A stretch of DNA of 64,000 nucleotides from Maribacter algarum (ex Lu et al. 2025) (nom. illeg.). Its GTDB lineage: Bacteria; Bacteroidota; Bacteroidia; Flavobacteriales; Flavobacteriaceae. Numbering within the stretch: position 1 is the stretch's first letter; every line of letters begins with the position of its first letter. The stretch is from NCBI GenBank assembly GCA_947495915.1, contig CANMAW010000001.1, forward strand, positions 1,116,001 to 1,180,000, given 5' to 3'. The notes under the pieces were generated by a model. That model was given only the letters and a program-made list of their open reading frames with translations, did not search any database and had not been told where the DNA came from. Shown in pieces: positions 1-64,000 of this stretch. A program made the translations under genes and the position numbers.

Positions 1-1258
1 CTACATTACCTAAATGCTCTTCAGTTCTAAACATACAATGCTCACGTTGCAAAGCGATGATTTCGGCCAAACGCTTTTGTTTCACCTCCATCGGCACATC
101 ATCTTCTAACTTTCTAGCAGCCATAGTGCCCGGTCGCTCAGAATAGAGATACATATAACCAAAGTCATATTTGACATATTCTAGCGCTGCTAAAGTTGCC
201 TGGTGATCTTCGTCAGTTTCCGTTGGAAAACCTGAAATCATATCTTGTGAAATAGCACAATTAGGTAATATTTCACGAATATCATCAATGAGTTTGAAAT
301 ATTCTTCAATGGAATGTAGTCGATTCATTTCCTTTAAAATACGATTACTACCACTTTGTACCGGTAAATGAATGTGGTTACAAATATTATCGTGCCTGGC
401 CATGGTGCGAATCACATCTAATGTCATGTCTTGCGGATTTGAGGTTGAAAACCGAATTCGCATTTTAGGTTGAGCTTCAGCAACCATGCTCAAAAGATTA
501 CTGAAACCAACAGCTGTTGCTTTTTGCATCGCTGTGGCTTTTTCGAAATCCTTTTTTAACCCGCCACCATACCAGAGGTAACTATCTACATTTTGCCCTA
601 GTAAAGTAATTTCTTTAAATCCTTTTTTAGATAAATCATTGACTTCTTCTAAAATTGATTGCGGATTTCTACTTCTTTCTCTACCCCTAGTAAAAGGTAC
701 TACACAAAAGGTACACATGTTATCACAACCTCTAGTTATAGAAACTAGCGCACTTACGCCATTTGATTGTAAACGAACAGGTGCAATGTCACCATAAGTT
801 TCCTCTTTAGACAGAATTACATTTACAGCGTCTCGACCAGCGTCAACTTCCTTAATTAAATTCGGAAGATCTTTATATGCATCGGGCCCCACAACCATAT
901 CAACAATCTTTTCTTCTTCAAGTAATTGGCTTTTCAAGCGTTCGGCCATGCAACCCAAAACACCAACCTTAAGCTGTGGTCTATTTTTTTTTATGGCATT
1001 AAATTTTTCCAACCGTTTACGTACAGTGAGTTCTGCCTTTTCACGTATAGAGCATGTATTTACCAAAACAAGATCTGCCTCCTCTAAATTTTGAGTGGTA
1101 TTAAAACCTTCATTGGCTAATATAGAAGCAACAATTTCACTATCAGAGAAATTCATGGCGCAGCCATAACTTTCTAAATAGAGCTTTCTTGAATTTTTGG
1201 ATTTATCCTCTAGGGTTACCGCAGTACCTTGAAGGTTTTCATCGATATTTTTTTCCAT
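1..1258 (-). CDS. miaB: tRNA-2-methylthio-N6-dimethylallyladenosine synthase MiaB (partial, C-terminus off window)
   Basis: MiaB is a radical-SAM methylthiotransferase that adds a methylthio group to i6A37 of tRNAs reading UNN codons. About 419 N-terminal residues are visible, starting at the ATG complementary to 1256-1258; the C-terminal TRAM region lies beyond base 1. The N-terminal UPF0004 domain has its three cluster cysteines (in SYGCAMN, NTCSIRE and LGCMAE). The radical-SAM domain shows the CxxxCxxC motif in [10 protein letters not shown], and conserved segments such as GQNVDSY and HLPVQSGS are present. The triplet [17 protein letters not shown] separates MiaB from the MtaB and RimO sister families. 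No oddity is seen in the visible part. Confidence 0.96.
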
Positions 1259-1517
1259 CTAAAAATGTAGCTTGGTAATTGTGGATGGCAAAGATAGGGC
1301 TAAATACAAAATAGTGACAAATTGACAGTATTAAAAAATAACTAAATCTGGCGCAACGTTATCGAGAACATCACATCTATTAGTTGCAATAAATTATAAA
1401 ACAGGTGGTTTTATGAAATAGGACGCTATTGCAAATTCTACTGTTTATAATGTTTTTTTGTTTTTAATATTAACCCACAGCTGGTATTTATTTTACCAGA
1501 AACTAAAGTATAAACAA

Positions 1518-2825
1518 ATGAAAAGATTAAGCATACTAATAATGGTTTTGATTGGAGTGTATTCTTGTGATTTAGATGATGATGTGTCGTCTGAAAATTT
1601 ACAAACTTATATTGTCGCTACACCCATAAAAACAGATTTAATTACATTAAAGGCTGAGGCAATTGCTGTTACCGAACCAGTTGCAATAGAGAATTCGGGC
1701 AAAATTTATGCTTATAAGAATTACATCTTTGTTAATGATATAAATAGAGGTTTTCATATTCTGGATAATACCAATGCTGAAGCCCCAACTAATATTGGTT
1801 TTATCAAATTAGAGGGTAATAATGATATTTCTATTAAAGATGATCGTCTTTTTGCTGATAGTTATGGCGATTTGGTGGTAATGGATATCTCTGATATTAA
1901 TAATATTACCGAGGCCAACCGGATGGAAAATGCCATATATCAAGAATTTTGGTGTACAGTTGGTTTTGATGTTGAATGGCCAGAGGGGCAAATTGATGTT
2001 TATGACTACTCAGATTTTGATTATAATAAAGATGCCATTGTGGGTTGGGATGTAGCAGAGGTAAAATTGAGCGATGAGCAGTTCGAAGTGCAATTTGGCT
2101 ATAATCCTAATGCTAGAGATGTTACTGCTTTTGACAACGTAGCAGAAAATTCTGTACCTACGACTTCAACTACAGGTCAGGGTGGGTCATTTGCCCGTTT
2201 TAAAATCGTTGCCGACTATTTATATGCCGTTGAACCATGGAGCATTAATGTTTTTGATATTTCAGATTTAGATGCTCCCATTGTACTTGATGAGGTTTAT
2301 GCTAACGGTAATATTGAAACCATATTTAATCAAGGTGATATGTTGTTCTTAGGGGGTACTCAGGGTATGTACATTTATGATATTTCTGCTCCTGATAAAC
2401 CTACTTATGTTTCAGAATTTACACATGGTAGAGCTTGTGACCCTGTAGTTGTAAGTGGTGATTACGCATTCGTAACTTTAAGAAGTAATAATTTCTGTGG
2501 CGATGGTGTTGAAAGTGGCCTGTATATCGTTGATGTTTCAGATCTTTCTAACCCAACACTTTCTAAGACTTACCCTATGACTGAACCATACGGCTTAGGT
2601 GTAAAGGAAGAAAAACTTTTTATATGCGACGGCCCAGATGGCTTAAAAGTTTATGATAAATCAAATATTGATGATTTGGTGCAATTGAATCATTTTGAAG
2701 ATATTAATACCTATGATGTTATTCCGCTTGCTAATTCTTTATTAATGATAGGTGATAAGGTATTGTATCAATATGAATATTTAGATAATGAAATTCGTTT
2801 ATTGAGTGCGTACTCATTGAATTAA
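1518..2825 (+). CDS. LVIVD-repeat (beta-propeller-like) lipoprotein
   Basis: Secreted lipoprotein of 435 residues. I chose the ATG at 1518 rather than the upstream in-frame ATG at 1458, because it starts a clean lipoprotein signal (MKRLSILIMVLIGVYSC) and the extra 20 residues look like leader translation. The mature protein is built of repeats of the LVIVD type, seen as IYAYKNYIFVND, LVVMDISDINN, INVFDISDLDAP, MYIYDISAPDKP and LYIVDVSDLSNP, which are expected to form a beta-propeller on the cell surface or periplasmic face. No catalytic motif is visible and the ligand is unknown. Its 3' end overlaps the convergent response regulator gene by 4 bp. Confidence 0.85.
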   Translation: MKRLSILIMVLIGVYSCDLDDDVSSENLQTYIVATPIKTDLITLKAEAIAVTEPVAIENSGKIYAYKNYIFVNDINRGFHILDNTNAEAPTNIGFIKLEGNNDISIKDDRLFADSYGDLVVMDISDINNITEANRMENAIYQEFWCTVGFDVEWPEGQIDVYDYSDFDYNKDAIVGWDVAEVKLSDEQFEVQFGYNPNARDVTAFDNVAENSVPTTSTTGQGGSFARFKIVADYLYAVEPWSINVFDISDLDAPIVLDEVYANGNIETIFNQGDMLFLGGTQGMYIYDISAPDKPTYVSEFTHGRACDPVVVSGDYAFVTLRSNNFCGDGVESGLYIVDVSDLSNPTLSKTYPMTEPYGLGVKEEKLFICDGPDGLKVYDKSNIDDLVQLNHFEDINTYDVIPLANSLLMIGDKVLYQYEYLDNEIRLLSAYSLN

Positions 2826-3250
2826 GCGGTTTTCATAAAACCGGTAGCTACAATTTTTTGATATTTTTCAAAAACTTGTTCCATATCAATAGGTTTTATA
2901 AGGTAGTCGTGAATGTTTTCATTTTCTTTTGCTTTCTGAATATCATCAATGTTAGAAGAAGAGGAAGCCATTATCAATACCGCATTCTGACGAAATTTTA
3001 GTGGTAGTTGGTCGTACACTTCCATGAATTCCCAACCGTTCATAATGGGCATGTTGATATCTAACAAGATTAAGTTAGGAGGACATTGCCCATTATCATT
3101 TAATTCGTTTAAATGGTCAATCGCCTGTTTTCCATTAATTTTGATTGTTGTTTGAATATTTGAATTGATGCGTTTAATTGAAAATTCATATACAAAGGTT
3201 ACCGCACTATCATCATCAATTAAAAGAATGTTTTCTATGGAGGTTTTCAT
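2822..3250 (-). CDS. single-domain response regulator (CheY-like)
   Basis: A stand-alone receiver domain of 142 residues with no output domain. The acidic pocket is in LLIDDDS (residues 9-15), the phosphoacceptor Asp is in ILLDINMP, the switch Ser/Thr in MASSSS, and the conserved Lys in LIKPID. It begins 2 bp after the stop of the upstream PAS histidine kinase, so the two are almost certainly co-transcribed and form a phosphorelay pair. Single-domain regulators of this kind act through protein-protein contacts or as phosphorelay intermediates; the target cannot be read here. Confidence 0.9.
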   Translation of the reverse strand: MKTSIENILLIDDDSAVTFVYEFSIKRINSNIQTTIKINGKQAIDHLNELNDNGQCPPNLILLDINMPIMNGWEFMEVYDQLPLKFRQNAVLIMASSSSNIDDIQKAKENENIHDYLIKPIDMEQVFEKYQKIVATGFMKTA

Positions 3251-3252
3251 AA

Positions 3253-4308
3253 CTATGTTTTTTTTATTTTAAACGTAAAGCAACTGCCTTGTCCTAATTT
3301 AGAATCAACAGTAAGTTCACCATCATGCATTTCAATAATTTTTCTGCAGTGAGCAAGGCCAATACCAGTACCAGGATATTCTGACTTATCGTTTAGTGAA
3401 ACAAAAACATCAAAAATTCTTTCCTGATCTTCTTCGGCAATTCCTATTCCGTTGTCTCTAAAAGAGAAAACATGGAATTGGTTTTCGTTTAAATAATTAA
3501 CTTTTATGTGTGGTGTCGTGTTTTTCTGAGTATATTTTATTCCGTTAGAAATTAAGTTTTGTACTAAAAGACGAAATTCTGTTTGGTAGCCTAAAATTAC
3601 CGGAAGATCACCATATTCGATAATCGCATGGGTGTCTTCAATGGTTTTTCTTAAGTCTTGGGTAACTTCTAGCATGATTAAATTGCAGTCAACTTTTTCT
3701 AACTCCTTTTCGGTATTTAATTTGCTGTAATCTAATAATGCATCGATCAAATTGCTCATTCTATTGGTCGATTGATCAATGTATTTTAGTACTTGTTTTG
3801 TGTGTTCGTCGATAGCATCATTTTGCTGTCTATCAAGTAACTTGGTTAAGCTTAATATTGTTTTTAATGGTTCTTGTAAATCATGTGATGCTATTCGTGT
3901 AAATTGTTCAAGTTGTTTGTTTTTTAGTTCTAACTTTTGAATGTATTCTCTTTTAGTTAAGTCACGTACAATAGCAATGAAAAAGGGCTCTCTTTTTCCT
4001 TCTATTGGTGCTAAACTTACATCAACCGGAAATGTAGTGTCATCTTTACGTTTACCTAAGAGTCCGGTTCTATTGCTCATATTCATTTTTACCGGACATT
4101 GCGCATAGGTATTGGTGTATTCTTTATGCTTTTCGTGTAATTTTTTAGGAATTAAGGTGTTTATAGGCAAGCCAATTAACTCATCTTTATGATACCCAAA
4201 AGAGTTATGGGCAATTTCATTGGCATACCTTATGGTTGTTTGTGTATCGGTTAAAATAACCCCGTTTGGAAACAAATCAATAAACTCACGAAGCGCCTTG
4301 TCATTCAT
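3253..4308 (-). CDS. PAS-domain sensor histidine kinase
   Basis: Soluble histidine kinase of 351 residues with no transmembrane segment or signal peptide. A PAS domain covers about residues 5-125 (GVILTDTQTTIRYAN, FGYHKDELIG, RKDDTTFPVDVS). The dimerisation/phosphoacceptor helix follows with ASHDLQEPLKTI, then a HATPase domain with the N box LISNGIKYT, G1 box DNGIGIAEED and G2 box GTGIGLAHC. A cytoplasmic cue is therefore likely (redox, small ligand or light, as with other PAS kinases); no cofactor residue is diagnostic. It is the first gene of a two-gene unit with the receiver protein directly downstream. Confidence 0.92.
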   Translation of the reverse strand: MNDKALREFIDLFPNGVILTDTQTTIRYANEIAHNSFGYHKDELIGLPINTLIPKKLHEKHKEYTNTYAQCPVKMNMSNRTGLLGKRKDDTTFPVDVSLAPIEGKREPFFIAIVRDLTKREYIQKLELKNKQLEQFTRIASHDLQEPLKTILSLTKLLDRQQNDAIDEHTKQVLKYIDQSTNRMSNLIDALLDYSKLNTEKELEKVDCNLIMLEVTQDLRKTIEDTHAIIEYGDLPVILGYQTEFRLLVQNLISNGIKYTQKNTTPHIKVNYLNENQFHVFSFRDNGIGIAEEDQERIFDVFVSLNDKSEYPGTGIGLAHCRKIIEMHDGELTVDSKLGQGSCFTFKIKKT

Positions 4309-4483
4309 ATGTAAGAAAATACTTACAATTTTAACGAAATAACCGAAATTTTAGTATTTATACACTACTTCTTTTTTTAATTACTTCAAGTTTTTATTTG
4401 TGATGATAAAAGTTTTTACCCCGAATTGTATTTCTTCTTTTGTGATTCCGAAATTGAAATTCATAGAAATTAAAAAATTCAAC

Positions 4484-4491
4484 TACTTTTG
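4484..4491 (+). promoter_or_regulatory. putative -7 element of the topA promoter
   Basis: TACTTTTG matches the Bacteroidota sigma-A -7 consensus TAnnTTTG and lies 20 bp before the topA start codon. No good TTTG -33 partner is seen at the usual spacing, so the assignment is tentative. Confidence 0.4.
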
Positions 4492-4510
4492 TTGCTGTAA
4501 AAACGAATGA

Positions 4511-7018
4511 ATGGCTAAGAATTTAGTAATAGTAGAGTCGCCTGCAAAGGCTAAGACAATAGAGAAGTTTTTAGGGAAAGATTTTAAAGTAGAGTCTAGT
4601 TTTGGGCATATCGCTGATTTACCATCTAAAGAGTTGGGTGTAGATGTTGATAATGATTTTCAACCAAAATATATAGTAGATTCTGATAAAAAGGCGCTGG
4701 TAAAAAAACTAAAAGATCTTGCTAAAAAGGCTGAAATGATCTGGCTAGCAAGTGATGAGGATCGAGAGGGAGAAGCTATTTCATGGCATTTGGCTGAAAC
4801 TTTGGGTTTAGATAAAAATAAAACTAAACGTATTGTTTTTAATTCAATAACCAAATCAGCTATTCAAAAAGCAATTGAGAACCCACGAGAAATAAATTAC
4901 AACCTAGTTAATGCACAGCAAGCAAGAAGAGTATTAGACCGTTTGGTTGGGTATCAATTATCTCCGGTATTATGGAAAAAAATTAAACCAGGTCTTTCCG
5001 CAGGTCGTGTGCAATCTGTTGCTGTTCGCTTAATCGTAGAGCGTGAACGTGATATAGAAAAATTTACTCCTGAAGCATCTTTTAAAATATCTGCACAGTT
5101 CAAAACAGCAGAAGGCAATGTCTTTACGGCAAAATTGAATAAAACATTTTCTTCGAAAAATGAAGCAGAAGCATTTTTGAAAAAGAATATCAGCGCTGAT
5201 TTTGAAGTAGGTGCCTTAGATAAAAAGCCAGCTAAAAAATCTCCTTCAGCACCATTTACCACATCAACTTTGCAGCAAGAGGCGTCTCGTAAACTTTATT
5301 TTTCAGTAGGTAGAACTATGCAAGTTGCGCAACGTTTGTATGAAGCTGGTTTGATTACCTATATGAGAACAGATAGTGTTAATTTGTCAAATGAAGCGAT
5401 TAACGCAGCTAAAGATGCTATTGTTCAAAATTACGGAGAGAATTATAGCAATGTTCGAAATTTTAAAGGGAAGTCAAAAGGTGCCCAAGAGGCCCATGAA
5501 GCCATTCGACCCACCGACATGACGCGACAGTCGCCTGCGTTAGAACGTGACCAAAGCAAATTGTACGAATTGATTTGGAAACGTACGATTGCTTCGCAAA
5601 TGAGTGATGCACAATTAGAGCGTACCAACGTGAAAATTAAAACTGACTCACATAGCGAGCTATTCTCTGCAAACGGAGAGGTGATTAAGTTTGATGGCTT
5701 TTTGAAAGTATATTTAGAGGGCTTAGATGATGAAGACTCTGCAGAAGAACAAGAAGGAATGCTACCTGCAATGAGTGTTGGTGAAACTGTTCTAAATAAT
5801 TACATTACGGCAACAGAGCGATTTACAAGACCGCCATATCGATTCACTGAAGCTTCCCTAGTTAAAAAATTAGAGGAGTTGGGCATTGGAAGACCATCAA
5901 CATATGCTCCTACAATTTCTACCATATTAAATAGAGGCTATGTTGAAAAAGGTACTATAGAGGGTAGTGAACGCTCATATGTTCAGTTAATCTTAGAGGC
6001 AAATGCCTTAAATGAAAAGAAATTAACTGAAATGGTTGGCTCAGATAAAGGTAAGATGGTGCCCACTGATATTGGTATGATTGTGAATGACTTTTTGGTG
6101 AGTAATTTTTCAAATATTTTAGATTATAATTTTACCGCTAAAGTTGAGGAAGATTTTGATGAAATAGCTGAAGGCCAAGAAGATTGGCAAAAAGTAATGA
6201 AATCGTTCTATAAAGATTTTCACCCTACAGTTTTAGATGTAGAGGCTAATGCAGATAGAGCAAGTGGTGAGCGTATTTTAGGAGAAGATCCAAAAACTGG
6301 CAAACGCGTTTCTGTTAGATTAGGTCGTTTTGGTCCTATGGTTCAAATAGGTACCGTTGATGATGAAGAAAAACCAACTTTTGCAAGTTTACTACCTGAT
6401 CAATCTTTAAATACTATTACGTTTGACGAGGCCATGGAGCTTTTTAAACTTCCTAGAAAATTAGGGGTTTATAAAGGTGAAGAGGTTTTAGCTAATATAG
6501 GTCGTTTTGGACCCTATGTTAAGTTTGGTGATAAGTTTATCTCTATGGATAAAGGTGAAAATGCTTTTGAAATAGAAATGGATCGTGCCATTGAGTTAAT
6601 AATCGCAAAAGAAAAAGCCGATGCGCCTATTGCTCAATATGAAGGCAAAGATGTTACAAAAGGCACAGGTCGTTTTGGTCCTTTTATTAAGTGGGATGGT
6701 ATGTTTATTAACGTCAATAAGAAATATGATTTCGATAATTTAACCACCGCTAATATTGAAGAATTAATCGAAATCAAGAAACAGAAAGAAATTGATAAGC
6801 TAATTCAAGAATGGCCAGAAGAAGGTATTCGTATTGAAAAAGCAAGATGGGGAAGGCATAATATAATAAAGGGTAAGATAAAAGTTGAAATAGCTAAAAC
6901 GGTTGACGCTACAAAAGTTTCTTTGGAAGAAGCAAAAAAGCTAATCGAAAAGAAAACACCTAAGAAAAAAGCAAAAGCTAAAGCTAAACCCAAAGCAAAA
7001 CCAAAAGCTAAAAAATAA
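4511..7018 (+). CDS. topA: DNA topoisomerase I (type IA)
   Basis: Relaxes negatively supercoiled DNA through a transient 5'-phosphotyrosine link. The Toprim domain at the N-terminus shows the catalytic Glu9 (IVESPAKAK) and the SDEDREGE acidic motif (residues 81-88). The active-site Tyr284 lies in LITYMRTDS. The C-terminal half has no CxxC zinc fingers. It carries GRFGP-type repeats instead (LGRFGPMVQIG, IGRFGPYVKFG, TGRFGPFIKWD) and ends in a very basic Lys/Ala/Pro tail of about 25 residues. The total of 835 residues is normal for Bacteroidota. The arginase-fold gene follows after 28 bp and is probably co-transcribed. Confidence 0.97.
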   Translation: MAKNLVIVESPAKAKTIEKFLGKDFKVESSFGHIADLPSKELGVDVDNDFQPKYIVDSDKKALVKKLKDLAKKAEMIWLASDEDREGEAISWHLAETLGLDKNKTKRIVFNSITKSAIQKAIENPREINYNLVNAQQARRVLDRLVGYQLSPVLWKKIKPGLSAGRVQSVAVRLIVERERDIEKFTPEASFKISAQFKTAEGNVFTAKLNKTFSSKNEAEAFLKKNISADFEVGALDKKPAKKSPSAPFTTSTLQQEASRKLYFSVGRTMQVAQRLYEAGLITYMRTDSVNLSNEAINAAKDAIVQNYGENYSNVRNFKGKSKGAQEAHEAIRPTDMTRQSPALERDQSKLYELIWKRTIASQMSDAQLERTNVKIKTDSHSELFSANGEVIKFDGFLKVYLEGLDDEDSAEEQEGMLPAMSVGETVLNNYITATERFTRPPYRFTEASLVKKLEELGIGRPSTYAPTISTILNRGYVEKGTIEGSERSYVQLILEANALNEKKLTEMVGSDKGKMVPTDIGMIVNDFLVSNFSNILDYNFTAKVEEDFDEIAEGQEDWQKVMKSFYKDFHPTVLDVEANADRASGERILGEDPKTGKRVSVRLGRFGPMVQIGTVDDEEKPTFASLLPDQSLNTITFDEAMELFKLPRKLGVYKGEEVLANIGRFGPYVKFGDKFISMDKGENAFEIEMDRAIELIIAKEKADAPIAQYEGKDVTKGTGRFGPFIKWDGMFINVNKKYDFDNLTTANIEELIEIKKQKEIDKLIQEWPEEGIRIEKARWGRHNIIKGKIKVEIAKTVDATKVSLEEAKKLIEKKTPKKKAKAKAKPKAKPKAKK

Positions 7019-7046
7019 TTAAGCTCTAAAATTCTTCATAAAATCT

Positions 7047-8204
7047 ATGGCATTTGATTTTCTTGTTCCCGTTGCAGATAAAGTTTTAGCCCATACAGAA
7101 CTGCTTCCTGAACAGGCATTAGGTAAAAAAATTCATAAACATACAGACCGTGAGGGTTTACCCGTTTTAGCTTTTGCTTCAGTTGCTATTGTAGGTGTTC
7201 GCGAATCACGTAATGCTTTTGAAAAAAAGATCGATAAACTCGATACTTCATCTATTCGTATTGAACTCTATAAGTTGATGATGGGTAACTGGAATTCTAC
7301 CATTGTTGATATGGGCGATATTGAAGAAGGTAACACCGTAGAAGATACTTACTTTGTTGTAAAAGAAATTGTTGCAGGCCTACTAGAAGAAAAAATAATA
7401 CCAATAATAATAGGTGCCACTCAAGATATTACCTATGCTGCCTATCGTGCTTTTGATGGTATTATAGATATGATAAATCTTGTTGCTGTAGATAGTAGGT
7501 TTGATTTCGGAATGGAAGATGAATTGATATCATCTAATTCATATATGAGTAAGATTATTACTGATAAGCCAAATAATTTATTTAATTTTTCTAATATAGG
7601 CTATCAAAGTTATTTCAATGCTCAAGAAGAAATTGATTTAATGGAGCGACTTTTTTTTGATGCGTACCGTTTAGGTGATTTAATTTCTGATATTAAGTTA
7701 GCAGAGCCAACTTTGAGAAATGCACATATGGTCAGCTTAGATGCCAGGGCAATTCGCGCAGCAGAAATGGCGTACAATAATGGTTTTTCTCCTAACGGTT
7801 TCACGGGTAGAGAAATATGTGCAATTGCAAGATACGCTGGTCTTAGTGATAATGTTAGTGTATTTGGTATCTATGAGATGGAAAACTCAAACCAGTCGAG
7901 TCAATTAATGGCACAGATAATATGGTATTTCATAGAAGGTTTTAATTTTAGAGTAAAAGAATCTCCGTATATCAAACCCGATGAATTTACAAAGTATACA
8001 GTACCAACAGAATTAGAACAATTAATATTTTACAAGAGTCATTTAACCCAACGTTGGTGGATTGAAGTGCCATCGATATTTTCTACAGATACTAAACTTC
8101 ATTCAGCATCGTTATTACCATGCACCGAAAAGGACTATTTAGACGCATGTGAACAGAACATTCCTGAACGGTGGTTTAAAGCCTACAAGAAAGGCCTTAA
8201 CTAA
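7047..8204 (+). CDS. arginase/formimidoylglutamase-fold protein with degenerate metal site
   Basis: The 385-residue protein has the overall pattern of the ureohydrolase (arginase/agmatinase/formimidoylglutamase) family. The manganese ligands are not conserved. The GGDHS-type motif reads GATQD (residues 123-127), so the ligand His is Gln. The DAHxD-type motif reads DSRFD (149-153), so the bridging His is Arg. The SxDxD-type motif reads SLDAR (230-234), so one Asp is Arg. Three of six ligands are therefore missing, and amidino hydrolysis looks unlikely. It sits between topA and gldK. Automated annotation would call it formimidoylglutamase; I infer a non-enzymatic or altered role, perhaps linked to the gliding/secretion cluster. 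Confidence 0.75.
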   Translation: MAFDFLVPVADKVLAHTELLPEQALGKKIHKHTDREGLPVLAFASVAIVGVRESRNAFEKKIDKLDTSSIRIELYKLMMGNWNSTIVDMGDIEEGNTVEDTYFVVKEIVAGLLEEKIIPIIIGATQDITYAAYRAFDGIIDMINLVAVDSRFDFGMEDELISSNSYMSKIITDKPNNLFNFSNIGYQSYFNAQEEIDLMERLFFDAYRLGDLISDIKLAEPTLRNAHMVSLDARAIRAAEMAYNNGFSPNGFTGREICAIARYAGLSDNVSVFGIYEMENSNQSSQLMAQIIWYFIEGFNFRVKESPYIKPDEFTKYTVPTELEQLIFYKSHLTQRWWIEVPSIFSTDTKLHSASLLPCTEKDYLDACEQNIPERWFKAYKKGLN

Positions 8205-8325
8205 ACAAAAATTTTTTTACACTATAATTGTTTTGATACAATAATTTACTCAAATCGCAGTTTTAGAGTGTAGAATAAATAAGTGATTTACAGTTTATAA
8301 CCATAATCGAAATTTAACCTAAAGT

Positions 8326-9681
8326 ATGAAGAAGCTATTGTTATCATCTATAGCGTTTGTTTTTTTGCTCACAAGTTGTGGGTCAAATTCAAAAGGAGAG
8401 CTAGTCGGGGCCCAAGGAAAAAAATGGTATCCAGAGAAACCCTACGGAATGGAACTCATCCCACGGGGTTCGTTTATTATGGGTAAAGCAGAAGAAGATC
8501 AAGCGAAAGTTCTCAACGCACCTACAAAGACAGTAACCGTACGTTCATTTTATATGGATGATACGGAAATTACAAATAGTGAGTACCGTCAATTTGTTGA
8601 ATGGGTTAAAGATTCTATTACTAGAAATCGTTTAGCTATTCTTGCAGATGAATTAGGCTTAGGCCCAGAAGACGGAGGTATTGGTGAATATGCTTTTAGA
8701 GATGCAGATACAACCAAAGCTTCAGTTTACGATAAGTATATGCTAGACAATTATGCTGGTATGGGTGAAACTGGTTTTGAAGGTAGAGCACTTAATACTG
8801 ACGAAGAATTAGTTTGGGATACCTCTGAATATCCAGACGAATATTATACCGAGGTTATGGATTCATTATACATTCCTGAAGAGGAATCTTACAATGGCCA
8901 ACGTACAATTGATGTCACAAAATTGAAATATAGCTATAGCTGGATGGATATTGAAGCAGCAGCTCGTTCTAGAAATGGAAGAAGAAAAGACTTCATTCGT
9001 CAAGAAGAGTTAATGATTTACCCTGATACTACAGTTTGGATTCGCGATTTCGAGTACTCTTATAATGAGCCAATGCATAATGATTATTTCTGGCATGACG
9101 CTTATAGTGATTATCCTGTAGTTGGTATCTCTTGGAAACAAGCACAAGCATTCTGTAACTGGAGAACTAAATTTAAGAATGATGATCAAAAAGCAAGAGG
9201 AAGACAATTTGTAAATAAATTCAGATTACCAACCGAAGCGGAATGGGAATATGCTGCAAGAGGTGGTATTGAAGGTGGTACATACCCTTGGGGTGGGCCA
9301 TATGTAATCAGTGATACTGGTTGTTTTATGGCAAACTTTAAGCCACAACGTGGTGACTATGCAGCAGATGCAGCATTATATACTGTAGAAGCTAAGTCTT
9401 ATGAGCCAAATGATTTCAACCTTTATAACATGGCTGGTAATGTTTCTGAGTGGACTAACTCTAGCTATGACCCAAGTGCTTATGAATACGTTTCTACTAT
9501 GAACCCGAATGGTGGTGATGGTGCAAATGCAAGAAAAGTAATTAGAGGTGGATCTTGGAAAGATGTTGCCTACTTCTTGCAAGTAAGTACAAGAGATTAT
9601 GAATACGCTGATTCAGCTCGTAGTTATGTAGGTTTTAGAACCGTACAAGATTATATGGGCGAAGAAGATTCAACCCAATAA
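8326..9681 (+). CDS. gldK: gliding motility / type IX secretion lipoprotein GldK
   Basis: Outer-membrane lipoprotein of 451 residues that, with GldN, forms the periplasmic ring of the type IX secretion system (PorK in Porphyromonas). It has a lipoprotein signal (MKKLLLSSIAFVFLLTSCG, lipidated Cys18) and a formylglycine-generating-enzyme-like (SUMF1) fold, with RLPTEAEWEYAARGG, NMAGNVSEWT, VIRGGSW and VGFR in order. The catalytic cysteines of true FGE are absent (VGFRTV, not GFRC), as expected for a structural protein. It is the first gene of the gldKLMN cluster. A 241-bp spacer follows it and carries a 7-bp hairpin. Confidence 0.96.
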   Translation: MKKLLLSSIAFVFLLTSCGSNSKGELVGAQGKKWYPEKPYGMELIPRGSFIMGKAEEDQAKVLNAPTKTVTVRSFYMDDTEITNSEYRQFVEWVKDSITRNRLAILADELGLGPEDGGIGEYAFRDADTTKASVYDKYMLDNYAGMGETGFEGRALNTDEELVWDTSEYPDEYYTEVMDSLYIPEEESYNGQRTIDVTKLKYSYSWMDIEAAARSRNGRRKDFIRQEELMIYPDTTVWIRDFEYSYNEPMHNDYFWHDAYSDYPVVGISWKQAQAFCNWRTKFKNDDQKARGRQFVNKFRLPTEAEWEYAARGGIEGGTYPWGGPYVISDTGCFMANFKPQRGDYAADAALYTVEAKSYEPNDFNLYNMAGNVSEWTNSSYDPSAYEYVSTMNPNGGDGANARKVIRGGSWKDVAYFLQVSTRDYEYADSARSYVGFRTVQDYMGEEDSTQ

Positions 9682-9849
9682 AAATAAAGGAAAACCAGTA
9701 GAGAAAAATACACCCTATTGGGTATTCCAAAAAACAATAAGTAATTCTAAGTTTATTACAAATTTAAATGAGACTATGGCGGTCTTTAAAAATGAGATAG
9801 ACTTAGGGTTACCACCAAAAATTATCAAATACACAAAATCCAAAAAATT

Positions 9850-9867
9850 TTCTGGAGAAGTCCAGAA
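9850..9867 (+). other. intercistronic hairpin between gldK and gldL
   Basis: Arms TTCTGGA and TCCAGAA pair perfectly around a GAAG tetraloop. No T-run follows on the plus strand, so it is unlikely to be a full terminator. It could attenuate transcription or protect the 3' end of gldK mRNA. The rest of the 241-bp gldK-gldL gap holds no gene that I can support. Confidence 0.5.
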
Positions 9868-9922
9868 GCAACGTTAACCAAATACTTATTATTAACATTA
9901 AATCTTAAATTAAACTTTTATT

Positions 9923-10573
9923 ATGGCACAGTCAAAATCAACAAAGAAACTATTTAACATGGCCTATGGCCTTGGAGCATCGATTGTAATTATTGGTGCA
10001 TTATTTAAAATTTTACACTGGGAGTTCGGTCCGCTTACGGGTGGTTTATTACTTGCAGTAGGTCTTATTACTGAAGCACTTATTTTTGCAATTAGTGCAT
10101 TTGAACCATTAGATGACGAATACGATTGGTCTTTAGTATACCCAGAATTAGCTGGTGGTGCTGCAGCTGAAAAAAGCAATCAACTTTCTGAAATCAAAGA
10201 AACTGAAGCTTCATTATCTGCTAAGTTAGATAACTTATTACAAGAAGCTGGTGTTGATGCTCAGTTAATGGAAAGCTTAGGTACTAGTATTAGAAACTTT
10301 GAAGGTGCTGCTAAAGGTATCGCTCCAACGGTTGATGCAATGGAATCTACACGTAAGTATTCTGATGAAATGGTACAAGCTGCCGCTCAGATGGAATCTT
10401 TAAATAGCTTATACAAGGTACAGTTAGAAAGTGCTAGCAAACAAGCAACTGCTAACGAAGAGCAATTACAGAATGCTGCTGCTTTAAAAGAGCAAATGGC
10501 ATCTTTAGCTACCAACCTTTCTTCATTGAACGGTGTATATGGTGGAATGTTAACTGCAATGACCAAAAACTAA
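9923..10573 (+). CDS. gldL: type IX secretion motor protein GldL
   Basis: Inner-membrane stator of the GldLM proton-powered rotary motor that drives type IX secretion and gliding. Two transmembrane helices cover about residues 14-32 and 37-60. A buried acidic residue, Glu51 (GLITEALIF), corresponds to the conserved proton-path Glu of GldL in characterised flavobacteria. The remaining cytoplasmic part is helical (ETEASLSAKLDNLLQEAGVD and following). The length of 216 residues is normal. It is followed by gldM after 57 bp. A 13-nt direct repeat (AAAAACTAATTAG at 10565 and 10613) brackets that spacer. Confidence 0.96.
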   Translation: MAQSKSTKKLFNMAYGLGASIVIIGALFKILHWEFGPLTGGLLLAVGLITEALIFAISAFEPLDDEYDWSLVYPELAGGAAAEKSNQLSEIKETEASLSAKLDNLLQEAGVDAQLMESLGTSIRNFEGAAKGIAPTVDAMESTRKYSDEMVQAAAQMESLNSLYKVQLESASKQATANEEQLQNAAALKEQMASLATNLSSLNGVYGGMLTAMTKN

Positions 10574-10630
10574 TTAGTTTTAGTTACAACGACCCCAAAT
10601 CAAATAATAATTAAAAACTAATTAGAAAAC

Positions 10631-12199
10631 ATGGCAGGAGGAAAACAATCCCCAAGGCAGAAAATGGTAAACCTGATGTATCTGGTTTTCATTTGTATGC
10701 TCGCGTTAAATATGAGTAAAGAAGTTCTAGCAGCATTCGGTTTAATGAATGTAAAAATGGAGACTTCTAACGCTAAGACAACCGCAAGTAACGATTTGTT
10801 TCTTGAAAGTCTTGGAACAAAAGCTTCGGAAGATGCGGCTAAATATGACAAGTTATATAAAGACGCCCAGAAGATTAAAGCAATGTCTCAAGAGTACTAT
10901 GACTACCTACAGTCACTTAAAGATGGTATGCTTGAAGGCGTTGAAGACCCAACAGATTATCAAGTAATGGATAAATCTGATTTCTTAGATGGAAAATTTT
11001 TCCAAGGAGATAATTTAACTCCTGAAGGAGAAGAATTTCTTAAGAGAATTAATGACTACCGTGATGGTGTTATTAAGACGTTACCAGCTACAATGAAAGA
11101 AGTTAAAGATAACGTGAATGCACGTTTTCAAACTGGTGACGAAAATGGTAAAGAAACTAACCGTAGTGGAGAAAAAGTTGATTGGATCAAATATCACTAT
11201 GAAGGATTTCCTTTAGTGGCTTCTTTGACAAAATTAACAGCGTTACAAGCTGATATTAAGTCTACAGAAGAAGATGCATTGAAATCAATGTTAGCTGGTG
11301 AACTTACTGATCAAGTATCTTTAAAGAACTTTGCAACGTCACTTTTTGCTTCTAAATCTGCATACTATACAGGTGAGAAGTATGATGGTAAAATCATTAT
11401 CAGCAAAACTGATAATTCTTCAACACCAGTACGTGCAGAATTAACTTTAGATGGTAGAAAATTAACTGAAGGTAAAGATTATAAAATCGAAGCCGGAGGT
11501 GTTAAAATGCTTATTGGTTCTGGTAATGCTGGTGACCACGAAGTAGCAGGTAAATTATTCTTCAAACAAGATGGTGAAGAAATTGAAGTACCTGTTAAAA
11601 ATTCATTCGCTACGATTTCTAAGCCAAATGCTGCTTTAATCGCTGCTGATAAAATGAATGTTGTTTATAGAGGTGTTGCTAACCCAATGTCAATCTCTAT
11701 ACCTGGTATACCAAACAACAAAGTTTCTGCATCTGCAGCTGGATTGAAGAAAAGTACCGGTAGTAAATATATCATGAACCCTGGTAAAGGTAGAACTGTT
11801 ACTATTACAGCTTCTGGTACTTTGCCTGATGGTCAAAAAGTATCTTCAAGATCTGAGTTCAGAATTAAAGATATTCCAAGACCTTCTGGTACCATTAGAG
11901 GTCAATCTGGTGCCGCTAAAATGTCACGTTCAGGTTTAGAGAAATCTACTGTAGGTGCCATATTAGAAGACTTTGATTTTGATTTGAATCTTAAAGTAAG
12001 CGGATTTAAATTCAAAGTTCCTGGTCAACCAACTGTAATTGTTAAAGGTGGTAAGTTAGATAGTAGAGCTAAGTCTGCTTTGAAAAGAGCTAAACGAGGT
12101 GATGCAGTTCAAATCTTTGATGTGAACGCTTATATCACAAACAACAAAAGTTACAAATTGAAAAAGGTATCTCCTGTAGTTGTGGAGATCACAAATTAA
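10631..12199 (+). CDS. gldM: type IX secretion motor protein GldM
   Basis: Inner-membrane protein of 522 residues with one N-terminal transmembrane helix (VNLMYLVFICMLALNM) and a long periplasmic stalk that transmits torque to the GldKN ring. The N-terminus (MAGGKQSPRQKMVNLMYLVF) is the family signature, and the cytoplasmic stub is short, as required for insertion between the GldL helices. Four stacked periplasmic domains are expected; the third and fourth are Gly/Lys-rich and basic (RGQSGAAKMSRSGLE). It lies between gldL and gldN in the same orientation. Confidence 0.96.
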   Translation: MAGGKQSPRQKMVNLMYLVFICMLALNMSKEVLAAFGLMNVKMETSNAKTTASNDLFLESLGTKASEDAAKYDKLYKDAQKIKAMSQEYYDYLQSLKDGMLEGVEDPTDYQVMDKSDFLDGKFFQGDNLTPEGEEFLKRINDYRDGVIKTLPATMKEVKDNVNARFQTGDENGKETNRSGEKVDWIKYHYEGFPLVASLTKLTALQADIKSTEEDALKSMLAGELTDQVSLKNFATSLFASKSAYYTGEKYDGKIIISKTDNSSTPVRAELTLDGRKLTEGKDYKIEAGGVKMLIGSGNAGDHEVAGKLFFKQDGEEIEVPVKNSFATISKPNAALIAADKMNVVYRGVANPMSISIPGIPNNKVSASAAGLKKSTGSKYIMNPGKGRTVTITASGTLPDGQKVSSRSEFRIKDIPRPSGTIRGQSGAAKMSRSGLEKSTVGAILEDFDFDLNLKVSGFKFKVPGQPTVIVKGGKLDSRAKSALKRAKRGDAVQIFDVNAYITNNKSYKLKKVSPVVVEITN

Positions 12200-12210
12200 T
12201 AACTAATGCA

Positions 12211-12234
12211 ACCGAGCGGCTCAAGTCGCTCGGT
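12211..12234 (+). other. intercistronic hairpin between gldM and gldN
   Basis: ACCGAGCG at 12211-12218 pairs perfectly with CGCTCGGT at 12227-12234 around an 8-nt loop and is followed by AATTTT. The T-run is weak, so it may be a partial terminator that lowers gldN relative to gldM, or an mRNA-stabilising hairpin. Confidence 0.55.
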
Positions 12235-12254
12235 AATTTTAAATTGATTCAAAC

Positions 12255-13157
12255 ATGAATTGGAAGAATGTTTTACTAATCGGAGCTGTAACCATATTAC
12301 CTGCTTCTATGATGGCCCAAGCGAATATTTTAAACGCAAAGAAGCCTCAAGAGATCGGTATGCGAACTGAAGCTCAAAAAGAGCTAGATAATGATGCTCC
12401 TTTAGAGTATGGTTATGTAGATGATAGAGATATCCTATGGTCTAAAACGGTATGGGAAACCATCGATTTAGATGAGCGTGTGAATTTTCCACTATACTAT
12501 CCTACAGACACCATTGATATAGGCGCTGATAGAAGATCGTTGTACGATGTTTTAATTAAAAACATCAAAAACGGTAAACTAGAAGATGTATACGTAGATT
12601 CATATTTTACTGAAAAAAGAGCCTTTAGTGATTTAGCAGCAACTTTGAAAAAGGTTGATACTACTGACTACGGTTACGAGCAATTGAACGCGGGTGAAGC
12701 CCTTTCTGATGAATATATTGATGAAAGAGAACTTTCAGCAGCTGATATTGAAGAGTACCGAATTAAAGGTATTTGGTATTTTGACAAACGTCAAGGTGAG
12801 CTGAAATATCGACTTTTAGGTATCGCACCCGTTGCACCAGATGTTAACTTTATAGATGACGAATCAATGGATCTTCAAGATGCCAAGGTTGAACTTTTCT
12901 GGGTGTGGTACCCAGGTGCCAGGCAGATATTGCATGATGCCAAGGTTTTTAACCAACGTAATTCTGCGCAGCCCATATCTTTCGATATGTTGCTAAACGC
13001 AAGAAGATTCAACGGTGTTATTTACAGAGAAGATAACGTTCATGGTGACCGAAAGGTTAATGATTATATTACTGACAATGCATTGTTTCAGTTGCTAGAG
13101 GCCAAAAGAATTAAAGAGGTCATTAGAGACAGAGAGCAAGATATGTGGAGTTACTAA
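12255..13157 (+). CDS. gldN: gliding motility / type IX secretion protein GldN
   Basis: Periplasmic protein of 300 residues (PorN in Porphyromonas) that associates with GldK in the outer-membrane-attached ring. It has an N-terminal signal peptide (MNWKNVLLIGAVTILPASMMAQ) and the typical GldN core with ILWSKTVWETIDLDERVNFPL and IWYFDKRQGELKYRLLGIAP. It is the last gene of the cluster and is followed by a strong intrinsic terminator. Only one gldN copy is visible; no gldO paralogue follows, unlike in Flavobacterium johnsoniae. Confidence 0.95.
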   Translation: MNWKNVLLIGAVTILPASMMAQANILNAKKPQEIGMRTEAQKELDNDAPLEYGYVDDRDILWSKTVWETIDLDERVNFPLYYPTDTIDIGADRRSLYDVLIKNIKNGKLEDVYVDSYFTEKRAFSDLAATLKKVDTTDYGYEQLNAGEALSDEYIDERELSAADIEEYRIKGIWYFDKRQGELKYRLLGIAPVAPDVNFIDDESMDLQDAKVELFWVWYPGARQILHDAKVFNQRNSAQPISFDMLLNARRFNGVIYREDNVHGDRKVNDYITDNALFQLLEAKRIKEVIRDREQDMWSY

Positions 13158-13201
13158 TCAGTACATTCCTATAATTTGAATTCCAATTCAATACTATATA
13201 A

Positions 13202-13232
13202 ATCCTCAACGGAAACGTTGGGGATTTTTTTT
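13202..13232 (+). terminator. intrinsic terminator after gldN
   Basis: A 10-bp stem (ATCCTCAACG with CGTTGGGGAT, one G-T wobble) around a GAAA loop is followed by a run of eight T. It closes the gldKLMN operon. Confidence 0.85.
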
Positions 13233-13257
13233 GGGTCATAGTTATCATTGTGCTTTG

Positions 13258-13265
13258 TAACTTTG
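13258..13265 (+). promoter_or_regulatory. -7 promoter element of the DAO-family gene
   Basis: TAACTTTG matches TAnnTTTG and ends 5 bp before the start codon, giving a very short or absent 5' leader. A TTTG at 13230-13233 could be the -33 box, although the 24-bp spacing is longer than usual. Confidence 0.45.
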
Positions 13266-13269
13266 CCTC

Positions 13270-14325
13270 ATGTTAGATTATTTAATAGTTGGGTTAGGCC
13301 TTGCCGGAATGTCATTTTGTGAACAGCTCGAAAAAAAAGGCGCAAAATATAAAGTAATCAGCGACACTTCTCAAACTTCCTCTATTGTTGCTGGCGGCCT
13401 ATACAATCCTGTCATTCTCAAAAGGTTTACAATGGCGTGGAATGCACAGAATCAATTAGAAATCGCGCTTCCATTTTATGCTAATTTAGAAGAGAAATTG
13501 GCAGTTAAATTAGATTACAAAATTCCCGTTTTACGAAGATTTGCTTCTGTTGAAGAACAGAATATGTGGTTTGAAGCTTCAGATAAAAAGGGTTTGAATG
13601 CTTTTCTTTCCCCCGAAATTATAGAAAATAAAAACCCTCATGTTTATGCGCCTTATGGGTTAGGTAAAGTGTTAGATACTGGAAGAATTGACACAGAAAC
13701 ACTACTTACTAATTATAAAACTCGTCTTTTAAAGGATGGAAAAATAATTGAAAAAACTTTTGAACACGATCAGCTTGCAATTGCTGAAGATCATTTAAGC
13801 TATAAAGCTGTCAAAGCCCGCCGCATTGTTTTTGCTGAAGGTTTTGGAATGAAAATGAATCCCTATTTTAATTATTTACCACTTACAAGCACCAAAGGAG
13901 AATACGTTACCATTAAAGCGCCAAAACTAAAAGAAGAAAATGCTATAAAGTCTTCTATATTTTTAATTCCTTGGAAAGAAGATCTTTATCGCGTTGGAGC
14001 AACTTACAAATGGAAAGATATTTCGAATGAACCAACCCTTGCCTCACAAGAGGAGTTGCTAGAGAAACTTGAAACATTTTTAAAATGCGATTATGAAGTG
14101 GTTGATCAAGTAGCAGGTATTCGACCTACGGTAACCGATCGAAGACCTTTAGTGGGCCAACATCCTAAATATTCTAATCTATATGTTCTTAACGGATTTG
14201 GATCAAGAGGCGTTTTAATTGCCCCTTATGCCTCAGAGCAGTTATTGAATTTTATAGAAAAGCAAACACCAATTGCTACGGAAATGAATATTTCTAGATT
14301 CGCTAAGAAGTATGTTGCGAAGTAG
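13270..14325 (+). CDS. FAD-dependent oxidoreductase (DAO / glycine oxidase-like)
   Basis: The 351-residue protein starts with a Rossmann FAD-binding motif (YLIVGLGLAGMSFCEQL), which places FAD binding in the first 30 residues. The body fits the D-amino-acid oxidase (DAO) superfamily. A late conserved element is QVAGIRPTVTDRRPLVGQHP, followed by LYVLNGFGSRGVLIAPYAS near the C-terminus, where DAO proteins close the flavin site. Substrate is unknown; D-amino acids, glycine or a tRNA-modification-linked amine are all family options. It stands alone behind its own promoter after the gldN terminator and overlaps the convergent DUF983 gene by 23 bp. Confidence 0.82.
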   Translation: MLDYLIVGLGLAGMSFCEQLEKKGAKYKVISDTSQTSSIVAGGLYNPVILKRFTMAWNAQNQLEIALPFYANLEEKLAVKLDYKIPVLRRFASVEEQNMWFEASDKKGLNAFLSPEIIENKNPHVYAPYGLGKVLDTGRIDTETLLTNYKTRLLKDGKIIEKTFEHDQLAIAEDHLSYKAVKARRIVFAEGFGMKMNPYFNYLPLTSTKGEYVTIKAPKLKEENAIKSSIFLIPWKEDLYRVGATYKWKDISNEPTLASQEELLEKLETFLKCDYEVVDQVAGIRPTVTDRRPLVGQHPKYSNLYVLNGFGSRGVLIAPYASEQLLNFIEKQTPIATEMNISRFAKKYVAK

Positions 14326-14704
14326 TTTTCGACATTGTGCCGTCATATTTAAAGAAAAAGTTAATCCAAATATTTCGAGATAAACGAATAATTACAGGCA
14401 TAAAACCTATCATGGTAGCAACAATAGCGATAAAGGTGGTGATTAAATCAGCACCCAAAAATAATCGAGCAATTACAAAAGCTGCCACTGCAAAAGCAAT
14501 ACCTACTGCATAACTGACATACATAGCACCATAAAAAAAAGAAGGTTCTATTTTATACTTAGTGTTACAGTTTGAACAGCGCTCATGCATTTTAAAAAGA
14601 TGCCCAGGTCGATAAGGATTCTTGTCAACATACATGCTTTCTTCATGACATTTTGGGCAAGTTCCTGTTAAAATGCTGTATAATTTGTATCCTTTTTTTA
14701 ACAT
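14303..14704 (-). CDS. DUF983 family zinc-ribbon membrane protein
   Basis: Small membrane protein. I place the start at 14704 (MLKKGYKLYSILTGTCPKC), since the 11 upstream residues of the longest frame are not family-like. Two Cys pairs (CPKCHEE and CSNCNTKY, about residues 16-47) form a probable zinc ribbon, followed by two hydrophobic helices (YVSYAVGIAFAVAAFVIARLF and TFIAIVATMIGFMPVIIRL). This is the usual layout of DUF983 proteins in Bacteroidota and Alphaproteobacteria. Function is unknown. It converges with the DAO gene. Confidence 0.82.
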   Translation of the reverse strand: MLKKGYKLYSILTGTCPKCHEESMYVDKNPYRPGHLFKMHERCSNCNTKYKIEPSFFYGAMYVSYAVGIAFAVAAFVIARLFLGADLITTFIAIVATMIGFMPVIIRLSRNIWINFFFKYDGTMSKTTSQHTS

Positions 14705-14876
14705 TTGCAAAATCTTTATATAAAGATACGGTTTCAATCATTTTTTAAGAGTTGTTTGGCATCAAATATTTCGATGTTTGAATTGTTAAAAACGATATTC
14801 GAAGCACAGATAACATACCAAAAGTTGAAATACTTAAAACCTGTTTTTTATCCACTATTTAATACGTACTATTTAA

Positions 14877-16793
14877 ATGTTGAACATACATAATTTATCG
14901 GTTTCTTTTGGAGGCGAATATCTTTTTGAAGAAATTTCTTTTCGATTAAATGGTGGTGACCGTGTCGGTCTAATCGGAAAAAACGGCGCAGGCAAATCTA
15001 CCTTACTAAAACTTCTTACTAAAGATATGCCCTATGACTCTGGAACCATAGCCATGGAAAAAGACGTCAAAATCGGATTTCTAAGACAGGATATTGATTT
15101 TGAATTAGGAAGAACAGTTTTAGAAGAATCCTATCAGGCATTTGAAGAAATTAAGGCTTTAGAGCTCAAACTAGATGAAATAAATCACCAGCTGGTAGAG
15201 CGAACCGATTACGAAAGTGATAGTTACAGTCAACTGATTATTGATTTAAATGATGTTACAGAGCATTATGAGATCTTAGGAGGGTACAATTATCAAGGCG
15301 AAACAGAAAAGATATTACAAGGCCTTGGTTTTAAGCGTGAAGATTTTGATAAAAAAACGGAAACCTTTTCTGGTGGATGGAGAATGCGTATTGAACTTGC
15401 AAAGTTATTGCTGCAAAGTAATGATGTGTTATTATTAGATGAGCCCACTAACCACTTAGACATTGAATCAATCATTTGGCTAGAAAATTTTTTAACGAAT
15501 TATTCGGGCGCTGTAGTAATTGTATCTCACGATAAAATGTTTTTAGATAATGTTACGAATCGTACTATAGAGATTTCGTTAGGGCGTATATATGATTATA
15601 ACAAACCATATACTAAATACTTAGTGCTTCGTAATGAAATGAAGCAACAGCAATTGAATGCTCAGAAAAATCAAGAGAAAGAGATTCAACAAGCAGAAAG
15701 GTTGATTGAAAAGTTTCGGGCAAAATCAACCAAGGCTTCTATGGCGCAGTCTTTAATTAAAAAGCTTGATAAAATTGAACGTATTGAAGTAGATGAAGAT
15801 GATAACAGTGTAATGAATGTTCGTTTTCCTATTTCAATTACACCAGGTAAGGTCGTAACTGAAATTGAAGGTCTTTCTAAAAGTTATGGTAGTAAGCATG
15901 TGCTTCAGAATATCAATTTACTTATTGAGCGCGATACTAAAACTGCGTTTGTTGGCCAAAACGGACAAGGTAAATCTACATTAGCCAAAATTATGGTTGG
16001 CGAATTAGAATATGAAGGCCAAATGAAGCTAGGGCATAATGTTCAAATTGGATACTTTGCACAGAATCAAGCGGAATATTTAGATGGTAGTAAAACCGTA
16101 CTTGATACAATGATTGATGCTGCTAATGAAAAAAACAGAAGTAAAGTACGTGATATCTTAGGTTCTTTTCTGTTTAGAGGTGATGAGGTAGAGAAATATG
16201 TGAAGGTACTTTCTGGTGGAGAACGTAATCGTTTAGCCCTAGCCAAAATGCTATTACAACCCTTCAATGTGTTGGTTATGGATGAACCTACCAACCATTT
16301 AGATATTAAATCAAAAAATGTCTTAAAACAGGCTTTAGACAATTTTGAAGGCACTTTGATTTTAGTATCTCATGATCGTGATTTTTTACAAGGGCTTACC
16401 AATAAAGTTTATGAATTTAAAGATCGAAGAATTAAAGAGTATTTAGGTGATATCGATTATTATCTTGAACAGCGAAAAGCGCAAGACTTCAGAGCAATAG
16501 AAAAGAAACAAGAGGTTGTAGCTAAAAAAGAGAAAACTAATACTAAAACGAATGCTTCTAGTTTTCAAGATCAGAAGAAGCTAAAGTCATTGAAAAATAA
16601 ACTCAGTACAGTAGAAAGTAACATTTCTCAATTAGAAAAAGAAATTGCTGATATTGATCATAAGCTTCTTTTAAACTATGATGAGACAATAGCCGTACCT
16701 AATTTTTTTGACTCCTATCAGAAAAAGAAGTCTGATTTAGAGGAGTATATGAAAAAATGGGAAAAACTTACACTAGATTTAGAAAAAATGTAA
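14877..16793 (+). CDS. ABC-F family ATPase (ribosome-associated)
   Basis: Soluble protein of 638 residues with two tandem ABC nucleotide-binding domains and no transmembrane part, typical of ABC-F translation factors (Uup/EttA/YheS group). The first domain has Walker A GKNGAGKST, signature TFSGGWRMR and LLLDEPTNHLD; the second has Walker A GQNGQGKST, signature LSGGERNR and VMDEPTNHLD. A basic linker lies between them. The C-terminus ends in a coiled coil (KSLKNKLSTVESNISQLEKE), which fits the Uup-like subgroup. The role is probably to act at the ribosomal E site or to relieve stalled ribosomes. Confidence 0.93.
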   Translation: MLNIHNLSVSFGGEYLFEEISFRLNGGDRVGLIGKNGAGKSTLLKLLTKDMPYDSGTIAMEKDVKIGFLRQDIDFELGRTVLEESYQAFEEIKALELKLDEINHQLVERTDYESDSYSQLIIDLNDVTEHYEILGGYNYQGETEKILQGLGFKREDFDKKTETFSGGWRMRIELAKLLLQSNDVLLLDEPTNHLDIESIIWLENFLTNYSGAVVIVSHDKMFLDNVTNRTIEISLGRIYDYNKPYTKYLVLRNEMKQQQLNAQKNQEKEIQQAERLIEKFRAKSTKASMAQSLIKKLDKIERIEVDEDDNSVMNVRFPISITPGKVVTEIEGLSKSYGSKHVLQNINLLIERDTKTAFVGQNGQGKSTLAKIMVGELEYEGQMKLGHNVQIGYFAQNQAEYLDGSKTVLDTMIDAANEKNRSKVRDILGSFLFRGDEVEKYVKVLSGGERNRLALAKMLLQPFNVLVMDEPTNHLDIKSKNVLKQALDNFEGTLILVSHDRDFLQGLTNKVYEFKDRRIKEYLGDIDYYLEQRKAQDFRAIEKKQEVVAKKEKTNTKTNASSFQDQKKLKSLKNKLSTVESNISQLEKEIADIDHKLLLNYDETIAVPNFFDSYQKKKSDLEEYMKKWEKLTLDLEKM

Positions 16794-16852
16794 GGCTGTT
16801 TATTGGGGAATTTAGCACCGTAAACATTGAAACTTTTCATCGAATTTTCTAC

Positions 16853-16900
16853 ATTATATATACAATATATGTGATTAATCACGTTATATTGTAGGATAAT
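16853..16900. promoter_or_regulatory. long interrupted palindrome upstream of the LRR genes
   Basis: A 48-bp dyad lies 27 bp before the first LRR start codon. The core is the perfect 12-bp palindrome GTGATTAATCAC (16871-16882). Around it TACAATATA (16861-16869) mirrors TATATTGTA (16885-16893), and outside these ATTAT (16853) mirrors ATAAT (16896). Only single or double bases interrupt the symmetry. No T-run follows, so an operator for a dimeric regulator is more likely than a terminator. Confidence 0.6.
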
Positions 16901-16926
16901 TCCTATAAATTAAATTGTTGAATTTC

Positions 16927-17814
16927 ATGCGAAAGACATTAATTGTTGCTCTTGCCTTGCTATTTGGTACTTCGGTATTTTCGAAAATACCACATGCTGA
17001 AAAAAAAGCCCTTGAAGCTTTTTACACGGCTACGAATGGTGAACAATGGCTCAATACGTGGAATTTATCACAACCCGTAGAGGCATGGCAGGGGGTGAAA
17101 ATCGTTAAAAATCATGTGGTTTCAATTACCTTAATGAACAATAATCTATCTGGATCATTACCCGCATCTATTGGAGACTTGAAAAAGTTAGAAGTATTAA
17201 ACTTAGCGTTTAATAATATTGAAGGAAAGTTACCAGAATCACTGGTTTTACTTGGCGATTTGAAAGTACTAAGGTTGGGAAAAAATAGAATTTCAGGTAG
17301 TATCCCCGAAAATATAGATCAATTAAAAAATTTAGTAGTGCTTGATCTTTTTTCAAATAAAATCACAGGTAAAATTCCCAATTCTCTCGGTAATATTAAG
17401 CGTCTCAAGGTGATTTCAATGTCTAACAATAGTATAACGGGGCGTATTCCGAATTCAATCGGACAATTAAAGGAACTGATGCGCTTCGAAATTGCAGCTA
17501 ATAATATTTTTGGTGATGTACCTGAAGGGTTTGCCAATTTATCAAATCTTGAAATGCTAGTGCTTGCAGAAAATCGATTATCAGGTGATTTTCCGTCAAA
17601 TATATTTCAAATTTCAAGTTTGAAGGTTCTAGCAATGCAATACAATGAATTTAATCAAAATCATTGGAAAGATCATATACCAGAAAATTCTGATTTGGCT
17701 TTATTCACTTTTGATGAACCTAGCGAATACATGAAAGATATACCATTTGACGAACTTTATAAAAGAAGAGATTCAAGAATGGCCGATACCAAATTTGAAG
17801 ATGAAGATAACTAG
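16927..17814 (+). CDS. secreted leucine-rich-repeat protein, paralogue 1
   Basis: Exported protein of 295 residues; the ATG at 16927 gives a good signal peptide (MRKTLIVALALLFGTSVFS), while an upstream in-frame TTG at 16915 is less likely. An N-terminal cap (EKKALEAFYTATNGEQW, VEAWQGVK) resembles that of plant-type LRR proteins and is followed by about six 24-residue repeats of the form LxxLxVLxLxxNxIxGxIP. The C-terminus ends in RRDSRMADTKFEDEDN, a tail shared with the next two genes. No membrane anchor and no obvious type IX C-terminal domain are visible. Probably a surface or secreted binding protein with unknown ligand. Confidence 0.88.
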   Translation: MRKTLIVALALLFGTSVFSKIPHAEKKALEAFYTATNGEQWLNTWNLSQPVEAWQGVKIVKNHVVSITLMNNNLSGSLPASIGDLKKLEVLNLAFNNIEGKLPESLVLLGDLKVLRLGKNRISGSIPENIDQLKNLVVLDLFSNKITGKIPNSLGNIKRLKVISMSNNSITGRIPNSIGQLKELMRFEIAANNIFGDVPEGFANLSNLEMLVLAENRLSGDFPSNIFQISSLKVLAMQYNEFNQNHWKDHIPENSDLALFTFDEPSEYMKDIPFDELYKRRDSRMADTKFEDEDN

Positions 17815-17838
17815 TGAGCAAATAAAACATTTGAAATC

Positions 17839-18735
17839 ATGAGCAATAAATTCTATAGTTTAATTGTAATACTGCTGCTGACTTCTAATATAAGTGTAGC
17901 TATAAATTCTCAAATTTCTGAACAAGAAAAGGCTGCGCTCATTTCATTTTATGAAGAAACTGATGGTCAGAATTGGACGAAATCTTGGAATATTTCAGAT
18001 GATGTAAGTCAATGGCATGGCGTAAAAATTAAAGACAATCACGTTGTAGAAATAAATCTATTTCAAAATAATTTAAACGGTACTATCACTGAAAAAATTT
18101 CTGAATTAAAACATTTAACACACCTAAATATTGCCTTTAATGGTGTTACTGGGGTCTTGCCCAAATCATTGGTGGGTTTATCTGCGCTTAAGGTTTTGAA
18201 ATTAGAAATGAATAGAATTAAGGGAGATATACCAGCTGATATAGGTTTGTTACAGAATTTAGAGGAATTAACCGCTTTCAATAATTTTTTATCGGGAAAT
18301 ATTCCCGAAAGTATTGGTAACCTTACAAAGCTTCGTATTTTGAACTTGTCGAGTAATAATTTAAAAGGTGAAATTCCACACTCCTTAGGAAATTTAGATA
18401 AGCTAGAAAGTCTTGGTCTTTTCGAGAATGCTTTAAATGGTAGTATTCCATCAGAAATCGGAAAGATGGTGAAATTAAAAGAGTTGGTATTGGCAAATAA
18501 TCGATTAGGTGGTGCTATACCTGTTGAATTTGCGCAATTAACAAGTCTTCGAATTTTGCAGATTCAGAACAATAATTTTGAGTCTTTGAAAAGTTTACGT
18601 CAAATGAATACTAAAGAATTATTAGCCTTTGATCATGATGAGACTGATCTTGATCTCGATTTTGACTTTAAGAATATCAATAAAGATAGGTCTAGAATGG
18701 CCGATACTAAATTCGAAGACGACGACGAAAATTAA
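17839..18735 (+). CDS. secreted leucine-rich-repeat protein, paralogue 2
   Basis: Exported protein of 298 residues starting 24 bp after paralogue 1, so in the same transcription unit. Signal peptide (MSNKFYSLIVILLLTSNISVAI), then the same cap (EKAALISFYEETDGQNWTKSW, VSQWHGVK) and plant-like repeats (LRILNLSSNNLKGEIP, LKELVLANNRLGGAIP). The C-terminus is acidic (DETDLDLDFDF) and ends in SRMADTKFEDDDEN, nearly the same as its neighbours. The repeats have diverged more than the tail, which suggests selection on the tail. Confidence 0.88.
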   Translation: MSNKFYSLIVILLLTSNISVAINSQISEQEKAALISFYEETDGQNWTKSWNISDDVSQWHGVKIKDNHVVEINLFQNNLNGTITEKISELKHLTHLNIAFNGVTGVLPKSLVGLSALKVLKLEMNRIKGDIPADIGLLQNLEELTAFNNFLSGNIPESIGNLTKLRILNLSSNNLKGEIPHSLGNLDKLESLGLFENALNGSIPSEIGKMVKLKELVLANNRLGGAIPVEFAQLTSLRILQIQNNNFESLKSLRQMNTKELLAFDHDETDLDLDFDFKNINKDRSRMADTKFEDDDEN

Positions 18736-18860
18736 GTTATCATAGGATTTTTATAGGTCCATTTTGCTAAATCAATCTTCAAATTTAAGTAATTGAGTTA
18801 CTTTGTTTTTTAATAAAATTTGGTGAATGATATCATAAAACTAGTAATCTGTCGTTTATG

Positions 18861-18875
18861 ACATACTATGTATGT
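18861..18875. promoter_or_regulatory. inverted repeats upstream of LRR paralogue 3
   Basis: ACATAC (18861-18866) mirrors GTATGT (18870-18875) around TAT. Just upstream TCATAAA (18833) mirrors TTTATGA (18855). They lie 85-130 bp before the start codon in the 225-bp gap after paralogue 2, which otherwise holds nothing I can name. Confidence 0.3.
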
Positions 18876-18960
18876 GATATTATCTCCCTGAATATACTTA
18901 GAGAACTTGCGAATTGTACGTCCAGATTGGGAGATGCTGAATGTAATTAATGGTAACTCT

Positions 18961-19845
18961 ATGAAATCAACCTTACTTTATTTCTTTGTTATATCGCTTT
19001 TGTTTTCTTTTTCGGTAAGTCACGCTCAAATTTCTAAAAGCGAAAAAAAGGCCTTAGTTGACCTGTATAATTCCACTAATGGTAGCATGTGGTCAAACTC
19101 TTGGGATTTAGAATCTTCACCAAATCAATGGCATGGGGTATCTATAGAAAATAATCATGTTGTGGGTATTAACCTTCATCAAAATAATCTTCAAGGCACA
19201 ATCTCGAGTAGCATTGCAGATTTAAAATATTTGGAAGAATTAAATTTGGCTTTCAACAAAATCACAGGAGAACTACCCCTAGAATTGTCTCAATTAAGGC
19301 AATTAAAAGTATTAAAATTAGAAATGAATCGGTTAAAAGGTGAATTATCTATTCACTTTGAAGACCTTCAAAATTTAGAAGAATTAACCATGTTTAACAA
19401 TATGTTAGAGGGTGAAATTCCGTTAACTATAGGCTTGGCTAAAAATTTAAAAATAGTGAACCTATCTAGCAATTTTTTTGGGGGTAATCTGCCAAAAACC
19501 TTTGAAAACCTTACAAATTTGGTAAGCTTAGAGCTTTTTGGTAATAAACTTGAAGGAGCCATAGAAGCTGACCTTAGTAAATTAACCAACCTATCGCAAT
19601 TGGTTTTAGCTTATAATTATTTTAACGGTAGTTTTCCTGACGGATTACGAGAATTGAAACGATTAGAATTTGTTCAGATTCAAGGCAATCAGTTCAATTC
19701 ATATCGAGGCATTGAACAATTGAATAGCGAGCGTTTAGTGACTTTTGATAGTGATGATAGCTTATTAAACAGAAAATATAAATTAGCAAAAATAAAGATC
19801 AATGATACTCGAATGGCAGATACTAAGTTTGAAGGAGAAAACTAA
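18961..19845 (+). CDS. secreted leucine-rich-repeat protein, paralogue 3
   Basis: Exported protein of 294 residues. I start it at the ATG at 18961 (MKSTLLYFFVISLLFSFSVSHAQ signal peptide), not at the in-frame ATG at 18907, whose 18 extra residues are not signal-like. Same cap (EKKALVDLYNSTNGSMWSNSW, PNQWHGVS) and same repeats (LKIVNLSSNFFGGNLP, LVSLELFGNKLEGAI) as the two genes before it. The tail is DTRMADTKFEGEN. The 225-bp gap and possible dyads suggest its own promoter. A strong terminator follows. Confidence 0.87.
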   Translation: MKSTLLYFFVISLLFSFSVSHAQISKSEKKALVDLYNSTNGSMWSNSWDLESSPNQWHGVSIENNHVVGINLHQNNLQGTISSSIADLKYLEELNLAFNKITGELPLELSQLRQLKVLKLEMNRLKGELSIHFEDLQNLEELTMFNNMLEGEIPLTIGLAKNLKIVNLSSNFFGGNLPKTFENLTNLVSLELFGNKLEGAIEADLSKLTNLSQLVLAYNYFNGSFPDGLRELKRLEFVQIQGNQFNSYRGIEQLNSERLVTFDSDDSLLNRKYKLAKIKINDTRMADTKFEGEN

Positions 19846-19864
19846 GAGCTTAGAAAACCATTTG

Positions 19865-19898
19865 AAAAAAGGAAGCATGTTTTATGCTTCCTTTTTTT
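19865..19898 (+). terminator. intrinsic terminator after the LRR cluster
   Basis: GGAAGCAT (19871-19878) pairs with ATGCTTCC (19884-19891) around GTTTT, flanked by six A on the left and seven T on the right. It ends LRR paralogue 3 transcription. Confidence 0.9.
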
Positions 19899-19943
19899 GT
19901 TTATTCTATTGTATTTTAAATATAAATACTTGAAATTGAGATT

Positions 19944-20126
19944 ATGTACGAGCATTTTTTTCAATGTCCCTATTGCTGGGAAGATATTTCCATGCTACTT
20001 GATCCTTCTATTACGGCTCAAACCTATGTAGAAGATTGTGAAGTTTGTTGTAACCCAATTGAAATAACCGCCGGGTTTGAAGCTAATGAATTAATTAGTT
20101 TTGCAGCAAACGATATAGAACAATAG
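19944..20126 (+). CDS. CPXCG-motif cysteine-rich small protein
   Basis: A 60-residue protein with two zinc-ribbon knuckles: CPYCWED near the N-terminus and CEVCCNP around residue 34. It matches the Cys-rich CPXCG family found in Proteobacteria and Bacteroidota, including the acidic C-terminal part. Function is unknown; zinc binding is likely. It converges with the DUF2807 gene with 13 bp between stops. Confidence 0.85.
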   Translation: MYEHFFQCPYCWEDISMLLDPSITAQTYVEDCEVCCNPIEITAGFEANELISFAANDIEQ

Positions 20127-20139
20127 GCATTGATCGGCG

Positions 20140-20820
20140 TTAATCCATTACTTGAATTTTACCTCCAAATACTTTATCTCGATCAACCTCTTTGGGGTTG
20201 CCGTAAATATAAATTGATCCGCCGGCTCGTACTTTAGCCGTCACCTTATCAGAGGCTTTAACTTCGGCTCTACCACCCGCATTAACCACAACAATCGTTT
20301 CTTTTGTGTTGAGTTTTTGGTTATAAATTTTGCCTCCAGTATTTACCATAACTTCTTGTGCGGTAGCAATACCGGTTAGTGTGACCTCAGCGCCAGAAAT
20401 TGATTTAGTATACAAATCTGCGATATCAATTTTTAAATCGATGTGACCGCCTTCTTGTGCCTTAATCTCTACCCTATTTCCTTTAATAGTTTCATTAGAA
20501 TTAATCTTTGCGTTTTCATTGGCATCAATTAATTCTAAAGTTTCCGTATAGTATAGGGTGGCATGAGCTTCATCTCCATCCATAAAATTATCAAATTCCA
20601 TTCTTATTTTTAGTAATCCGTTTTTATTTGAAATACTAATTTCATCTTTGTCATCACCCGTTATTTCTATTTTATTTACGGTACTTTTTACAAGTGTTAC
20701 TACAATTCTATCATAGGCCTTCACCTGGGTAAATTTATCAAGTTCTTTGGTGTTCTTTTTTTGTGCGAATGTGTGAAAAGAAAACAATAGTAGTATTAAT
20801 GTTGTAATCGTAGTTTTCAT
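20140..20820 (-). CDS. head GIN domain (DUF2807) exported protein
   Basis: Exported protein of 226 residues with signal peptide MKTTITTLILLLFSFHTFAQ. The mature part is the DUF2807 (putative auto-transporter adhesin, head GIN) domain. It begins with DKFTQVKAYDRIVVTLVKS and continues with repeated beta-strand turns of the form SGAEVTLTG, TGGKIYNQ, AGGRAEVKAS and AGGSIYIYG, which form a right-handed beta-helix-like stack. Common in Bacteroidota; role in the envelope unknown. Monocistronic. Confidence 0.87.
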   Translation of the reverse strand: MKTTITTLILLLFSFHTFAQKKNTKELDKFTQVKAYDRIVVTLVKSTVNKIEITGDDKDEISISNKNGLLKIRMEFDNFMDGDEAHATLYYTETLELIDANENAKINSNETIKGNRVEIKAQEGGHIDLKIDIADLYTKSISGAEVTLTGIATAQEVMVNTGGKIYNQKLNTKETIVVVNAGGRAEVKASDKVTAKVRAGGSIYIYGNPKEVDRDKVFGGKIQVMD

Positions 20821-20989
20821 GATGTTATATTTATTTAATTTCTGTAAGAGATAGCATGAAGCATACCAAATTTAAGATTTTTAATATAAGTGTAATATTT
20901 ATGCCAGTATTGATTTGATTACATTTTATTACGGCTTTTGAAAGAATACCTTTTTTATTTTTAATATTTTTAGCTAAAACCTAATCGTG

Positions 20990-22033
20990 ATGCTGCTAAA
21001 ATTAAGAATTGTGTTCAAAGTAATTTCTTTAACTATTTGTTTAGTAGCTCATAATTCTTGCAAAAGTTCAAAACAAAGTGCTACCGAAAAAAGGGGGTTA
21101 GCATCAGAAGAACAGAAACTAACAAAGGTTCAAGAGATTACCAACGAATTTACAGAACACATACCAGAAACAAAGGTGTCTTTTGATATGGTGGCTATAG
21201 CTGAAGGGCGTTTTATGATGGGTAGCGCTCATGAAGAAGTAAATAGAAAGCAAGATGAAGGGCCGCAACGAGAGGTCGCTGTAGACGCTTTTTACATAGG
21301 TAAATATGAAGTCACCTGGGAAATTTTTGAACTGTTTTTTAAACAGAATCAACAGGTATTCATGAAACTTGCTGATGACCGAACAATCAAAATAGATGCT
21401 ATCACGAGGCCAAGTCCGCCTTACGAAGACCCTTCTTACGGAATGGGAAAAGAAGGGTATCCTGCGGTAAGTATGTCAGCATATTCGGCATTGGTATTTT
21501 GTAAATGGTTAAGTACAATTACGGGGCGTTTTTATCGACTACCTACTGAAGCAGAGTGGGAGTATGCGGCTCGAGCTGGTAGCCAATCGGAGTATAGTTT
21601 TGGCAGTGTAGAAAATATTGATGATTATGCTGTTTATTACAATAATGCCAATGGAAAATATGCAAAGGTAGGGACGAAAAAACCTAATGCTTGGGGTTTA
21701 TATGACATGCATGGAAACGCTGCTGAATGGACCCTCGATGAATATAAAGAAGAAGCATATAGTGCACTTAAAGCAGAAAACCCATGGCAAATACCAACGG
21801 TGATTCACCCCAGAGTATACCGCGGTGGTTCATGGGATGATGATGCGAAAGCCCTTAGATCAGCTGCTAGATCGGCTTCTAGCATGAAATTGCAGAAAAG
21901 AGATCCGCAAATTCCGAAAAGCTTCTGGTGGTTTACCGATTCAAATTTTGTGGGTTTTAGGTTGGTTAGTCCTGTTGAGCAACCATCCTTAGAAGATCAA
22001 AAAAAATTCTGGCAACTAGTATTAGATGAGTAA
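20990..22033 (+). CDS. SUMF1/FGE-fold lipoprotein (non-catalytic)
   Basis: Lipoprotein of 347 residues; a GTG at 20987 directly precedes the ATG chosen. The lipobox is in LTICLVAHNSC. The formylglycine-generating-enzyme-like domain spans about residues 60-335: MVAIAEGRFMMGS, FYIGKYEVTW, RLPTEAEWEYAARAG, LYDMHGNAAEWT, RVYRGGSW and VGFRLV. True FGE has catalytic cysteines in the last segment (GFRC); here it reads GFRL, so sulfatase activation is unlikely. It is the same fold as GldK but not part of that cluster. A YceI gene follows after 8 bp. Confidence 0.82.
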   Translation: MLLKLRIVFKVISLTICLVAHNSCKSSKQSATEKRGLASEEQKLTKVQEITNEFTEHIPETKVSFDMVAIAEGRFMMGSAHEEVNRKQDEGPQREVAVDAFYIGKYEVTWEIFELFFKQNQQVFMKLADDRTIKIDAITRPSPPYEDPSYGMGKEGYPAVSMSAYSALVFCKWLSTITGRFYRLPTEAEWEYAARAGSQSEYSFGSVENIDDYAVYYNNANGKYAKVGTKKPNAWGLYDMHGNAAEWTLDEYKEEAYSALKAENPWQIPTVIHPRVYRGGSWDDDAKALRSAARSASSMKLQKRDPQIPKSFWWFTDSNFVGFRLVSPVEQPSLEDQKKFWQLVLDE

Positions 22034-22041
22034 TTAAAATT

Positions 22042-22578
22042 ATGAAAAAAGCAGCACTATTATATTTCTTTTTCGTTACAATTTTTTCGATTGCCCAAGA
22101 TACATATGTTCTAAGCACAGCAAGCAATTTGCAGATTGTTGGTACATCTTCAATTCATGATTGGATGGTAACTGCAGAAATGATAGAAGGTAGTTTGAAA
22201 TTAACGAATGGAGTTCCTGAAACTATCAAATTTCAGGTTTCGGCTATTGATTTGAAAAGTGAGCGTGGAGCAACTATGGATAATAAAATGCATCATGCTT
22301 TAAAAGCAGAAGAACATCCGCAAATAACCTTTGAATTAACAGAAATTAAAAATAGTAATACCTTATTGGGTATTATGGTAATTGCAGGTGTTAGCAAACC
22401 TGTCTCTGTAAAAGTAGCAATGAATATTGAGAAAAATAGTTTTAGCATAATAGGTGAGCAGCCAATTAATTTGTTAGATTTTGAAATTGAGCCACCCACA
22501 GCTATGTTTGGTCAAATTATAGTGGGTGATGTGGTGACGGTAAAATTTGATCTAGTTTTTGAAAAAACAGACCATTAA
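22042..22578 (+). CDS. YceI family periplasmic protein
   Basis: Exported protein of 178 residues with signal peptide MKKAALLYFFFVTIFSIAQ. The YceI lipocalin-like barrel shows its usual marks: GTSSIHDWMVT near the N-terminus and MDNKMHHALKAEEHPQITFEL in the middle. Members bind polyprenoid or amide-type hydrophobic ligands; the ligand here is unknown. It lies 8 bp behind the SUMF1-fold lipoprotein and 17 bp ahead of an SDR gene, so it belongs to a four-gene run. Confidence 0.88.
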   Translation: MKKAALLYFFFVTIFSIAQDTYVLSTASNLQIVGTSSIHDWMVTAEMIEGSLKLTNGVPETIKFQVSAIDLKSERGATMDNKMHHALKAEEHPQITFELTEIKNSNTLLGIMVIAGVSKPVSVKVAMNIEKNSFSIIGEQPINLLDFEIEPPTAMFGQIIVGDVVTVKFDLVFEKTDH

Positions 22579-22595
22579 ATAAAGCACTTAACGGT

Positions 22596-23372
22596 ATGAA
22601 ATTTAATCTTGAATCTAAAGTAGCTATTGTTACTGGTGGTGGTAGTGGAATTGGTCGTGCCATTTCAAATGCCCTAGCTGAAAACGGTGCTGAGGTTCAC
22701 ATTTTTGAATTGAAATTACCTCGTGCACAAATAGTTGCTGACGAAATCAAGAAGAACGGAGGTAAAGCTGTTGCTCATGTTTGTAATGTAGTAAATCAAC
22801 AAGAGGTACTTCAGGTCATTAAAGAGCTCGCTACATCTCAAACTATTGATATCTTAGTTAATAACGCAGGTATTGCACATGTTGGTAATGTGGAAGAAAC
22901 GTCAGAAGCTGATCTTGACCGTGTTTACCAAGTGAATGTGAAAGGCGTTTATAATTGCATTCACGCAGTTATACCTGCAATGAAAGAACGCGGAGGTGTA
23001 ATTTTAAACATGGCATCTATTGCATCTTCTGTCGGTATTAAAAATCGCTTTGCGTATTCCATGTCAAAAGGAGCAGCGGTTACCATGATGTATTCCGTAG
23101 CTAAAGATTACCTTGAATTCGGTATTCGATGTAATAGCATTTCACCTGCACGTATTCATACCCCCTTTGTAGATGGGTATTTGAAAAATAATTTTCCTAA
23201 TGCTGTAGAAGAAAAGTTTGAAGAACTCTCACAAACGCAGCCTATTGGCCGAATGGGTAAACCTAATGAGGTGGCAAATTTAGCATTATACCTCTGTTCT
23301 GATGAAGCTTCTTTTATAACAGGTACTGATTTTCCAATAGATGGCGGATTTATAAAATTAAATGGTGATTAA
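22596..23372 (+). CDS. short-chain dehydrogenase, possibly 2-keto-3-deoxy-L-fuconate dehydrogenase type
   Basis: Classical SDR of 258 residues. NAD-binding motif TGGGSGIGRA near the N-terminus, NNAG in ILVNNAGIAH, catalytic Ser in NMASIASS, and YxxxK as YSMSK. It is followed after 27 bp by an FAH-family hydrolase. The SDR plus FAH pair is the end of the non-phosphorylative L-fucose/L-rhamnose route, where a 2-keto-3-deoxy sugar acid is oxidised and the diketo product is hydrolysed. That assignment rests on gene context; the SDR motifs alone do not fix the substrate. Confidence 0.85.
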   Translation: MKFNLESKVAIVTGGGSGIGRAISNALAENGAEVHIFELKLPRAQIVADEIKKNGGKAVAHVCNVVNQQEVLQVIKELATSQTIDILVNNAGIAHVGNVEETSEADLDRVYQVNVKGVYNCIHAVIPAMKERGGVILNMASIASSVGIKNRFAYSMSKGAAVTMMYSVAKDYLEFGIRCNSISPARIHTPFVDGYLKNNFPNAVEEKFEELSQTQPIGRMGKPNEVANLALYLCSDEASFITGTDFPIDGGFIKLNGD

Positions 23373-23399
23373 TAAAGTACAGGTAAAAGAAAACATACA

Positions 23400-24257
23400 A
23401 TGAAATTAATTCGATTTGGAAAATTAGGAGCTGAGAAACCAGGAGTTCAACTAAACGATGGTACACGTGTTGATATATCAGCATTTAATCAAGATTTTGA
23501 TGAAAAGTTCTTTGCTACTGATGGTATCGAACGCTTACAAAACTGGTTAAAAAATAATATAGAAAGCTGCCCAAAAGTTACCGCAACCGAACGATTAGGA
23601 GCTCCACTTTGTAGGCCTTCAAAAATTGTCTGTATCGGACTCAATTATGCTAAACATGCAGAGGAAGCAGGAATGGAAATTCCTAAAGAGCCTATTTTGT
23701 TTTTTAAAGCAACCTCGGCGATTGTTGGTCCGAATGATGATGTGGTTATTCCTAAAGGAAGTAAAAAAACAGATTGGGAAGTAGAATTAGGCGTCGTTAT
23801 TGGTAAAAAAGCTTCTTATGTGTCTAAAGAAGAAGCGATGAACCATGTTGCTGGTTATGTATTACATAACGATTACAGCGAACGAGCTTTTCAAATTGAA
23901 CGTGCAGGGCAATGGGTAAAAGGTAAAAGCGCGGATACTTTTGCTCCTTTGGGCCCCTTTATTGCAACAACTGATGAAATTGCTGATCCTCATAATTTAA
24001 ACTTATGGCTAAGTCTTAATGGGGAGCAACTGCAAAATAGCAATACCTCTGATTTCGTTTTTGATATTCCTACCTCGATCGCTTATATCAGCCAGTTCAT
24101 GACCCTATTACCCGGAGATATTATCTCTACCGGAACTCCTTTCGGTGTAGGTTTGGGCTTTGATCCACCACGATATTTAAAGCCCGGTGATGTTGTAGAA
24201 TTGGGTATTGAAGGCTTAGGAAAATCGCGTCAAGTGGCTCGTGCGTATCAAGAATAG
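23400..24257 (+). CDS. fumarylacetoacetate hydrolase family protein, possibly 2,4-diketo-3-deoxy-L-fuconate hydrolase
   Basis: FAH-superfamily C-C hydrolase of 285 residues. Divalent-metal ligands are visible in DWEVELGVVIG (ExE) and the later HNDYSERAFQ segment; KIVCIGLNYAKHAEE and STGTPFGVGLG are typical of the ureidoglycolate lyase / diketo sugar-acid hydrolase subgroup. It is distinct from the true tyrosine-pathway fumarylacetoacetase found at 35.0-36.3 kb. Paired with the SDR gene upstream, it probably cleaves a 2,4-diketo-3-deoxy sugar acid. tRNA-Arg follows after 79 bp. Confidence 0.85.
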   Translation: MKLIRFGKLGAEKPGVQLNDGTRVDISAFNQDFDEKFFATDGIERLQNWLKNNIESCPKVTATERLGAPLCRPSKIVCIGLNYAKHAEEAGMEIPKEPILFFKATSAIVGPNDDVVIPKGSKKTDWEVELGVVIGKKASYVSKEEAMNHVAGYVLHNDYSERAFQIERAGQWVKGKSADTFAPLGPFIATTDEIADPHNLNLWLSLNGEQLQNSNTSDFVFDIPTSIAYISQFMTLLPGDIISTGTPFGVGLGFDPPRYLKPGDVVELGIEGLGKSRQVARAYQE

Positions 24258-24310
24258 CATTTCCAAAATAATTTTCAACATTTTTAGGCCACATAAACTA
24301 TAATTTTTAG

Positions 24311-24318
24311 TAAATTTG
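24311..24318 (+). promoter_or_regulatory. -7 promoter element of tRNA-Arg
   Basis: TAAATTTG is an exact TAnnTTTG match ending 18 bp before the first tRNA base. No clean -33 TTTG is seen. Confidence 0.5.
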
Positions 24319-24336
24319 CACCCACATTTGAAAAAT

Positions 24337-24413
<77 letters not shown>

Positions 24414-24415
24414 TT

Positions 24416-24445
24416 AAAAACCACGTACTTGCTACGTGGTTTTTT
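24416..24445 (+). terminator. intrinsic terminator after tRNA-Arg
   Basis: CCACGTA (24421-24427) pairs with TACGTGG (24433-24439) around CTTGC, followed by six T. The 340 bp from here to 24785 contain no gene or clear motif. Confidence 0.88.
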
Positions 24446-24785
24446 GGTTTTGATCTGTAGTTAAAGCGTCTCCCCTTTAATAAAAAACAGTGTTGTCAAG
24501 AATTTAGATTATTTCAATATGCAACCAAAAAAGGTTAGATTTTGGTTCATACACTACTGCGTAGTTTTATAAATAGTTTTTGAATGACGAAATTGTTTGT
24601 AATATATGAGCTAAATTTTAGTGTATTTCTTACATAATGCCCAAATCATTTTTATACTAAAAAGACTTTTATCGGCGTTATTCTCATGCATTCAATAAGA
24701 AACTAAGTTTTTTTAACAGTTCATATTGAGCGAAAAAAACTACAAATAACCACAACCAAATTATTGTTTTTCATACCGCTAACCA

Positions 24786-27700
24786 ATGAAGAAATATTTA
24801 ATTCTCCTATCAATTATTTCAAGCTTTACTGTCTTTGCTCAAGAAAAAATTCCATTTATTGATATTGACGAAATTGCACTTGAGGTATCTAACGCCTCGC
24901 AAAATGGAAATTATCAAAAAGCAGTTGACCTATTGGCTACCGTAAACAAAAACGACTCTACTTATGCCTCTGTTTTAGTCTCAAAATCTTATTTTGAAAT
25001 GGCTTTGAATCAATATGATACCGCAGTTGCTACGGCTAATGTTGGGTTGACATATGATTGCGGTGATTTAAAAGCTTCTTTTTATCAAAACAAAGGGGCC
25101 GCATTAATTAGTCAAGAAAAATATGAAGAAGCTATTCAAGTGCTTGAAGAGGCGTTGAAAAGCTTTCCTAAAAATCATATGCTTACTTTCAATAGAGCTA
25201 TTTCGCTTGAAAAGCTTGGTAGAATTGAAGAGGCCGTAAAAGGTTATGAGCAAACCATTATTCTAAATCCTTTTTATAAAAAATCATACTTACAGCTAGG
25301 TAATCTTTGCTACAACCAAGAACAAATTAGTCAGGCATTGATGTGTTTTAATATGTTTCTTTTGCTTGAGCCCGATGCTGATGGTGCTTCTAAAGTTATC
25401 AATTCTATCAACGGAATTGTTTCTGGTAAGAATGAAAATAAGAAAGATACAAGTATTCAAATATCAAAAGATGATAGTGGTTTTGAAGATATTGATTTAA
25501 TTATAACCAATAGATTGGCCTTAAATCGAAATTATAAGATAGATAACCCTATTGATGTGGCTGTCGTAAAGCAGACCCACATGCTGCTAGAACAGTTAAA
25601 AAACTATGATGGTAATGGTGGTTTTTGGGATACTAAGTTTGTTCCATTTTATAACTGGATTCAAGCTGAAGGACATTTCAATGATTTTGTGTATACCTCT
25701 ATGTATTCTATCGAAAATGAGAAATTTCATAAAACCATTAAAAAGAATAATGACAATATTCTTGACTTTATCAATCAGTACCGAGTAAAATGGTCAGAAA
25801 TTGTTCAGAAAAATAAAGTGCAATGGCAAGGTAAAGAACAAGAGGTAACCTTTTATTTCGATGAGTTTTTAAAAGCTGTTGGTACACTTGAGAATGAAAT
25901 TACATCAGGGTATTGGGAGTTCTATAATGACCATGGAAGATTAACAAGCACCGGAAATTTTGATGCTAAAGGAAATCGAGATGGAAAATGGACTTGGTAT
26001 AACGAGGCCGGTGAAATTAGAGAAGTAGCTTCTTACAAGGCCGGTGAGCTCGACGGAAAAAATGAAAGTTTCTACGATAATGGTAACCCAAACCTTATCA
26101 ATGTATATCAGAACGGACTAATTCATGGAGAATTTAAGAAGTATAATAAAAAAGGGGCTTTGCTTGAGAAGAAATACTTCGACAACGGAGAACTTGAAGG
26201 TGAATACGCGTCTTACTTTCGAATTGGTGAAGCGGCTATAGAGTATCGAATTCCATATAAAAACAATGAAGTAAGCGACATGGCTTATGAATATTATGCA
26301 GACGGACAAGTATTTTCTGATATGCCTTTTAAAAATGGAAAAAGAAACGGTGTTCAGAAAAAATATTTCGCCGATGGTACCTTATATGCTGAAATGAATT
26401 ATGTTGATGGAGACCTCGACGGATTGTATAAAACATATTTCATCAATGGTAAACCTTCAGAAGTAGGTCAGAGTGAAGGGGGCTACTACAACGGCCCTTG
26501 GAAAACTTATTATAAAGATGGAACCTTGCAAAGTGATTTTACCTATGCTAATGGTATTCAAGATGGGCCTTATAAGTATTATGATTATGATGGTAAGCTG
26601 TACTATGAATATCAATATCGCAAAGGAGAAATTATCGCTTACAAATTTTACGATAAAACCGGCGCCGTAATTAAAGAAGGCAAGAAAAAAGGAGGGGAGT
26701 TTATGTATGTTGGTTATGCTACCAATGGAAACAAAACCACAGAAGGGTTATATGATATTTCAGGTGGTAAAATGGGAGATTGGAAATTTTATACCTCCAA
26801 CGGCACCTTAAGTGAAAAAGGTTCTTATACCGACAACTTAGCACAAGGGGAGTATACTACCTATTACAAAAATCAGAAGCCTAAAACAGTTTCGGTTTAT
26901 AGCAATGATTCTTTAGTTGGTTATTTTAAAGAGTTTCATAAAAACCAACAGTTAGATCGACAAGGTTGGTATAAAGATGATAAAAAACATGGTGTGTGGC
27001 ATTCTTATGGTAAAGATGGAGCAATTAGTATTGAGAACTTTTACCATGCTGACGAATTACATGGCGAACAAAAGTACTTTAGTGGAACCGGAAAACTTTA
27101 TAAAATTGCAACCTATAAATACGGTGAACTGATAAAAGATGATTACTACGATATTAATGGTGTAGCTTTTGAGACCAATAATTACACAAATCAATCAGGG
27201 GCATATACCATCAAAACTCATTATAGTAATAAGAAAGAAGAAACGGTAGTACAGTACCTTAATGGAGTAAAACATGGTTCTTACTTATATAATGATTTCT
27301 ATGGCAACAAGCGAACAACTGGGGCCTACGTTAATGGTAGAATTAATGGTTTACTAACTTGGTTTTATAAAGATGGGTCTGTAGAGAGTACCGTTAACTT
27401 TTTAAATGGTGAACGACATGGTGAGTACCTTTCATATTATGAAAATGGTGAGGTAGAAAGTAAAGGCTTTTACCAATTAGGGTCTACAGAAGGCGTTTGG
27501 ATTAATTATTATGAAGATGGTACCATTGACACGAAATCAGAATATGAGGGTGATGAATATCATGGAAGAAGAGAATTTTATAGCCCTACTGGTAAATTGC
27601 AATTGGTACGCTTCTATAACCATGGGCGATTAATAGGGTATAGTTATCTTGGTAAAGATTCGAAAGAACTACCGATGATTCCGATTGAAAATGAAACTGC

Positions 27701-28076
27701 AAAAATTAAGGCCTATTACGATAATGGTAAGGTTTCAAGAGAATTAGAATACAAAAACGGAGATGTTGTAAATGGGTACAATACCTATTATTATAGTGGT
27801 CAATTAGAAAATGAAATGACTTACGATCAACATGAATTGAACGGATTAGATATAGAGTATTATCCTGATGGTACCAAAAGAAGTGAAGAGGCCTATATTT
27901 TAGGTGATTTACATGGATTATCAAAAAAGTATCATCCTAACGGAAAGCTAAAAGAAGAGACAAATTATGCGAATGACGAACGCGAGGGAGCTTCCAAAAC
28001 CTACGATGTCAACGGTAAATTGGTCAAAACAGAAATTTATTTTAATGATACTATTATTTCTTCAGAAACACACTAA
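24786..28076 (+). CDS. exported TPR and MORN (YwqK-type) repeat protein
   Basis: Very large exported protein of 1096 residues with signal peptide MKKYLILLSIISSFTVFAQ. Residues about 30-210 form TPR repeats (KYEEAIQVLEEALKSFPKN, RIEEAVKGYEQTIILNPFY). From about residue 375 to the end the protein is a continuous array of some 20-30 MORN/YwqK repeats, pattern YYxxGxLxGxYxxYxxDG (WEFYNDHGRL, FYDNGNPN, YYADGQVFSDMPFKNG, YYPDGTKRSEEAY). Database labels often call such arrays toxin-antitoxin YwqK antitoxin, but nothing here supports that. It is the first gene of a three-gene unit with two DUF3857 proteins; the next start codon is 1 bp after its stop. Confidence 0.9.
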   Translation: MKKYLILLSIISSFTVFAQEKIPFIDIDEIALEVSNASQNGNYQKAVDLLATVNKNDSTYASVLVSKSYFEMALNQYDTAVATANVGLTYDCGDLKASFYQNKGAALISQEKYEEAIQVLEEALKSFPKNHMLTFNRAISLEKLGRIEEAVKGYEQTIILNPFYKKSYLQLGNLCYNQEQISQALMCFNMFLLLEPDADGASKVINSINGIVSGKNENKKDTSIQISKDDSGFEDIDLIITNRLALNRNYKIDNPIDVAVVKQTHMLLEQLKNYDGNGGFWDTKFVPFYNWIQAEGHFNDFVYTSMYSIENEKFHKTIKKNNDNILDFINQYRVKWSEIVQKNKVQWQGKEQEVTFYFDEFLKAVGTLENEITSGYWEFYNDHGRLTSTGNFDAKGNRDGKWTWYNEAGEIREVASYKAGELDGKNESFYDNGNPNLINVYQNGLIHGEFKKYNKKGALLEKKYFDNGELEGEYASYFRIGEAAIEYRIPYKNNEVSDMAYEYYADGQVFSDMPFKNGKRNGVQKKYFADGTLYAEMNYVDGDLDGLYKTYFINGKPSEVGQSEGGYYNGPWKTYYKDGTLQSDFTYANGIQDGPYKYYDYDGKLYYEYQYRKGEIIAYKFYDKTGAVIKEGKKKGGEFMYVGYATNGNKTTEGLYDISGGKMGDWKFYTSNGTLSEKGSYTDNLAQGEYTTYYKNQKPKTVSVYSNDSLVGYFKEFHKNQQLDRQGWYKDDKKHGVWHSYGKDGAISIENFYHADELHGEQKYFSGTGKLYKIATYKYGELIKDDYYDINGVAFETNNYTNQSGAYTIKTHYSNKKEETVVQYLNGVKHGSYLYNDFYGNKRTTGAYVNGRINGLLTWFYKDGSVESTVNFLNGERHGEYLSYYENGEVESKGFYQLGSTEGVWINYYEDGTIDTKSEYEGDEYHGRREFYSPTGKLQLVRFYNHGRLIGYSYLGKDSKELPMIPIENETAKIKAYYDNGKVSRELEYKNGDVVNGYNTYYYSGQLENEMTYDQHELNGLDIEYYPDGTKRSEEAYILGDLHGLSKKYHPNGKLKEETNYANDEREGASKTYDVNGKLVKTEIYFNDTIISSETH

Positions 28077-28077
28077 T

Positions 28078-29997
28078 ATGAAGTTGTCACTTGTTTTTAT
28101 AATGTTATTTGGTATGGTAGCATACGGGCAATATGCCCCTGAATACCAGTTGTATAAAGACAAGTACCCCAATGCACATTCGATACGTTTAAATCAAGAA
28201 ACTAGCATTCAGATTAAACTACAGAACGGGAAGTTAGATGTGCTTCAAGAAGATGTGGAAGAAGATTTATACTTAGATGAGAATGCAAAATTTGGGTCTA
28301 AAAAATCGTTAAACTTTTCTTCTTTTTTTGAACTTGAAGAAATTGAGGCTTCCTCTTTTATTTATGAGAATAACAAGTATAGAGAAACCAAAGTAGAAAC
28401 GTTTAAAGAAAAAGATGAACTTGATCAATCGTTTTATGACGATACCAAATCACTAAACTTCATTTATCCGAATTTACGAAAGGGTTCAAAATCAAAATTA
28501 AAATATTCGCAAAAGATTAAAAACCCTCGTTTTCTGAGTCCGTTTTATTTTGGAGACTTCCGACCGGTAAAAAATAATAAGATTACCATTATTGCTGATA
28601 AGCATATCAATTTCAAATTTCAAGAATTTAATACTGAAAACCTGAATATTGAATTTACTAAGCAAGAAAAGAAAAGTAAAATCATTTACACGTGGTTGGT
28701 AAAAGACACCGATGAATTTGAGTATGAAGCCAATTCACCGACTTTTAAAAAGGTTATTCCGCATATCGTGCCTATAATAACTTCGTATAAGGTAGACGGT
28801 AAAACAGTAAATTTATTAAGCAGTACTGCCGACCTTTATGATTGGTACTATTCCTTAGTGAAAGATGTCAATAAAGAAGAAAGTGACAAGCAACTGGTAA
28901 CATTAGTGAATTTACTTACTAAAGACAAGAAAACTGACTTAGAAAAGGTTAGGTCTATTTATTACTGGACACAGCAAAACATTAAATACATCGCTTTTGA
29001 ATATGCCTTAGGTGGTTTTATTCCTAGAGAAGCCAATAGTGTATTTAAAAAGAAATATGGTGACTGTAAAGACAATTCAAGTATCTTGTTTAAAATGCTC
29101 GATATTGCCGGTTTGAAAGGTAGTCTAACATGGATTGGTACCCGCAGTATTCCATATAACTACGATGAGGTACCGACGCCCATTGTAGATAATCATATGA
29201 TATTATCATATATAGAAGGTGATGAAACCTACTTTTTAGATGCTACCGGAAGATTTACACCCTTAGAGTTTCCGTCTTCATTTATTCAAGGTAAAGAAGC
29301 ATTAATTTCTATTGATGAAAGTAATTACCTCATAAAAAAGGTACCTGTAGTACCCGCTAATAAAAGTGCATTTATTGAAAAAACGACGTTTTCAATTGAA
29401 GGAGAGAAAATAGTAGGTACGTCGAAAGTTGAAATTTCAGGCTATCAGAAAACGGATTATCTATATGCCTTAGAAAACGAATTGACAGATTCTAAAATTA
29501 AAGAGCTGTATAATGTTAATTTGAGAAAAGGAAACAACAAGTTTTTAATTGAAGAATTAACCGAGACCAATAAGTACGACTATGATAAAAATTTAGAGGT
29601 ATCGTATTCTTTTAATGTTGACAATTTAGCAAAGCACTTAGGTGATGAAATTTATGTGAATTTAAATTTAAATAGAGACCTCTCTAACTATAAGACGAAA
29701 GATGATCGAAAGAATGAGGTCGAGTATGATTATAAGTCGCTTTATAGTTATGAAACAGTAGTGCAAATTCCTGATGGGTATGTGGTTGATTATATGCCTT
29801 CAAATGTAACAGTAGCTAACGATTTATTACAGGCTAGTATCACATACCAACAAAACCAAAACCAAATAACGTATACCCATTCTTTCGAATTAAATTTTTT
29901 AACCCTTAACCTTGAACAACAGAAAGCGGTAAATGATTTGATTAAAAAAATAGAAAAAGGATATAAAGAAATCATTGTTCTAAAGAAAGTACAGTAA
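28078..29997 (+). CDS. DUF3857 / transglutaminase-like exported protein, catalytic triad intact
   Basis: Exported protein of 639 residues. The start at 28078 is chosen because it begins a signal peptide (MKLSLVFIMLFGMVAYGQ); the longer open frame only overlaps the upstream gene. A DUF3857 beta-rich N-terminal half is followed by a transglutaminase-like core with a full triad: Cys330 (GDCKDNS), His373 (DNHMI) and Asp388 (FLDATG). The fold can act as a cysteine protease or peptide-crosslinking enzyme; substrate unknown. Start 1 bp after the MORN-protein stop and 9 bp before the next start means tight co-expression. Confidence 0.88.
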   Translation: MKLSLVFIMLFGMVAYGQYAPEYQLYKDKYPNAHSIRLNQETSIQIKLQNGKLDVLQEDVEEDLYLDENAKFGSKKSLNFSSFFELEEIEASSFIYENNKYRETKVETFKEKDELDQSFYDDTKSLNFIYPNLRKGSKSKLKYSQKIKNPRFLSPFYFGDFRPVKNNKITIIADKHINFKFQEFNTENLNIEFTKQEKKSKIIYTWLVKDTDEFEYEANSPTFKKVIPHIVPIITSYKVDGKTVNLLSSTADLYDWYYSLVKDVNKEESDKQLVTLVNLLTKDKKTDLEKVRSIYYWTQQNIKYIAFEYALGGFIPREANSVFKKKYGDCKDNSSILFKMLDIAGLKGSLTWIGTRSIPYNYDEVPTPIVDNHMILSYIEGDETYFLDATGRFTPLEFPSSFIQGKEALISIDESNYLIKKVPVVPANKSAFIEKTTFSIEGEKIVGTSKVEISGYQKTDYLYALENELTDSKIKELYNVNLRKGNNKFLIEELTETNKYDYDKNLEVSYSFNVDNLAKHLGDEIYVNLNLNRDLSNYKTKDDRKNEVEYDYKSLYSYETVVQIPDGYVVDYMPSNVTVANDLLQASITYQQNQNQITYTHSFELNFLTLNLEQQKAVNDLIKKIEKGYKEIIVLKKVQ

Positions 29998-30006
29998 AAC
30001 CTTCCC

Positions 30007-31986
30007 ATGAAAAAAATCTATAGTCTTAGTATTGTATTGTTAGTGATGCAGTTTGTATCTGCACAAAAAGCCCCTTTTTACGAAAGTTATACTTGGGATA
30101 GTGCTCCTAAATATGAGGTTGCCGATGAGGAGCAGTCAGAGAACATGATGGCTTTGAAAGACCAAACCATAACGGAGTTTTATTTTGCTGAAAAAGGAAA
30201 TTTAACGGAGTTCTATTTAGAGCACAAAGTATTATGGCTGAATTCTGACGATAAGATTGAAGAGTACAATAAAATTTATCTACCATATTCATCAGCTTCT
30301 GAACTGGTGGTGAATAAGGCAAGAGTAATCAATAAAGATGGGTCTGTAATAGAGTTAGATGAATCTAAAATTCTAACGGCTGAAGATGAAGAAACGAAAA
30401 GAAAGTACAAGTTTTTTGCCTTTGAGGGTATTGAAAAAGGAAGCTTTATTGAATACTATTATGTGGTGCGTAGGTACCCGAATTACAAAGGTAAAAGATT
30501 GTTGCTACAAGATGAGTATAAGAAAAAGAACGTCAGTTTTGATTTGTATTCACCCGGTAACTTAGTATTTAAATTTAAGAGTTACAACAACTTGCCCGAG
30601 GTAGCATATGATACCTTAAGTGATAAGAAGTTACATTGGCAGTTAAAGCTCGACGAGTTAGAGAGTCTTGAAGATGAAGAGATTTCAGCGTACAATGCAT
30701 ATCGTCAACAATTGGTGTATAAGCTTGATCGTAATTTGGCGAATAACACCAATGATATTGCTTCATATGGTAATGTTGCTCAAAATTTATACGAATATTA
30801 TTATCAAGAAAACTCGAAGAAAACCCAAAAGGCTCTAGATAAATTTTTGAAAGAAACGAAAGCAGCAGAGCAAAAAGATGAGGCGGCCAAGGTTCGAAAA
30901 TTAGAATTTTTTATTAAAAACAATGTCTTTTTATCAAAGGCTAGTGGTGACAACCTTAGCAATATCGACAATGTAATTGCTGAGCGAGTTGCCAATGAAA
31001 CCGGACTTATAAAACTATATATAGGACTTTTAAGAACGATGAACATTCAACACGAAATGGTCTTTACAACCGATCGTAGAGAAGTGCGATTTGATCAAGA
31101 ATTTGAAGCCAATAATTTTTTGAATGATTTTCTACTGTATTTTCCAAAGAGTAAGGCGTTCATGTCTCCTAGTGAGCCAGGTTCAAGATTTGGTTTTCCA
31201 CCACCGCAATTCACTGATAATTATGGCTTGTTTATAAAAGAGATTACCGTTGGTGATTTTAAATCGGCCGTAGCTAAAATCAAATATATTGACCCGGTTG
31301 GGGCTGAAGATACTTTTGATACTATGGTGGTTGATGTCGCTTTTGAAGAAGATAATTTAACAAAGAGTATTATAAAGTTTGACAGGTCTTTTAATGGGTA
31401 CTATGCTATGTATATGCAGCCGTTCATGAATTTAATTAATGACGAAGATAAAGAAGAGATGATTGAAGGCATGGCGAAAAGTATTCATGAAGAAATTGAA
31501 ATCACCGATAAAAAGATCGTTGACGACAACCCAGAATTGTTTGGGGTTAAGCCTTTGCAGTTTATCATTGATTTTACTTCAGAAGCCTTTGTAGAAAAAG
31601 CAGGCCGTAAATACTTATTTAAAGTAGGAGAGCTTATTGGTCAGCAAATGCAGTTATACCAAGAAAAAGAACGTAAACTTCCGGTAGAAGGAGAATTCAA
31701 TCGTAGTTATTTCAGAACAATTAATGTTCAAATTCCAGAAGGGTATCGTATTGCGAACCTCGATGATTTGAATATTGACAATGTGTATTCCAAAGATGGT
31801 AAAGAATTGCTTTCGTTCAAATCGTTCTATGAATTACAAAATGGAATATTGAAAATTACTGCTGATGAGCATTATCGAATTAATCTTATCGAAACAGCAC
31901 TATATGAAGAATATAGAAAAGTCATCAATAGTGCTGCTGATTTTAATAAGATTACCTTGGTGTTAGAGCCTGCAGTAAGCAAATAA
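30007..31986 (+). CDS. DUF3857 / transglutaminase-like exported protein, catalytic residues lost
   Basis: Exported protein of 659 residues (signal peptide MKKIYSLSIVLLVMQFVSAQ), paralogous in layout to the gene before it. In the position of the catalytic GDCKD motif it reads NETGLIKLYIG, and the regions expected to carry His and Asp read NNFLNDFLLYF and MSPSEPGS. No candidate triad remains. It is therefore a pseudoenzyme and probably a partner or regulator of the intact protein upstream. It converges with scoB after only 4 bp. Confidence 0.85.
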   Translation: MKKIYSLSIVLLVMQFVSAQKAPFYESYTWDSAPKYEVADEEQSENMMALKDQTITEFYFAEKGNLTEFYLEHKVLWLNSDDKIEEYNKIYLPYSSASELVVNKARVINKDGSVIELDESKILTAEDEETKRKYKFFAFEGIEKGSFIEYYYVVRRYPNYKGKRLLLQDEYKKKNVSFDLYSPGNLVFKFKSYNNLPEVAYDTLSDKKLHWQLKLDELESLEDEEISAYNAYRQQLVYKLDRNLANNTNDIASYGNVAQNLYEYYYQENSKKTQKALDKFLKETKAAEQKDEAAKVRKLEFFIKNNVFLSKASGDNLSNIDNVIAERVANETGLIKLYIGLLRTMNIQHEMVFTTDRREVRFDQEFEANNFLNDFLLYFPKSKAFMSPSEPGSRFGFPPPQFTDNYGLFIKEITVGDFKSAVAKIKYIDPVGAEDTFDTMVVDVAFEEDNLTKSIIKFDRSFNGYYAMYMQPFMNLINDEDKEEMIEGMAKSIHEEIEITDKKIVDDNPELFGVKPLQFIIDFTSEAFVEKAGRKYLFKVGELIGQQMQLYQEKERKLPVEGEFNRSYFRTINVQIPEGYRIANLDDLNIDNVYSKDGKELLSFKSFYELQNGILKITADEHYRINLIETALYEEYRKVINSAADFNKITLVLEPAVSK

Positions 31987-31990
31987 TGAC

Positions 31991-32644
31991 TTAAATATCC
32001 ATTTCAGGAATATCGCCAGACACAATTAAATGACCTTCGGTGGCGGCTTCAATTTCAGCAACGCTAACACCGGGGGCTCGTTCTAATAATTGAAAACCAT
32101 CAGGGGTAACTTCTAATACTGCGAGGTTTGTTACAATCTTTTTAACACATCCTACTCCGGTTAAGGGTAAGCTACAACGTTTCAAAAGTTTTGACGCCCC
32201 TGCACGATTGGTGTGCATCATGGCAACAATAATGTTTTCTGCACTAGCAACTAAATCCATAGCGCCGCCCATACCTTTCACCATTTTACCAGGTATTTTC
32301 CAATTGGCAATATCGCCATTCTCTGCAACTTCCATAGCCCCTAAAATGGTCAATTGAACATGTTGCCCTCTAATCATAGAAAAGCTCAATGCAGAGTCGA
32401 AAAATGAAGCTCCAGGCAGGGTAGTAATGGTTTGTTTTCCTGCGTTGATGATATCTGCATCTTCTTCTCCTTCAAAAGGAAATGGCCCCATACCTAATAC
32501 ACCATTTTCACTTTGAAATTCCACATCAATATCTTCACGTACATAGTTCGCTACCAAAGTAGGAATACCAATACCTAAATTTACATAATACCCGTCTTTC
32601 ACCTCTTTGGCTATTCTTCGTGCGATTCCTGTTTTATCTAACAT
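31991..32644 (-). CDS. scoB: 3-oxoacid CoA-transferase subunit B
   Basis: Beta subunit of succinyl-CoA:acetoacetate CoA-transferase, which activates the acetoacetate released by tyrosine breakdown. The start at 32644 (MLDKTGIARRIAKEV) is chosen over a 15-residue Lys/Asn-rich extension. The catalytic glutamate motif is in FQSENGVLGMGPFP; GGAMDLV and the CVKKIVTNLAV region are typical. The length of 217 residues matches bacterial ScoB. It lies 760 bp behind scoA, from which it is separated by a broken four-helix-bundle gene, although these subunits are normally adjacent. Confidence 0.95.
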   Translation of the reverse strand: MLDKTGIARRIAKEVKDGYYVNLGIGIPTLVANYVREDIDVEFQSENGVLGMGPFPFEGEEDADIINAGKQTITTLPGASFFDSALSFSMIRGQHVQLTILGAMEVAENGDIANWKIPGKMVKGMGGAMDLVASAENIIVAMMHTNRAGASKLLKRCSLPLTGVGCVKKIVTNLAVLEVTPDGFQLLERAPGVSVAEIEAATEGHLIVSGDIPEMDI

Positions 32645-32683
32645 GTTCTTTTTTTTATTTTTTCGTCTACTTTTGTTGTAATT

Positions 32684-32785
32684 GATCAATGTAACAGTGT
32701 TTTAATGTAACAATGTAACAATGTAACAATGTATCAATTAATCAATGTACTAATGTGTCAATTGCTCTAATGTAAAAATTAATCA
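32684..32785. repeat. left degenerate short-repeat array
   Basis: About 100 bp made of imperfect 9-12-nt units of the form AATGTAACA, AATGTATCAATT, AATGTACT and AATGTGTCAATT. In reverse complement these give the units of the right array (33215-33395), so the two arrays form inverted arms around the four-helix-bundle pseudogene. Unit length and sequence vary, so it is not a CRISPR. Confidence 0.75.
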
Positions 32786-32797
32786 ATTTTTTAAGCT

Positions 32798-33148
32798 TTA
32801 TTTATTCGTCTTACTGGTGCTTATGATTTTATACATGATTAAACCTAATTCTTTTACTTGGCTATTAAGTGCTTCATTTGACGGATAGTTTTTTGATCTC
32901 TCACATAGGGTTAGCTAATATTTGGTCTCTTCCAATTCCTTTACCGCGATCTTCATTTTATGTATAAAATCAGCTCTGCTTTCTGCATTTTGTGTTTCAT
33001 GTATATTTGCTCCTATACTTGTGCCAGACTTTAATAATTGCTTTGCAATTACAAACTTTCGGTTGCTTTCCAGTAGTTCTGTAAACTCAATGATCAACAG
33101 CGAAAACTGAATCGACTTCTCCAAAACAACATTCGACCGCCCAGCCAT
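32798..33148 (-). pseudogene. four-helix-bundle protein (23S rRNA IVS-type family) with in-frame stop
   Basis: Codons 1-77 encode the start of a TIGR02436-type four-helix bundle protein (SNVVLEKSIQFSLLIIEF, QLLKSGTSIGANIHETQNA, ADFIHKMKIAVKELEETKY). Codon 78 is TAG at 32915-32917, where family members usually have Trp (ETKYW pattern). Translation of the same frame then continues in family-like sequence (LTLCERSKNYPSNEALNSQ, VKELGLIMYKIISTS) to a TAA at 32798. The full length would be 116 residues, normal for the family, so one nonsense mutation has broken it. The stub could still be translated as a 77-residue peptide. It lies between scoA and scoB in the same direction, flanked by inverted repeat arrays. 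Confidence 0.88.
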
Positions 33149-33214
33149 AATACTTTTAATTAAATTATCGATTCACCATTGCTAATCTCAAGATTAGCCG
33201 ATTATAACACTAGG

Positions 33215-33395
33215 CAATTAGTTCATTTACACAATACCCAATTGATACATTAAAACATTTACACATTAACACAATTGATACATTAGTATATTAACCAAAT
33301 TGATATATTAAAACATTTACACATTAAAACGATTGATACATTAGTACATTAAAACATTGTTACATTAAGAAATTAGAACATTGAGTAATTAATTT
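33215..33395. repeat. right degenerate short-repeat array with a 58-bp tandem duplication
   Basis: AT-rich array of units such as ATTGATACATTA, ACATTTACACATTA and ATTGTTACATTA. A 58-bp block at 33241-33298 recurs with few changes at 33299-33356. Orientation is opposite to the left array. Together with the pseudogene these fill the 760-bp gap between scoA and scoB. Confidence 0.78.
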
Positions 33396-33404
33396 ATTTA
33401 CACT

Positions 33405-34106
33405 TTAACTACGTTTACGTACCGTTCGTTGTTCAATTCTTTTTTCATATTTCGCCCCTTGAAAAATGCGTTGCACAAAAATACCGGGAATATGAATTTG
33501 ATTCGGGTCAAGCGTACCTGCAGGTACAAGCTCTTCTACTTCTGCCACTGTGATTTTGGCTGCGCCACACATATTCGGATTAAAATTACGGGCAGTTCCC
33601 TTAAAAATTAGGTTCCCTGCTTCGTCACCTTTCCAAGCTTTTACAAAAGCAAAATCAGCTTTAAAAGCATATTCCAACACATACATTTTTCCGTTGAACT
33701 CCCGAGTTTCTTTTCCTTCAGCTACTTCAGTGCCGTAGCCTGCAGGAGTGTATACTGCGGGAAAACCTGCTTGTGCTGCTCTACAGCGTTCGGCTAAAGT
33801 TCCTTGCGGAATTAACTCTACATCCAACTCACCACTCAACATCTGCCGTTCAAATTCATCATTTTCGCCCACATAAGAAGAAACCATTTTCTTTATTTGC
33901 TTCTTCTGTAGCAATAATCCCAATCCGAAGTCATCAACACCGGCATTGTTTGAAATACAGGTGAGTCCGGTAACCCCTTTGGCTACCAGTTCAGCAATAG
34001 CATTCTCAGGAATACCCGATAAGCCAAAACCACCTAACATTAAGGTCTGATTATCTGCAACACCTTCTAAAGCTTTTTGAACATTTGCAACTGTTTTTTG
34101 TATCAT
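33405..34106 (-). CDS. scoA: 3-oxoacid CoA-transferase subunit A
   Basis: Alpha subunit of the succinyl-CoA:acetoacetate CoA-transferase, 233 residues. The N-terminal glycine-rich segment [16 protein letters not shown] is the CoA-transferase family I signature, and [17 protein letters not shown] and [19 protein letters not shown] follow as expected. It is the fourth gene of the homogentisate operon, 10 bp behind the flavin reductase-like gene. Confidence 0.95.
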
Positions 34107-34116
34107 AGTCTTTTTA

Positions 34117-35007
34117 TTAATTCAAACAGAAAAGTAGCGTTAAGGCCTTTTCTAAATCATTATTTTCAATAGCTTTTACCGCAGCTTGGTGTACGTGAAG
34201 CAATTGATCTTCATTTGCACCCGATAAGATTTTTTGCACGGCTTCACTTTCTTTGAGTGATGCAATTGCTGTGGTACTAGGTATCGTTTCCATATTACCG
34301 AGTCTACCCAAATGATTGCCAGTTAAAACCGTACTTTGTAACACGTGTTTTGGTAACTGATCAACACCAATACCTTTGTTAAAAATAGGCTTCGGAATTT
34401 CAAATAAGGCATCACCACTCGCACGACAATACCAACTCTCTCCCATTCGTGCTACCAAATCTAATTTTTGGGTATCTAAATCGCCATTGTCGTTCAAATA
34501 CTGGTCTTGAATATGAATGCGTTGCACCCTTGAAATTACCAAGTTGCCTGCACCGCCATCGGCACCGAGCTCCATCACGCGATCAATGGTACATTCAAAA
34601 GATACTGGTGCTTCACCAACCCGAGGTGGTTGTACGACCTCAGAAGCAACTTGCGTAAAACCAGCTTTTTCAAACTCATTAACCGCTTTGGCGTACTCTG
34701 TACTCGACAATGACATTTGCTCAACAATATCATAATTTACGATATTAATAACAACTTCTTTATGAGCTTTCACATTTTCGTACGTGTGTTTAACAGTGTT
34801 GTCGCGACCACGTCTTGCAGGAGAAAATATTAAAATTGGCGGGTTGGCACTAAACACATTAAAAAAGCTAAACGGACTCAAATTTACCTGTCCGTCTTCA
34901 TCAATGGTACTTGCCAACGCTATGGGGCGTGGTGCTACTGCTGCTAACAATATTTTATGCAACTCTGGCGTCGTTATCGCTTTCGGATCTATTGTTTTTA
35001 TAGCCAT
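34117..35007 (-). CDS. flavin reductase-like (DIM6/NTAB) FMN-binding protein
   Basis: The 296-residue protein has an N-terminal FMN-binding split-barrel domain ([49 protein letters not shown]) and a helical C-terminal extension of about 90 residues. It is the third gene of the hmgA-fahA-sco operon, with 4 bp to fahA. A role in tyrosine or phenylacetate-like aromatic catabolism is implied by context, but homogentisate cleavage does not need a flavin reductase, so its exact job is unclear. It might supply reduced flavin or act on a quinone side product. Confidence 0.85.
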
Positions 35008-35011
35008 CTAG

Positions 35012-36259
35012 TTATTCTTTTGCGGGTAATATGGTGCAACGTACTTCTCCAAAACCGACACGTATATCACCTTTTTCAGCATGCCCTCTCATGATTACCG
35101 TATCGTGATCTTCAACAAATTTGCGTTCACTACCATCGTTTAAGATCAACGGATTTTTACCTCCCCAGGTAATCTCTAATAGCGAGCCATACGAATCTTC
35201 GGTTTTTCCACTAATGGTACCAGAGCCCATTAAATCACCCACGTTCATATTACAGCCATTCATGGTATGATGGGCCAATTGTTGCGCCATGCTCCAATAC
35301 ATATATTTAAAGTTGGAATTACTCACCACCGTTTCTTCCCCATTTTTGTTGGCGATAGCCACTTGCAACGCAATATCAATATTTCCGCCAGTAGTAGCTT
35401 CTAAATAGGGGAGTACCTTTGGTTCTTGTTTCGGCCCTGCCACTTTAAAAGGTGCTAAAGCTTCCATAGTTACCACCCATGGAGATATGGTTGAGCCAAA
35501 GTTTTTTGCTAAAAACGGACCTAAGGGTACATACTCCCATTTTTGTACATCTCTGGCAGACCAATCGTTTAAGATCACTTTTCCGAAGATATAATCTTCT
35601 GCATCTTTCGTAGCGATGGTCTCTCCGAGTTGGGTTTGTTTTCCAATAATGAAACCCATTTCAAGTTCAAAATCTACGCGTTTTGAAGGTCCGTATACTG
35701 GTGCTTCTGCACCGGGAGGCATCGTTTGCCCCATCGGTCGGTGTAAATCAACACCACTCACCGCAATAGAAGAAGCACGCCCGTGATAGCCTACCGGAAT
35801 ATGTCTCCAGTTCGGTAATAAGGCATTTTCAGGATCTCTAAACATTTTCCCCACATTAGTGGCATGCTCAATACTGCTGTAAAAATCTGTGTAATCACCT
35901 ATAAAAACTGGCAGATGCATTTGCGCCTCTTTTTGGGCGATTAACACCGTATCATAGTCTTTTAAAACAGAATTTTCGTTGGTTAATTCGTTTTGAATTT
36001 GTTCGCGTACCGCATTGGTAGTCGCTTTTCCTAAAGCAATAAAAGGATTCAAAACGGCATTTGTAAATACCGAAGTATCGAAATTTAAGGCATCAAAAAC
36101 ACCTAATTTGGCCGCTTTTGATAAATCAAGAATTTGATCACCGATGGCAATACCTACACGTTTGGTGGTATCGGTATCAGAAAAAATTCCGAAGGGAATA
36201 TTATGTATAGAGAAATCTGATTTTTCGGGTATGCTTACCCAACAATTCGTTTGTGTCAT
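35012..36259 (-). CDS. fahA: fumarylacetoacetase
   Basis: Hydrolyses 4-fumarylacetoacetate to fumarate and acetoacetate, the last carbon-cleaving step of tyrosine catabolism. The start at 36259 (MTQTNCWVSIPEKSDF) removes 11 non-conserved residues. The N-terminal FAA domain (IPFGIFSD) is followed by the catalytic part with YTDFYSSIEHATNVGKMFRD, HIPVGYHGRASSI, VDFELEMGFIIG (metal ExE), LNDWSARDVQKWEYVPLGPF and GTISGKTEDSYGSLLE. The length of 415 residues is typical. It is 8 bp behind hmgA. Confidence 0.96.
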   Translation of the reverse strand: MTQTNCWVSIPEKSDFSIHNIPFGIFSDTDTTKRVGIAIGDQILDLSKAAKLGVFDALNFDTSVFTNAVLNPFIALGKATTNAVREQIQNELTNENSVLKDYDTVLIAQKEAQMHLPVFIGDYTDFYSSIEHATNVGKMFRDPENALLPNWRHIPVGYHGRASSIAVSGVDLHRPMGQTMPPGAEAPVYGPSKRVDFELEMGFIIGKQTQLGETIATKDAEDYIFGKVILNDWSARDVQKWEYVPLGPFLAKNFGSTISPWVVTMEALAPFKVAGPKQEPKVLPYLEATTGGNIDIALQVAIANKNGEETVVSNSNFKYMYWSMAQQLAHHTMNGCNMNVGDLMGSGTISGKTEDSYGSLLEITWGGKNPLILNDGSERKFVEDHDTVIMRGHAEKGDIRVGFGEVRCTILPAKE

Positions 36260-36267
36260 AAATGGTA

Positions 36268-37437
36268 TTACTTGTGGTTTTCGTCTAACCAAGATTGATA
36301 ATAAGTTTCGTCTGCGATGCGTAATGCTTCTTCGGTCAATTTTAAAGGCTTAAAAGTATCAACCATAACCGCCAATTCTTCCGTTTTTGTTTTTCCGATG
36401 CTGCGTTCTACCGCTCCGGGGTGCGGCCCGTGTGGTATGCCTGCCGGATGCAATGAAATATGACCCGGTTCTACATCATTACGGCTCATGAAATCTCCAT
36501 CCACATAATACAACACTTCATCACTATCAATATTACTGTGATTGTAAGGTGCCGGAATACTCTCTGGGTGATAATCATACAAACGGGGTACAAAACTGCA
36601 AATCACAAAAGCACTGGTTTCAAAAGTTTGATGCACTGGTGGCGGTTGGTGAATGCGACCTGTAATCGGTTCAAAATCATGTATCGAAAAGGCGTAGGGG
36701 TAGTTAAAACCGTCATAACCAACCACATCAAACGGATGCGAGGCATACACCATATCGAAAATATCATCTTGCTTTTTAATTTTTATTAAAAAGTCTCCCT
36801 TTTCATCATAGGTTTCTAGTTCACTGGGCTGGCGAATATCACGTTCGCAAAAAGGCGAATGTTCTAACAACTGTCCAAACCAATTGCGATAGCGTTTTGG
36901 GGTATACACTGGGTGGTACGATTCTACAATAAACAGTCGATTATCTTCGGTATCAAACTGCATTTTGTAAATCATTCCTCTCGGAATCACCAAATAATCG
37001 CCATAACTAAATTTCAAATTACCCATATGGGTGCGTAAAGTACCGGTGCCTTTATGAATAAAAATGACTTCATCGGCATCTGTGTTTTTATAAAAATAGG
37101 CCTCTTGCGATTTTCTTGGGGCCGCCAATATGATATTGCAATCGCTATTGGTTAAAATAATTTTACGGCTTTCTAAGTAATCATCTTCGGGTTGCACTTG
37201 AAAACCGCGCAGCTTATACGATTGTATACTGTTATGTTTCGCAATTTTAGGCGCTACAGCGTATTGCTTTTTAATTTCTTTAACCTGTGTTGGCCGTTGC
37301 TCATGATACAAGTTTGACGACATACCATCAAAACCTATGGTGCCGAAAAGCTGTTCGGAATAGAGTTCCCCATTTGGTTTTCTAAATTGTGTGTGTCTTT
37401 TAGGGGGAATTTTCCCCAATTTATGATAGAAAGGCAT
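36268..37437 (-). CDS. hmgA: homogentisate 1,2-dioxygenase
   Basis: Fe(II)-dependent ring-cleaving dioxygenase turning homogentisate into maleylacetoacetate. The start at 37437 (MPFYHKLGKIPPKRHTQF) is the conserved N-terminus; 18 upstream residues are dropped. Metal-ligand regions are visible in HPFDVVGYDGFNYPYAFSIHDF, PPPVHQTFETSAFVICSFVPR and HPAGIPHGPHPGAVE. The length of 389 residues is normal for the bacterial form. First gene of the five-gene operon; a TetR gene is divergent. No maleylacetoacetate isomerase or hppD is in the window. Confidence 0.95.
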   Translation of the reverse strand: MPFYHKLGKIPPKRHTQFRKPNGELYSEQLFGTIGFDGMSSNLYHEQRPTQVKEIKKQYAVAPKIAKHNSIQSYKLRGFQVQPEDDYLESRKIILTNSDCNIILAAPRKSQEAYFYKNTDADEVIFIHKGTGTLRTHMGNLKFSYGDYLVIPRGMIYKMQFDTEDNRLFIVESYHPVYTPKRYRNWFGQLLEHSPFCERDIRQPSELETYDEKGDFLIKIKKQDDIFDMVYASHPFDVVGYDGFNYPYAFSIHDFEPITGRIHQPPPVHQTFETSAFVICSFVPRLYDYHPESIPAPYNHSNIDSDEVLYYVDGDFMSRNDVEPGHISLHPAGIPHGPHPGAVERSIGKTKTEELAVMVDTFKPLKLTEEALRIADETYYQSWLDENHK

Positions 37438-37548
37438 AGGCGTAGTTTTAGCTACTTCAAATATAAACAATTGTTGATGTAGATTCAACAAATATTTATT
37501 TTCTACTTTTTTTATAGTATTTTGCAGGAAGGAAATTTAAAAAGACAA

Positions 37549-37563
37549 CACTACACCGTAGTG
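37549..37563. promoter_or_regulatory. candidate TetR operator
   Basis: CACTAC and GTAGTG form a perfect inverted repeat around ACC in the 141-bp gap between hmgA and the divergent tetR-type gene, ending 15 bp before the tetR start codon. Size and position fit a TetR-family operator that would control both directions. Confidence 0.5.
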
Positions 37564-37578
37564 ACAGCAGAGTAACCT

Positions 37579-38154
37579 ATGAGAGTACGAACCAAACGGG
37601 AAGAATTTTTACAAGTCTCATTGCAATTAATTCACGAAAAAGGATTCAAAGCAACCACCATGCGTGATATTGCTGAGCGTATGGACTTTGATGTATCGAA
37701 CAGTTACAATTATATCAAGTCAAAACAAGATATTTTAGAGTTGTTTTTGTTTCGTACTTCTGAAGAATTTCACACCACTATGGATCATATTCTGGACTCT
37801 AGTTATCCGGCTGATGAAAAACTAAAGCAGGTGATCTCCGCCCATATTCAAGTAGCGGCACGTAAACCTCTTGAAGTTGCTTTGATGGTGAATGAATGGC
37901 GTAATTTAAAAGAACCCAAGTACAGCGAATATGTAGCACTTCGCTCGCTTTACGAAAAGAAAATGGCCAAATTACTTCGTGAGGGTGTAAAAAGTGGCGT
38001 TTTTGCCGCTTTGAATGTGAAAATTGCTACCGCAGTGATCTTATCAAGTATTCGTTGGGTGTATGATGCTTATGCTGATACCAAAAGCAACATCAATCCG
38101 ATTGAGTTAGAACGGCAAATCGTCAGTTTGGTATTCGATGGTGTATCTCACTAA
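37579..38154 (+). CDS. TetR family transcriptional regulator
   Basis: The 191-residue protein has an N-terminal TetR helix-turn-helix (FLQVSLQLIHEKGFKATTMRDIAERMDFDVSNSYNYIKSKQDIL split over residues about 10-55) and a C-terminal ligand-binding half resembling TetR_C domains of AcrR/FadR-like regulators. Divergent from hmgA with a 141-bp shared promoter region holding a CACTAC/GTAGTG palindrome, so it probably controls the aromatic catabolic operon. Confidence 0.9.
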   Translation: MRVRTKREEFLQVSLQLIHEKGFKATTMRDIAERMDFDVSNSYNYIKSKQDILELFLFRTSEEFHTTMDHILDSSYPADEKLKQVISAHIQVAARKPLEVALMVNEWRNLKEPKYSEYVALRSLYEKKMAKLLREGVKSGVFAALNVKIATAVILSSIRWVYDAYADTKSNINPIELERQIVSLVFDGVSH

Positions 38155-38194
38155 GGGTCTTAATACTTAGCCTCTGAAGTTTTAATGGTATAAA

Positions 38195-38224
38195 AAAGAG
38201 CATTTGCGTAAACAAATACTCTTT
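38195..38224. terminator. bidirectional terminator-like hairpin
   Basis: AAAGAGCATTTG pairs with CAAATACTCTTT (one C-A mismatch) around CGTAAA, between the convergent tetR and NAD(P)-binding protein genes. A-rich on one side, T-rich on the other. Confidence 0.5.
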
Positions 38225-38241
38225 GTTGAGATATGTAGTGT

Positions 38242-38874
38242 TTATGAAGCGATGCTACTGATGGCTTCACCAATCAATTGATCTCCTGTAATAATTTCAA
38301 AACGTTGCCCAACAGCGGCATCATCATGCAAACTTCGGGTTAAAACCTGCGCTACATCATCACGACTAATCGACCCGCTATGTTGTAATGACTTGGCAAT
38401 TTCAATGGTGCCCACACCTTTATCATTCGTCAAAGTACCTGGCCTCACAATAGCGTAGGGTACGCTGCTCGCTTTTAAATGCTCATCGGCTTCGTGTTTG
38501 GCTTTTAGGTAGGCTACCAATTGGTCAGCTTCTTCGGGGTTTTCTGCCCCCATAGAACTTAACATGACCAATTTTTTAATGCCTTCTTTTTGTGCCGCAT
38601 CAATCATTTTAATGGCACCATCACGGTCAATGGCTTCTACTTTTTTTCCACCAGAACCTGCCGCAAAAACGACCTTATCAATACCCGAAACGGTATGCGA
38701 TACGTCTTGTTCTAAATCGCCTAAAACGGTTGTAATTTGTTGGGCTTTAAAAGCGGCTTCTTGACTTTCTTTACGAACCATAGCGATGGGTTCAAAATAT
38801 TGAGATGCTTTTAAAAGGTTAACGACTTTATTTCCGGTGGTACCTGTGGCACCTACGACTAATACTTTTTCCAT
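38242..38874 (-). CDS. atypical SDR / NAD(P)H-binding protein
   Basis: The 210-residue protein starts with a glycine-rich dinucleotide motif (VLVVGATGTTGNKVVNLL) and continues as an atypical short-chain dehydrogenase of the NAD(P)-binding_10/NmrA group (KVVFAAGSGGKK, LVMLSSMGAENPEE, YAIVRPGTLTNDKG). The classical YxxxK pair is not clear, so it may be a redox sensor or a quinone-type reductase. Monocistronic. Confidence 0.85.
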   Translation of the reverse strand: MEKVLVVGATGTTGNKVVNLLKASQYFEPIAMVRKESQEAAFKAQQITTVLGDLEQDVSHTVSGIDKVVFAAGSGGKKVEAIDRDGAIKMIDAAQKEGIKKLVMLSSMGAENPEEADQLVAYLKAKHEADEHLKASSVPYAIVRPGTLTNDKGVGTIEIAKSLQHSGSISRDDVAQVLTRSLHDDAAVGQRFEIITGDQLIGEAISSIAS

Positions 38875-38993
38875 ATATCTATAATTTTATAATTGCTTCA
38901 AAGGCTATAGGTGATCTATAACCGTTGCAGCAAAGTTCTAGATATGCGCCATGGTTTTGGTGCGGTATTGCTATAAATGCTGATGCAAATGCC

Positions 38994-39218
38994 TTAGGCG
39001 GCATCTTTTTTAAGAAATAGGTAGTACCCATTCACTAATAAAATGGCCAAGTTGGTAATTACAATCGGAATACTCGGCAACAACAACCCATACACCACAA
39101 AAAAGGCACAACCAATTGAATTAACGATACGTAGTTTGCGAATGTCTTTATTGAAAAAAGCAATTAAAACAAAAAAGCTGGCAGCATAGCCAATAAGTTC
39201 GGTGGGGATAAATTCCAT
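38994..39218 (-). CDS. small YgjV-like membrane protein
   Basis: About 74 residues when started at 39218 (MEFIPTELIGYAASFFVLIAFF); a further in-frame ATG lies 36 bp upstream. Three hydrophobic helices are seen (ELIGYAASFFVLIAFF, IVNSIGCAFFVVYGLLL, IVITNLAILLVNGYYLFL) separated by the basic loop NKDIRKLR. This is the pattern of half-size YgjV/CBU_0592 family proteins. Function unknown. Confidence 0.75.
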   Translation of the reverse strand: MEFIPTELIGYAASFFVLIAFFNKDIRKLRIVNSIGCAFFVVYGLLLPSIPIVITNLAILLVNGYYLFLKKDAA

Positions 39219-39430
39219 AGTTGCGAAAGTACGGGAAGTGAGGGGATTTGGCAATGGGGGGAATTAAGTATTTGGGGTTCGGTATGTAATTAGGCATTTT
39301 AATACAAAATTTTGTTTCAGCCCCTTGTTTTATTCGAATTCTTCGGATTACTACTGACCTTTACTTTTTAACTTTAGGATATTCACTAAAAATATTATTT
39401 GGATAAACATTAATGTGAATTTATAGTTTT

Positions 39431-41650
39431 CTATAGATTTAATTCTGTTATAAATTCACCAATTATTTTTAAATCTGTCAATTCTTCATCTTTTAATTCT
39501 ATGGGGTAAAATGAAGAGTCAAAAGATAGAGGTTTTAGAACAATTGATTTATGTGACCAACTATTTTCAGATATATTTTTTTCACTATGATATTCCTTGA
39601 TAGTATAACCTGCACCAAAATCAGAATCTTGAATATTGTAATGTTGTGCTAAAACAATTTTTCCTTCTCGTGTGCCTCCAGAATATTTTTTAAAAAGACA
39701 CCAAGAGCCATTTTCTATTTTTTTATTCATTGATTCACCAATAATTTGACATACAAAATAATCTTCTCTTGCAGATATGTTAATTGGTAATTCTACCCAT
39801 TCATAATTCTCATATTCAGATTGAATTTGTAAATCACTAAAGTCACCAGCTGCAGCATAGATGTTAAATATTGGAACTGCATTTACATAAGGTTTAACAT
39901 CTGTAAATGGTAATAATCTTAGTCTGCTTTCAGATTTATAAGTCGAAATATGTTCTTTAAAATATTCACGTAAATCTTTGTCACAAGCATAAATGTAAAC
40001 ACCTTTAATGCCTCTAAACATTATTGTTTTGTAAATATTTATTATGTAATCTTTTAATTCTTCGATATTCTTTAAACCTCTTTTTCCATTTTTATCAAAA
40101 TACTTTGATTTATCAATTTCAATTTGTTGGGTTACTTTATTAAACGAGATTTCTTCTCCGAAAATAACTCCTGTATAGTTCAGGTCATATCCCTGTGTTG
40201 TATGTATACACCCAACTTGGTTGAAAGAGTCTTCTGAATTTATCCAGTCTTTATCTGTTTTATTCCATTGTAATTCAACACCATCAATTGCTATATCAAC
40301 TGCATTAAGGTCTGGGTTTGGCTTTTTCTTTGGGTCTGATAGCCAAGGCCAAGAATAACCGGCAATTAGTCTACATAATCCATATTTTTCTTCTTGGATA
40401 GATAATTGTTCATACATATCTTTCATAGAGTCAAAGACAACAACATCATAATTATCAGGACTATAAAAATTCTTGTTCTCACGTTTAACATTTAACAAGT
40501 CATCTACGAATGTGATATAGTCATTTCCTCCATTAGAACGCATTTGTGATTTAAGTTCTATTTCTATTGTGTCGGGTTCGCTTAATAATTTATCAAAATG
40601 AGATGAAGGAATATCCGAAGGTTTAACAGATTGTGCTGAATCGTAAAAAAATATCTGATTCTTACTATTTGCAATTATCCAATCTAACTCAGTTCCCGTA
40701 TCGTCAATTCCAAGTTTTCTGTTGTTCTTTTTAAAAACCCCCATCCATCCAATATTTTTATATTGTCTTAATCGATGAGCTTCATCAACAATTAGTAAAT
40801 CATATCCTTTCTTGAAAGTGTCTGATGGACTAATTATCATTGATGATTTTAATTCTGGTATTTTTCTAAATACATTTTGTAAAGTCTTTCGTAAAGAACT
40901 CATTGCGACAACAAATCCGATTTCTGCTTTTGGGTATTTTATTTTATATGCTCGTATTAGGTTAATTTCTTGAATTTCATTATCATTAAAATCATCCATA
41001 TTAGTGTCAGAAACATCAGAACCAAGTAACTTAATTAAATATGTGGCAAGAATTGTTTTTCCTGTACCTGCACTACCTTTAATAAAGATTTTGCTGGATT
41101 TCTTTTCAGTTAGAGCTTCAATAATTTCTAAAACGGAATTGTATTGGTCTTCGTTAAGTGATTTATATGGAGAGTATTTGAATAGTTCAGAATTTTCTAT
41201 TTCTTCTAGAGATTTACTGACAATCTTTTTTTCAATCAGTTTTCCCCAAATATCTATAAATAGGTTTTTATATAAGTCTTGCTGGTAATAATTATGGTTG
41301 ATTAATCCGTGATTTCCGTTTTGTAATTCATAAGTACCTTCCGAAGAAAGGTATTGGATTAATTTTGACTCGATATCAAGGGTGGCAGATTTGTTGAATT
41401 TATCTGAACCAATAATCGATATTTTATTGAATGCATTACTTTTTTTAGGGTTTGCTAAATGATTTTTAATACGATTCGAAAAATTCGTTGATTCACCAAC
41501 ATAAGCAATACGTTTACCTTCGTTTTGTATAAAGTAAACTAAAGGCCATTGATTTTTCACCCAAGGATTTTCATTTATTTTTTCTAATGATTTTTTATTA
41601 AAATCATATTTTTCAGAGACTTCTACTGATAATTCATAGGATGAATTCAT
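39431..41650 (-). CDS. GIY-YIG nuclease / DUF2075 SF1 helicase / S24 peptidase fusion
   Basis: 739 residues, three domains. (1) GIY-YIG nuclease, about 36-100: LVYFI, AYVGESTNFSNRIKNHL, with a Glu in DIESKLIQYL as metal ligand. (2) DUF2075 superfamily 1 helicase, about 160-575: Walker A GSAGTGKT (192-199), Walker B DLLIVDEAHR (284-293), FFYDSAQ (335-340), QMRSNG (369-374), HTTQGYDLNY (483-492) and a degenerate arginine-finger motif FRGIKGVYIYACD. (3) S24/LexA-like peptidase, about 590-720: A601-G602 in IYAAAGDFSD resembles a LexA self-cleavage bond, Ser640 lies in IGESMNKKI and Lys685 in YTIKEY. Its start overlaps the MazG stop by 4 bp, so it is translationally coupled. AT-rich, with a relic HsdR nearby. 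I infer a mobile-element defence protein that may be released by self-cleavage. Confidence 0.88.
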   Translation of the reverse strand: MNSSYELSVEVSEKYDFNKKSLEKINENPWVKNQWPLVYFIQNEGKRIAYVGESTNFSNRIKNHLANPKKSNAFNKISIIGSDKFNKSATLDIESKLIQYLSSEGTYELQNGNHGLINHNYYQQDLYKNLFIDIWGKLIEKKIVSKSLEEIENSELFKYSPYKSLNEDQYNSVLEIIEALTEKKSSKIFIKGSAGTGKTILATYLIKLLGSDVSDTNMDDFNDNEIQEINLIRAYKIKYPKAEIGFVVAMSSLRKTLQNVFRKIPELKSSMIISPSDTFKKGYDLLIVDEAHRLRQYKNIGWMGVFKKNNRKLGIDDTGTELDWIIANSKNQIFFYDSAQSVKPSDIPSSHFDKLLSEPDTIEIELKSQMRSNGGNDYITFVDDLLNVKRENKNFYSPDNYDVVVFDSMKDMYEQLSIQEEKYGLCRLIAGYSWPWLSDPKKKPNPDLNAVDIAIDGVELQWNKTDKDWINSEDSFNQVGCIHTTQGYDLNYTGVIFGEEISFNKVTQQIEIDKSKYFDKNGKRGLKNIEELKDYIINIYKTIMFRGIKGVYIYACDKDLREYFKEHISTYKSESRLRLLPFTDVKPYVNAVPIFNIYAAAGDFSDLQIQSEYENYEWVELPINISAREDYFVCQIIGESMNKKIENGSWCLFKKYSGGTREGKIVLAQHYNIQDSDFGAGYTIKEYHSEKNISENSWSHKSIVLKPLSFDSSFYPIELKDEELTDLKIIGEFITELNL

Positions 41651-41976
41651 AAGTCATGATACTTTTTAGCTGTTCCTTTTGCTTTATAAATTGGGTATTT
41701 TTCTCCGTTACTTTTTATTTTATCAAGAACTATTTGTTTTACATCAAAGTCATATTTGTCTGCAAGTAAAAAGGCATAGGCAAAAACGTCAGCTAATTCT
41801 TCTTTTACTTTTTCAATTTTTGCGTCTTCAGATTTTTTCCACAAGAATTCTTCAAGTAATTCACTTGATTCGATATTTATTGCTAAAGCCAAGTCTTTTG
41901 GATTATGGAATTGTTCCCAATCACGTTCATTTCTAAACTCAATTAACTTATCGGTTATTATCTTTATGTCACTCAT
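41647..41976 (-). CDS. MazG-like nucleotide pyrophosphohydrolase
   Basis: All-alpha NTP pyrophosphatase of 109 residues. The metal-binding pattern ExxE...ExxD is complete: Glu39-Glu42/Glu43 in SSELLEEF and Glu60-Asp63 in KEELADVF. EQFHNPKDLALAINIE is the usual N-terminal helix of the short MazG-like (RS21-C6/dCTPase) group. The family hydrolyses (d)NTPs or alarmones. The stop codon overlaps the start of the nuclease-helicase fusion (ATGA), so the two are one operon. In defence contexts such enzymes deplete nucleotides or clear signals; that role is inferred here. Confidence 0.92.
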   Translation of the reverse strand: MSDIKIITDKLIEFRNERDWEQFHNPKDLALAINIESSELLEEFLWKKSEDAKIEKVKEELADVFAYAFLLADKYDFDVKQIVLDKIKSNGEKYPIYKAKGTAKKYHDL

Positions 41977-42513
41977 AATATTTAATTAATTCGAAGGTTT
42001 TTTTGGTAATGAAATACAATGATTTTACCATAATTATTTCGGAAAGGAAATCCAGCGAATCTCCAGTACAATGCGTTACAAAAACTTTTGGCTTTGTTTT
42101 ATTATTTTTCAAGGCAAAATCCCTAAGATGTAGTTAAATCATAAATATACACAGACCTTGCCGGAAAAGCTGTAAGTCAGTAATAATTATAGGAGTTTTT
42201 AATAGCTGTAGTTATCATGTCATGGATTTTGTTTTTCGGTGTTTCGCTTCCTAATTATAAAGTTAGGAGTCGAATTACGGAAACTAGTTTAAAAGTCCAT
42301 TTATAAAACAAATACTCAAAGGTATGGCCTATTTCCACAAAGTCATGAGTAAGCAATAACCCATCGAGTGGTCGAAAAAGTAGGGAAGCTTGCTTCTTCG
42401 GTTTGATTTAGATTGCTTACCAAAGGAATAGTTTTATCCTTTGTTACGCTTGGAGTCGTCATTTTTTAGGTTTTTGAACCAGAGAAAATTAAAGTGATTT
42501 CAACCGGTGTTAC
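41977..42513. other. gene-free gap upstream of the mazG operon
   Basis: 537 bp without a supportable gene. A 39-codon minus-strand frame at 42343-42462 has no recognisable similarity. TCCTAA (42249) mirrors TTAGGA (42263) around 8 nt. The segment is likely decayed sequence between the MazG operon promoter and the HsdR stub. Confidence 0.5.
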
Positions 42514-42732
42514 TTAATTATTTTGTAGAAATATAAGTTTGCTTATTTGTCTGTTGTCATAGGGTTCTTCTAACTGTTCAAAATCAATTAAAATGCTAGA
42601 CAATTTTTCCGACAATATACACAACTTTGATAGCGTGGTACTTGGGTCTGAAAGGCAATTACGTTCGGCTAGTATGGCCAATTGATAAAGCACAGAGTAA
42701 TTATCTTTTAAAAAACTAAAATTGGTCTTCAT
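42514..42732 (-). pseudogene. hsdR: N-terminal stub of a type I restriction HsdR (DUF4145)
   Basis: A 72-residue frame starting MKTNFSFLKDNYSVLYQLAIL and continuing LAERNCLSDPSTTLSKLCILSEKL. This closely resembles the first residues of type I restriction R subunits with an N-terminal DUF4145 domain, where SNFxFL, AERxLxxDPxTxLxKLRxxxE and EEPYDNxQ are typical. Real HsdR proteins are around 1000 residues; here the frame stops after 72, and no helicase, hsdM or hsdS sequence follows. It is a remnant rather than a gene. It may alternatively be expressed as a small DUF4145 protein. Confidence 0.7.
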
Positions 42733-42850
42733 AGGGAATTATGAAATTGTTTTAATAGCAATTTAATTTTAGTATTACTTTTTTTAACCGAGTAGTATGA
42801 AAATAGCTTTAAAGAAGCCGATAGTGAACTTAATGCTTCGTAATTGTTTA

Positions 42851-43420
42851 TTAATTTGTTGATACCCAAAAGGACCACTCGTAGCCATTGTTTGATTCAA
42901 ATGACTGGTAGCCAGATGCGGGTATTACGCCAGGAGCAGAAGCGATATAATATTTTTTACCAGGGGTAATAGCTAGTTTTTTTGTAGTTCTCGGGCTAAG
43001 AACAAATGTTTCAGAATCAACAATTAGCTTTATAGTATAACTTGATTTGTTTTCTACGTTTACCTCTGAATTGTAATCTGAAGAATACCCTGTACTTTGA
43101 AACATACCCGATTCGTTGACTTCTATAGCTTCAACATACATAACATAGGTTTTGTAAACCCATCCGATTTCATTTGACATGATATCGATGGCTTTATAAT
43201 ATCCACCGACAGTTTCACTAGAATATACATATAAGGTGGTGCCTTTAGCCAATGTTGCTATTTTTGAATACGAAGAAGAAGGACCTGTTCTAAAATTAAC
43301 TGCTGCCGACGTCTGTCCTAAAAATGGATTGAAGCCAACACTTTGTTCAGTAGAATTCAAATTTTGGGATAAACTGAAATTGGTAATCAGTACGAACGCA
43401 AGTAATAAAATATTTTTCAC
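42851..43420 (-). CDS. exported SH3-domain protein
   Basis: Exported protein of 189 residues (signal peptide MKNILLLAFVLITNFSLSQ). A bacterial SH3 (SH3_3) domain covers about residues 37-98 (VNFRTGPSSSYSKIATLAKGTTLYVY, NEIGWVYKTYV). The rest is a beta-rich domain with SSYTIKLIVDSETFVLSPRTTKKL and a C-terminal aromatic strand, EWSFWVSTN. Such domains bind peptidoglycan stems or protein ligands. It is the last gene of the terB-type operon, 37 bp behind the VWA-like lipoprotein. Confidence 0.83.
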   Translation of the reverse strand: MKNILLLAFVLITNFSLSQNLNSTEQSVGFNPFLGQTSAAVNFRTGPSSSYSKIATLAKGTTLYVYSSETVGGYYKAIDIMSNEIGWVYKTYVMYVEAIEVNESGMFQSTGYSSDYNSEVNVENKSSYTIKLIVDSETFVLSPRTTKKLAITPGKKYYIASAPGVIPASGYQSFESNNGYEWSFWVSTN

Positions 43421-43457
43421 GGGTAAATATTGTTATGTTTTATAATTAGTTTATAAA

Positions 43458-44390
43458 TCAAGGATTGATAAAATCTTCGATAACTTTTTCAACACTAGAG
43501 GCCAAATCTGCATTTTGAATCTTAAATTTTTGAATACCCATTTCGTGAAACCAATTTGTCCAGTATGCTCGCATGACATCGATAGAATAAGGGTTTTTTG
43601 GGTTTAAACTTTCAATGCCTATGACTAAAACCTCTAAATCAGCTAAATTTTCATTTGCTTTTATAAAACCATATTGATTATCAATAAGTGTTGTTTTCCA
43701 ATTTGAATTTGATAATGGTAGTCGATTTAAAGATTTTGGCGTTAGATAAGAGCTTAGTTTACCTTCATTCATCTGACTATTTTCATGGTACATATAACCA
43801 TCAGTTAGAATTACCAATATATTTCTATGACAATCGCTAATGGTGTAATCTTTTACATTGTCTTTGAAAAATCGCCAAATATCAGAACCTGGAAAATCTT
43901 TGGGTTTTTTAGAGTCTGCTTTTGCTAAATCATATAAAGTACTGGGTTGACTTGCATATAACTTTTCCGTTAACGCGATATCGGCTTTCGGACTTTCTTT
44001 TGTAAACTCAATATGTAATTTTTCAGCAATAGTATTGATGGTGTCATTGGCCGGTTCTGGGTTGAAATACAATTGCATTTTATCTTGCAATAAGATTAGC
44101 TTCTTAGTTTTGATATGAGATAAAAAAGCTCGTGAAATGCTTTGGAGATTTTCTAAATCTTTTTGAATCGTTTTCGGTCGAGTTATTCTATCAGATAAAT
44201 CAAGAAATATACTGACATTTAAATTGTTCTTTTTGTTCTCTAAAATATAGCTAGGGCAATCGCCCTTAGATTGTTTTTTTAAAGCCTTGGAAACTTCCTT
44301 CTCAAGAGCAGCATCGGCCTTCTTGGAATTACACGAACTGAGCCCTATAGTTAATATGGTGATTATAAATAATTGAAATAAATTTTTCAT
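43458..44390 (-). CDS. VWA-like lipoprotein
   Basis: Lipoprotein of 310 residues (lipobox in ILTIGLSSC). It has the beginning and middle of a von Willebrand factor A-like fold: VSIFLDLSDRITRP carries a DxS half of a MIDAS motif (DLSDR in place of DxSxS) and NILVILTDGYMYHE carries the TDG element. Metal binding may be altered. It begins 2 bp after the stop of the coiled-coil membrane protein, so coupled expression is expected. It probably acts as an extracytoplasmic adaptor. Family not recognised beyond VWA-like. Confidence 0.7.
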   Translation of the reverse strand: MKNLFQLFIITILTIGLSSCNSKKADAALEKEVSKALKKQSKGDCPSYILENKKNNLNVSIFLDLSDRITRPKTIQKDLENLQSISRAFLSHIKTKKLILLQDKMQLYFNPEPANDTINTIAEKLHIEFTKESPKADIALTEKLYASQPSTLYDLAKADSKKPKDFPGSDIWRFFKDNVKDYTISDCHRNILVILTDGYMYHENSQMNEGKLSSYLTPKSLNRLPLSNSNWKTTLIDNQYGFIKANENLADLEVLVIGIESLNPKNPYSIDVMRAYWTNWFHEMGIQKFKIQNADLASSVEKVIEDFINP

Positions 44391-44392
44391 TT

Positions 44393-45658
44393 TTATAATG
44401 TTTTGGTGTACACTTTGTTTTGGTAGTCATCAGTATCTAAATCAAGTTTTGTGATATGTTTATCATATACCTGTCTACATTCATTGAGATAATTTTTTGT
44501 TTGCTCGAGACCTAAGACAATTTCTGAAGTAATTACCTCTTGCCAACCTTGTAGGTATTCAGAAGAAAGTGCCTTGTAATTACGAATAGGCAGTATGAAG
44601 CCTTCGATAATATTTTCAAGTTCTGTACAACGATGTCTATAATCTCGAATATCATTTTCTATTTCGAGAATTGATTCTTTATGAAGGTGAGTAAGTTGAA
44701 TTTGATTGTTGATATCGCTTTTTAAGGAAAAGACATAATTTTCGATTTTATCTCTATCTGCATGCTCTTTCATGACAATGTCAAAAACTAAACCCCAGAT
44801 AATATAAGAGACGAAACCTGCAAAAATGATTACCCAAAAACTGGGACTAGAAAATGCTACCGAAATTGAAAATTCAGGATCTTCAAAGGTTTTATTTAGG
44901 TTATAAAGTTTCTCATCAATTAGGTAGGCTAATAGTGCATCAAAAATAAAGGTGGTAATGAAAAGCAGGATCACTTTGAATATGTTTCCTATGCTCTTTT
45001 TGTGTGTAAAAATGTGTATTAAATAGCCGAGTCCGAAAAAAACAAAAGGAATAAAAATTATGAATCCTAATTCTAAAGGTCCTGCATCATAAGCTTCTTG
45101 CAAAGCTTGAGGGTAGAACATTCCACCGAACAATTCAGTCGATGGGTCAAATGTTCTGAAAAATGCTGAAAATGATGTAGAAATATAAAAGATGAATATA
45201 TAGACTGTAAGGAAGCAAAGTAAGAATAAACCAATCCAAAATTTTGAAGTAGACCTTCTTTCAACAGAAATTCCGAAATCTTGGGGGTTTCTCCTAACAT
45301 TGACAATGTCACTTTTGAGTTTGCTAATTTTAGAATCCGTTTCTAATAGCCTTTCCTTTTCCCTTTTAAGTTCTTCATCTTTGTTTAGCATTAAGGTTTT
45401 TATTCCTTTCAATTCTGTTACGTAAGGTTGTTTAAGTTTAATCTGTTCAGCATCTTCACGTTTGCATTTGTTTTCAAATTTGTGATAGATTGCATCTAAA
45501 CTTGCTTGTAAGTTTTCAGATCTTCCTTGGCAGGTTTTTGAAGATGCAACGCCATCTTCGTAATATGTTTTACGTTCCTCTTCGAATGAAGTTATATGCT
45601 CTTGAACATCTTCTTTTTTGTTAGATTTTATTTTGGCAATACTTTTTAAAAGTCCCAT
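44393..45658 (-). CDS. coiled-coil multi-pass membrane protein
   Basis: No named family is recognised in this 421-residue protein. The N-terminal 130 residues are a long coiled coil (HKFENKCKREDAEQIKL, NKDEELKREKERLLETDSKI). Four hydrophobic helices follow at about residues 141-163, 196-219, 228-250 and 274-296 (FWIGLFLLCFLTVYIFIF, LGFIIFIPFVFFGLGYLI, VILLFITTFIFDALLAYL, FWVIIFAGFVSYIIWGLV). The C-terminal 110 residues are a second coiled coil. The layout suggests a membrane scaffold exposing coiled coils to the cytoplasm. It sits 5 bp after the TerB-like gene. Confidence 0.75.
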   Translation of the reverse strand: MGLLKSIAKIKSNKKEDVQEHITSFEEERKTYYEDGVASSKTCQGRSENLQASLDAIYHKFENKCKREDAEQIKLKQPYVTELKGIKTLMLNKDEELKREKERLLETDSKISKLKSDIVNVRRNPQDFGISVERRSTSKFWIGLFLLCFLTVYIFIFYISTSFSAFFRTFDPSTELFGGMFYPQALQEAYDAGPLELGFIIFIPFVFFGLGYLIHIFTHKKSIGNIFKVILLFITTFIFDALLAYLIDEKLYNLNKTFEDPEFSISVAFSSPSFWVIIFAGFVSYIIWGLVFDIVMKEHADRDKIENYVFSLKSDINNQIQLTHLHKESILEIENDIRDYRHRCTELENIIEGFILPIRNYKALSSEYLQGWQEVITSEIVLGLEQTKNYLNECRQVYDKHITKLDLDTDDYQNKVYTKTL

Positions 45659-45663
45659 TTTGT

Positions 45664-46065
45664 TTAATTAAGTTCTTGTAATATGTCTTCTTTACTTTTA
45701 CCAAGCTTAGCGCTTTCAATTAGGTAATCTGTCAGTGGAATTATTTTCTCTTCTATAAATTCAAATTTTTTACAATACTTTTTTAAGGTGGTATACTCAT
45801 CATCAGTTACAATGCCATCGGCCCAAATCATTAGTGCAAAATCATATAGGTATTCAATTCTTTTCTCTAAACTTTCAGGTATAGTTATTGGACCAGAATG
45901 AGATATTAAAATCTCATCCAACTGTTTTTCTGAAATATTTCTTTCGTTGGCGAATTGATAAAGTAGTTTCATTTCTAAAGGACTGAATTCTTCGTCTGCC
46001 AAAGCGATTTGATACAGCCTCAAAAAGTGACTTTTAATTTCTTCGGAGATAATGTTTTCTTCCAT
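45664..46065 (-). CDS. TerB-like tellurite-resistance-domain protein
   Basis: The start at 46065 (MEENIISEEIKSHFLRLYQIAL) is favoured over a 26-residue extension overlapping the upstream gene. The 133-residue protein is a helical TerB-like domain with the two acidic helix-loop motifs of the family, ALADEEFSPLEMKLL and MIWADGIVTDDEYTTL, which can hold a metal. TerB-type domains are common in stress and phage-response operons next to VWA and membrane proteins. It heads the part of the operon containing the coiled-coil, VWA-like and SH3 genes. Confidence 0.8.
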   Translation of the reverse strand: MEENIISEEIKSHFLRLYQIALADEEFSPLEMKLLYQFANERNISEKQLDEILISHSGPITIPESLEKRIEYLYDFALMIWADGIVTDDEYTTLKKYCKKFEFIEEKIIPLTDYLIESAKLGKSKEDILQELN

Positions 46066-46087
46066 ATTATTAGTGTTTGTTAAATGA

Positions 46088-46474
46088 TTAATATTTTCGA
46101 TCTCTCCCGTATTTTTTGTTTTTTTTTGGTCCAGAATTTGCATAAGGGATATAGCTTTTATTTTTTTTCTTGCTTAATGTGCTTGCTAAAAACATAAGAG
46201 CACATATAATATCGACTGGTATCCATAATGATTTTTGAAAAAGATGAATCGCTGCTAAGGGGTTGAATAAGTAGGCGATTAGCGTAAATGAGCAAACTAG
46301 AAATGGTTCATTAAAGTTTTTACTTGCCATTATAATGGCACCTATACATATGCAAACACGTAAGAATTTGTAAAAAACTAATGGCAATGGAAAAACGGAA
46401 ATTATTAGAAGAAGGAAACAGATAATTGCTATGCAGCTATATAAGTTATTCTGAAAAATAAATTTCTTGGTCAT
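46088..46474 (-). CDS. DUF6804-like small membrane protein
   Basis: The 128-residue membrane protein (start at 46474, MTKKFIFQNNLYSCIAII) has four hydrophobic helices: IAIICFLLLIISVFPLPLVFY, RVCICIGAIIMA, FLVCSFTLIAYLFNPL and WIPVDIICALMFLAS. It ends in a basic tail (KKNKSYIPYANSGPKKNKK). FNPLAAIHLFQKSLWIPVD is a pattern typical of small DUF6804-type proteins. It is 22 bp upstream of the terB-like start and is the first gene of the five-gene operon. Confidence 0.65.
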   Translation of the reverse strand: MTKKFIFQNNLYSCIAIICFLLLIISVFPLPLVFYKFLRVCICIGAIIMASKNFNEPFLVCSFTLIAYLFNPLAAIHLFQKSLWIPVDIICALMFLASTLSKKKNKSYIPYANSGPKKNKKYGRDRKY

Positions 46475-46528
46475 TTTTTTGGTGGTTGTGTTTTGGTTTT
46501 TCAAACCTATTATAAAATATGCGGTATA

Positions 46529-46548
46529 CTTTACGGTAAACCGTAAAG
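46529..46548. promoter_or_regulatory. palindromic operator candidate between divergent genes
   Basis: CTTTACGGT mirrors ACCGTAAAG around AA (9-bp arms). It lies in the 118-bp gap between the divergent DUF6804 and EEP-nuclease genes. Its core TTACGG-N4-CCGTAA recurs at 47549 and in part at 48328. Confidence 0.55.
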
Positions 46549-46592
46549 CAAAAATTTATGAATGTCTAATTTCGTATTGAAATTCAATTGAC

Positions 46593-47405
46593 ATGACTAA
46601 AAAGTTACTATTCGCAATAGCACTTCTTTTCCAATTTAATATTCATGCACAGGAAAATGTTCAGCTGATCTCTTGGAATATCAGAGATTTTGGGCAGACC
46701 AAAAGCAGTGAAGAATTAGAACAAATTGCTGAAATAGTCAGGCATGCTGATATTGTAGCAATTCAAGAAGTAGTTGCAGGTTATGGTGGTGCGCAGGCTG
46801 TGGCAAAATTGTCAGATCTATTAAATAGAAAAGGAAGTAAATGGGACTATGTGATTAGTGAACCTACCAAGAGCTCTAAGTATGCAACAGAGCGCTATGC
46901 CTTTATATGGAAGACCAAAAATATCAAAATTAAAAACAGAGGGTTTTTAATAGAGGACTTAGAACTCTTGGTTGACCGAGAACCTTTCTTTCTTGATTTT
47001 TACTTAAAAGGTCAAAAGTTTTCGGTGATCAATTTTCATTCAAGGCCTCATGACAAAAATCCTGAAGCTGAAATTAAAGCGATAACTGATTATTTAGGCG
47101 AATCAGTTATTGAACACCCTATTATATTAGCTGGTGATTTTAATGTTGCAGAGCAAGATGAAGTCTTTGACGATTTAAAGAATTTAGGCTATAATGCCGC
47201 CCTTTCGAATAAGAAAACTACATTAAAACGTAAGTGTGATATCAATGGTTATCTCAATCATGCCATCGATAATATATTTTACTCTGATCAGGTCACAAAG
47301 TTAAAGGCGTACAGTATCGATTTTGTGCGCTTTTGTGAAAGTCTGCCGATGGCAAGAAATCTATCAGATCACCTACCTGTTTCGTTAAGATTTCAATTGA
47401 AGTAA
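46593..47405 (+). CDS. secreted endonuclease/exonuclease/phosphatase (DNase I-like)
   Basis: Exported EEP-superfamily phosphodiesterase of 270 residues (signal peptide MTKKLLFAIALLFQFNIHAQ). Active-site marks in order: ISWNIRDFG (Asn), IQEVVAG (catalytic Glu), a His-bearing strand VINFHSRPHDKN, LAGDFNVAEQDE (Asp/Asn) and LSDHLPVSL (final Asp-His pair). The fold covers DNase I, exonuclease III and sphingomyelinase-like enzymes; export and no lipid-binding insert suggest extracellular DNase activity, for instance for nutrient scavenging or biofilm turnover. Monocistronic and divergent from the terB-type operon. Confidence 0.88.
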   Translation: MTKKLLFAIALLFQFNIHAQENVQLISWNIRDFGQTKSSEELEQIAEIVRHADIVAIQEVVAGYGGAQAVAKLSDLLNRKGSKWDYVISEPTKSSKYATERYAFIWKTKNIKIKNRGFLIEDLELLVDREPFFLDFYLKGQKFSVINFHSRPHDKNPEAEIKAITDYLGESVIEHPIILAGDFNVAEQDEVFDDLKNLGYNAALSNKKTTLKRKCDINGYLNHAIDNIFYSDQVTKLKAYSIDFVRFCESLPMARNLSDHLPVSLRFQLK

Positions 47406-47548
47406 ACTTTAAAATAAAGACCAAACCCGCTTCGATCGATATCCCCCGAAATCTTTCTGTGCAGGCCGGTCTTACTCAATTAAAACGAGTATTGTTAATG
47501 GTCATTGGTTTTATACTTACAAATCTAACATTCGTGTAAGATTTATCA

Positions 47549-47564
47549 TTACGGGATTCCGTAA
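47549..47564. promoter_or_regulatory. TTACGG-N4-CCGTAA palindrome
   Basis: TTACGG and CCGTAA around GATT, between the convergent EEP nuclease and LuxR-type regulator. The 15-mer from 47550 recurs exactly at 48328 inside the kinase gene. The remaining 179-bp gap shows nothing else. Confidence 0.4.
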
Positions 47565-47584
47565 GTGGTAATAATTCATAAGAT

Positions 47585-48250
47585 TTATATGAGACCAAGG
47601 TCTTTTACAATCGCAACAAGGTGAATGGCATTGTTGGCGTTGAATTGTATGCGTAATTTGTTTAGGCGTTTTTCAATTGAACTTAAACTGGCCGGAGAGA
47701 TATCCTTTTTTTTGTACAAAGTGCTTATTTCATCTTGAGAAAGTCCTTCTGATAGGTGGGCTAGCAATGAAATGTCATAATCATCTACTTCAAGATCAGA
47801 ATTAGAACCAAAGGCATTCGAAACCTCAGAAGATAAATAACGTTCATTATTATATACCGAATGAATGGCTGCAGATAAGTTTTTGAGTCCGCTGCGGCTT
47901 TTACACACGTAGGCATTTATATGATGTTTCTCGAACAATCGGCGTACGCGTTGCAAGCGATCTTCCACCGAATAAACAATTACTTTAAGATTAGGGTATT
48001 CCATTCTGATTTTAGCTACTAAGTCTTCACCCGTAGTATAGCGCTGTGTGCGATGATCGGTCTTAAATGATAAATCGGAAATGATCAAATCAAATGGTAC
48101 TTCGTCTAACGTGGCGCGTTGTAATTTCAAATAGGCATCATCACAATACTGCACCTGGTACATATCAGTTATATTGATTTCTTGAAGTAGACTTTGTACT
48201 CCTTTGCTGATATCTTCCATGTCTTCCACTACCAAGACCTTTTTAAACAT
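47585..48250 (-). CDS. LuxR/NarL-like response regulator
   Basis: A 221-residue regulator. Receiver domain at about 1-130: VLVVEDMEDISKG at the N-terminus, phosphoacceptor Asp in FDLIISDLSF, and KVIVYSVEDRLQRVRR late in the domain. The C-terminal helix-turn-helix (ISLLAHLSEGLSQDEISTLYKKKDISPASLSSIEKRLNKL) is of a divergent LuxR type. It starts 3 bp after the stop of the TPR histidine kinase, so it is the cognate partner. Confidence 0.88.
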   Translation of the reverse strand: MFKKVLVVEDMEDISKGVQSLLQEINITDMYQVQYCDDAYLKLQRATLDEVPFDLIISDLSFKTDHRTQRYTTGEDLVAKIRMEYPNLKVIVYSVEDRLQRVRRLFEKHHINAYVCKSRSGLKNLSAAIHSVYNNERYLSSEVSNAFGSNSDLEVDDYDISLLAHLSEGLSQDEISTLYKKKDISPASLSSIEKRLNKLRIQFNANNAIHLVAIVKDLGLI

Positions 48251-48253
48251 ACG

Positions 48254-49918
48254 CTATACGATTATGGTTGCTTTGAATCCTTTATTAGTATTTGATTCAA
48301 AGCTAATCTTTCCATTAACAGAAGCAATACGGGATTCCGTAATCTGGAGTCCATTTTTATGTTTTAGTTCACTTCCAACGCCATTGTCGCTATAATTTAT
48401 TTGAACTTTCTTGCCATTTTTAGCAAAAACCAAGGCGACAGAGCTCGCTTGGCTATGTTTTTTCATATTGGTTAATAATTCCTGAAGTACCCGATAAATA
48501 GTTCTTTTTTTCATTTCAGCAACAGACTGCCAATTGATTTTTGAAAGGTTACGGGTTACGATTTGTACTTGGTTACTTTTAAAGCTAAAAAAGAGATCGT
48601 TTAAAAGGTTTTCAAAATTATCGGAAACATCTAAGGTGCGGTTCTCTCTAGAAATATCACGCGTTTTGTTGTAGATTTTTTCCATCTCATCAAGTAAGGG
48701 TCCGTTTTGCTCATTGCTACTTTCAAGAGCATTCATCACCTGATACAAATCGTTGGCAACTTCATCATGTACTTTTTTGGCAATACGCGTTTCCGTGTCA
48801 TATACCGCTACAATATTGGCTTGTTTTCTTCGGTATCTAAAAATGAAATACGAAGCTAAAAATAAGAGTAATGCCAGCACCAATAAAAATTGATAGCGTA
48901 GGCGCTTTTTAGATTCCTGTTCGTGCAATAGCTTACTGGCTTCAGCTTTCTTTTGTTCTTGCGCCACATTGAATTTGAGGTAAGCGTTTTTGTTAGAAGC
49001 AATTTGCTTGGCTGTGGCTATACTATCAGTTAAACGTTTATATTCTTTTGCGGTTGGATTTTCTTCCAGATTAATAAAAAGAGAAAGTGCATCTAATTTA
49101 AAGCTACTGCTATTGATGTTTTGGGCAAATTGAAGTGCTTTTTGAGCATAGTGTTTTGCTTTTTCCTGATCATTTTGTGCTAACCAATAATCCGATAAGT
49201 TGTGGTAGCTGGCATACATTCCATTCAAAAATCTCCCTTCCGTTCGAATCTTCAAGGCGCTCTCAAGATTTTCTAAGGCTTCCGTACTTCCTAATTTCAT
49301 TTGTACGGCACCAATATTATCTAATACCAGTGCAAGCTGTGAAGGTTTATTGGCTTTTTGTGCTTTATTTAAGGATAATTGATAGGCCTTTAGCGCTAAT
49401 TCATATTTCTCAGCGCTTTTATAAATATTGGCTTTATTATTTAAAATTATGATGCTGTCTTTAAGTTTGTTGGTAATGGCTAACCCTTTTTCAAAGGCTT
49501 CAAGTGCGGCGTTTTCATTGTTAGAAGCTCTATATATTCTACCCAAGGTATTATAGAGTCCGACTTGCGCATTGATTAAAGTATCTTTATGTTTTAGTTT
49601 TGCAATAAGATCTAAGGCTTCGACAATATAATTTTCGCTATCATAGTTGTTTCCTATTTTGAATTCACCAATTGCTAAAAGCCTCAAATCAGAAATGGCA
49701 GCTAAAGTATCATGGTTTGCTAAATCGGTTATTTTTTTACGATTATAAAAGTTCATGCCTGCAGAAAGACTTTCGGGCTGTTCCGGATTTAATATAGCAT
49801 TATAATGATAATGGATGGAATCATACGAAGTTTGTGAAACTAAAGTGTTTGGAACGCAGCATGCTATGACTAAAACAAAAACATGCAAAAAGAGGAATGA
49901 ATACTGCTGGTATTTCAT
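48254..49918 (-). CDS. TPR-containing membrane sensor histidine kinase
   Basis: 554-residue kinase: signal/anchor (FLFLHVFVLVIACCVPNTLVS), periplasmic TPR array at about residues 60-330 (NENAALEAFEKGLAITNKL, KYELALKAYQLSLNKA), one transmembrane helix (FLLVLALLLFLASYFIF), a HisKA_3-type dimerisation helix with the phosphoacceptor His in KKVHDEVANDLYQ, and a C-terminal HATPase (DNGVGSELKHKNGLQ). This is the usual Bacteroidota TPR kinase paired with a LuxR-type regulator. It follows a tiny lipoprotein gene by 27 bp and may be co-transcribed with it. Confidence 0.9.
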   Translation of the reverse strand: MKYQQYSFLFLHVFVLVIACCVPNTLVSQTSYDSIHYHYNAILNPEQPESLSAGMNFYNRKKITDLANHDTLAAISDLRLLAIGEFKIGNNYDSENYIVEALDLIAKLKHKDTLINAQVGLYNTLGRIYRASNNENAALEAFEKGLAITNKLKDSIIILNNKANIYKSAEKYELALKAYQLSLNKAQKANKPSQLALVLDNIGAVQMKLGSTEALENLESALKIRTEGRFLNGMYASYHNLSDYWLAQNDQEKAKHYAQKALQFAQNINSSSFKLDALSLFINLEENPTAKEYKRLTDSIATAKQIASNKNAYLKFNVAQEQKKAEASKLLHEQESKKRLRYQFLLVLALLLFLASYFIFRYRRKQANIVAVYDTETRIAKKVHDEVANDLYQVMNALESSNEQNGPLLDEMEKIYNKTRDISRENRTLDVSDNFENLLNDLFFSFKSNQVQIVTRNLSKINWQSVAEMKKRTIYRVLQELLTNMKKHSQASSVALVFAKNGKKVQINYSDNGVGSELKHKNGLQITESRIASVNGKISFESNTNKGFKATIIV

Positions 49919-49945
49919 TCCCCTAATGTAAAAACAAATTATAAA

Positions 49946-50101
49946 TTAATTGCCAGGAGGTGGAGGAGGAGGTGGAATTTCTTGACCATCTCCACAACAA
50001 GCTTCTATTTCCATTGGATTTTCAGAAATTTCTTCTACTGTGCATGAAAAAAAGGACACACTTAGAACTACTATAAAAACTGATAAAATTATTTTCTTCA
50101 T
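49946..50101 (-). CDS. tiny proline-tailed lipoprotein
   Basis: A 51-residue frame with a clean lipoprotein signal MKKIILSVFIVVLSVSFFSC, a short acidic segment with an adjacent Cys pair (IEACCGDGQE), and a C-terminal run of seven prolines ending in GN. It is upstream of the histidine kinase gene in the same direction. No family is recognised. The signal peptide and lipobox make a real gene likely. It may feed a signal to the kinase or be an unrelated envelope lipoprotein. Confidence 0.68.
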   Translation of the reverse strand: MKKIILSVFIVVLSVSFFSCTVEEISENPMEIEACCGDGQEIPPPPPPPGN

Positions 50102-50476
50102 TTCTATGTTATTTTTGGACATGCCAATGGCTGTCCGAATTAGAATTCAGTGATTGAAGCGATGTATAATCGCGTTGAAAATGAAGAGACGTCTCTCTTG
50201 TTTTGAGAAGAAAATTCTAAATGTGACGGCTTTTACACTACTTCTCAATCGTGTAATCGCTGACACATCTAGAGTCAAAATCGAATGACTTTCTAGAATA
50301 ACTATGGTAGCAAATCATAGTGTAATCCATTCGAGAGACAAATCAATTGAATTTATTAAAAACCGCTACAGACAGAGCCTTGACTTGTTTTGGACATTTT
50401 TTGGACACCAATGATATAGGGTGTTCTGAAATGATTTTGTAGTTTTAAAACAGTTTAAAGAAAGCTTTTTACGTTA
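50102..50476. promoter_or_regulatory. divergent regulatory region with repeated TTTTGGACA boxes
   Basis: 375 bp without a gene. TTTTGGACA occurs at 50113-50121, 50388-50396 and 50399-50407; the last two are 11 bp apart, one helical turn. The first is followed by a hairpin (GGACA...TGTCC, 50117-50136, enclosing GCC-AAT-GGC). AGAGACGTCTCT (50185-50196) is a perfect 12-bp palindrome. These look like binding sites controlling both the lipoprotein/kinase operon and the divergent HTH gene. Confidence 0.55.
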
Positions 50477-51172
50477 ATGAAAAATGATTTGATTGAGAAG
50501 GTTGTTAAAGAAGTGCATGAAACGGCAACTGCGAACATTGCCTCAGATTCCAAATATGCACTTTCGCGATATGTTGAGCAACATACTACCTTAAGCTATA
50601 AAACGGTGCAACGAGCATTTGATAAATATGTCAATGGCCAAAAAGAGATTGGTCGGCCTTCTGAAGAAACAATAAATATTTTATGTGTATTCTTAGAGTA
50701 TGATGATTATGCGGATTTTGTAAAAAAAAACAGGTCATCTAAGAAGTTTAAATGGCCAGTTGTTATCGGAATGAGTCTACTTTTTGGTGCTGTTTGTTTG
50801 TTGCTTTATTCTAATTATCCCTTTGATAAAAATTCTGACCTTTCTAGTTCTAATTGTATGATATGGAAAGAAACCCAATATGTAGAGACGAGCTGTAAGA
50901 GTCAAATTGGTTTAAATGTAGAGCAGTATGATGCCATTAAAATGGCAAACTTTAAAAGGGTGGATGTTTCATTAACTACTGAATTTTTTGAAGAAGAAAC
51001 TGAAAAGCCTTTGATTTGGTATTACAAAACGAAAGACAATACCATAGAATATTTTACAGCTCCAGGCGAACATCCCATTCATAAGAAAACACTCAAAGCA
51101 ATTACGAAATACATTATTGAAAAGGAGGTACCTAAACATACCAATCAGGCTGACTCATTTCTTGGGAATTAA
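50477..51172 (+). CDS. membrane-anchored DNA-binding-like protein
   Basis: The N-terminal half of this 231-residue protein has HTH character (YALSRYVEQHTTLSYKTVQRAFDKY, residues 27-51, then GRPSEETINILCVFLEY). A single transmembrane helix (WPVVIGMSLLFGAVCLLLY, about 93-111) leads to an extracytoplasmic domain with Cys127 and Cys140 that could form a disulfide (NCMIW ... VETSC). The topology is ToxR-like: cytoplasmic DNA-binding half, periplasmic sensing half. It is divergent from the tiny lipoprotein and kinase operon; TTTTGGACA boxes lie right upstream. No named family. Confidence 0.7.
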   Translation: MKNDLIEKVVKEVHETATANIASDSKYALSRYVEQHTTLSYKTVQRAFDKYVNGQKEIGRPSEETINILCVFLEYDDYADFVKKNRSSKKFKWPVVIGMSLLFGAVCLLLYSNYPFDKNSDLSSSNCMIWKETQYVETSCKSQIGLNVEQYDAIKMANFKRVDVSLTTEFFEEETEKPLIWYYKTKDNTIEYFTAPGEHPIHKKTLKAITKYIIEKEVPKHTNQADSFLGN

Positions 51173-51189
51173 TATCCAGAATTACAGTA

Positions 51190-52062
51190 TTACTTCCCCC
51201 GCAACTGATCAACTTCCTTTTGAAAAAATGACTGTAGCCGATGGCTACCAAAACGTGGAGCAATGGCATCTTCGGCCCGGAGGGTTAAGAAAAACTCATA
51301 AGGCCCATAGGTTTTTGAACTGGTAAACGTACGCAATAGCCAAATAATACCTTTTCGCAATAGGTGCGGAAGGTGTATAATATGAATAGGTTTGCCATAG
51401 GCTAAAAGGGCGGCTTGAGCTACTTCGTTTTGCGTAAGAATATCGGGACCTCCGATGTTGATTTCTGTGGATGTTGAAGCGATGGCATCAACACAGGCAA
51501 TGGCTAAGTCAGCACCATGAATGGGATTGATTTTCTTTTCCCCATTACCAAAAAGATATATTTTTCCTTTTTCTGCCATTTGAAGAAAATCTTTCATATC
51601 AGAAAAGAATCCGTTAGGGCGAATAATGCAGTACGATAATCCGGAAGCTTTTAAGGCATCGACAAAGGCTTCTTTGGCTTCCATGATTTTGAGGTTGCGG
51701 TGTAGGTCTCCGTTTAACGCAGCAATATAAATGAACTTTTGAACACCTTCTTTTTTTGCTGCATTCAAAAGGTTGAGATTGCCTTGGTAATCTACATCCA
51801 TATAGGTGAGTCCGTCTTTCTGGCGGGTGATCCCCACCGTAGAAATAACGGTAGTTACCCCTTCAAAATGGGGTGTTAAGGTATTGGGTTGCGTCAATTC
51901 TGCTGGTATTAGGGTGGAATATATAGACTGCAGCATCGCAGCTTTTTTCGTATTACGAACCAATAATTTAGTTTTGATTTTTCGGGTTTGTAATTCTTTG
52001 GCAATATAACTGCCCAAGTACCCCGTGGCACCTGCTAGTAAAACCATGTTTGTATGATTCAT
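51190..52062 (-). CDS. atypical SDR / NAD(P)H-binding (NmrA-like) protein
   Basis: The 290-residue protein has an N-terminal dinucleotide motif LAGATGYLGSYIAKEL, a second conserved block FIYIAALNGDLHRNL, and SGLSYCIIRPNGFFSDM. It belongs to the extended/atypical SDR group (NmrA, TMR type), where the Tyr of YxxxK is often absent. The C-terminal region (GKPIHIIHLPHLLRKGIIWLLRTF) is amphipathic and may lie on the membrane, as in related chlorophyll/ubiquinone-associated NmrA proteins. It lies 12 bp downstream of the adjacent serine hydrolase, in the same direction. Confidence 0.83.
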   Translation of the reverse strand: MNHTNMVLLAGATGYLGSYIAKELQTRKIKTKLLVRNTKKAAMLQSIYSTLIPAELTQPNTLTPHFEGVTTVISTVGITRQKDGLTYMDVDYQGNLNLLNAAKKEGVQKFIYIAALNGDLHRNLKIMEAKEAFVDALKASGLSYCIIRPNGFFSDMKDFLQMAEKGKIYLFGNGEKKINPIHGADLAIACVDAIASTSTEINIGGPDILTQNEVAQAALLAYGKPIHIIHLPHLLRKGIIWLLRTFTSSKTYGPYEFFLTLRAEDAIAPRFGSHRLQSFFQKEVDQLRGK

Positions 52063-52074
52063 TGTTGTTGTTTT

Positions 52075-53220
52075 TTATTTAGATTGTTTTATCACAGCCA
52101 ACACCTGCATAAGAAAGGCTACGTGTTTACGCTGATAGTCAGTTTGGTTAAAGGTGCCTGTGAAGTAAAGCTCTAGTTCTTTGCAGTAATACATAAAAGA
52201 GCCTGTGGTACCCGAGTGACCTATAAGTGTTAATCGCTCAAAATCAGGATTGATTTTTTTCAAATCTAGCTTGCGTAACCCGTAGCCATACGATAATCCG
52301 AAGGATTCCTCTGTCCACTGTTGCATGGCGCGCAATCCTTTTTTAGAGATCAGTTTTTCTTCAAATAAGGCGTTATGAAATTTGAGCAAATCTTGGGCGG
52401 TAGTTGCTAATCCGCCACCAGCCCAATCGGCACTTAAACTTTTGAAAGCACTAATTTCTACATCGTTGATAAATACTTCTGCTATTTTTTTTGTGCTGCT
52501 ATCTGTAGGTTTTGATCGTAGGTGCATATAGGTCTGCTTCATTTGCAGGGGCGCAAAAATCTTTTCGTGGTAGACGTCATGAAGGGGCTTGCCTGTGAGT
52601 TCTTCAATCAATAATCCCAATAGCACATATTCGGTATCGGAATAGTGGTAGCCGTCACCCGGGGGAAAGTGAGGCAATAATTTTGTTTTGGCAAACTGCA
52701 GCGTTTCTAAAGGTTGCCAAAATCGCTCGGCATCGATAAATAGGAGTTCCATAAATGAGGCCCCCGTTGTAGGTGTATCCACAAAATAGTCCGGTAACCC
52801 TGAGGTGTGTTGCAAGAGCTGTTTGATGCGAATCTCGTTCGAATAGTCTGTACCTTGGTAATTGTGTAGTCCGTTCATAATTTCCGAAGAAAGATATTCT
52901 GATAGGCGATCTTCAACGTCGAGTTTGCCTTCTTCTTGTAATATCATAATGAGGGTGGCCGTTACGGTCTTTGCAACGCTGGTTGACAAAAACGGATTCG
53001 CATTCGTGACTTTTGTGCCGTTTTGAAAATGACCTTTGGTGAAATTCCAATTAATACCCAAAGCATCAGAGTACACCGTCAAAAAAGCATGATGTACATA
53101 GGGCTCTTGCAGATGTTGGGTAAGGAGATGATCTACTTCTTTGGCTGCGGTGGTATACTGCTGCGCAAAGGTAAAACTGTATATAAAAAAGCTAAAAATA
53201 AGACTGATGGTGAATTTCAT
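52075..53220 (-). CDS. class-C beta-lactamase-like serine hydrolase
   Basis: Exported protein of 381 residues (signal peptide MKFTISLIFSFFIYSFTFAQ). The serine nucleophile sits in STSVAKTVTATL (SxxK). The second motif reads YSDTEY where class C enzymes have YxN, and the KTG-like motif reads HSGTTG. This motif set is normal for esterase/D-aminopeptidase members rather than true beta-lactamases. Substrate unknown. It shares fold but little sequence with the serine hydrolase directly upstream at 53.3-54.5 kb. Confidence 0.85.
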   Translation of the reverse strand: MKFTISLIFSFFIYSFTFAQQYTTAAKEVDHLLTQHLQEPYVHHAFLTVYSDALGINWNFTKGHFQNGTKVTNANPFLSTSVAKTVTATLIMILQEEGKLDVEDRLSEYLSSEIMNGLHNYQGTDYSNEIRIKQLLQHTSGLPDYFVDTPTTGASFMELLFIDAERFWQPLETLQFAKTKLLPHFPPGDGYHYSDTEYVLLGLLIEELTGKPLHDVYHEKIFAPLQMKQTYMHLRSKPTDSSTKKIAEVFINDVEISAFKSLSADWAGGGLATTAQDLLKFHNALFEEKLISKKGLRAMQQWTEESFGLSYGYGLRKLDLKKINPDFERLTLIGHSGTTGSFMYYCKELELYFTGTFNQTDYQRKHVAFLMQVLAVIKQSK

Positions 53221-53291
53221 ATTTATTGTTTTTACTGTAAAAGCATGCTAATGTACCCTTGTTTGCCAAGGTTTGCGATTGGTTTTATCAC

Positions 53292-54548
53292 TTAGTTGCT
53301 GGCAATAAAGGCTTCGACACCTTCTTTGATTTTTTGTTTGGTCTGTTCCCAACTGGTTTCGTTTTCGTAAAAGGTACCATCCATATTAGTAGCCACGATA
53401 AATCCGTAAGAACCATCTGCTGCAATTTCCATATGTGAAGAAAACCCTAGGTCATTACCACCATGCATCCATTTTCCCTTGTTCAAATACCAAAATAGGC
53501 CGTGATTTTCAGCAAATTCTTGAGGTACAATAGCATTCGCTAACTGTGGTGTAAAAAGTAGTTGATAGTATGATGCATCAAACAGGGTAGTTGATGTACC
53601 GGCAATTCCTTTAGTCATATCAAGCAAATATTTGCCTAAATCTTCATTGGTAGCATGCATGCTGCCTTCTGGGCAACCGTGGTTTCCGTAAAATGGAAAA
53701 GCTGTTTCTTTGTTGAAGTAGGGGGTCGCCATTCGGTTTAAATCCACTTCTAAAATATTGAAGCTAGAGGTATGCATCTGAAGAGGATTTAAAATATAGG
53801 TGGTGACATAATCATCAAAAGAAACCCCTGAGGTATACTCAATAATATAACCCATCAAATCAGTAGCGGTATTAGAATAGGCCCATGTGCTGCCTGGTGC
53901 AGCATCAATGTAGCTATTTGCACTATATAAGTCACCATCAGTCAAGAAATATTCTCCCAAATAATCAGCCAACGAAACTGGGGTGCCACTTTCTATACCA
54001 ATGGCTTCTTGTAATAAAGTGCCCCCTGGGGTGTTAATATTTTGACCTGGTAAAAAGAAGTAATTCATAGGTAGGTAGTATTCTAAATTGTCAACGATAC
54101 CCGAAGTATGCGTGATCAAATGCTTGATTTTAATTTCGGCATCGGGTCGTTTTAGATTAACAATGTCAATAGGAAGCACCTCATTGATAGGCGTTTCTAA
54201 AGTGAATAGTTCTTGCTCTAGGGCTTTGGCTACTGCTGCACCTACAAATGTTTTACTAATAGAAGCAATACCGGTTATGGTTTGATTGGTATAGGCTTCG
54301 TTATCTGCGATATGGGCTAATCCTACGGCATTTTGATAGACCAGTTCACCATCTTTTACAATGCTTATTGCCATACCTGGTAGTGGGCTGGTTTGTGTTA
54401 AATCTTCGAAATAAGAAGTGAGCGCCGTCGCAGTCATGTTGTCTGTAGGTTCAGGTACCATAGCTAGGCCGTTGTCATCACTAGAACATGAGGTGAGTAC
54501 CATGGCGTTAAGAAGAAGTAATGCGATAATTTTAAATAAAGTTGTCAT
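53292..54548 (-). CDS. class-C beta-lactamase-like serine hydrolase lipoprotein
   Basis: Lipoprotein of 418 residues (lipobox in LLNAMVLTSC). Catalytic motifs: SISK in GIASISKTFVGAA, YSN in WAYSNTATDLMGYI, and HGGND as the third box. The N-terminal part TALTSYFEDLTQTSPLPGMAISIV is the usual Beta-lactamase entry segment. Probably an esterase or peptidase at the outer membrane. Together with the downstream hydrolase and the NmrA-like gene it forms a minus-strand run, but the 71-bp gap between the two hydrolases allows separate promoters. Confidence 0.87.
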   Translation of the reverse strand: MTTLFKIIALLLLNAMVLTSCSSDDNGLAMVPEPTDNMTATALTSYFEDLTQTSPLPGMAISIVKDGELVYQNAVGLAHIADNEAYTNQTITGIASISKTFVGAAVAKALEQELFTLETPINEVLPIDIVNLKRPDAEIKIKHLITHTSGIVDNLEYYLPMNYFFLPGQNINTPGGTLLQEAIGIESGTPVSLADYLGEYFLTDGDLYSANSYIDAAPGSTWAYSNTATDLMGYIIEYTSGVSFDDYVTTYILNPLQMHTSSFNILEVDLNRMATPYFNKETAFPFYGNHGCPEGSMHATNEDLGKYLLDMTKGIAGTSTTLFDASYYQLLFTPQLANAIVPQEFAENHGLFWYLNKGKWMHGGNDLGFSSHMEIAADGSYGFIVATNMDGTFYENETSWEQTKQKIKEGVEAFIASN

Positions 54549-54758
54549 AATTGCTTGTTTATTAATTGATTTTAACTAATTGATGTGGCAAATATGAAGC
54601 AGAACGCCGCGCCAAACGCCCGTAGTTATGAAACCGAACTTTTTTGGTGAGATGTAGTACTTTTTGCCGTAGGCATGTGGTGTTATTGTTTAAAAAAAAC
54701 AGCGCTGTGGTATCTAAAAGAATCAGTACATTGTAATAATCAATTCAAACGGTAGTAT

Positions 54759-55853
54759 TTGGCACTCTCAGCGATAACAAAAAGAAATATTTTTAGAATA
54801 CTTCCCTTCGGAGTGATTTGGCTGGTTTTAGCGCTTATGTTTTTATGGGTAGAGCATGCAGCCATTGGCGACCAATCAAATTCATTAGATACCGCAGTTC
54901 AGTTAGAACCAGATGTGCTTCTTTTCGCCCTAGTGGGTATCACCTTAATTGGCTTGTCAGTTGGTGTTATTGAGGTGTTGTTTCTAAATCGACTGTTTAA
55001 CAAGAAGAGCTTTTTTGTAAAAATTTTATCCAAATTTATCATTTACAATATTTTTTTTAGCCTAGTGATTTTGGTGACTTTTCCGATTGCGGCAAGTTTA
55101 GAGCTCGATGTATCGATTTGGAATCAGCAAGTGTGGGATAAGTATGTCAATTTCTTTTTTAGCATAACCAATTTAAGTGCCATGAGTCAAATCATGTTTT
55201 CTCTGTTAATGTCGTTGTTATACGCAGAAATACATGATCATTTGGGGCAAAACGTATTGCTCAATTTTTTTACCGGAAAATATCATAAACCCCTTGCTGA
55301 AACACGAATATTCATGTTTGCCGATATGAAAGCTTCAACAACCATCGCCGAAAATTTGGGGCATATTAGGTATTTTGAATTGTTGCGTTCGTACTATTAT
55401 GATCTTTCAAATGCGATTGTCAATAATCACGGAGAAGTCTATCAATATATCGGCGATGAGATTGTGATTTCATGGACCTTGAAAAATGGAATAGCAAAGA
55501 ACTATTGTCTGAATTGCTTTTTTGATATGAAGGCCGATTTAGCAAAGCGAAAAGAAACGTATTTGAAAACCTATGGTGTTTTTCCTGATTTTAAAGCGGC
55601 CTTGCATTTTGGAGAGGTTACAACCGGAGAAATTGGAGCCTTAAAAAAGGAAATTTTCTTTACCGGCGATGTGCTAAATACCACGGCCAGAATGCAGAGT
55701 TTATGTGGTACTTATGGGGTAGATTTATTGGTTTCGAAAAAATTGATCAACGAGCTTGATGTTAACAATGCCTATACTATTAAAACCATTGGAGAACCTC
55801 AATTAAGAGGTAAAAATGACACCATAGATTTAGTGACCATTACGCTAAGTTGA
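54759..55853 (+). CDS. membrane class III adenylate/guanylate cyclase
   Basis: The N-terminal half of this 364-residue protein has about four transmembrane helices (PFGVIWLVLALMFLWV, VLLFALVGITLIGLSVGVI, FIIYNIFFSLVILVTFPIA, MSQIMFSLLMSLLYA). The cyclase domain (about 175-360) keeps both metal Asp residues (FMFADMKAST and YIGDEIVISW) and the transition-state Asn/Arg in GDVLNTTARMQ, so it should be active. The frame opens with TTG at 54759 straight after a stop; the first ATG is 26 codons in, inside the first helix, so TTG is the likely start. cAMP or cGMP specificity cannot be told. Confidence 0.85.
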   Translation: MALSAITKRNIFRILPFGVIWLVLALMFLWVEHAAIGDQSNSLDTAVQLEPDVLLFALVGITLIGLSVGVIEVLFLNRLFNKKSFFVKILSKFIIYNIFFSLVILVTFPIAASLELDVSIWNQQVWDKYVNFFFSITNLSAMSQIMFSLLMSLLYAEIHDHLGQNVLLNFFTGKYHKPLAETRIFMFADMKASTTIAENLGHIRYFELLRSYYYDLSNAIVNNHGEVYQYIGDEIVISWTLKNGIAKNYCLNCFFDMKADLAKRKETYLKTYGVFPDFKAALHFGEVTTGEIGALKKEIFFTGDVLNTTARMQSLCGTYGVDLLVSKKLINELDVNNAYTIKTIGEPQLRGKNDTIDLVTITLS

Positions 55854-55881
55854 GGTTCTTTATAATGATTTTTCAAGGGTT

Positions 55882-56541
55882 TTATTCTGTTTCAAAAGTT
55901 TTGACATGCTCTAAAAATTGTAAGGCTTCATCTACTTGACTTCCATTGCCTTGCAGTAACCAGTTCAACCACTTTTTGTTTAGGTTTTTAGGCCGTAGCA
56001 TTTTCAGGATGAATAACGATATTATTTCTAATATGATGGTGACAATTCCGAAGGAAACGATCATATTGTAATTTAAAACTGTCATGAGGTTTACATCAAA
56101 AAAGACCTTAAAAATGAAAAGTGCAATAAAGGGTGCGAAAGGTAATAGCCAAGCTGCAATACGTAGGTTTCTGACCACTGCCATTTTTAGTTGCGATAGC
56201 TCTTTCTGAAGTTTAATTACCGGTATTTCGTAATCTATTGAAACAATTCGTTTGATTTGATTTATGGCATTGATACCATACCAAGTAGAAAAATAAGAGA
56301 TAGCCCCACCTGCCACCATAAAGTACCAAACGCCCCAGTGAGTATATAAGAAATATAAGGCATACGATGCCAATACACTATGAAAAAGAAGGCTCGAAAT
56401 TGGTAAAAAAAGCAATTGTTTTAATGTTTTTTTTGCCTTATCAATTTTGATTTCTCTAAGAAGTTTAGTGTTCAGTTGCTGTGATTCTTCGAGTGCTTGT
56501 TCGTTCTGTTTCCAGAGATCTTGAATGTTTAGATTTTCCAT
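55882..56541 (-). CDS. four-helix membrane protein paired with the ECF sigma factor
   Basis: Not assigned to a named family. The cytoplasmic N-terminus of this 219-residue protein (MENLNIQDLWKQNEQALEES and a Lys-rich helix) is followed by two pairs of transmembrane helices (LPISSLLFHSVLASYALYFL, WYFMVAGGAISYFSTWYGI; AAWLLPFAPFIALFIFKVF, IVSFGIVTIILEIISLFIL). Its gene starts 1 bp after the stop of the ECF sigma factor. That pairing is common in Bacteroidota and suggests it controls the sigma factor from the membrane, although no ZAS or RskA motif is seen. Confidence 0.75.
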   Translation of the reverse strand: MENLNIQDLWKQNEQALEESQQLNTKLLREIKIDKAKKTLKQLLFLPISSLLFHSVLASYALYFLYTHWGVWYFMVAGGAISYFSTWYGINAINQIKRIVSIDYEIPVIKLQKELSQLKMAVVRNLRIAAWLLPFAPFIALFIFKVFFDVNLMTVLNYNMIVSFGIVTIILEIISLFILKMLRPKNLNKKWLNWLLQGNGSQVDEALQFLEHVKTFETE

Positions 56542-56542
56542 T

Positions 56543-57040
56543 TTAATGTTTTTTAAATTTATGTTTTAGTTGTTTTTTTATACGATTAATTTTTGTGCCG
56601 ACGTTGCTTACTGACATTCCCATAGCTTCCGAAATTTCAGCATGAGTGTTTTCGTCTAAATACATAATCATTATGGCACGATTAATTGGTTCGAGCTCTT
56701 GAATGAATTGACGCAACAGCAGAAGGTCTGCATGCACTTGGTTGCTTTTACTTTCATCAATAAGTATCAGTTTTTCAGGCATCGCCATCATATGTTTCTG
56801 GCGCGTGCGCAATTTTCGATAGTGCGATATGGCAACATTGAAAGCAACTTTGTACATCCATGTGGTGACTTTAACACGATGATCAAATTTGTCGTAACTT
56901 CTAATAAGCTCAAAAATGATGTCTTGAATTACATCTTCTTGTTCTGCTTTATTTGAGCAGTACCCTTGCACAACTTTATAAAGCAAACGGCGATGGGTTT
57001 CAATATACCCGACGATTTCTTGATGTTGATTGTTTTTCAT
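56543..57040 (-). CDS. ECF-type RNA polymerase sigma factor
   Basis: The 165-residue protein has sigma-70 region 2 (EQEDVIQDIIFELIRSYDKFDHR, TWMYKVAFNVAISHYRK) and region 4 (EPINRAIMIMYLDENTHAEISEAMGMSVSNVGTKINRIKKQLK split over residues about 117-160). It lacks regions 1 and 3, so it is an extracytoplasmic-function sigma factor. The gene overlaps or nearly abuts the membrane protein downstream. The promoter region (57041-57253, 213 bp) shows no clear motif. Confidence 0.92.
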   Translation of the reverse strand: MKNNQHQEIVGYIETHRRLLYKVVQGYCSNKAEQEDVIQDIIFELIRSYDKFDHRVKVTTWMYKVAFNVAISHYRKLRTRQKHMMAMPEKLILIDESKSNQVHADLLLLRQFIQELEPINRAIMIMYLDENTHAEISEAMGMSVSNVGTKINRIKKQLKHKFKKH

Positions 57041-57253
57041 TTTGATTGCGATTTAACTTTCAGCTGAAAAAGTTAGATACCCTATCTATCGTGTTACCAT
57101 TTAAATAATCACAAGTGCTATAAATTTTAACACTTTTTCAATAGTTGTAGATTGAAAGTGGTAGGTTGCTGATACCCCAAATTTGATAGAATTAATCGCG
57201 GCAGTCGTTCGTATTTACAAATCAGTACTTAAAAAAAGTCGAAGAAGTTATTT

Positions 57254-59044
57254 TTAAGAATTCGCCTTAACCCATTGTTTCGGGGTCATGCCCGTTTCCT
57301 TTTTAAAGAAGGTATTGAATACAGTTTTAGAATTGAAACCGCTATCATAGGCAAGGCCAAGAAGGGTAATGTTTTTGTTTTCTGAGGATAGGGCTAATTG
57401 CTGAAACTTTTGAATGCGAAAGTGATTGATAAAGTCATTGAAATTCTTTTGATAATGATTATTCAATAACCACGAAAGTTTGTTGGGATGCAGATTGATA
57501 TCAGCGGCCAATTGTTTTAAACTCAAAGCAGGGTCAGTAAACAGCTGATCTTCAATCATCGTCGCTTCAATAGCTGCAACATATGCTTCTAGTTGCTGCT
57601 TTGAGAAAGGAGCGGGTTTACTTATTTTCTTTGAAGGAAGTGGGTTTTCAGGTAAAACGGCATCAGCAAAAACAGATGTCTCAATGTCTTGATACTCTGA
57701 ATAAGCTCGTAAGGGTTCTAAAAACAAATCATTGCGAAAACTGAACAATTGCCCTGATCGCTGTGCCACCCGTTCTTTTAATATAGTTAGTGCTTGTTGG
57801 TGATTGCCTTTGTAAATTTCATAATACAAATCCCAAGCGCGTAGACTTAGCTGTTTTGATTGTGCGATCTCTTTGGCCACATCATCGGCAGTAACACTAA
57901 AATAATTGCTTTGATGCACTAAGTCATAAATGGCCATGCATGTTTTCGGACGCTGTAATCCTTGAGGCGTATCAGCAAGCTTTTGTAGTGCTACCTTATT
58001 AGCATCAAAAATAAAAGCTGCTGCTTTCAATTCTAGAGCCAATGGAAAGTTGGCGTCTAAAGCAAGGGCTTGGTCAAATAAACGTATGGCCTCTTTAAAA
58101 TTACGCCGAAAGTAGAACATATTTCCCCTAGTAAAATAAAGATTAGCCGATAAGGGGTTGATGCGTTGGGCCATAGCATTATTTTTCACGGCCTCATCTA
58201 TTTTACCTAAACCGGCATAACAATCTGCAATAGCATCTTGTGCTTCCGAAAAATTAGGATTGATTTCTAAAGCCTTTCGTAAATGCTTGAAGGCATCTTT
58301 ATAATTCCAAAAGCCCCAAAAACTTATGGTTCCTTTGGTGTAATGCCCCATGGCTGAATTCGGATTTAATTGTAGTCCGATATCGATATATCGATGGGCT
58401 TCGGTTAGGCCTTCCTCTTTATTTCGATACCCCCAACTGGCTAGCATACCAATAGCCCAACCTTTTTCGAGATAAGGGTCTGCATAGGTTTCATCAAGTG
58501 TGATACTGTGATCAAACTGAGCAATGGAAGCACTTACGTCTTCGGCATTCCAACGCATACGTAATTCTCGTCCTTTTAATAGTCTTCGGTAAGCATCAAT
58601 ACTGTTAGTAGGGGCATTAACCAATTGGTCTTGTACATCAAAATGGCCAAAATTTTCTCGAATTTTATCAGCAATCAGTAAGCTTATTTCATCTTGCAAT
58701 TCAAAAATATCAGAAAGATTTCTATCAAAATTTTCTGACCAAATGTAAAAACCAGTATCCGTTCGTATCAATTGCGCGGTAATGCGAACCTGATCGTTAA
58801 TGATTCGAGCACTGCCTTCTAGTAAGGTTTCGACACCTAATTCATTACCTATTTTTCGAGCATCAAGGGGTTGGTTTTTATAAAAAAAAGAAGAGGTGCG
58901 AGCGGTAACTTTGAGTCCCTCAATTTTTGTAAGGGCATTGATGATTTCTTCAGTGATGCCGTCTGAGAAATAGTCGTTCTCTTTTTTTCCAATATTGACA
59001 AAAGGAAGAACGGCTATCGATTTTGAGTTGAATACGGCGCTCAC
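57254..59044 (-). CDS. TolB-like / TPR / AraC-type HTH transcriptional regulator
   Basis: 596 residues, three parts. An N-terminal FlgO/TolB-like domain, about 8-125 (KSIAVLPFVNIGKKENDYFSDG, GVETLLEGSARIINDQVRIT, GFYIWSENFDRNL), is the type usually found attached to adenylate cyclases. A TPR array follows at about 190-390. The C-terminus is an AraC-type double helix-turn-helix (LSLKQLAADINLHPNKLSWLLN, NITLLGLAYDSGFNSKTVFNTFFKKETGMTPKQW in two pieces). There is no signal peptide, so it is cytoplasmic. The likely DNA target is near: the membrane protein and alginate lyase downstream-adjacent genes are candidates. Confidence 0.88.
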   Translation of the reverse strand: MSAVFNSKSIAVLPFVNIGKKENDYFSDGITEEIINALTKIEGLKVTARTSSFFYKNQPLDARKIGNELGVETLLEGSARIINDQVRITAQLIRTDTGFYIWSENFDRNLSDIFELQDEISLLIADKIRENFGHFDVQDQLVNAPTNSIDAYRRLLKGRELRMRWNAEDVSASIAQFDHSITLDETYADPYLEKGWAIGMLASWGYRNKEEGLTEAHRYIDIGLQLNPNSAMGHYTKGTISFWGFWNYKDAFKHLRKALEINPNFSEAQDAIADCYAGLGKIDEAVKNNAMAQRINPLSANLYFTRGNMFYFRRNFKEAIRLFDQALALDANFPLALELKAAAFIFDANKVALQKLADTPQGLQRPKTCMAIYDLVHQSNYFSVTADDVAKEIAQSKQLSLRAWDLYYEIYKGNHQQALTILKERVAQRSGQLFSFRNDLFLEPLRAYSEYQDIETSVFADAVLPENPLPSKKISKPAPFSKQQLEAYVAAIEATMIEDQLFTDPALSLKQLAADINLHPNKLSWLLNNHYQKNFNDFINHFRIQKFQQLALSSENKNITLLGLAYDSGFNSKTVFNTFFKKETGMTPKQWVKANS

Positions 59045-59139
59045 TGTAACAGTTATATGGGTTGCTTTTTTGGAGGAAATTTGGCGTATTAAAAATACAA
59101 ATTTTAAGCGATAACGCGATAAAAGGAATTGGTACGCTA

Positions 59140-59541
59140 TTAATTTTTTCCTCGTTTGCTACGATTGTTTATGGTCCATAGAAGATTTACAAAAAAGACC
59201 ACCAGAGCAATGATTTGGAGTATTACTATTATAGCTACATCTGCTTGTAATGTGCTATTTACTAGCAAAAGCAACAACAGTATTACTAAATGAATTATTG
59301 AAAGTGTTTTGTTTGTCGAATGACCAAGTAAGGCAACAATACCGTAACCTATTCCAAAGAGTAACCAAGTCCAGCTTTTTAGCTGCAATACCCAGTTTGA
59401 AATATCCCATTGCCAATGCACCGTTTTATTGATGCCTATGGGCTCACTACCACCGAAATACATTGAAAAAATTACGAGTAGAATGACCAACAAAAACATT
59501 CTTTTTTGAACTAACTTGTTAAAATTCATGTGGTGCTTCAA
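59140..59541 (-). CDS. small membrane protein
   Basis: The 133-residue protein has four hydrophobic helices (KRMFLLVILLVIFSMYFG, WTWLLFGIGYGIVALLG, LSIIHLVILLLLLLVNST, VAIIVILQIIALVVFFVNLLW) and a basic C-terminus. A second ATG four codons in (59529) is an equally possible start. No family recognised. It lies between the AraC-type regulator and the alginate lyase, all on the minus strand. Confidence 0.65.
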   Translation of the reverse strand: MKHHMNFNKLVQKRMFLLVILLVIFSMYFGGSEPIGINKTVHWQWDISNWVLQLKSWTWLLFGIGYGIVALLGHSTNKTLSIIHLVILLLLLLVNSTLQADVAIIVILQIIALVVFFVNLLWTINNRSKRGKN

Positions 59542-59578
59542 GCTCGTTTAGCTGCTATAATTTTATGGTTTAAAAACA

Positions 59579-60664
59579 TCAATCATTTTTCGCGAAATAC
59601 CCATCATTTGAAATAGCGGCATCGCTTACAGCAATGGTTGCTGTTTTAAACCAAACCTCGGCGTAGTTACCGTCAGCATATTGTTTTTGAATGTCGCCAC
59701 CATGGGTTTCCGCACCAGAGCACCAATTTTTATTAACCTCAGGAGATTTTCCATTGGTTTGATTGTAACAACCTAGTTTAAAAAAGAGGCCTTCATCAGC
59801 ATAAGCATTAGGTCGCTCTACACCGTCTTGACCAATGGGAACAAATAATGCTTGAGTCTGTTTAGGTATATCAGCAGTAGTTGTATACTCTGATGAGACT
59901 AAGTTTTTAGTGAATGTTTTGGTATCGTGCCCTTCACTCATAAATTTTAGGTACATCATTCCATCTTTCACTTCAATTTCATAACTAAATTCTTCTCCTA
60001 GTGCAATACCTTCGATTGGCTCTTCAGGATAGCTGTCTGCATCAGTACCAATGACAGAAAAGTCATTGCCCCAAACGGCGGTAGAAAAATCCCATCGGCC
60101 CGCATTGTCTTCACCGGCAGTATTAATTTCATAATGCCAAAAAACAGAACCTTTTGTATGGCCCGGAAACTTCTTGTAAAATATTTTTAACGGTTCGTTT
60201 TCGTGCCCGTCAGCACTATGAATTTGACCAACCACAACGGCATGTGATGCTGCAACCCTTGCATCACCTGTTGCTGATACGTTCATAACCTTTAGTGTGG
60301 CTGTTAATTTGGCAGGGGTGTTGGGGTACCATTTTTTGGCTTGAGCTAGTTCGGTACGTGTGTTGTTTGAAGTGCCGTGGGTGTCACCGGCATTGGGGGC
60401 TTTGTAAACCACCCAATTGGTATCGCCTTCTTTGGTCGTATAAAAGAAATCTTTTTGTTCAAAAGCATTTGCTATACCTGCGTTAGAACCGTCACCAAGA
60501 ATCAATTTCCAATGTTCAAAAAATGGAATTACTTCACTTGCATAAACTGTTTTTTCGATCTCCTCTTTTTGAGGTTCTTTTGTTTTATTGAAACAACTGG
60601 TTAGTGTAAAAATTGTAGTTAGTATCAAGCATACTGACGTAATTTGATGTTTCAAATTGACCAT
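59579..60664 (-). CDS. PL7-type alginate lyase lipoprotein
   Basis: Lipoprotein of 361 residues (lipobox LTSC, lipidated Cys24). The three classical motifs of alginate lyase 2 (PL7 superfamily, which includes PL18) are present: RTEL at 103-106, QIH at 147-149, and YNQ at 300-302 in LFFKLGCYNQ, with His149 and Tyr300 the catalytic pair. QIH rather than QVH is often associated with guluronate preference. The lysine-rich linker after the lipid Cys suggests an outer-membrane display. It indicates degradation of brown-algal alginate. No SusCD pair is in the window, so it is not inside a full utilisation locus here. Confidence 0.88.
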   Translation of the reverse strand: MVNLKHQITSVCLILTTIFTLTSCFNKTKEPQKEEIEKTVYASEVIPFFEHWKLILGDGSNAGIANAFEQKDFFYTTKEGDTNWVVYKAPNAGDTHGTSNNTRTELAQAKKWYPNTPAKLTATLKVMNVSATGDARVAASHAVVVGQIHSADGHENEPLKIFYKKFPGHTKGSVFWHYEINTAGEDNAGRWDFSTAVWGNDFSVIGTDADSYPEEPIEGIALGEEFSYEIEVKDGMMYLKFMSEGHDTKTFTKNLVSSEYTTTADIPKQTQALFVPIGQDGVERPNAYADEGLFFKLGCYNQTNGKSPEVNKNWCSGAETHGGDIQKQYADGNYAEVWFKTATIAVSDAAISNDGYFAKND

Positions 60665-60821
60665 GAACGTTTTTTTATGTTTCTAAATTTTGCAAAAGAG
60701 TATTGCGTTTAGCATTCTAAAAGTAGGGAAACCTTTTTAATTCTTTAGAATTAGGAAAATCTAGATTTAAAAATAGTGCTTCAAGTTACTTTTTTCTCTG
60801 ACGATTTGGTAGTGGGGGCTA

Positions 60822-60850
60822 CCCCGATACTTCGGGGGGAGCCAGCTCCC
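60822..60850. repeat. tandem GC-rich hairpins
   Basis: CCCCGA (60822-60827) pairs with TCGGGG (60832-60837); immediately after, GGGAGC (60837-60842) pairs with GCTCCC (60845-60850). No T-run follows either. Unusually GC-rich for this genome, of the form of dispersed intergenic hairpin repeats. Confidence 0.45.
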
Positions 60851-60867
60851 GTTTGAGTTTTGGGTAT

Positions 60868-60898
60868 AAAAAAAGCTTCAGATTGCTCTGAAGCTTTT
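60868..60898 (-). terminator. terminator of initiator tRNA-Met
   Basis: A perfect 12-bp stem (60871-60882 with 60887-60898, loop TTGC) followed on the minus strand by a T-run lies right after the tRNA 3' end. Confidence 0.88.
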
Positions 60899-60902
60899 GT
60901 AG

Positions 60903-60975
<73 letters not shown>

Positions 60976-60984
60976 ATATGGGTT

Positions 60985-61093
60985 TTTATCTCACTTGTTT
61001 TGCAACCTCAGGTCATAACGCTGACGAGATAAAGGTGTGCTATCTATTCGATAGCGGGCGACAAATATACAATGTATTTTTAGTTATATCAAA
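60985..61093 (-). promoter_or_regulatory. promoter and leader of initiator tRNA-Met
   Basis: On the minus strand TTTG (61090-61093) and TATATTTG (61062-61069) are separated by 20 bp, a near-perfect Bacteroidota promoter. About 80 nt of leader separate it from the tRNA. It contains an 8-bp inverted repeat (TTTATCTC at 60985 with GAGATAAA at 61026) and a stretch resembling the middle of the tRNA itself. Confidence 0.65.
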
Positions 61094-61160
61094 ACTTGTG
61101 ATACAATTATTTTAAAAGAATTTCTATATTAAATCCATAACTTCGGACTTTTACTCTCAT

Positions 61161-62525
61161 ATGGATTTAATTAACGATTTTCTGGTCAAGGCAAATTCAA
61201 TTGCCAATTGGCCTATGTTCATTTTGCTCATTGGCGGTGGACTGTTTTTAGTATTTTATTCAAAGCTGTTACCCTATCGCTTTTTTGGTCATGCCATTGC
61301 AATTACAGCTGGTAAATATGATGACAAAAATGCCAAAGGTGAAGTGAGCTCGTTTCAAGCACTCTCTGCTGCAGTTGCTGCAACGGTAGGCTTAGGTAAT
61401 ATTTCTGGTGTTGCTATTGCGATTCATGATGGTGGACCGGGAGTAATATTTTGGATATGGGTGACTGCACTTATTGGTATGTGCATTAAATTTTATTCGT
61501 GCAGCCTTTCTATCATGTACAGGGGCACCGATTCTGATGGAAACTTACAAGGTGGCCCCATGTATTACATTACCAAAGGGTTGGGTGAAAAAGCAAAACC
61601 ACTAGCAATATTTTTTGCCGTTTGTGGTTTGTTTGGTTTTCTAGGGGTTTTTACAGCAAATCAATTTACTGAAACTTTTATGAATGTTGTAGAGCCATCA
61701 ACGACTATAGCGGCAATGAGTGAAGAAAATTGGAAACTTACCATTGGTATAGCTTTAGCCATAACCACCTCATTTGTAATTTTTGGCGGTTTAACCAAAA
61801 TAGCGAAAGTAGCTTCGGCCATTGTTCCGTTTATGGTAGCCGTTTATCTTTTTGCAGTTATAGCAGTAATGGTGATGAATGCTTCGGAAATTCTTCCGGC
61901 CTTGAAAATGATCATTACAGAAGCTTGGAATTTTAATACCATTGTTACTGGTGGATTTTGGGGACTTGTAATTATTGGAGTTAAAAGAGCTATGTTTTCT
62001 AACGAAGCCGGTTTAGGAAGCGCCCCAATGTATCACGGGCAATCGAAAACTGACAATCCTATTAAAGAAGGCTTAGTCGCAAGTTTAGGTCCGTTTATTG
62101 ATACGATATTAGTATGTACCTTCACAGCAATTGTCATTATTTTGAGCGGGGCCTATTTAGAAGATTCTAGCGGAATTGTAATGACTTTATCTGCCTTCGA
62201 AAAAACACTTTTTGGCTATGGTGATGATTTGTTAATGATTATCGTAACTGCATTTGCCTTATCTACCTTGTTTACTTATTCGTATTACGGGGTAAAGAGT
62301 TTGTCATTTCTTACGAATGCTAAAATCGGAAAGTTTTATAATTGGTATTTTGTAATTATGATCGTTTTTGCCGCAGTGGCATCTTTAGAATTGGTAAAAA
62401 ACTTGATTGATTTATCTTATGCCTTAATGGTAATACCTAATATGATTGCTGTACTTTTGCTGGCACCTAAGGTGAATCATGCAGCGAAGGAATATTTTAA
62501 AAAAATGAAAGATGGCAGAGCATAA
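61161..62525 (+). CDS. alanine/glycine:cation (sodium) symporter, AGCS family
   Basis: Inner-membrane transporter of 454 residues taking up D/L-alanine or glycine with sodium. About ten hydrophobic helices are seen. Family marks include VAATVGLGNISGVAIAI near helix 3, GGPMYYITKGLG, and VKRAMFSNEAGLGSAPM, which carries the conserved AGCS sodium-site segment. The start gives MDLINDFLVKANSIANWPMF. Its 3' end overlaps era by 14 bp, and the two share a transcript. Confidence 0.92.
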   Translation: MDLINDFLVKANSIANWPMFILLIGGGLFLVFYSKLLPYRFFGHAIAITAGKYDDKNAKGEVSSFQALSAAVAATVGLGNISGVAIAIHDGGPGVIFWIWVTALIGMCIKFYSCSLSIMYRGTDSDGNLQGGPMYYITKGLGEKAKPLAIFFAVCGLFGFLGVFTANQFTETFMNVVEPSTTIAAMSEENWKLTIGIALAITTSFVIFGGLTKIAKVASAIVPFMVAVYLFAVIAVMVMNASEILPALKMIITEAWNFNTIVTGGFWGLVIIGVKRAMFSNEAGLGSAPMYHGQSKTDNPIKEGLVASLGPFIDTILVCTFTAIVIILSGAYLEDSSGIVMTLSAFEKTLFGYGDDLLMIIVTAFALSTLFTYSYYGVKSLSFLTNAKIGKFYNWYFVIMIVFAAVASLELVKNLIDLSYALMVIPNMIAVLLLAPKVNHAAKEYFKKMKDGRA

Positions 62526-63396
62526 ATCAGGATTTGTAAACATCATCGGTAACCCAAATGTGGGTAAATCTACATTGATGAATGCCTTTGTAGGAGAGAA
62601 ATTATCAATTATTACTTCAAAGGCTCAAACTACACGTCATCGAATTCTAGGTATTGTAAATGGTGATGATTTTCAAATGATATTATCTGATACGCCTGGT
62701 ATTATTAAGCCGGCTTATGAGTTGCAGTCGAGCATGATGAACTTTGTGAAATCAGCTTTTGAAGATGCTGATGTGCTCATTTATATGGTAGAGATTGGCG
62801 AAAAAGCCTTAAAAGATGAAGACTTTTTCACTAAAATAAAGAATAGCAAAATTCCGGTGTTGCTATTATTAAATAAAGTAGATACTGCTACGCAAGAATT
62901 GTTGGAAGAACAAGTGCAGTATTGGCAAGAACAATTGCCTACGGTTGAATTGCACCCGATTTCTGCTTTAAATAATTTTAATATTAAGAATGTTTTTGAG
63001 CGAATTGTTGAGTTGCTTCCTAATGCACCAGCATATTATCCAAAAGATCAGTTGACTGATAAGCCCGAGCGGTTTTTTGTCAACGAAACCATACGTGAGA
63101 AAATATTAATCCATTATAAAAAAGAAATTCCGTATGCTGTTGAAATTGATACGGAAGAGTTTTTTGAAGATGAAGAGATCATTCGCATGCGATCGGTTAT
63201 CATGGTGGAGCGTGATTCTCAAAAAGGAATTATCATTGGGCATAAAGGAAGCGCCTTGAAAAGGGTAGGGGTAGAAGCTCGTAAAGACTTAGAAAAGTTT
63301 TTTGGCAAACAAGTGCATTTAGAATTGTATGTAAAAGTAAATAAGAATTGGCGTAGTAATGCACGTCAGTTGAAACGTTTTGGTTACAATAATTAA
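62512..63396 (+). CDS. era: GTPase Era
   Basis: Essential GTPase of 294 residues for 16S rRNA maturation and 30S assembly. G1 GNPNVGKST, G2 region KAQTTRHRILG, G3 DTPG, G4 NKVD; C-terminal KH domain with GIIIGHKGSALKRVG for binding the 3' end of 16S rRNA. Overlaps the symporter gene by 14 bp, so it is translationally coupled to it. Confidence 0.97.
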   Translation: MAEHKSGFVNIIGNPNVGKSTLMNAFVGEKLSIITSKAQTTRHRILGIVNGDDFQMILSDTPGIIKPAYELQSSMMNFVKSAFEDADVLIYMVEIGEKALKDEDFFTKIKNSKIPVLLLLNKVDTATQELLEEQVQYWQEQLPTVELHPISALNNFNIKNVFERIVELLPNAPAYYPKDQLTDKPERFFVNETIREKILIHYKKEIPYAVEIDTEEFFEDEEIIRMRSVIMVERDSQKGIIIGHKGSALKRVGVEARKDLEKFFGKQVHLELYVKVNKNWRSNARQLKRFGYNN

Positions 63397-63505
63397 ACCT
63401 TGGTAACCTTAATTTTCCCTTTCCATTAACTTTCATTATTCTTAAGCTAACCTTACAGTTAAGTTATATTTTCATCTTTAGTTTTACTAAAAACCAATTT
63501 TGAAA

Positions 63506-64000
63506 ATGAAAAAATCCCACCTAATTTTAAGTGTCGCAGCAGCGACTTTTTTAAACTCCTGTGAATTACTTGATGATTTTACAGGCGACCCAATAGTCGA
63601 CCCTACGGAACTTAGTTTTACCAAAATAGCAAATTTTGCCAATGGCGCTGGTGATGAAGGTTTTGCCGAAATCAGTGCATTTGATGCCAAAACCAACAGG
63701 CTTTTCATCGTAAACCCCAATGAAACTGAAGTTTCTGTTTGGGATGTAACCGTTCCCTCTTCTGCCATGAAGTTATCTTCAATTGCGCTTTCTGGTACTC
63801 CTAATAGTGTTGCTGTTTACGATGGGGTGTTAGCAATTGCAATTGAAAATGCTGACAAACAACAATTGGGTACTATCGACACCTACGATACTGAAACATT
63901 AGTGCTTAAAGATTCTTATGTAGCAGGGGCATTACCAGATATGGTATGTTTTAGTCCTGACGGAAAATATATCATTTCAGCAAATGAGGGTGAGCCTAAC
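63506..64000 (+). CDS. choice-of-anchor I family lipoprotein (partial, 3' end off window)
   Basis: 165 residues visible, running past the window end. Lipoprotein signal (MKKSHLILSVAAATFLNSC). The following beta-propeller-like sequence (FAEISAFDAKTNRLFIVN, VSVWDVTVP, VAVYDGVLAIAIEN, CFSPDGKYIISANEGEPN) is typical of choice-of-anchor I domain proteins, often annotated as alkaline-phosphatase-like surface proteins. The ATG at 63506 is the natural start. The 109-bp gap after era includes no clear terminator. Confidence 0.85.
   Translation, partial: MKKSHLILSVAAATFLNSCELLDDFTGDPIVDPTELSFTKIANFANGAGDEGFAEISAFDAKTNRLFIVNPNETEVSVWDVTVPSSAMKLSSIALSGTPNSVAVYDGVLAIAIENADKQQLGTIDTYDTETLVLKDSYVAGALPDMVCFSPDGKYIISANEGEPN

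Follow-up and report, generated by a model that had tools for sequence, protein, structure and literature searches.

What is known of how bacteria keep restriction motors off their own DNA, when it is damaged or replicating, comes mainly from EcoKI-like systems. As treated in the relevant part of PMC11109961, EcoKI alleviation consists in the destruction of HsdR by ClpXP, and in Escherichia coli plasmid-induced EcoKI alleviation is still seen in a lexA1 mutant. Self-cleavage is exemplified by LexA, for which the pertinent section of Kovacic et al. (PMC3834820) gives the Ala84-Gly85 bond, the residues Ser119 and Lys156, and RecA*-linked self-cleavage with degradation of both fragments. Among nucleases, SauUSI-type type IV enzymes join a PLD nuclease, a DEAD/ResIII motor and DUF3427 (layout as outlined in PMC3874153); CMoRE is presented in the abstract of PMC12923530 as a single-component GIY-YIG type IV restriction enzyme for 5hmC with a sensing domain; and EVE-GIY-YIG fusions, as they figure in part of PMC7641849, are a further GIY-YIG type IV precedent. 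The locus compared here with these systems lies in a 64,000-nucleotide stretch of Maribacter algarum DNA, which is called the window.

A coupled MazG-like gene and nuclease-helicase gene

The features of the locus, in window coordinates, are as follows.

41647..41976, minus strand: MazG-like nucleotide pyrophosphohydrolase, first gene of the pair (109 aa; PF12643, 68.1 bits)
39431..41650, minus strand: GIY-YIG nuclease / SLFN-g3 (DUF2075) helicase / S24 tail protein (739 aa)
41348..41542, minus strand: GIY-YIG nuclease domain, residues 37-101 (PF01541, 29.7 bits)
39980..41089, minus strand: SF1-like helicase domain SLFN-g3/DUF2075, residues 188-557 (PF09848, 214.6 bits)
39434..39883, minus strand: S24 (LexA/CI/UmuD-type) C-terminal tail, residues 590-739
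39845..39850, minus strand: predicted scissile bond Ala601-Gly602 (conserved column pair; weak profile alignment with LexA)
39731..39733, minus strand: predicted nucleophile Ser640 (84/84 tailed rows)
39596..39598, minus strand: predicted general base Lys685 (84/84 tailed rows)
42514..42732, minus strand: 72-aa N-terminal fragment of a type I-like restriction subunit, possible relic (PADLOC PDC-M16A 28 bits, REase_I 18.5 bits)

The earlier note on this DNA had described a mazG-like gene coupled to a large gene by a 4-bp overlap, and the two minus-strand open reading frames do overlap by 4 nt. The proposed fusion of GIY-YIG, DUF2075 and S24 domains was borne out by Pfam, which assigns all three to the 739-aa protein; Peptidase_S24 (residues 599-689, 23.5 bits) lies just above the cut-off. 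In the 109-aa protein, PF03819 scores 19.4 bits, under its cut-off of 22, while PF12643 clears at 68.1. The structure model predicts a LexA/CI fold for the C-terminal region, in line with its earlier assignment to S24. A PDB sequence search with the 739-aa protein as query returned no match, and Pfam matched neither PLD nor DUF3427 in this protein at E 0.01.

The picture of an AT-rich defence island with an HsdR relic stood in part: GC at the locus goes down to 0.29-0.30 and a weak HsdR scrap is present, but other window blocks reach 0.31-0.33 and the flanking matches are weak. In a PADLOC scan of ten proteins of the window these were the HsdR N-terminal scrap, a weak PDC-S48 match (20.9 bits) and TPR matches. 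At 43458-46143 the window also holds a three-gene cassette encoding proteins of 310, 421 and 159 aa, the last with a sub-threshold TerB match. The same three genes, possibly a co-travelling system, turn up again in two other loci: at 61-70% identity close to the MazG pair of L021, and at 38-59% identity close to the piece of the pair that opens the L110 contig.

Conservation of catalytic residues

The alignment of the large protein comprised 86 rows, of which 84 were tailed and two (L012 and L027) were without tail; the tailed rows form 54 clusters at 80% identity, one locus being counted twice (L010 = L086). Arg60 and Glu94 of the GIY-YIG domain, which we take to be catalytic by analogy with I-TevI, are invariant in 86/86 rows, as are Walker A (A194-K198) and D289-E290 (Walker B). 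The presumed metal-binding residues of the MazG-like protein are similarly kept, E60 and D63 in 90/90 aligned rows and E36 and E39 in 89/90, with a few loci appearing twice.

For the tail, Ser640, Lys685 and the Ala601-Gly602 bond had been named beforehand, and the relatives uphold them: Ser640, Lys685 and Ala601 are invariant in all 84 tailed rows, and Gly602 is kept in 82 rows and replaced by Ser in the other two (L021, L054). The Ser-to-Lys spacing is 45 throughout these 84 rows, and the Gly-to-Ser spacing is 35 in 69 of them and 36-39 in 15. Of the 150 well-filled columns in tail alignment A5 (55 rows), 21 show no variation, and the chance that three pre-named residues all fall among them is about 0.003, rows being taken as independent. 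Ala601-Gly602 aligns onto ...VAAGE of E. coli LexA in a weak profile alignment, and the sequence similarity of the tail to LexA is likewise weak. On the N-terminal side of the predicted scissile bond the window protein reads ...IYAAA, with mostly AAA or VAA across the set.

Distribution of the pair

Searched against 299 family genomes at E 1e-20, the 739-aa protein gave matches in 15, many of which cover only part of it. Six are full-length tailed proteins (L006-L011, the window one included). L012 is a 562-aa protein whose frame is ended by a stop codon at the expected start of the tail, with the MazG pair kept; L013/L110 is a contig-start piece of the large protein; four matches are tail-only (L014-L017); and three (L018-L020) cover only the helicase part, with a MazG gene still in front. 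L018/L111, the one scanned of these three, gave no GIY-YIG or S24 match. DUF2075 helicases behind MazG with a helicase-part match only lie at L111 9131-10981, L112 8240-10102 and L113 8776-10665, and L111 scores 60.5 bits with PDC-S41 and 37.4 bits with Nhi.

From a wider contig scan, which gave 150 relatives, the best 80 were retained by a ranking that favours whole-architecture proteins. Of these best 80, 79 are preceded by a MazG gene in the same orientation, confirming the suggested co-conservation of the pair; the remaining one, L100, starts 56 nt from the contig end. The two genes overlap by 4 nt in 64 of the 80, and 13 more overlap by 1-14 nt or abut; the distance is 109 nt at L079 and 615 nt at L029. 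Judged by record titles, hosts among the best 80 of 150 are mostly Bacteroidota, the others being Halomonas/Vreelandella (L083, L085), one Gammaproteobacteria bin (L074) and one Neomarinimicrobiota bin (L080).

The further idea that the S24 tail is tied to the pair holds for 84 of the 86 aligned rows, but the tail is absent from L012 and L027 and present on three other motor classes. Over residues 1-578, L027, which keeps the MazG pair, shares 90% identity with the window protein, yet it is tail-less. One family member has 800 aa, about 60 residues more than the window protein (L136 6112-8511), and another is broken into two open frames (L133 6796-8979). A DUF2075 paralogue in the same genome (L108 9267-11228) was rejected as a second copy, since no ORF in the 20 kb read around it matched MazG or S24.

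No clean empty site was found in four same-genus genomes: synteny with L179, L181 and L182 (about 17 kb read beyond) stops after the TetR gene at 38154, and the fourth congener, L180, ends at a contig end. One scan of viral contigs yielded no relative of the full protein; with the tail as query there was a single match, in the type III Res of L183. No plasmid record covers 80% of the 739-aa protein; the best, a 1.83-Mb Halomonas record, covers 79% and is also the sole plasmid record with the tail. Six phage records match the 739-aa protein, all partially.

The S24 tail on several restriction motors

A tail-only search of 395 Bacteroidota genomes gave a match in 18, comprising 10 GIY-DUF2075 proteins, 5 PLD-helicase-DUF3427 proteins, 2 HsdR-like proteins and 1 contig-end fragment. 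All 10 GIY-DUF2075 carriers (one broken in two) stand behind MazG. The type IV carriers L104 and L137 match PADLOC mREase_IV at 788 and 815 bits, and this profile ends before the tail. Within the strong DUF3427 subfamily (nine matches at E 1e-60 or better), five are tailed, three are tail-less (975, 984 and 988 aa) and one is a fragment. The tailed HsdR-like proteins L145 and L146 are encoded alongside HsdM (875 and 858 bits) and HsdS in operons into which PtuA is inserted. The PtuA (Septu) ATPase gene lies between hsdS and the S24-tailed hsdR (L145 11258-12487, L146 4069-6019), and PtuB was scored too in the type I operon of L146. On the IMG/VR contig L183, a type III Mod is followed by a Res that carries the tail with Ala-Thr at the scissile place; after these two comes a 352-aa Fic-like protein, named by eye (L183 1622-7553).

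A tree of 70 tails, with some long branches and 31 of 67 inner branches drawn open for lack of support, placed the type IV tails in one group (100/98) and the type I and type III tails with the fragment in another (100/99), and separated the motor tails from two phage CI-like repressors (98/96). The class label changes four times, the minimum possible. The four phage records matched by the tail encode CI-like or HTH repressors at the match (L214 and L215 opened). Taken together, carriers in several classes, the tail tree and the tail-less members indicate that the tail is an S24 lineage on restriction motors, with few moves between classes and sometimes absent.

It is improbable that this tail is something other than a RecA switch, namely a domain that cleaves itself constitutively in maturation, or an uncleaved dimerisation or DNA-contact domain. 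A PF00717 search of the genome would suit such a role, as it found two S24 proteins only, the window protein and one XRE-type HTH protein, with no LexA-type repressor between them; so would the replacement of Gly602 in 2/84 rows and the Thr in the type III carrier. However, the invariant dyad and Ala and the near-invariant Gly, over 54 clusters and other restriction classes, argue for catalysis. Tails with Ser for Gly602 (L021, L054) or with Ala-Thr (L183) may be slow or dead. A 263-aa XRE-type HTH and S24 regulator of the same genome (L114 4617-5405), with AAAG, GDSM and Lys, is a possible damage-responsive repressor.

Nucleotide hydrolases coupled to the motors

Ten tailed type IV loci were read together with their flanks (L069, L088, L104-L107, L137, L138, L143, L144; L137 and L138 are 99% identical), and each has a NUDIX gene directly upstream. 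The NUDIX and type IV match ends overlap by about 5-8 nt in nine of the ten, L088 being frame-broken, and the upstream gene of L137 scores 67.2 bits with Pfam NUDIX and 156.2 bits with PADLOC PDC-S07. With the MazG coupling, two pyrophosphohydrolase families are thus coupled to two nuclease motors that share one tail. The NUDIX-type IV pair stands beside the MazG pair in 4 of the 80 loci, the type IV protein being tail-less in L043 and L044 and tailed in L069 and L088.

The NUDIX parallel and the GIY-YIG type IV precedents (CMoRE and EVE-GIY-YIG fusions) suggest, speculatively and by analogy, that the MazG substrate may be modified or damaged dNTPs which, if left intact, would make host DNA a target of the nuclease. 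The recurrence of a pyrophosphohydrolase beside such motors yields a concrete prediction on what the nucleases attack.

Defence setting of the relatives

The nearest gene on each side of 53 non-redundant loci of the 80 gave 101 neighbour genes, and 13 of 20 control regions fetched gave 91 control genes. Counted as families and not genes, and with test and control genomes mostly different, PADLOC matches of the neighbours number 196 at E 1e-8 and 47 at 1e-40, against 44 at 1e-8 and 3 below 1e-40 (RtcR-like regulators) in the control. The 25 families listed for the neighbours include mREase_IV (2 genes), SoFic, DndC, PDC-S01, S05, S13, S26, S41, M65A and type II methyltransferases; the 25 listed for the control are mostly P-type ATPase models, with one match each to mad3, PDC-M72A and DpdF. 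Some neighbour matches are generic, such as RmrA with TPR proteins and capP with ImmA/IrrE. The neighbours of relatives are richer in defence families than the control, a clear trend and not a formal statistic, which agrees with the enrichment foreseen in the earlier note.

This setting bears on a very improbable reading, in which the pair would be a DNA-repair or nucleotide-hygiene operon and not anti-phage, with MazG as sanitiser and an SLFN-like helicase-nuclease on damaged forks. MazG and NUDIX are classical nucleotide-pool cleaners, SLFN11 is among the structural matches of the 739-aa protein, and the defence matches flanking the pair in the window are weak only, all of which would fit. 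Against it stand the patchy presence (15/299 family genomes at E 1e-20, partial matches counted), the defence-rich neighbours of relatives and a tail common to R-M subunits.

Proposed damage-triggered removal of the motor

The explanation that we favour, tentatively and a little less than half persuaded, is a restriction-like defence cassette in which RecA-triggered self-cleavage of the tail removes the motor and MazG cleans odd nucleotides. The large protein would be a DNA-cutting motor, a GIY-YIG nuclease and SF1-like helicase with a LexA/CI-type S24 tail. RecA-ssDNA filaments formed after damage would induce the tail to cut its own Ala601-Gly602 bond, parting the nuclease-helicase from the S24 domain. 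The likelier outcome would be loss of the motor, as the new C-terminus ...IYAAA resembles a ClpXP degron, and this loss would be a built-in restriction alleviation that spares the host chromosome. For the MazG partner, the probable task is hydrolysis of odd nucleoside triphosphates, modified or damaged, so that nuclease-targeted bases would be kept from host DNA. Cleavage, RecA as trigger, degradation, the MazG substrate and anti-phage activity are the steps that we infer in this scheme.

The LexA N-terminal product and ssrA tags, which the ...IYAAA end resembles, are ClpXP signals, and an AAA C-terminus can act as a degron; in the window protein, the sequence of the cleaved end weakly suggests such a degradation signal. 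RecA, ClpX and the tmRNA tag GDNNYALAA are all present in the genome. The LexA precedent, these three components, the AAA end and EcoKI alleviation by ClpXP together point to a built-in, RecA-triggered removal of the motor; because plasmid-induced EcoKI alleviation persists in lexA1, the analogy covers the outcome and not the pathway. Points against this explanation are the persistence of L012 and L027 without a tail, the weak similarity to LexA, the replacements at Gly602 and the Ala-Thr of L183, and the finding of no LexA-type repressor to run an SOS circuit between the two S24 proteins of the genome, although RecA is present.

Identical anatomy and residues would also serve damage-gated activation, which we regard as unlikely but worth weighing: the intact tail would hold the nuclease-helicase inactive, and RecA-triggered cleavage in phage attack would free a suicidal nuclease (abortive infection). 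The phage relatives of the tail are CI-like repressors, whose cleavage releases a stored programme. However, tail-less homologues exist in both the DUF2075 set (L012, L027) and the type IV family (the 975-, 984- and 988-aa proteins), so the motors seem able to do without the tail; waiting for SOS would make a type I, III or IV enzyme act late; and the cleaved AAA end resembles a degradation signal.

Extended to all carriers, motor removal leads to a broader proposal that is possible though rather doubtful. A portable LexA/CI-type self-cleaving domain on at least four classes of ATP-driven motor (GIY-YIG/DUF2075, PLD/DUF3427 type IV, HsdR type I and Res type III) would make restriction RecA-responsive without transcription, and in two of these classes MazG or NUDIX would prevent the modified bases under attack from entering host DNA; the two features would form a new general autoimmunity brake. 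If shared by several restriction classes, such a tail would give a second safeguard against self-cutting, built into the motor and directly testable with purified RecA.

Comparison with known systems

The tail is predicted to share with LexA, lambda CI and UmuD its fold, Ser-Lys dyad and Ala-Gly bond, whereas S24 is joined there to a DNA-binding or polymerase-accessory part and here to a nuclease-helicase. SauUSI-type enzymes (mREase_IV) resemble the pair in having nuclease and motor in one chain, a small nucleotide hydrolase encoded by a coupled gene in front (NUDIX in their case, MazG here) and an optional S24 tail; they differ in that PLD, DEAD/ResIII and DUF3427 stand where GIY-YIG and the SLFN-g3 motor are found here. 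CMoRE likewise uses a GIY-YIG nuclease, in its case in modification-dependent defence, and its abstract (PMC12923530) mentions no helicase, MazG or S24.

Among PADLOC profiles, AbiO matches the helicase part partially (47.2 bits, its best stretch spanning positions 255-375 of 468), and the matches of PDC-S41 to the helicase part (20.6 bits) and PDC-S14 to the nuclease part (37.5 bits) are weak or partial; Nhi is matched by the homologue L136 at 37.8 bits and not by the window protein at E 0.01. None of these four spans GIY-YIG, helicase and S24. PADLOC gave no match to the MazG-like protein at E 0.01, hence no named two-gene system with both genes matched. In open-access PubMed Central, no description of a restriction motor with an S24 tail, or of a MazG-DUF2075 pair, was found among the matches listed, 'DUF2075' and 'MazG' occur together in no paper, and the main texts of PMC10853773, PMC12839542, PMC12458937, PMC7159879, PMC3874153 and PMC7641849 contain the terms S24 and LexA zero times. 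The suggestion of an undescribed system therefore holds, for the libraries searched.

EcoKI alleviation, as covered in part of PMC11109961, and the pair would share the proposed end, proteolytic loss of the restriction motor with the host spared; in EcoKI, ClpXP takes the translocating HsdR, whereas here the self-cleaving tail would be built in. The component parts are of known kinds, and it is their combination and the sharing of the tail that look new across the libraries searched.
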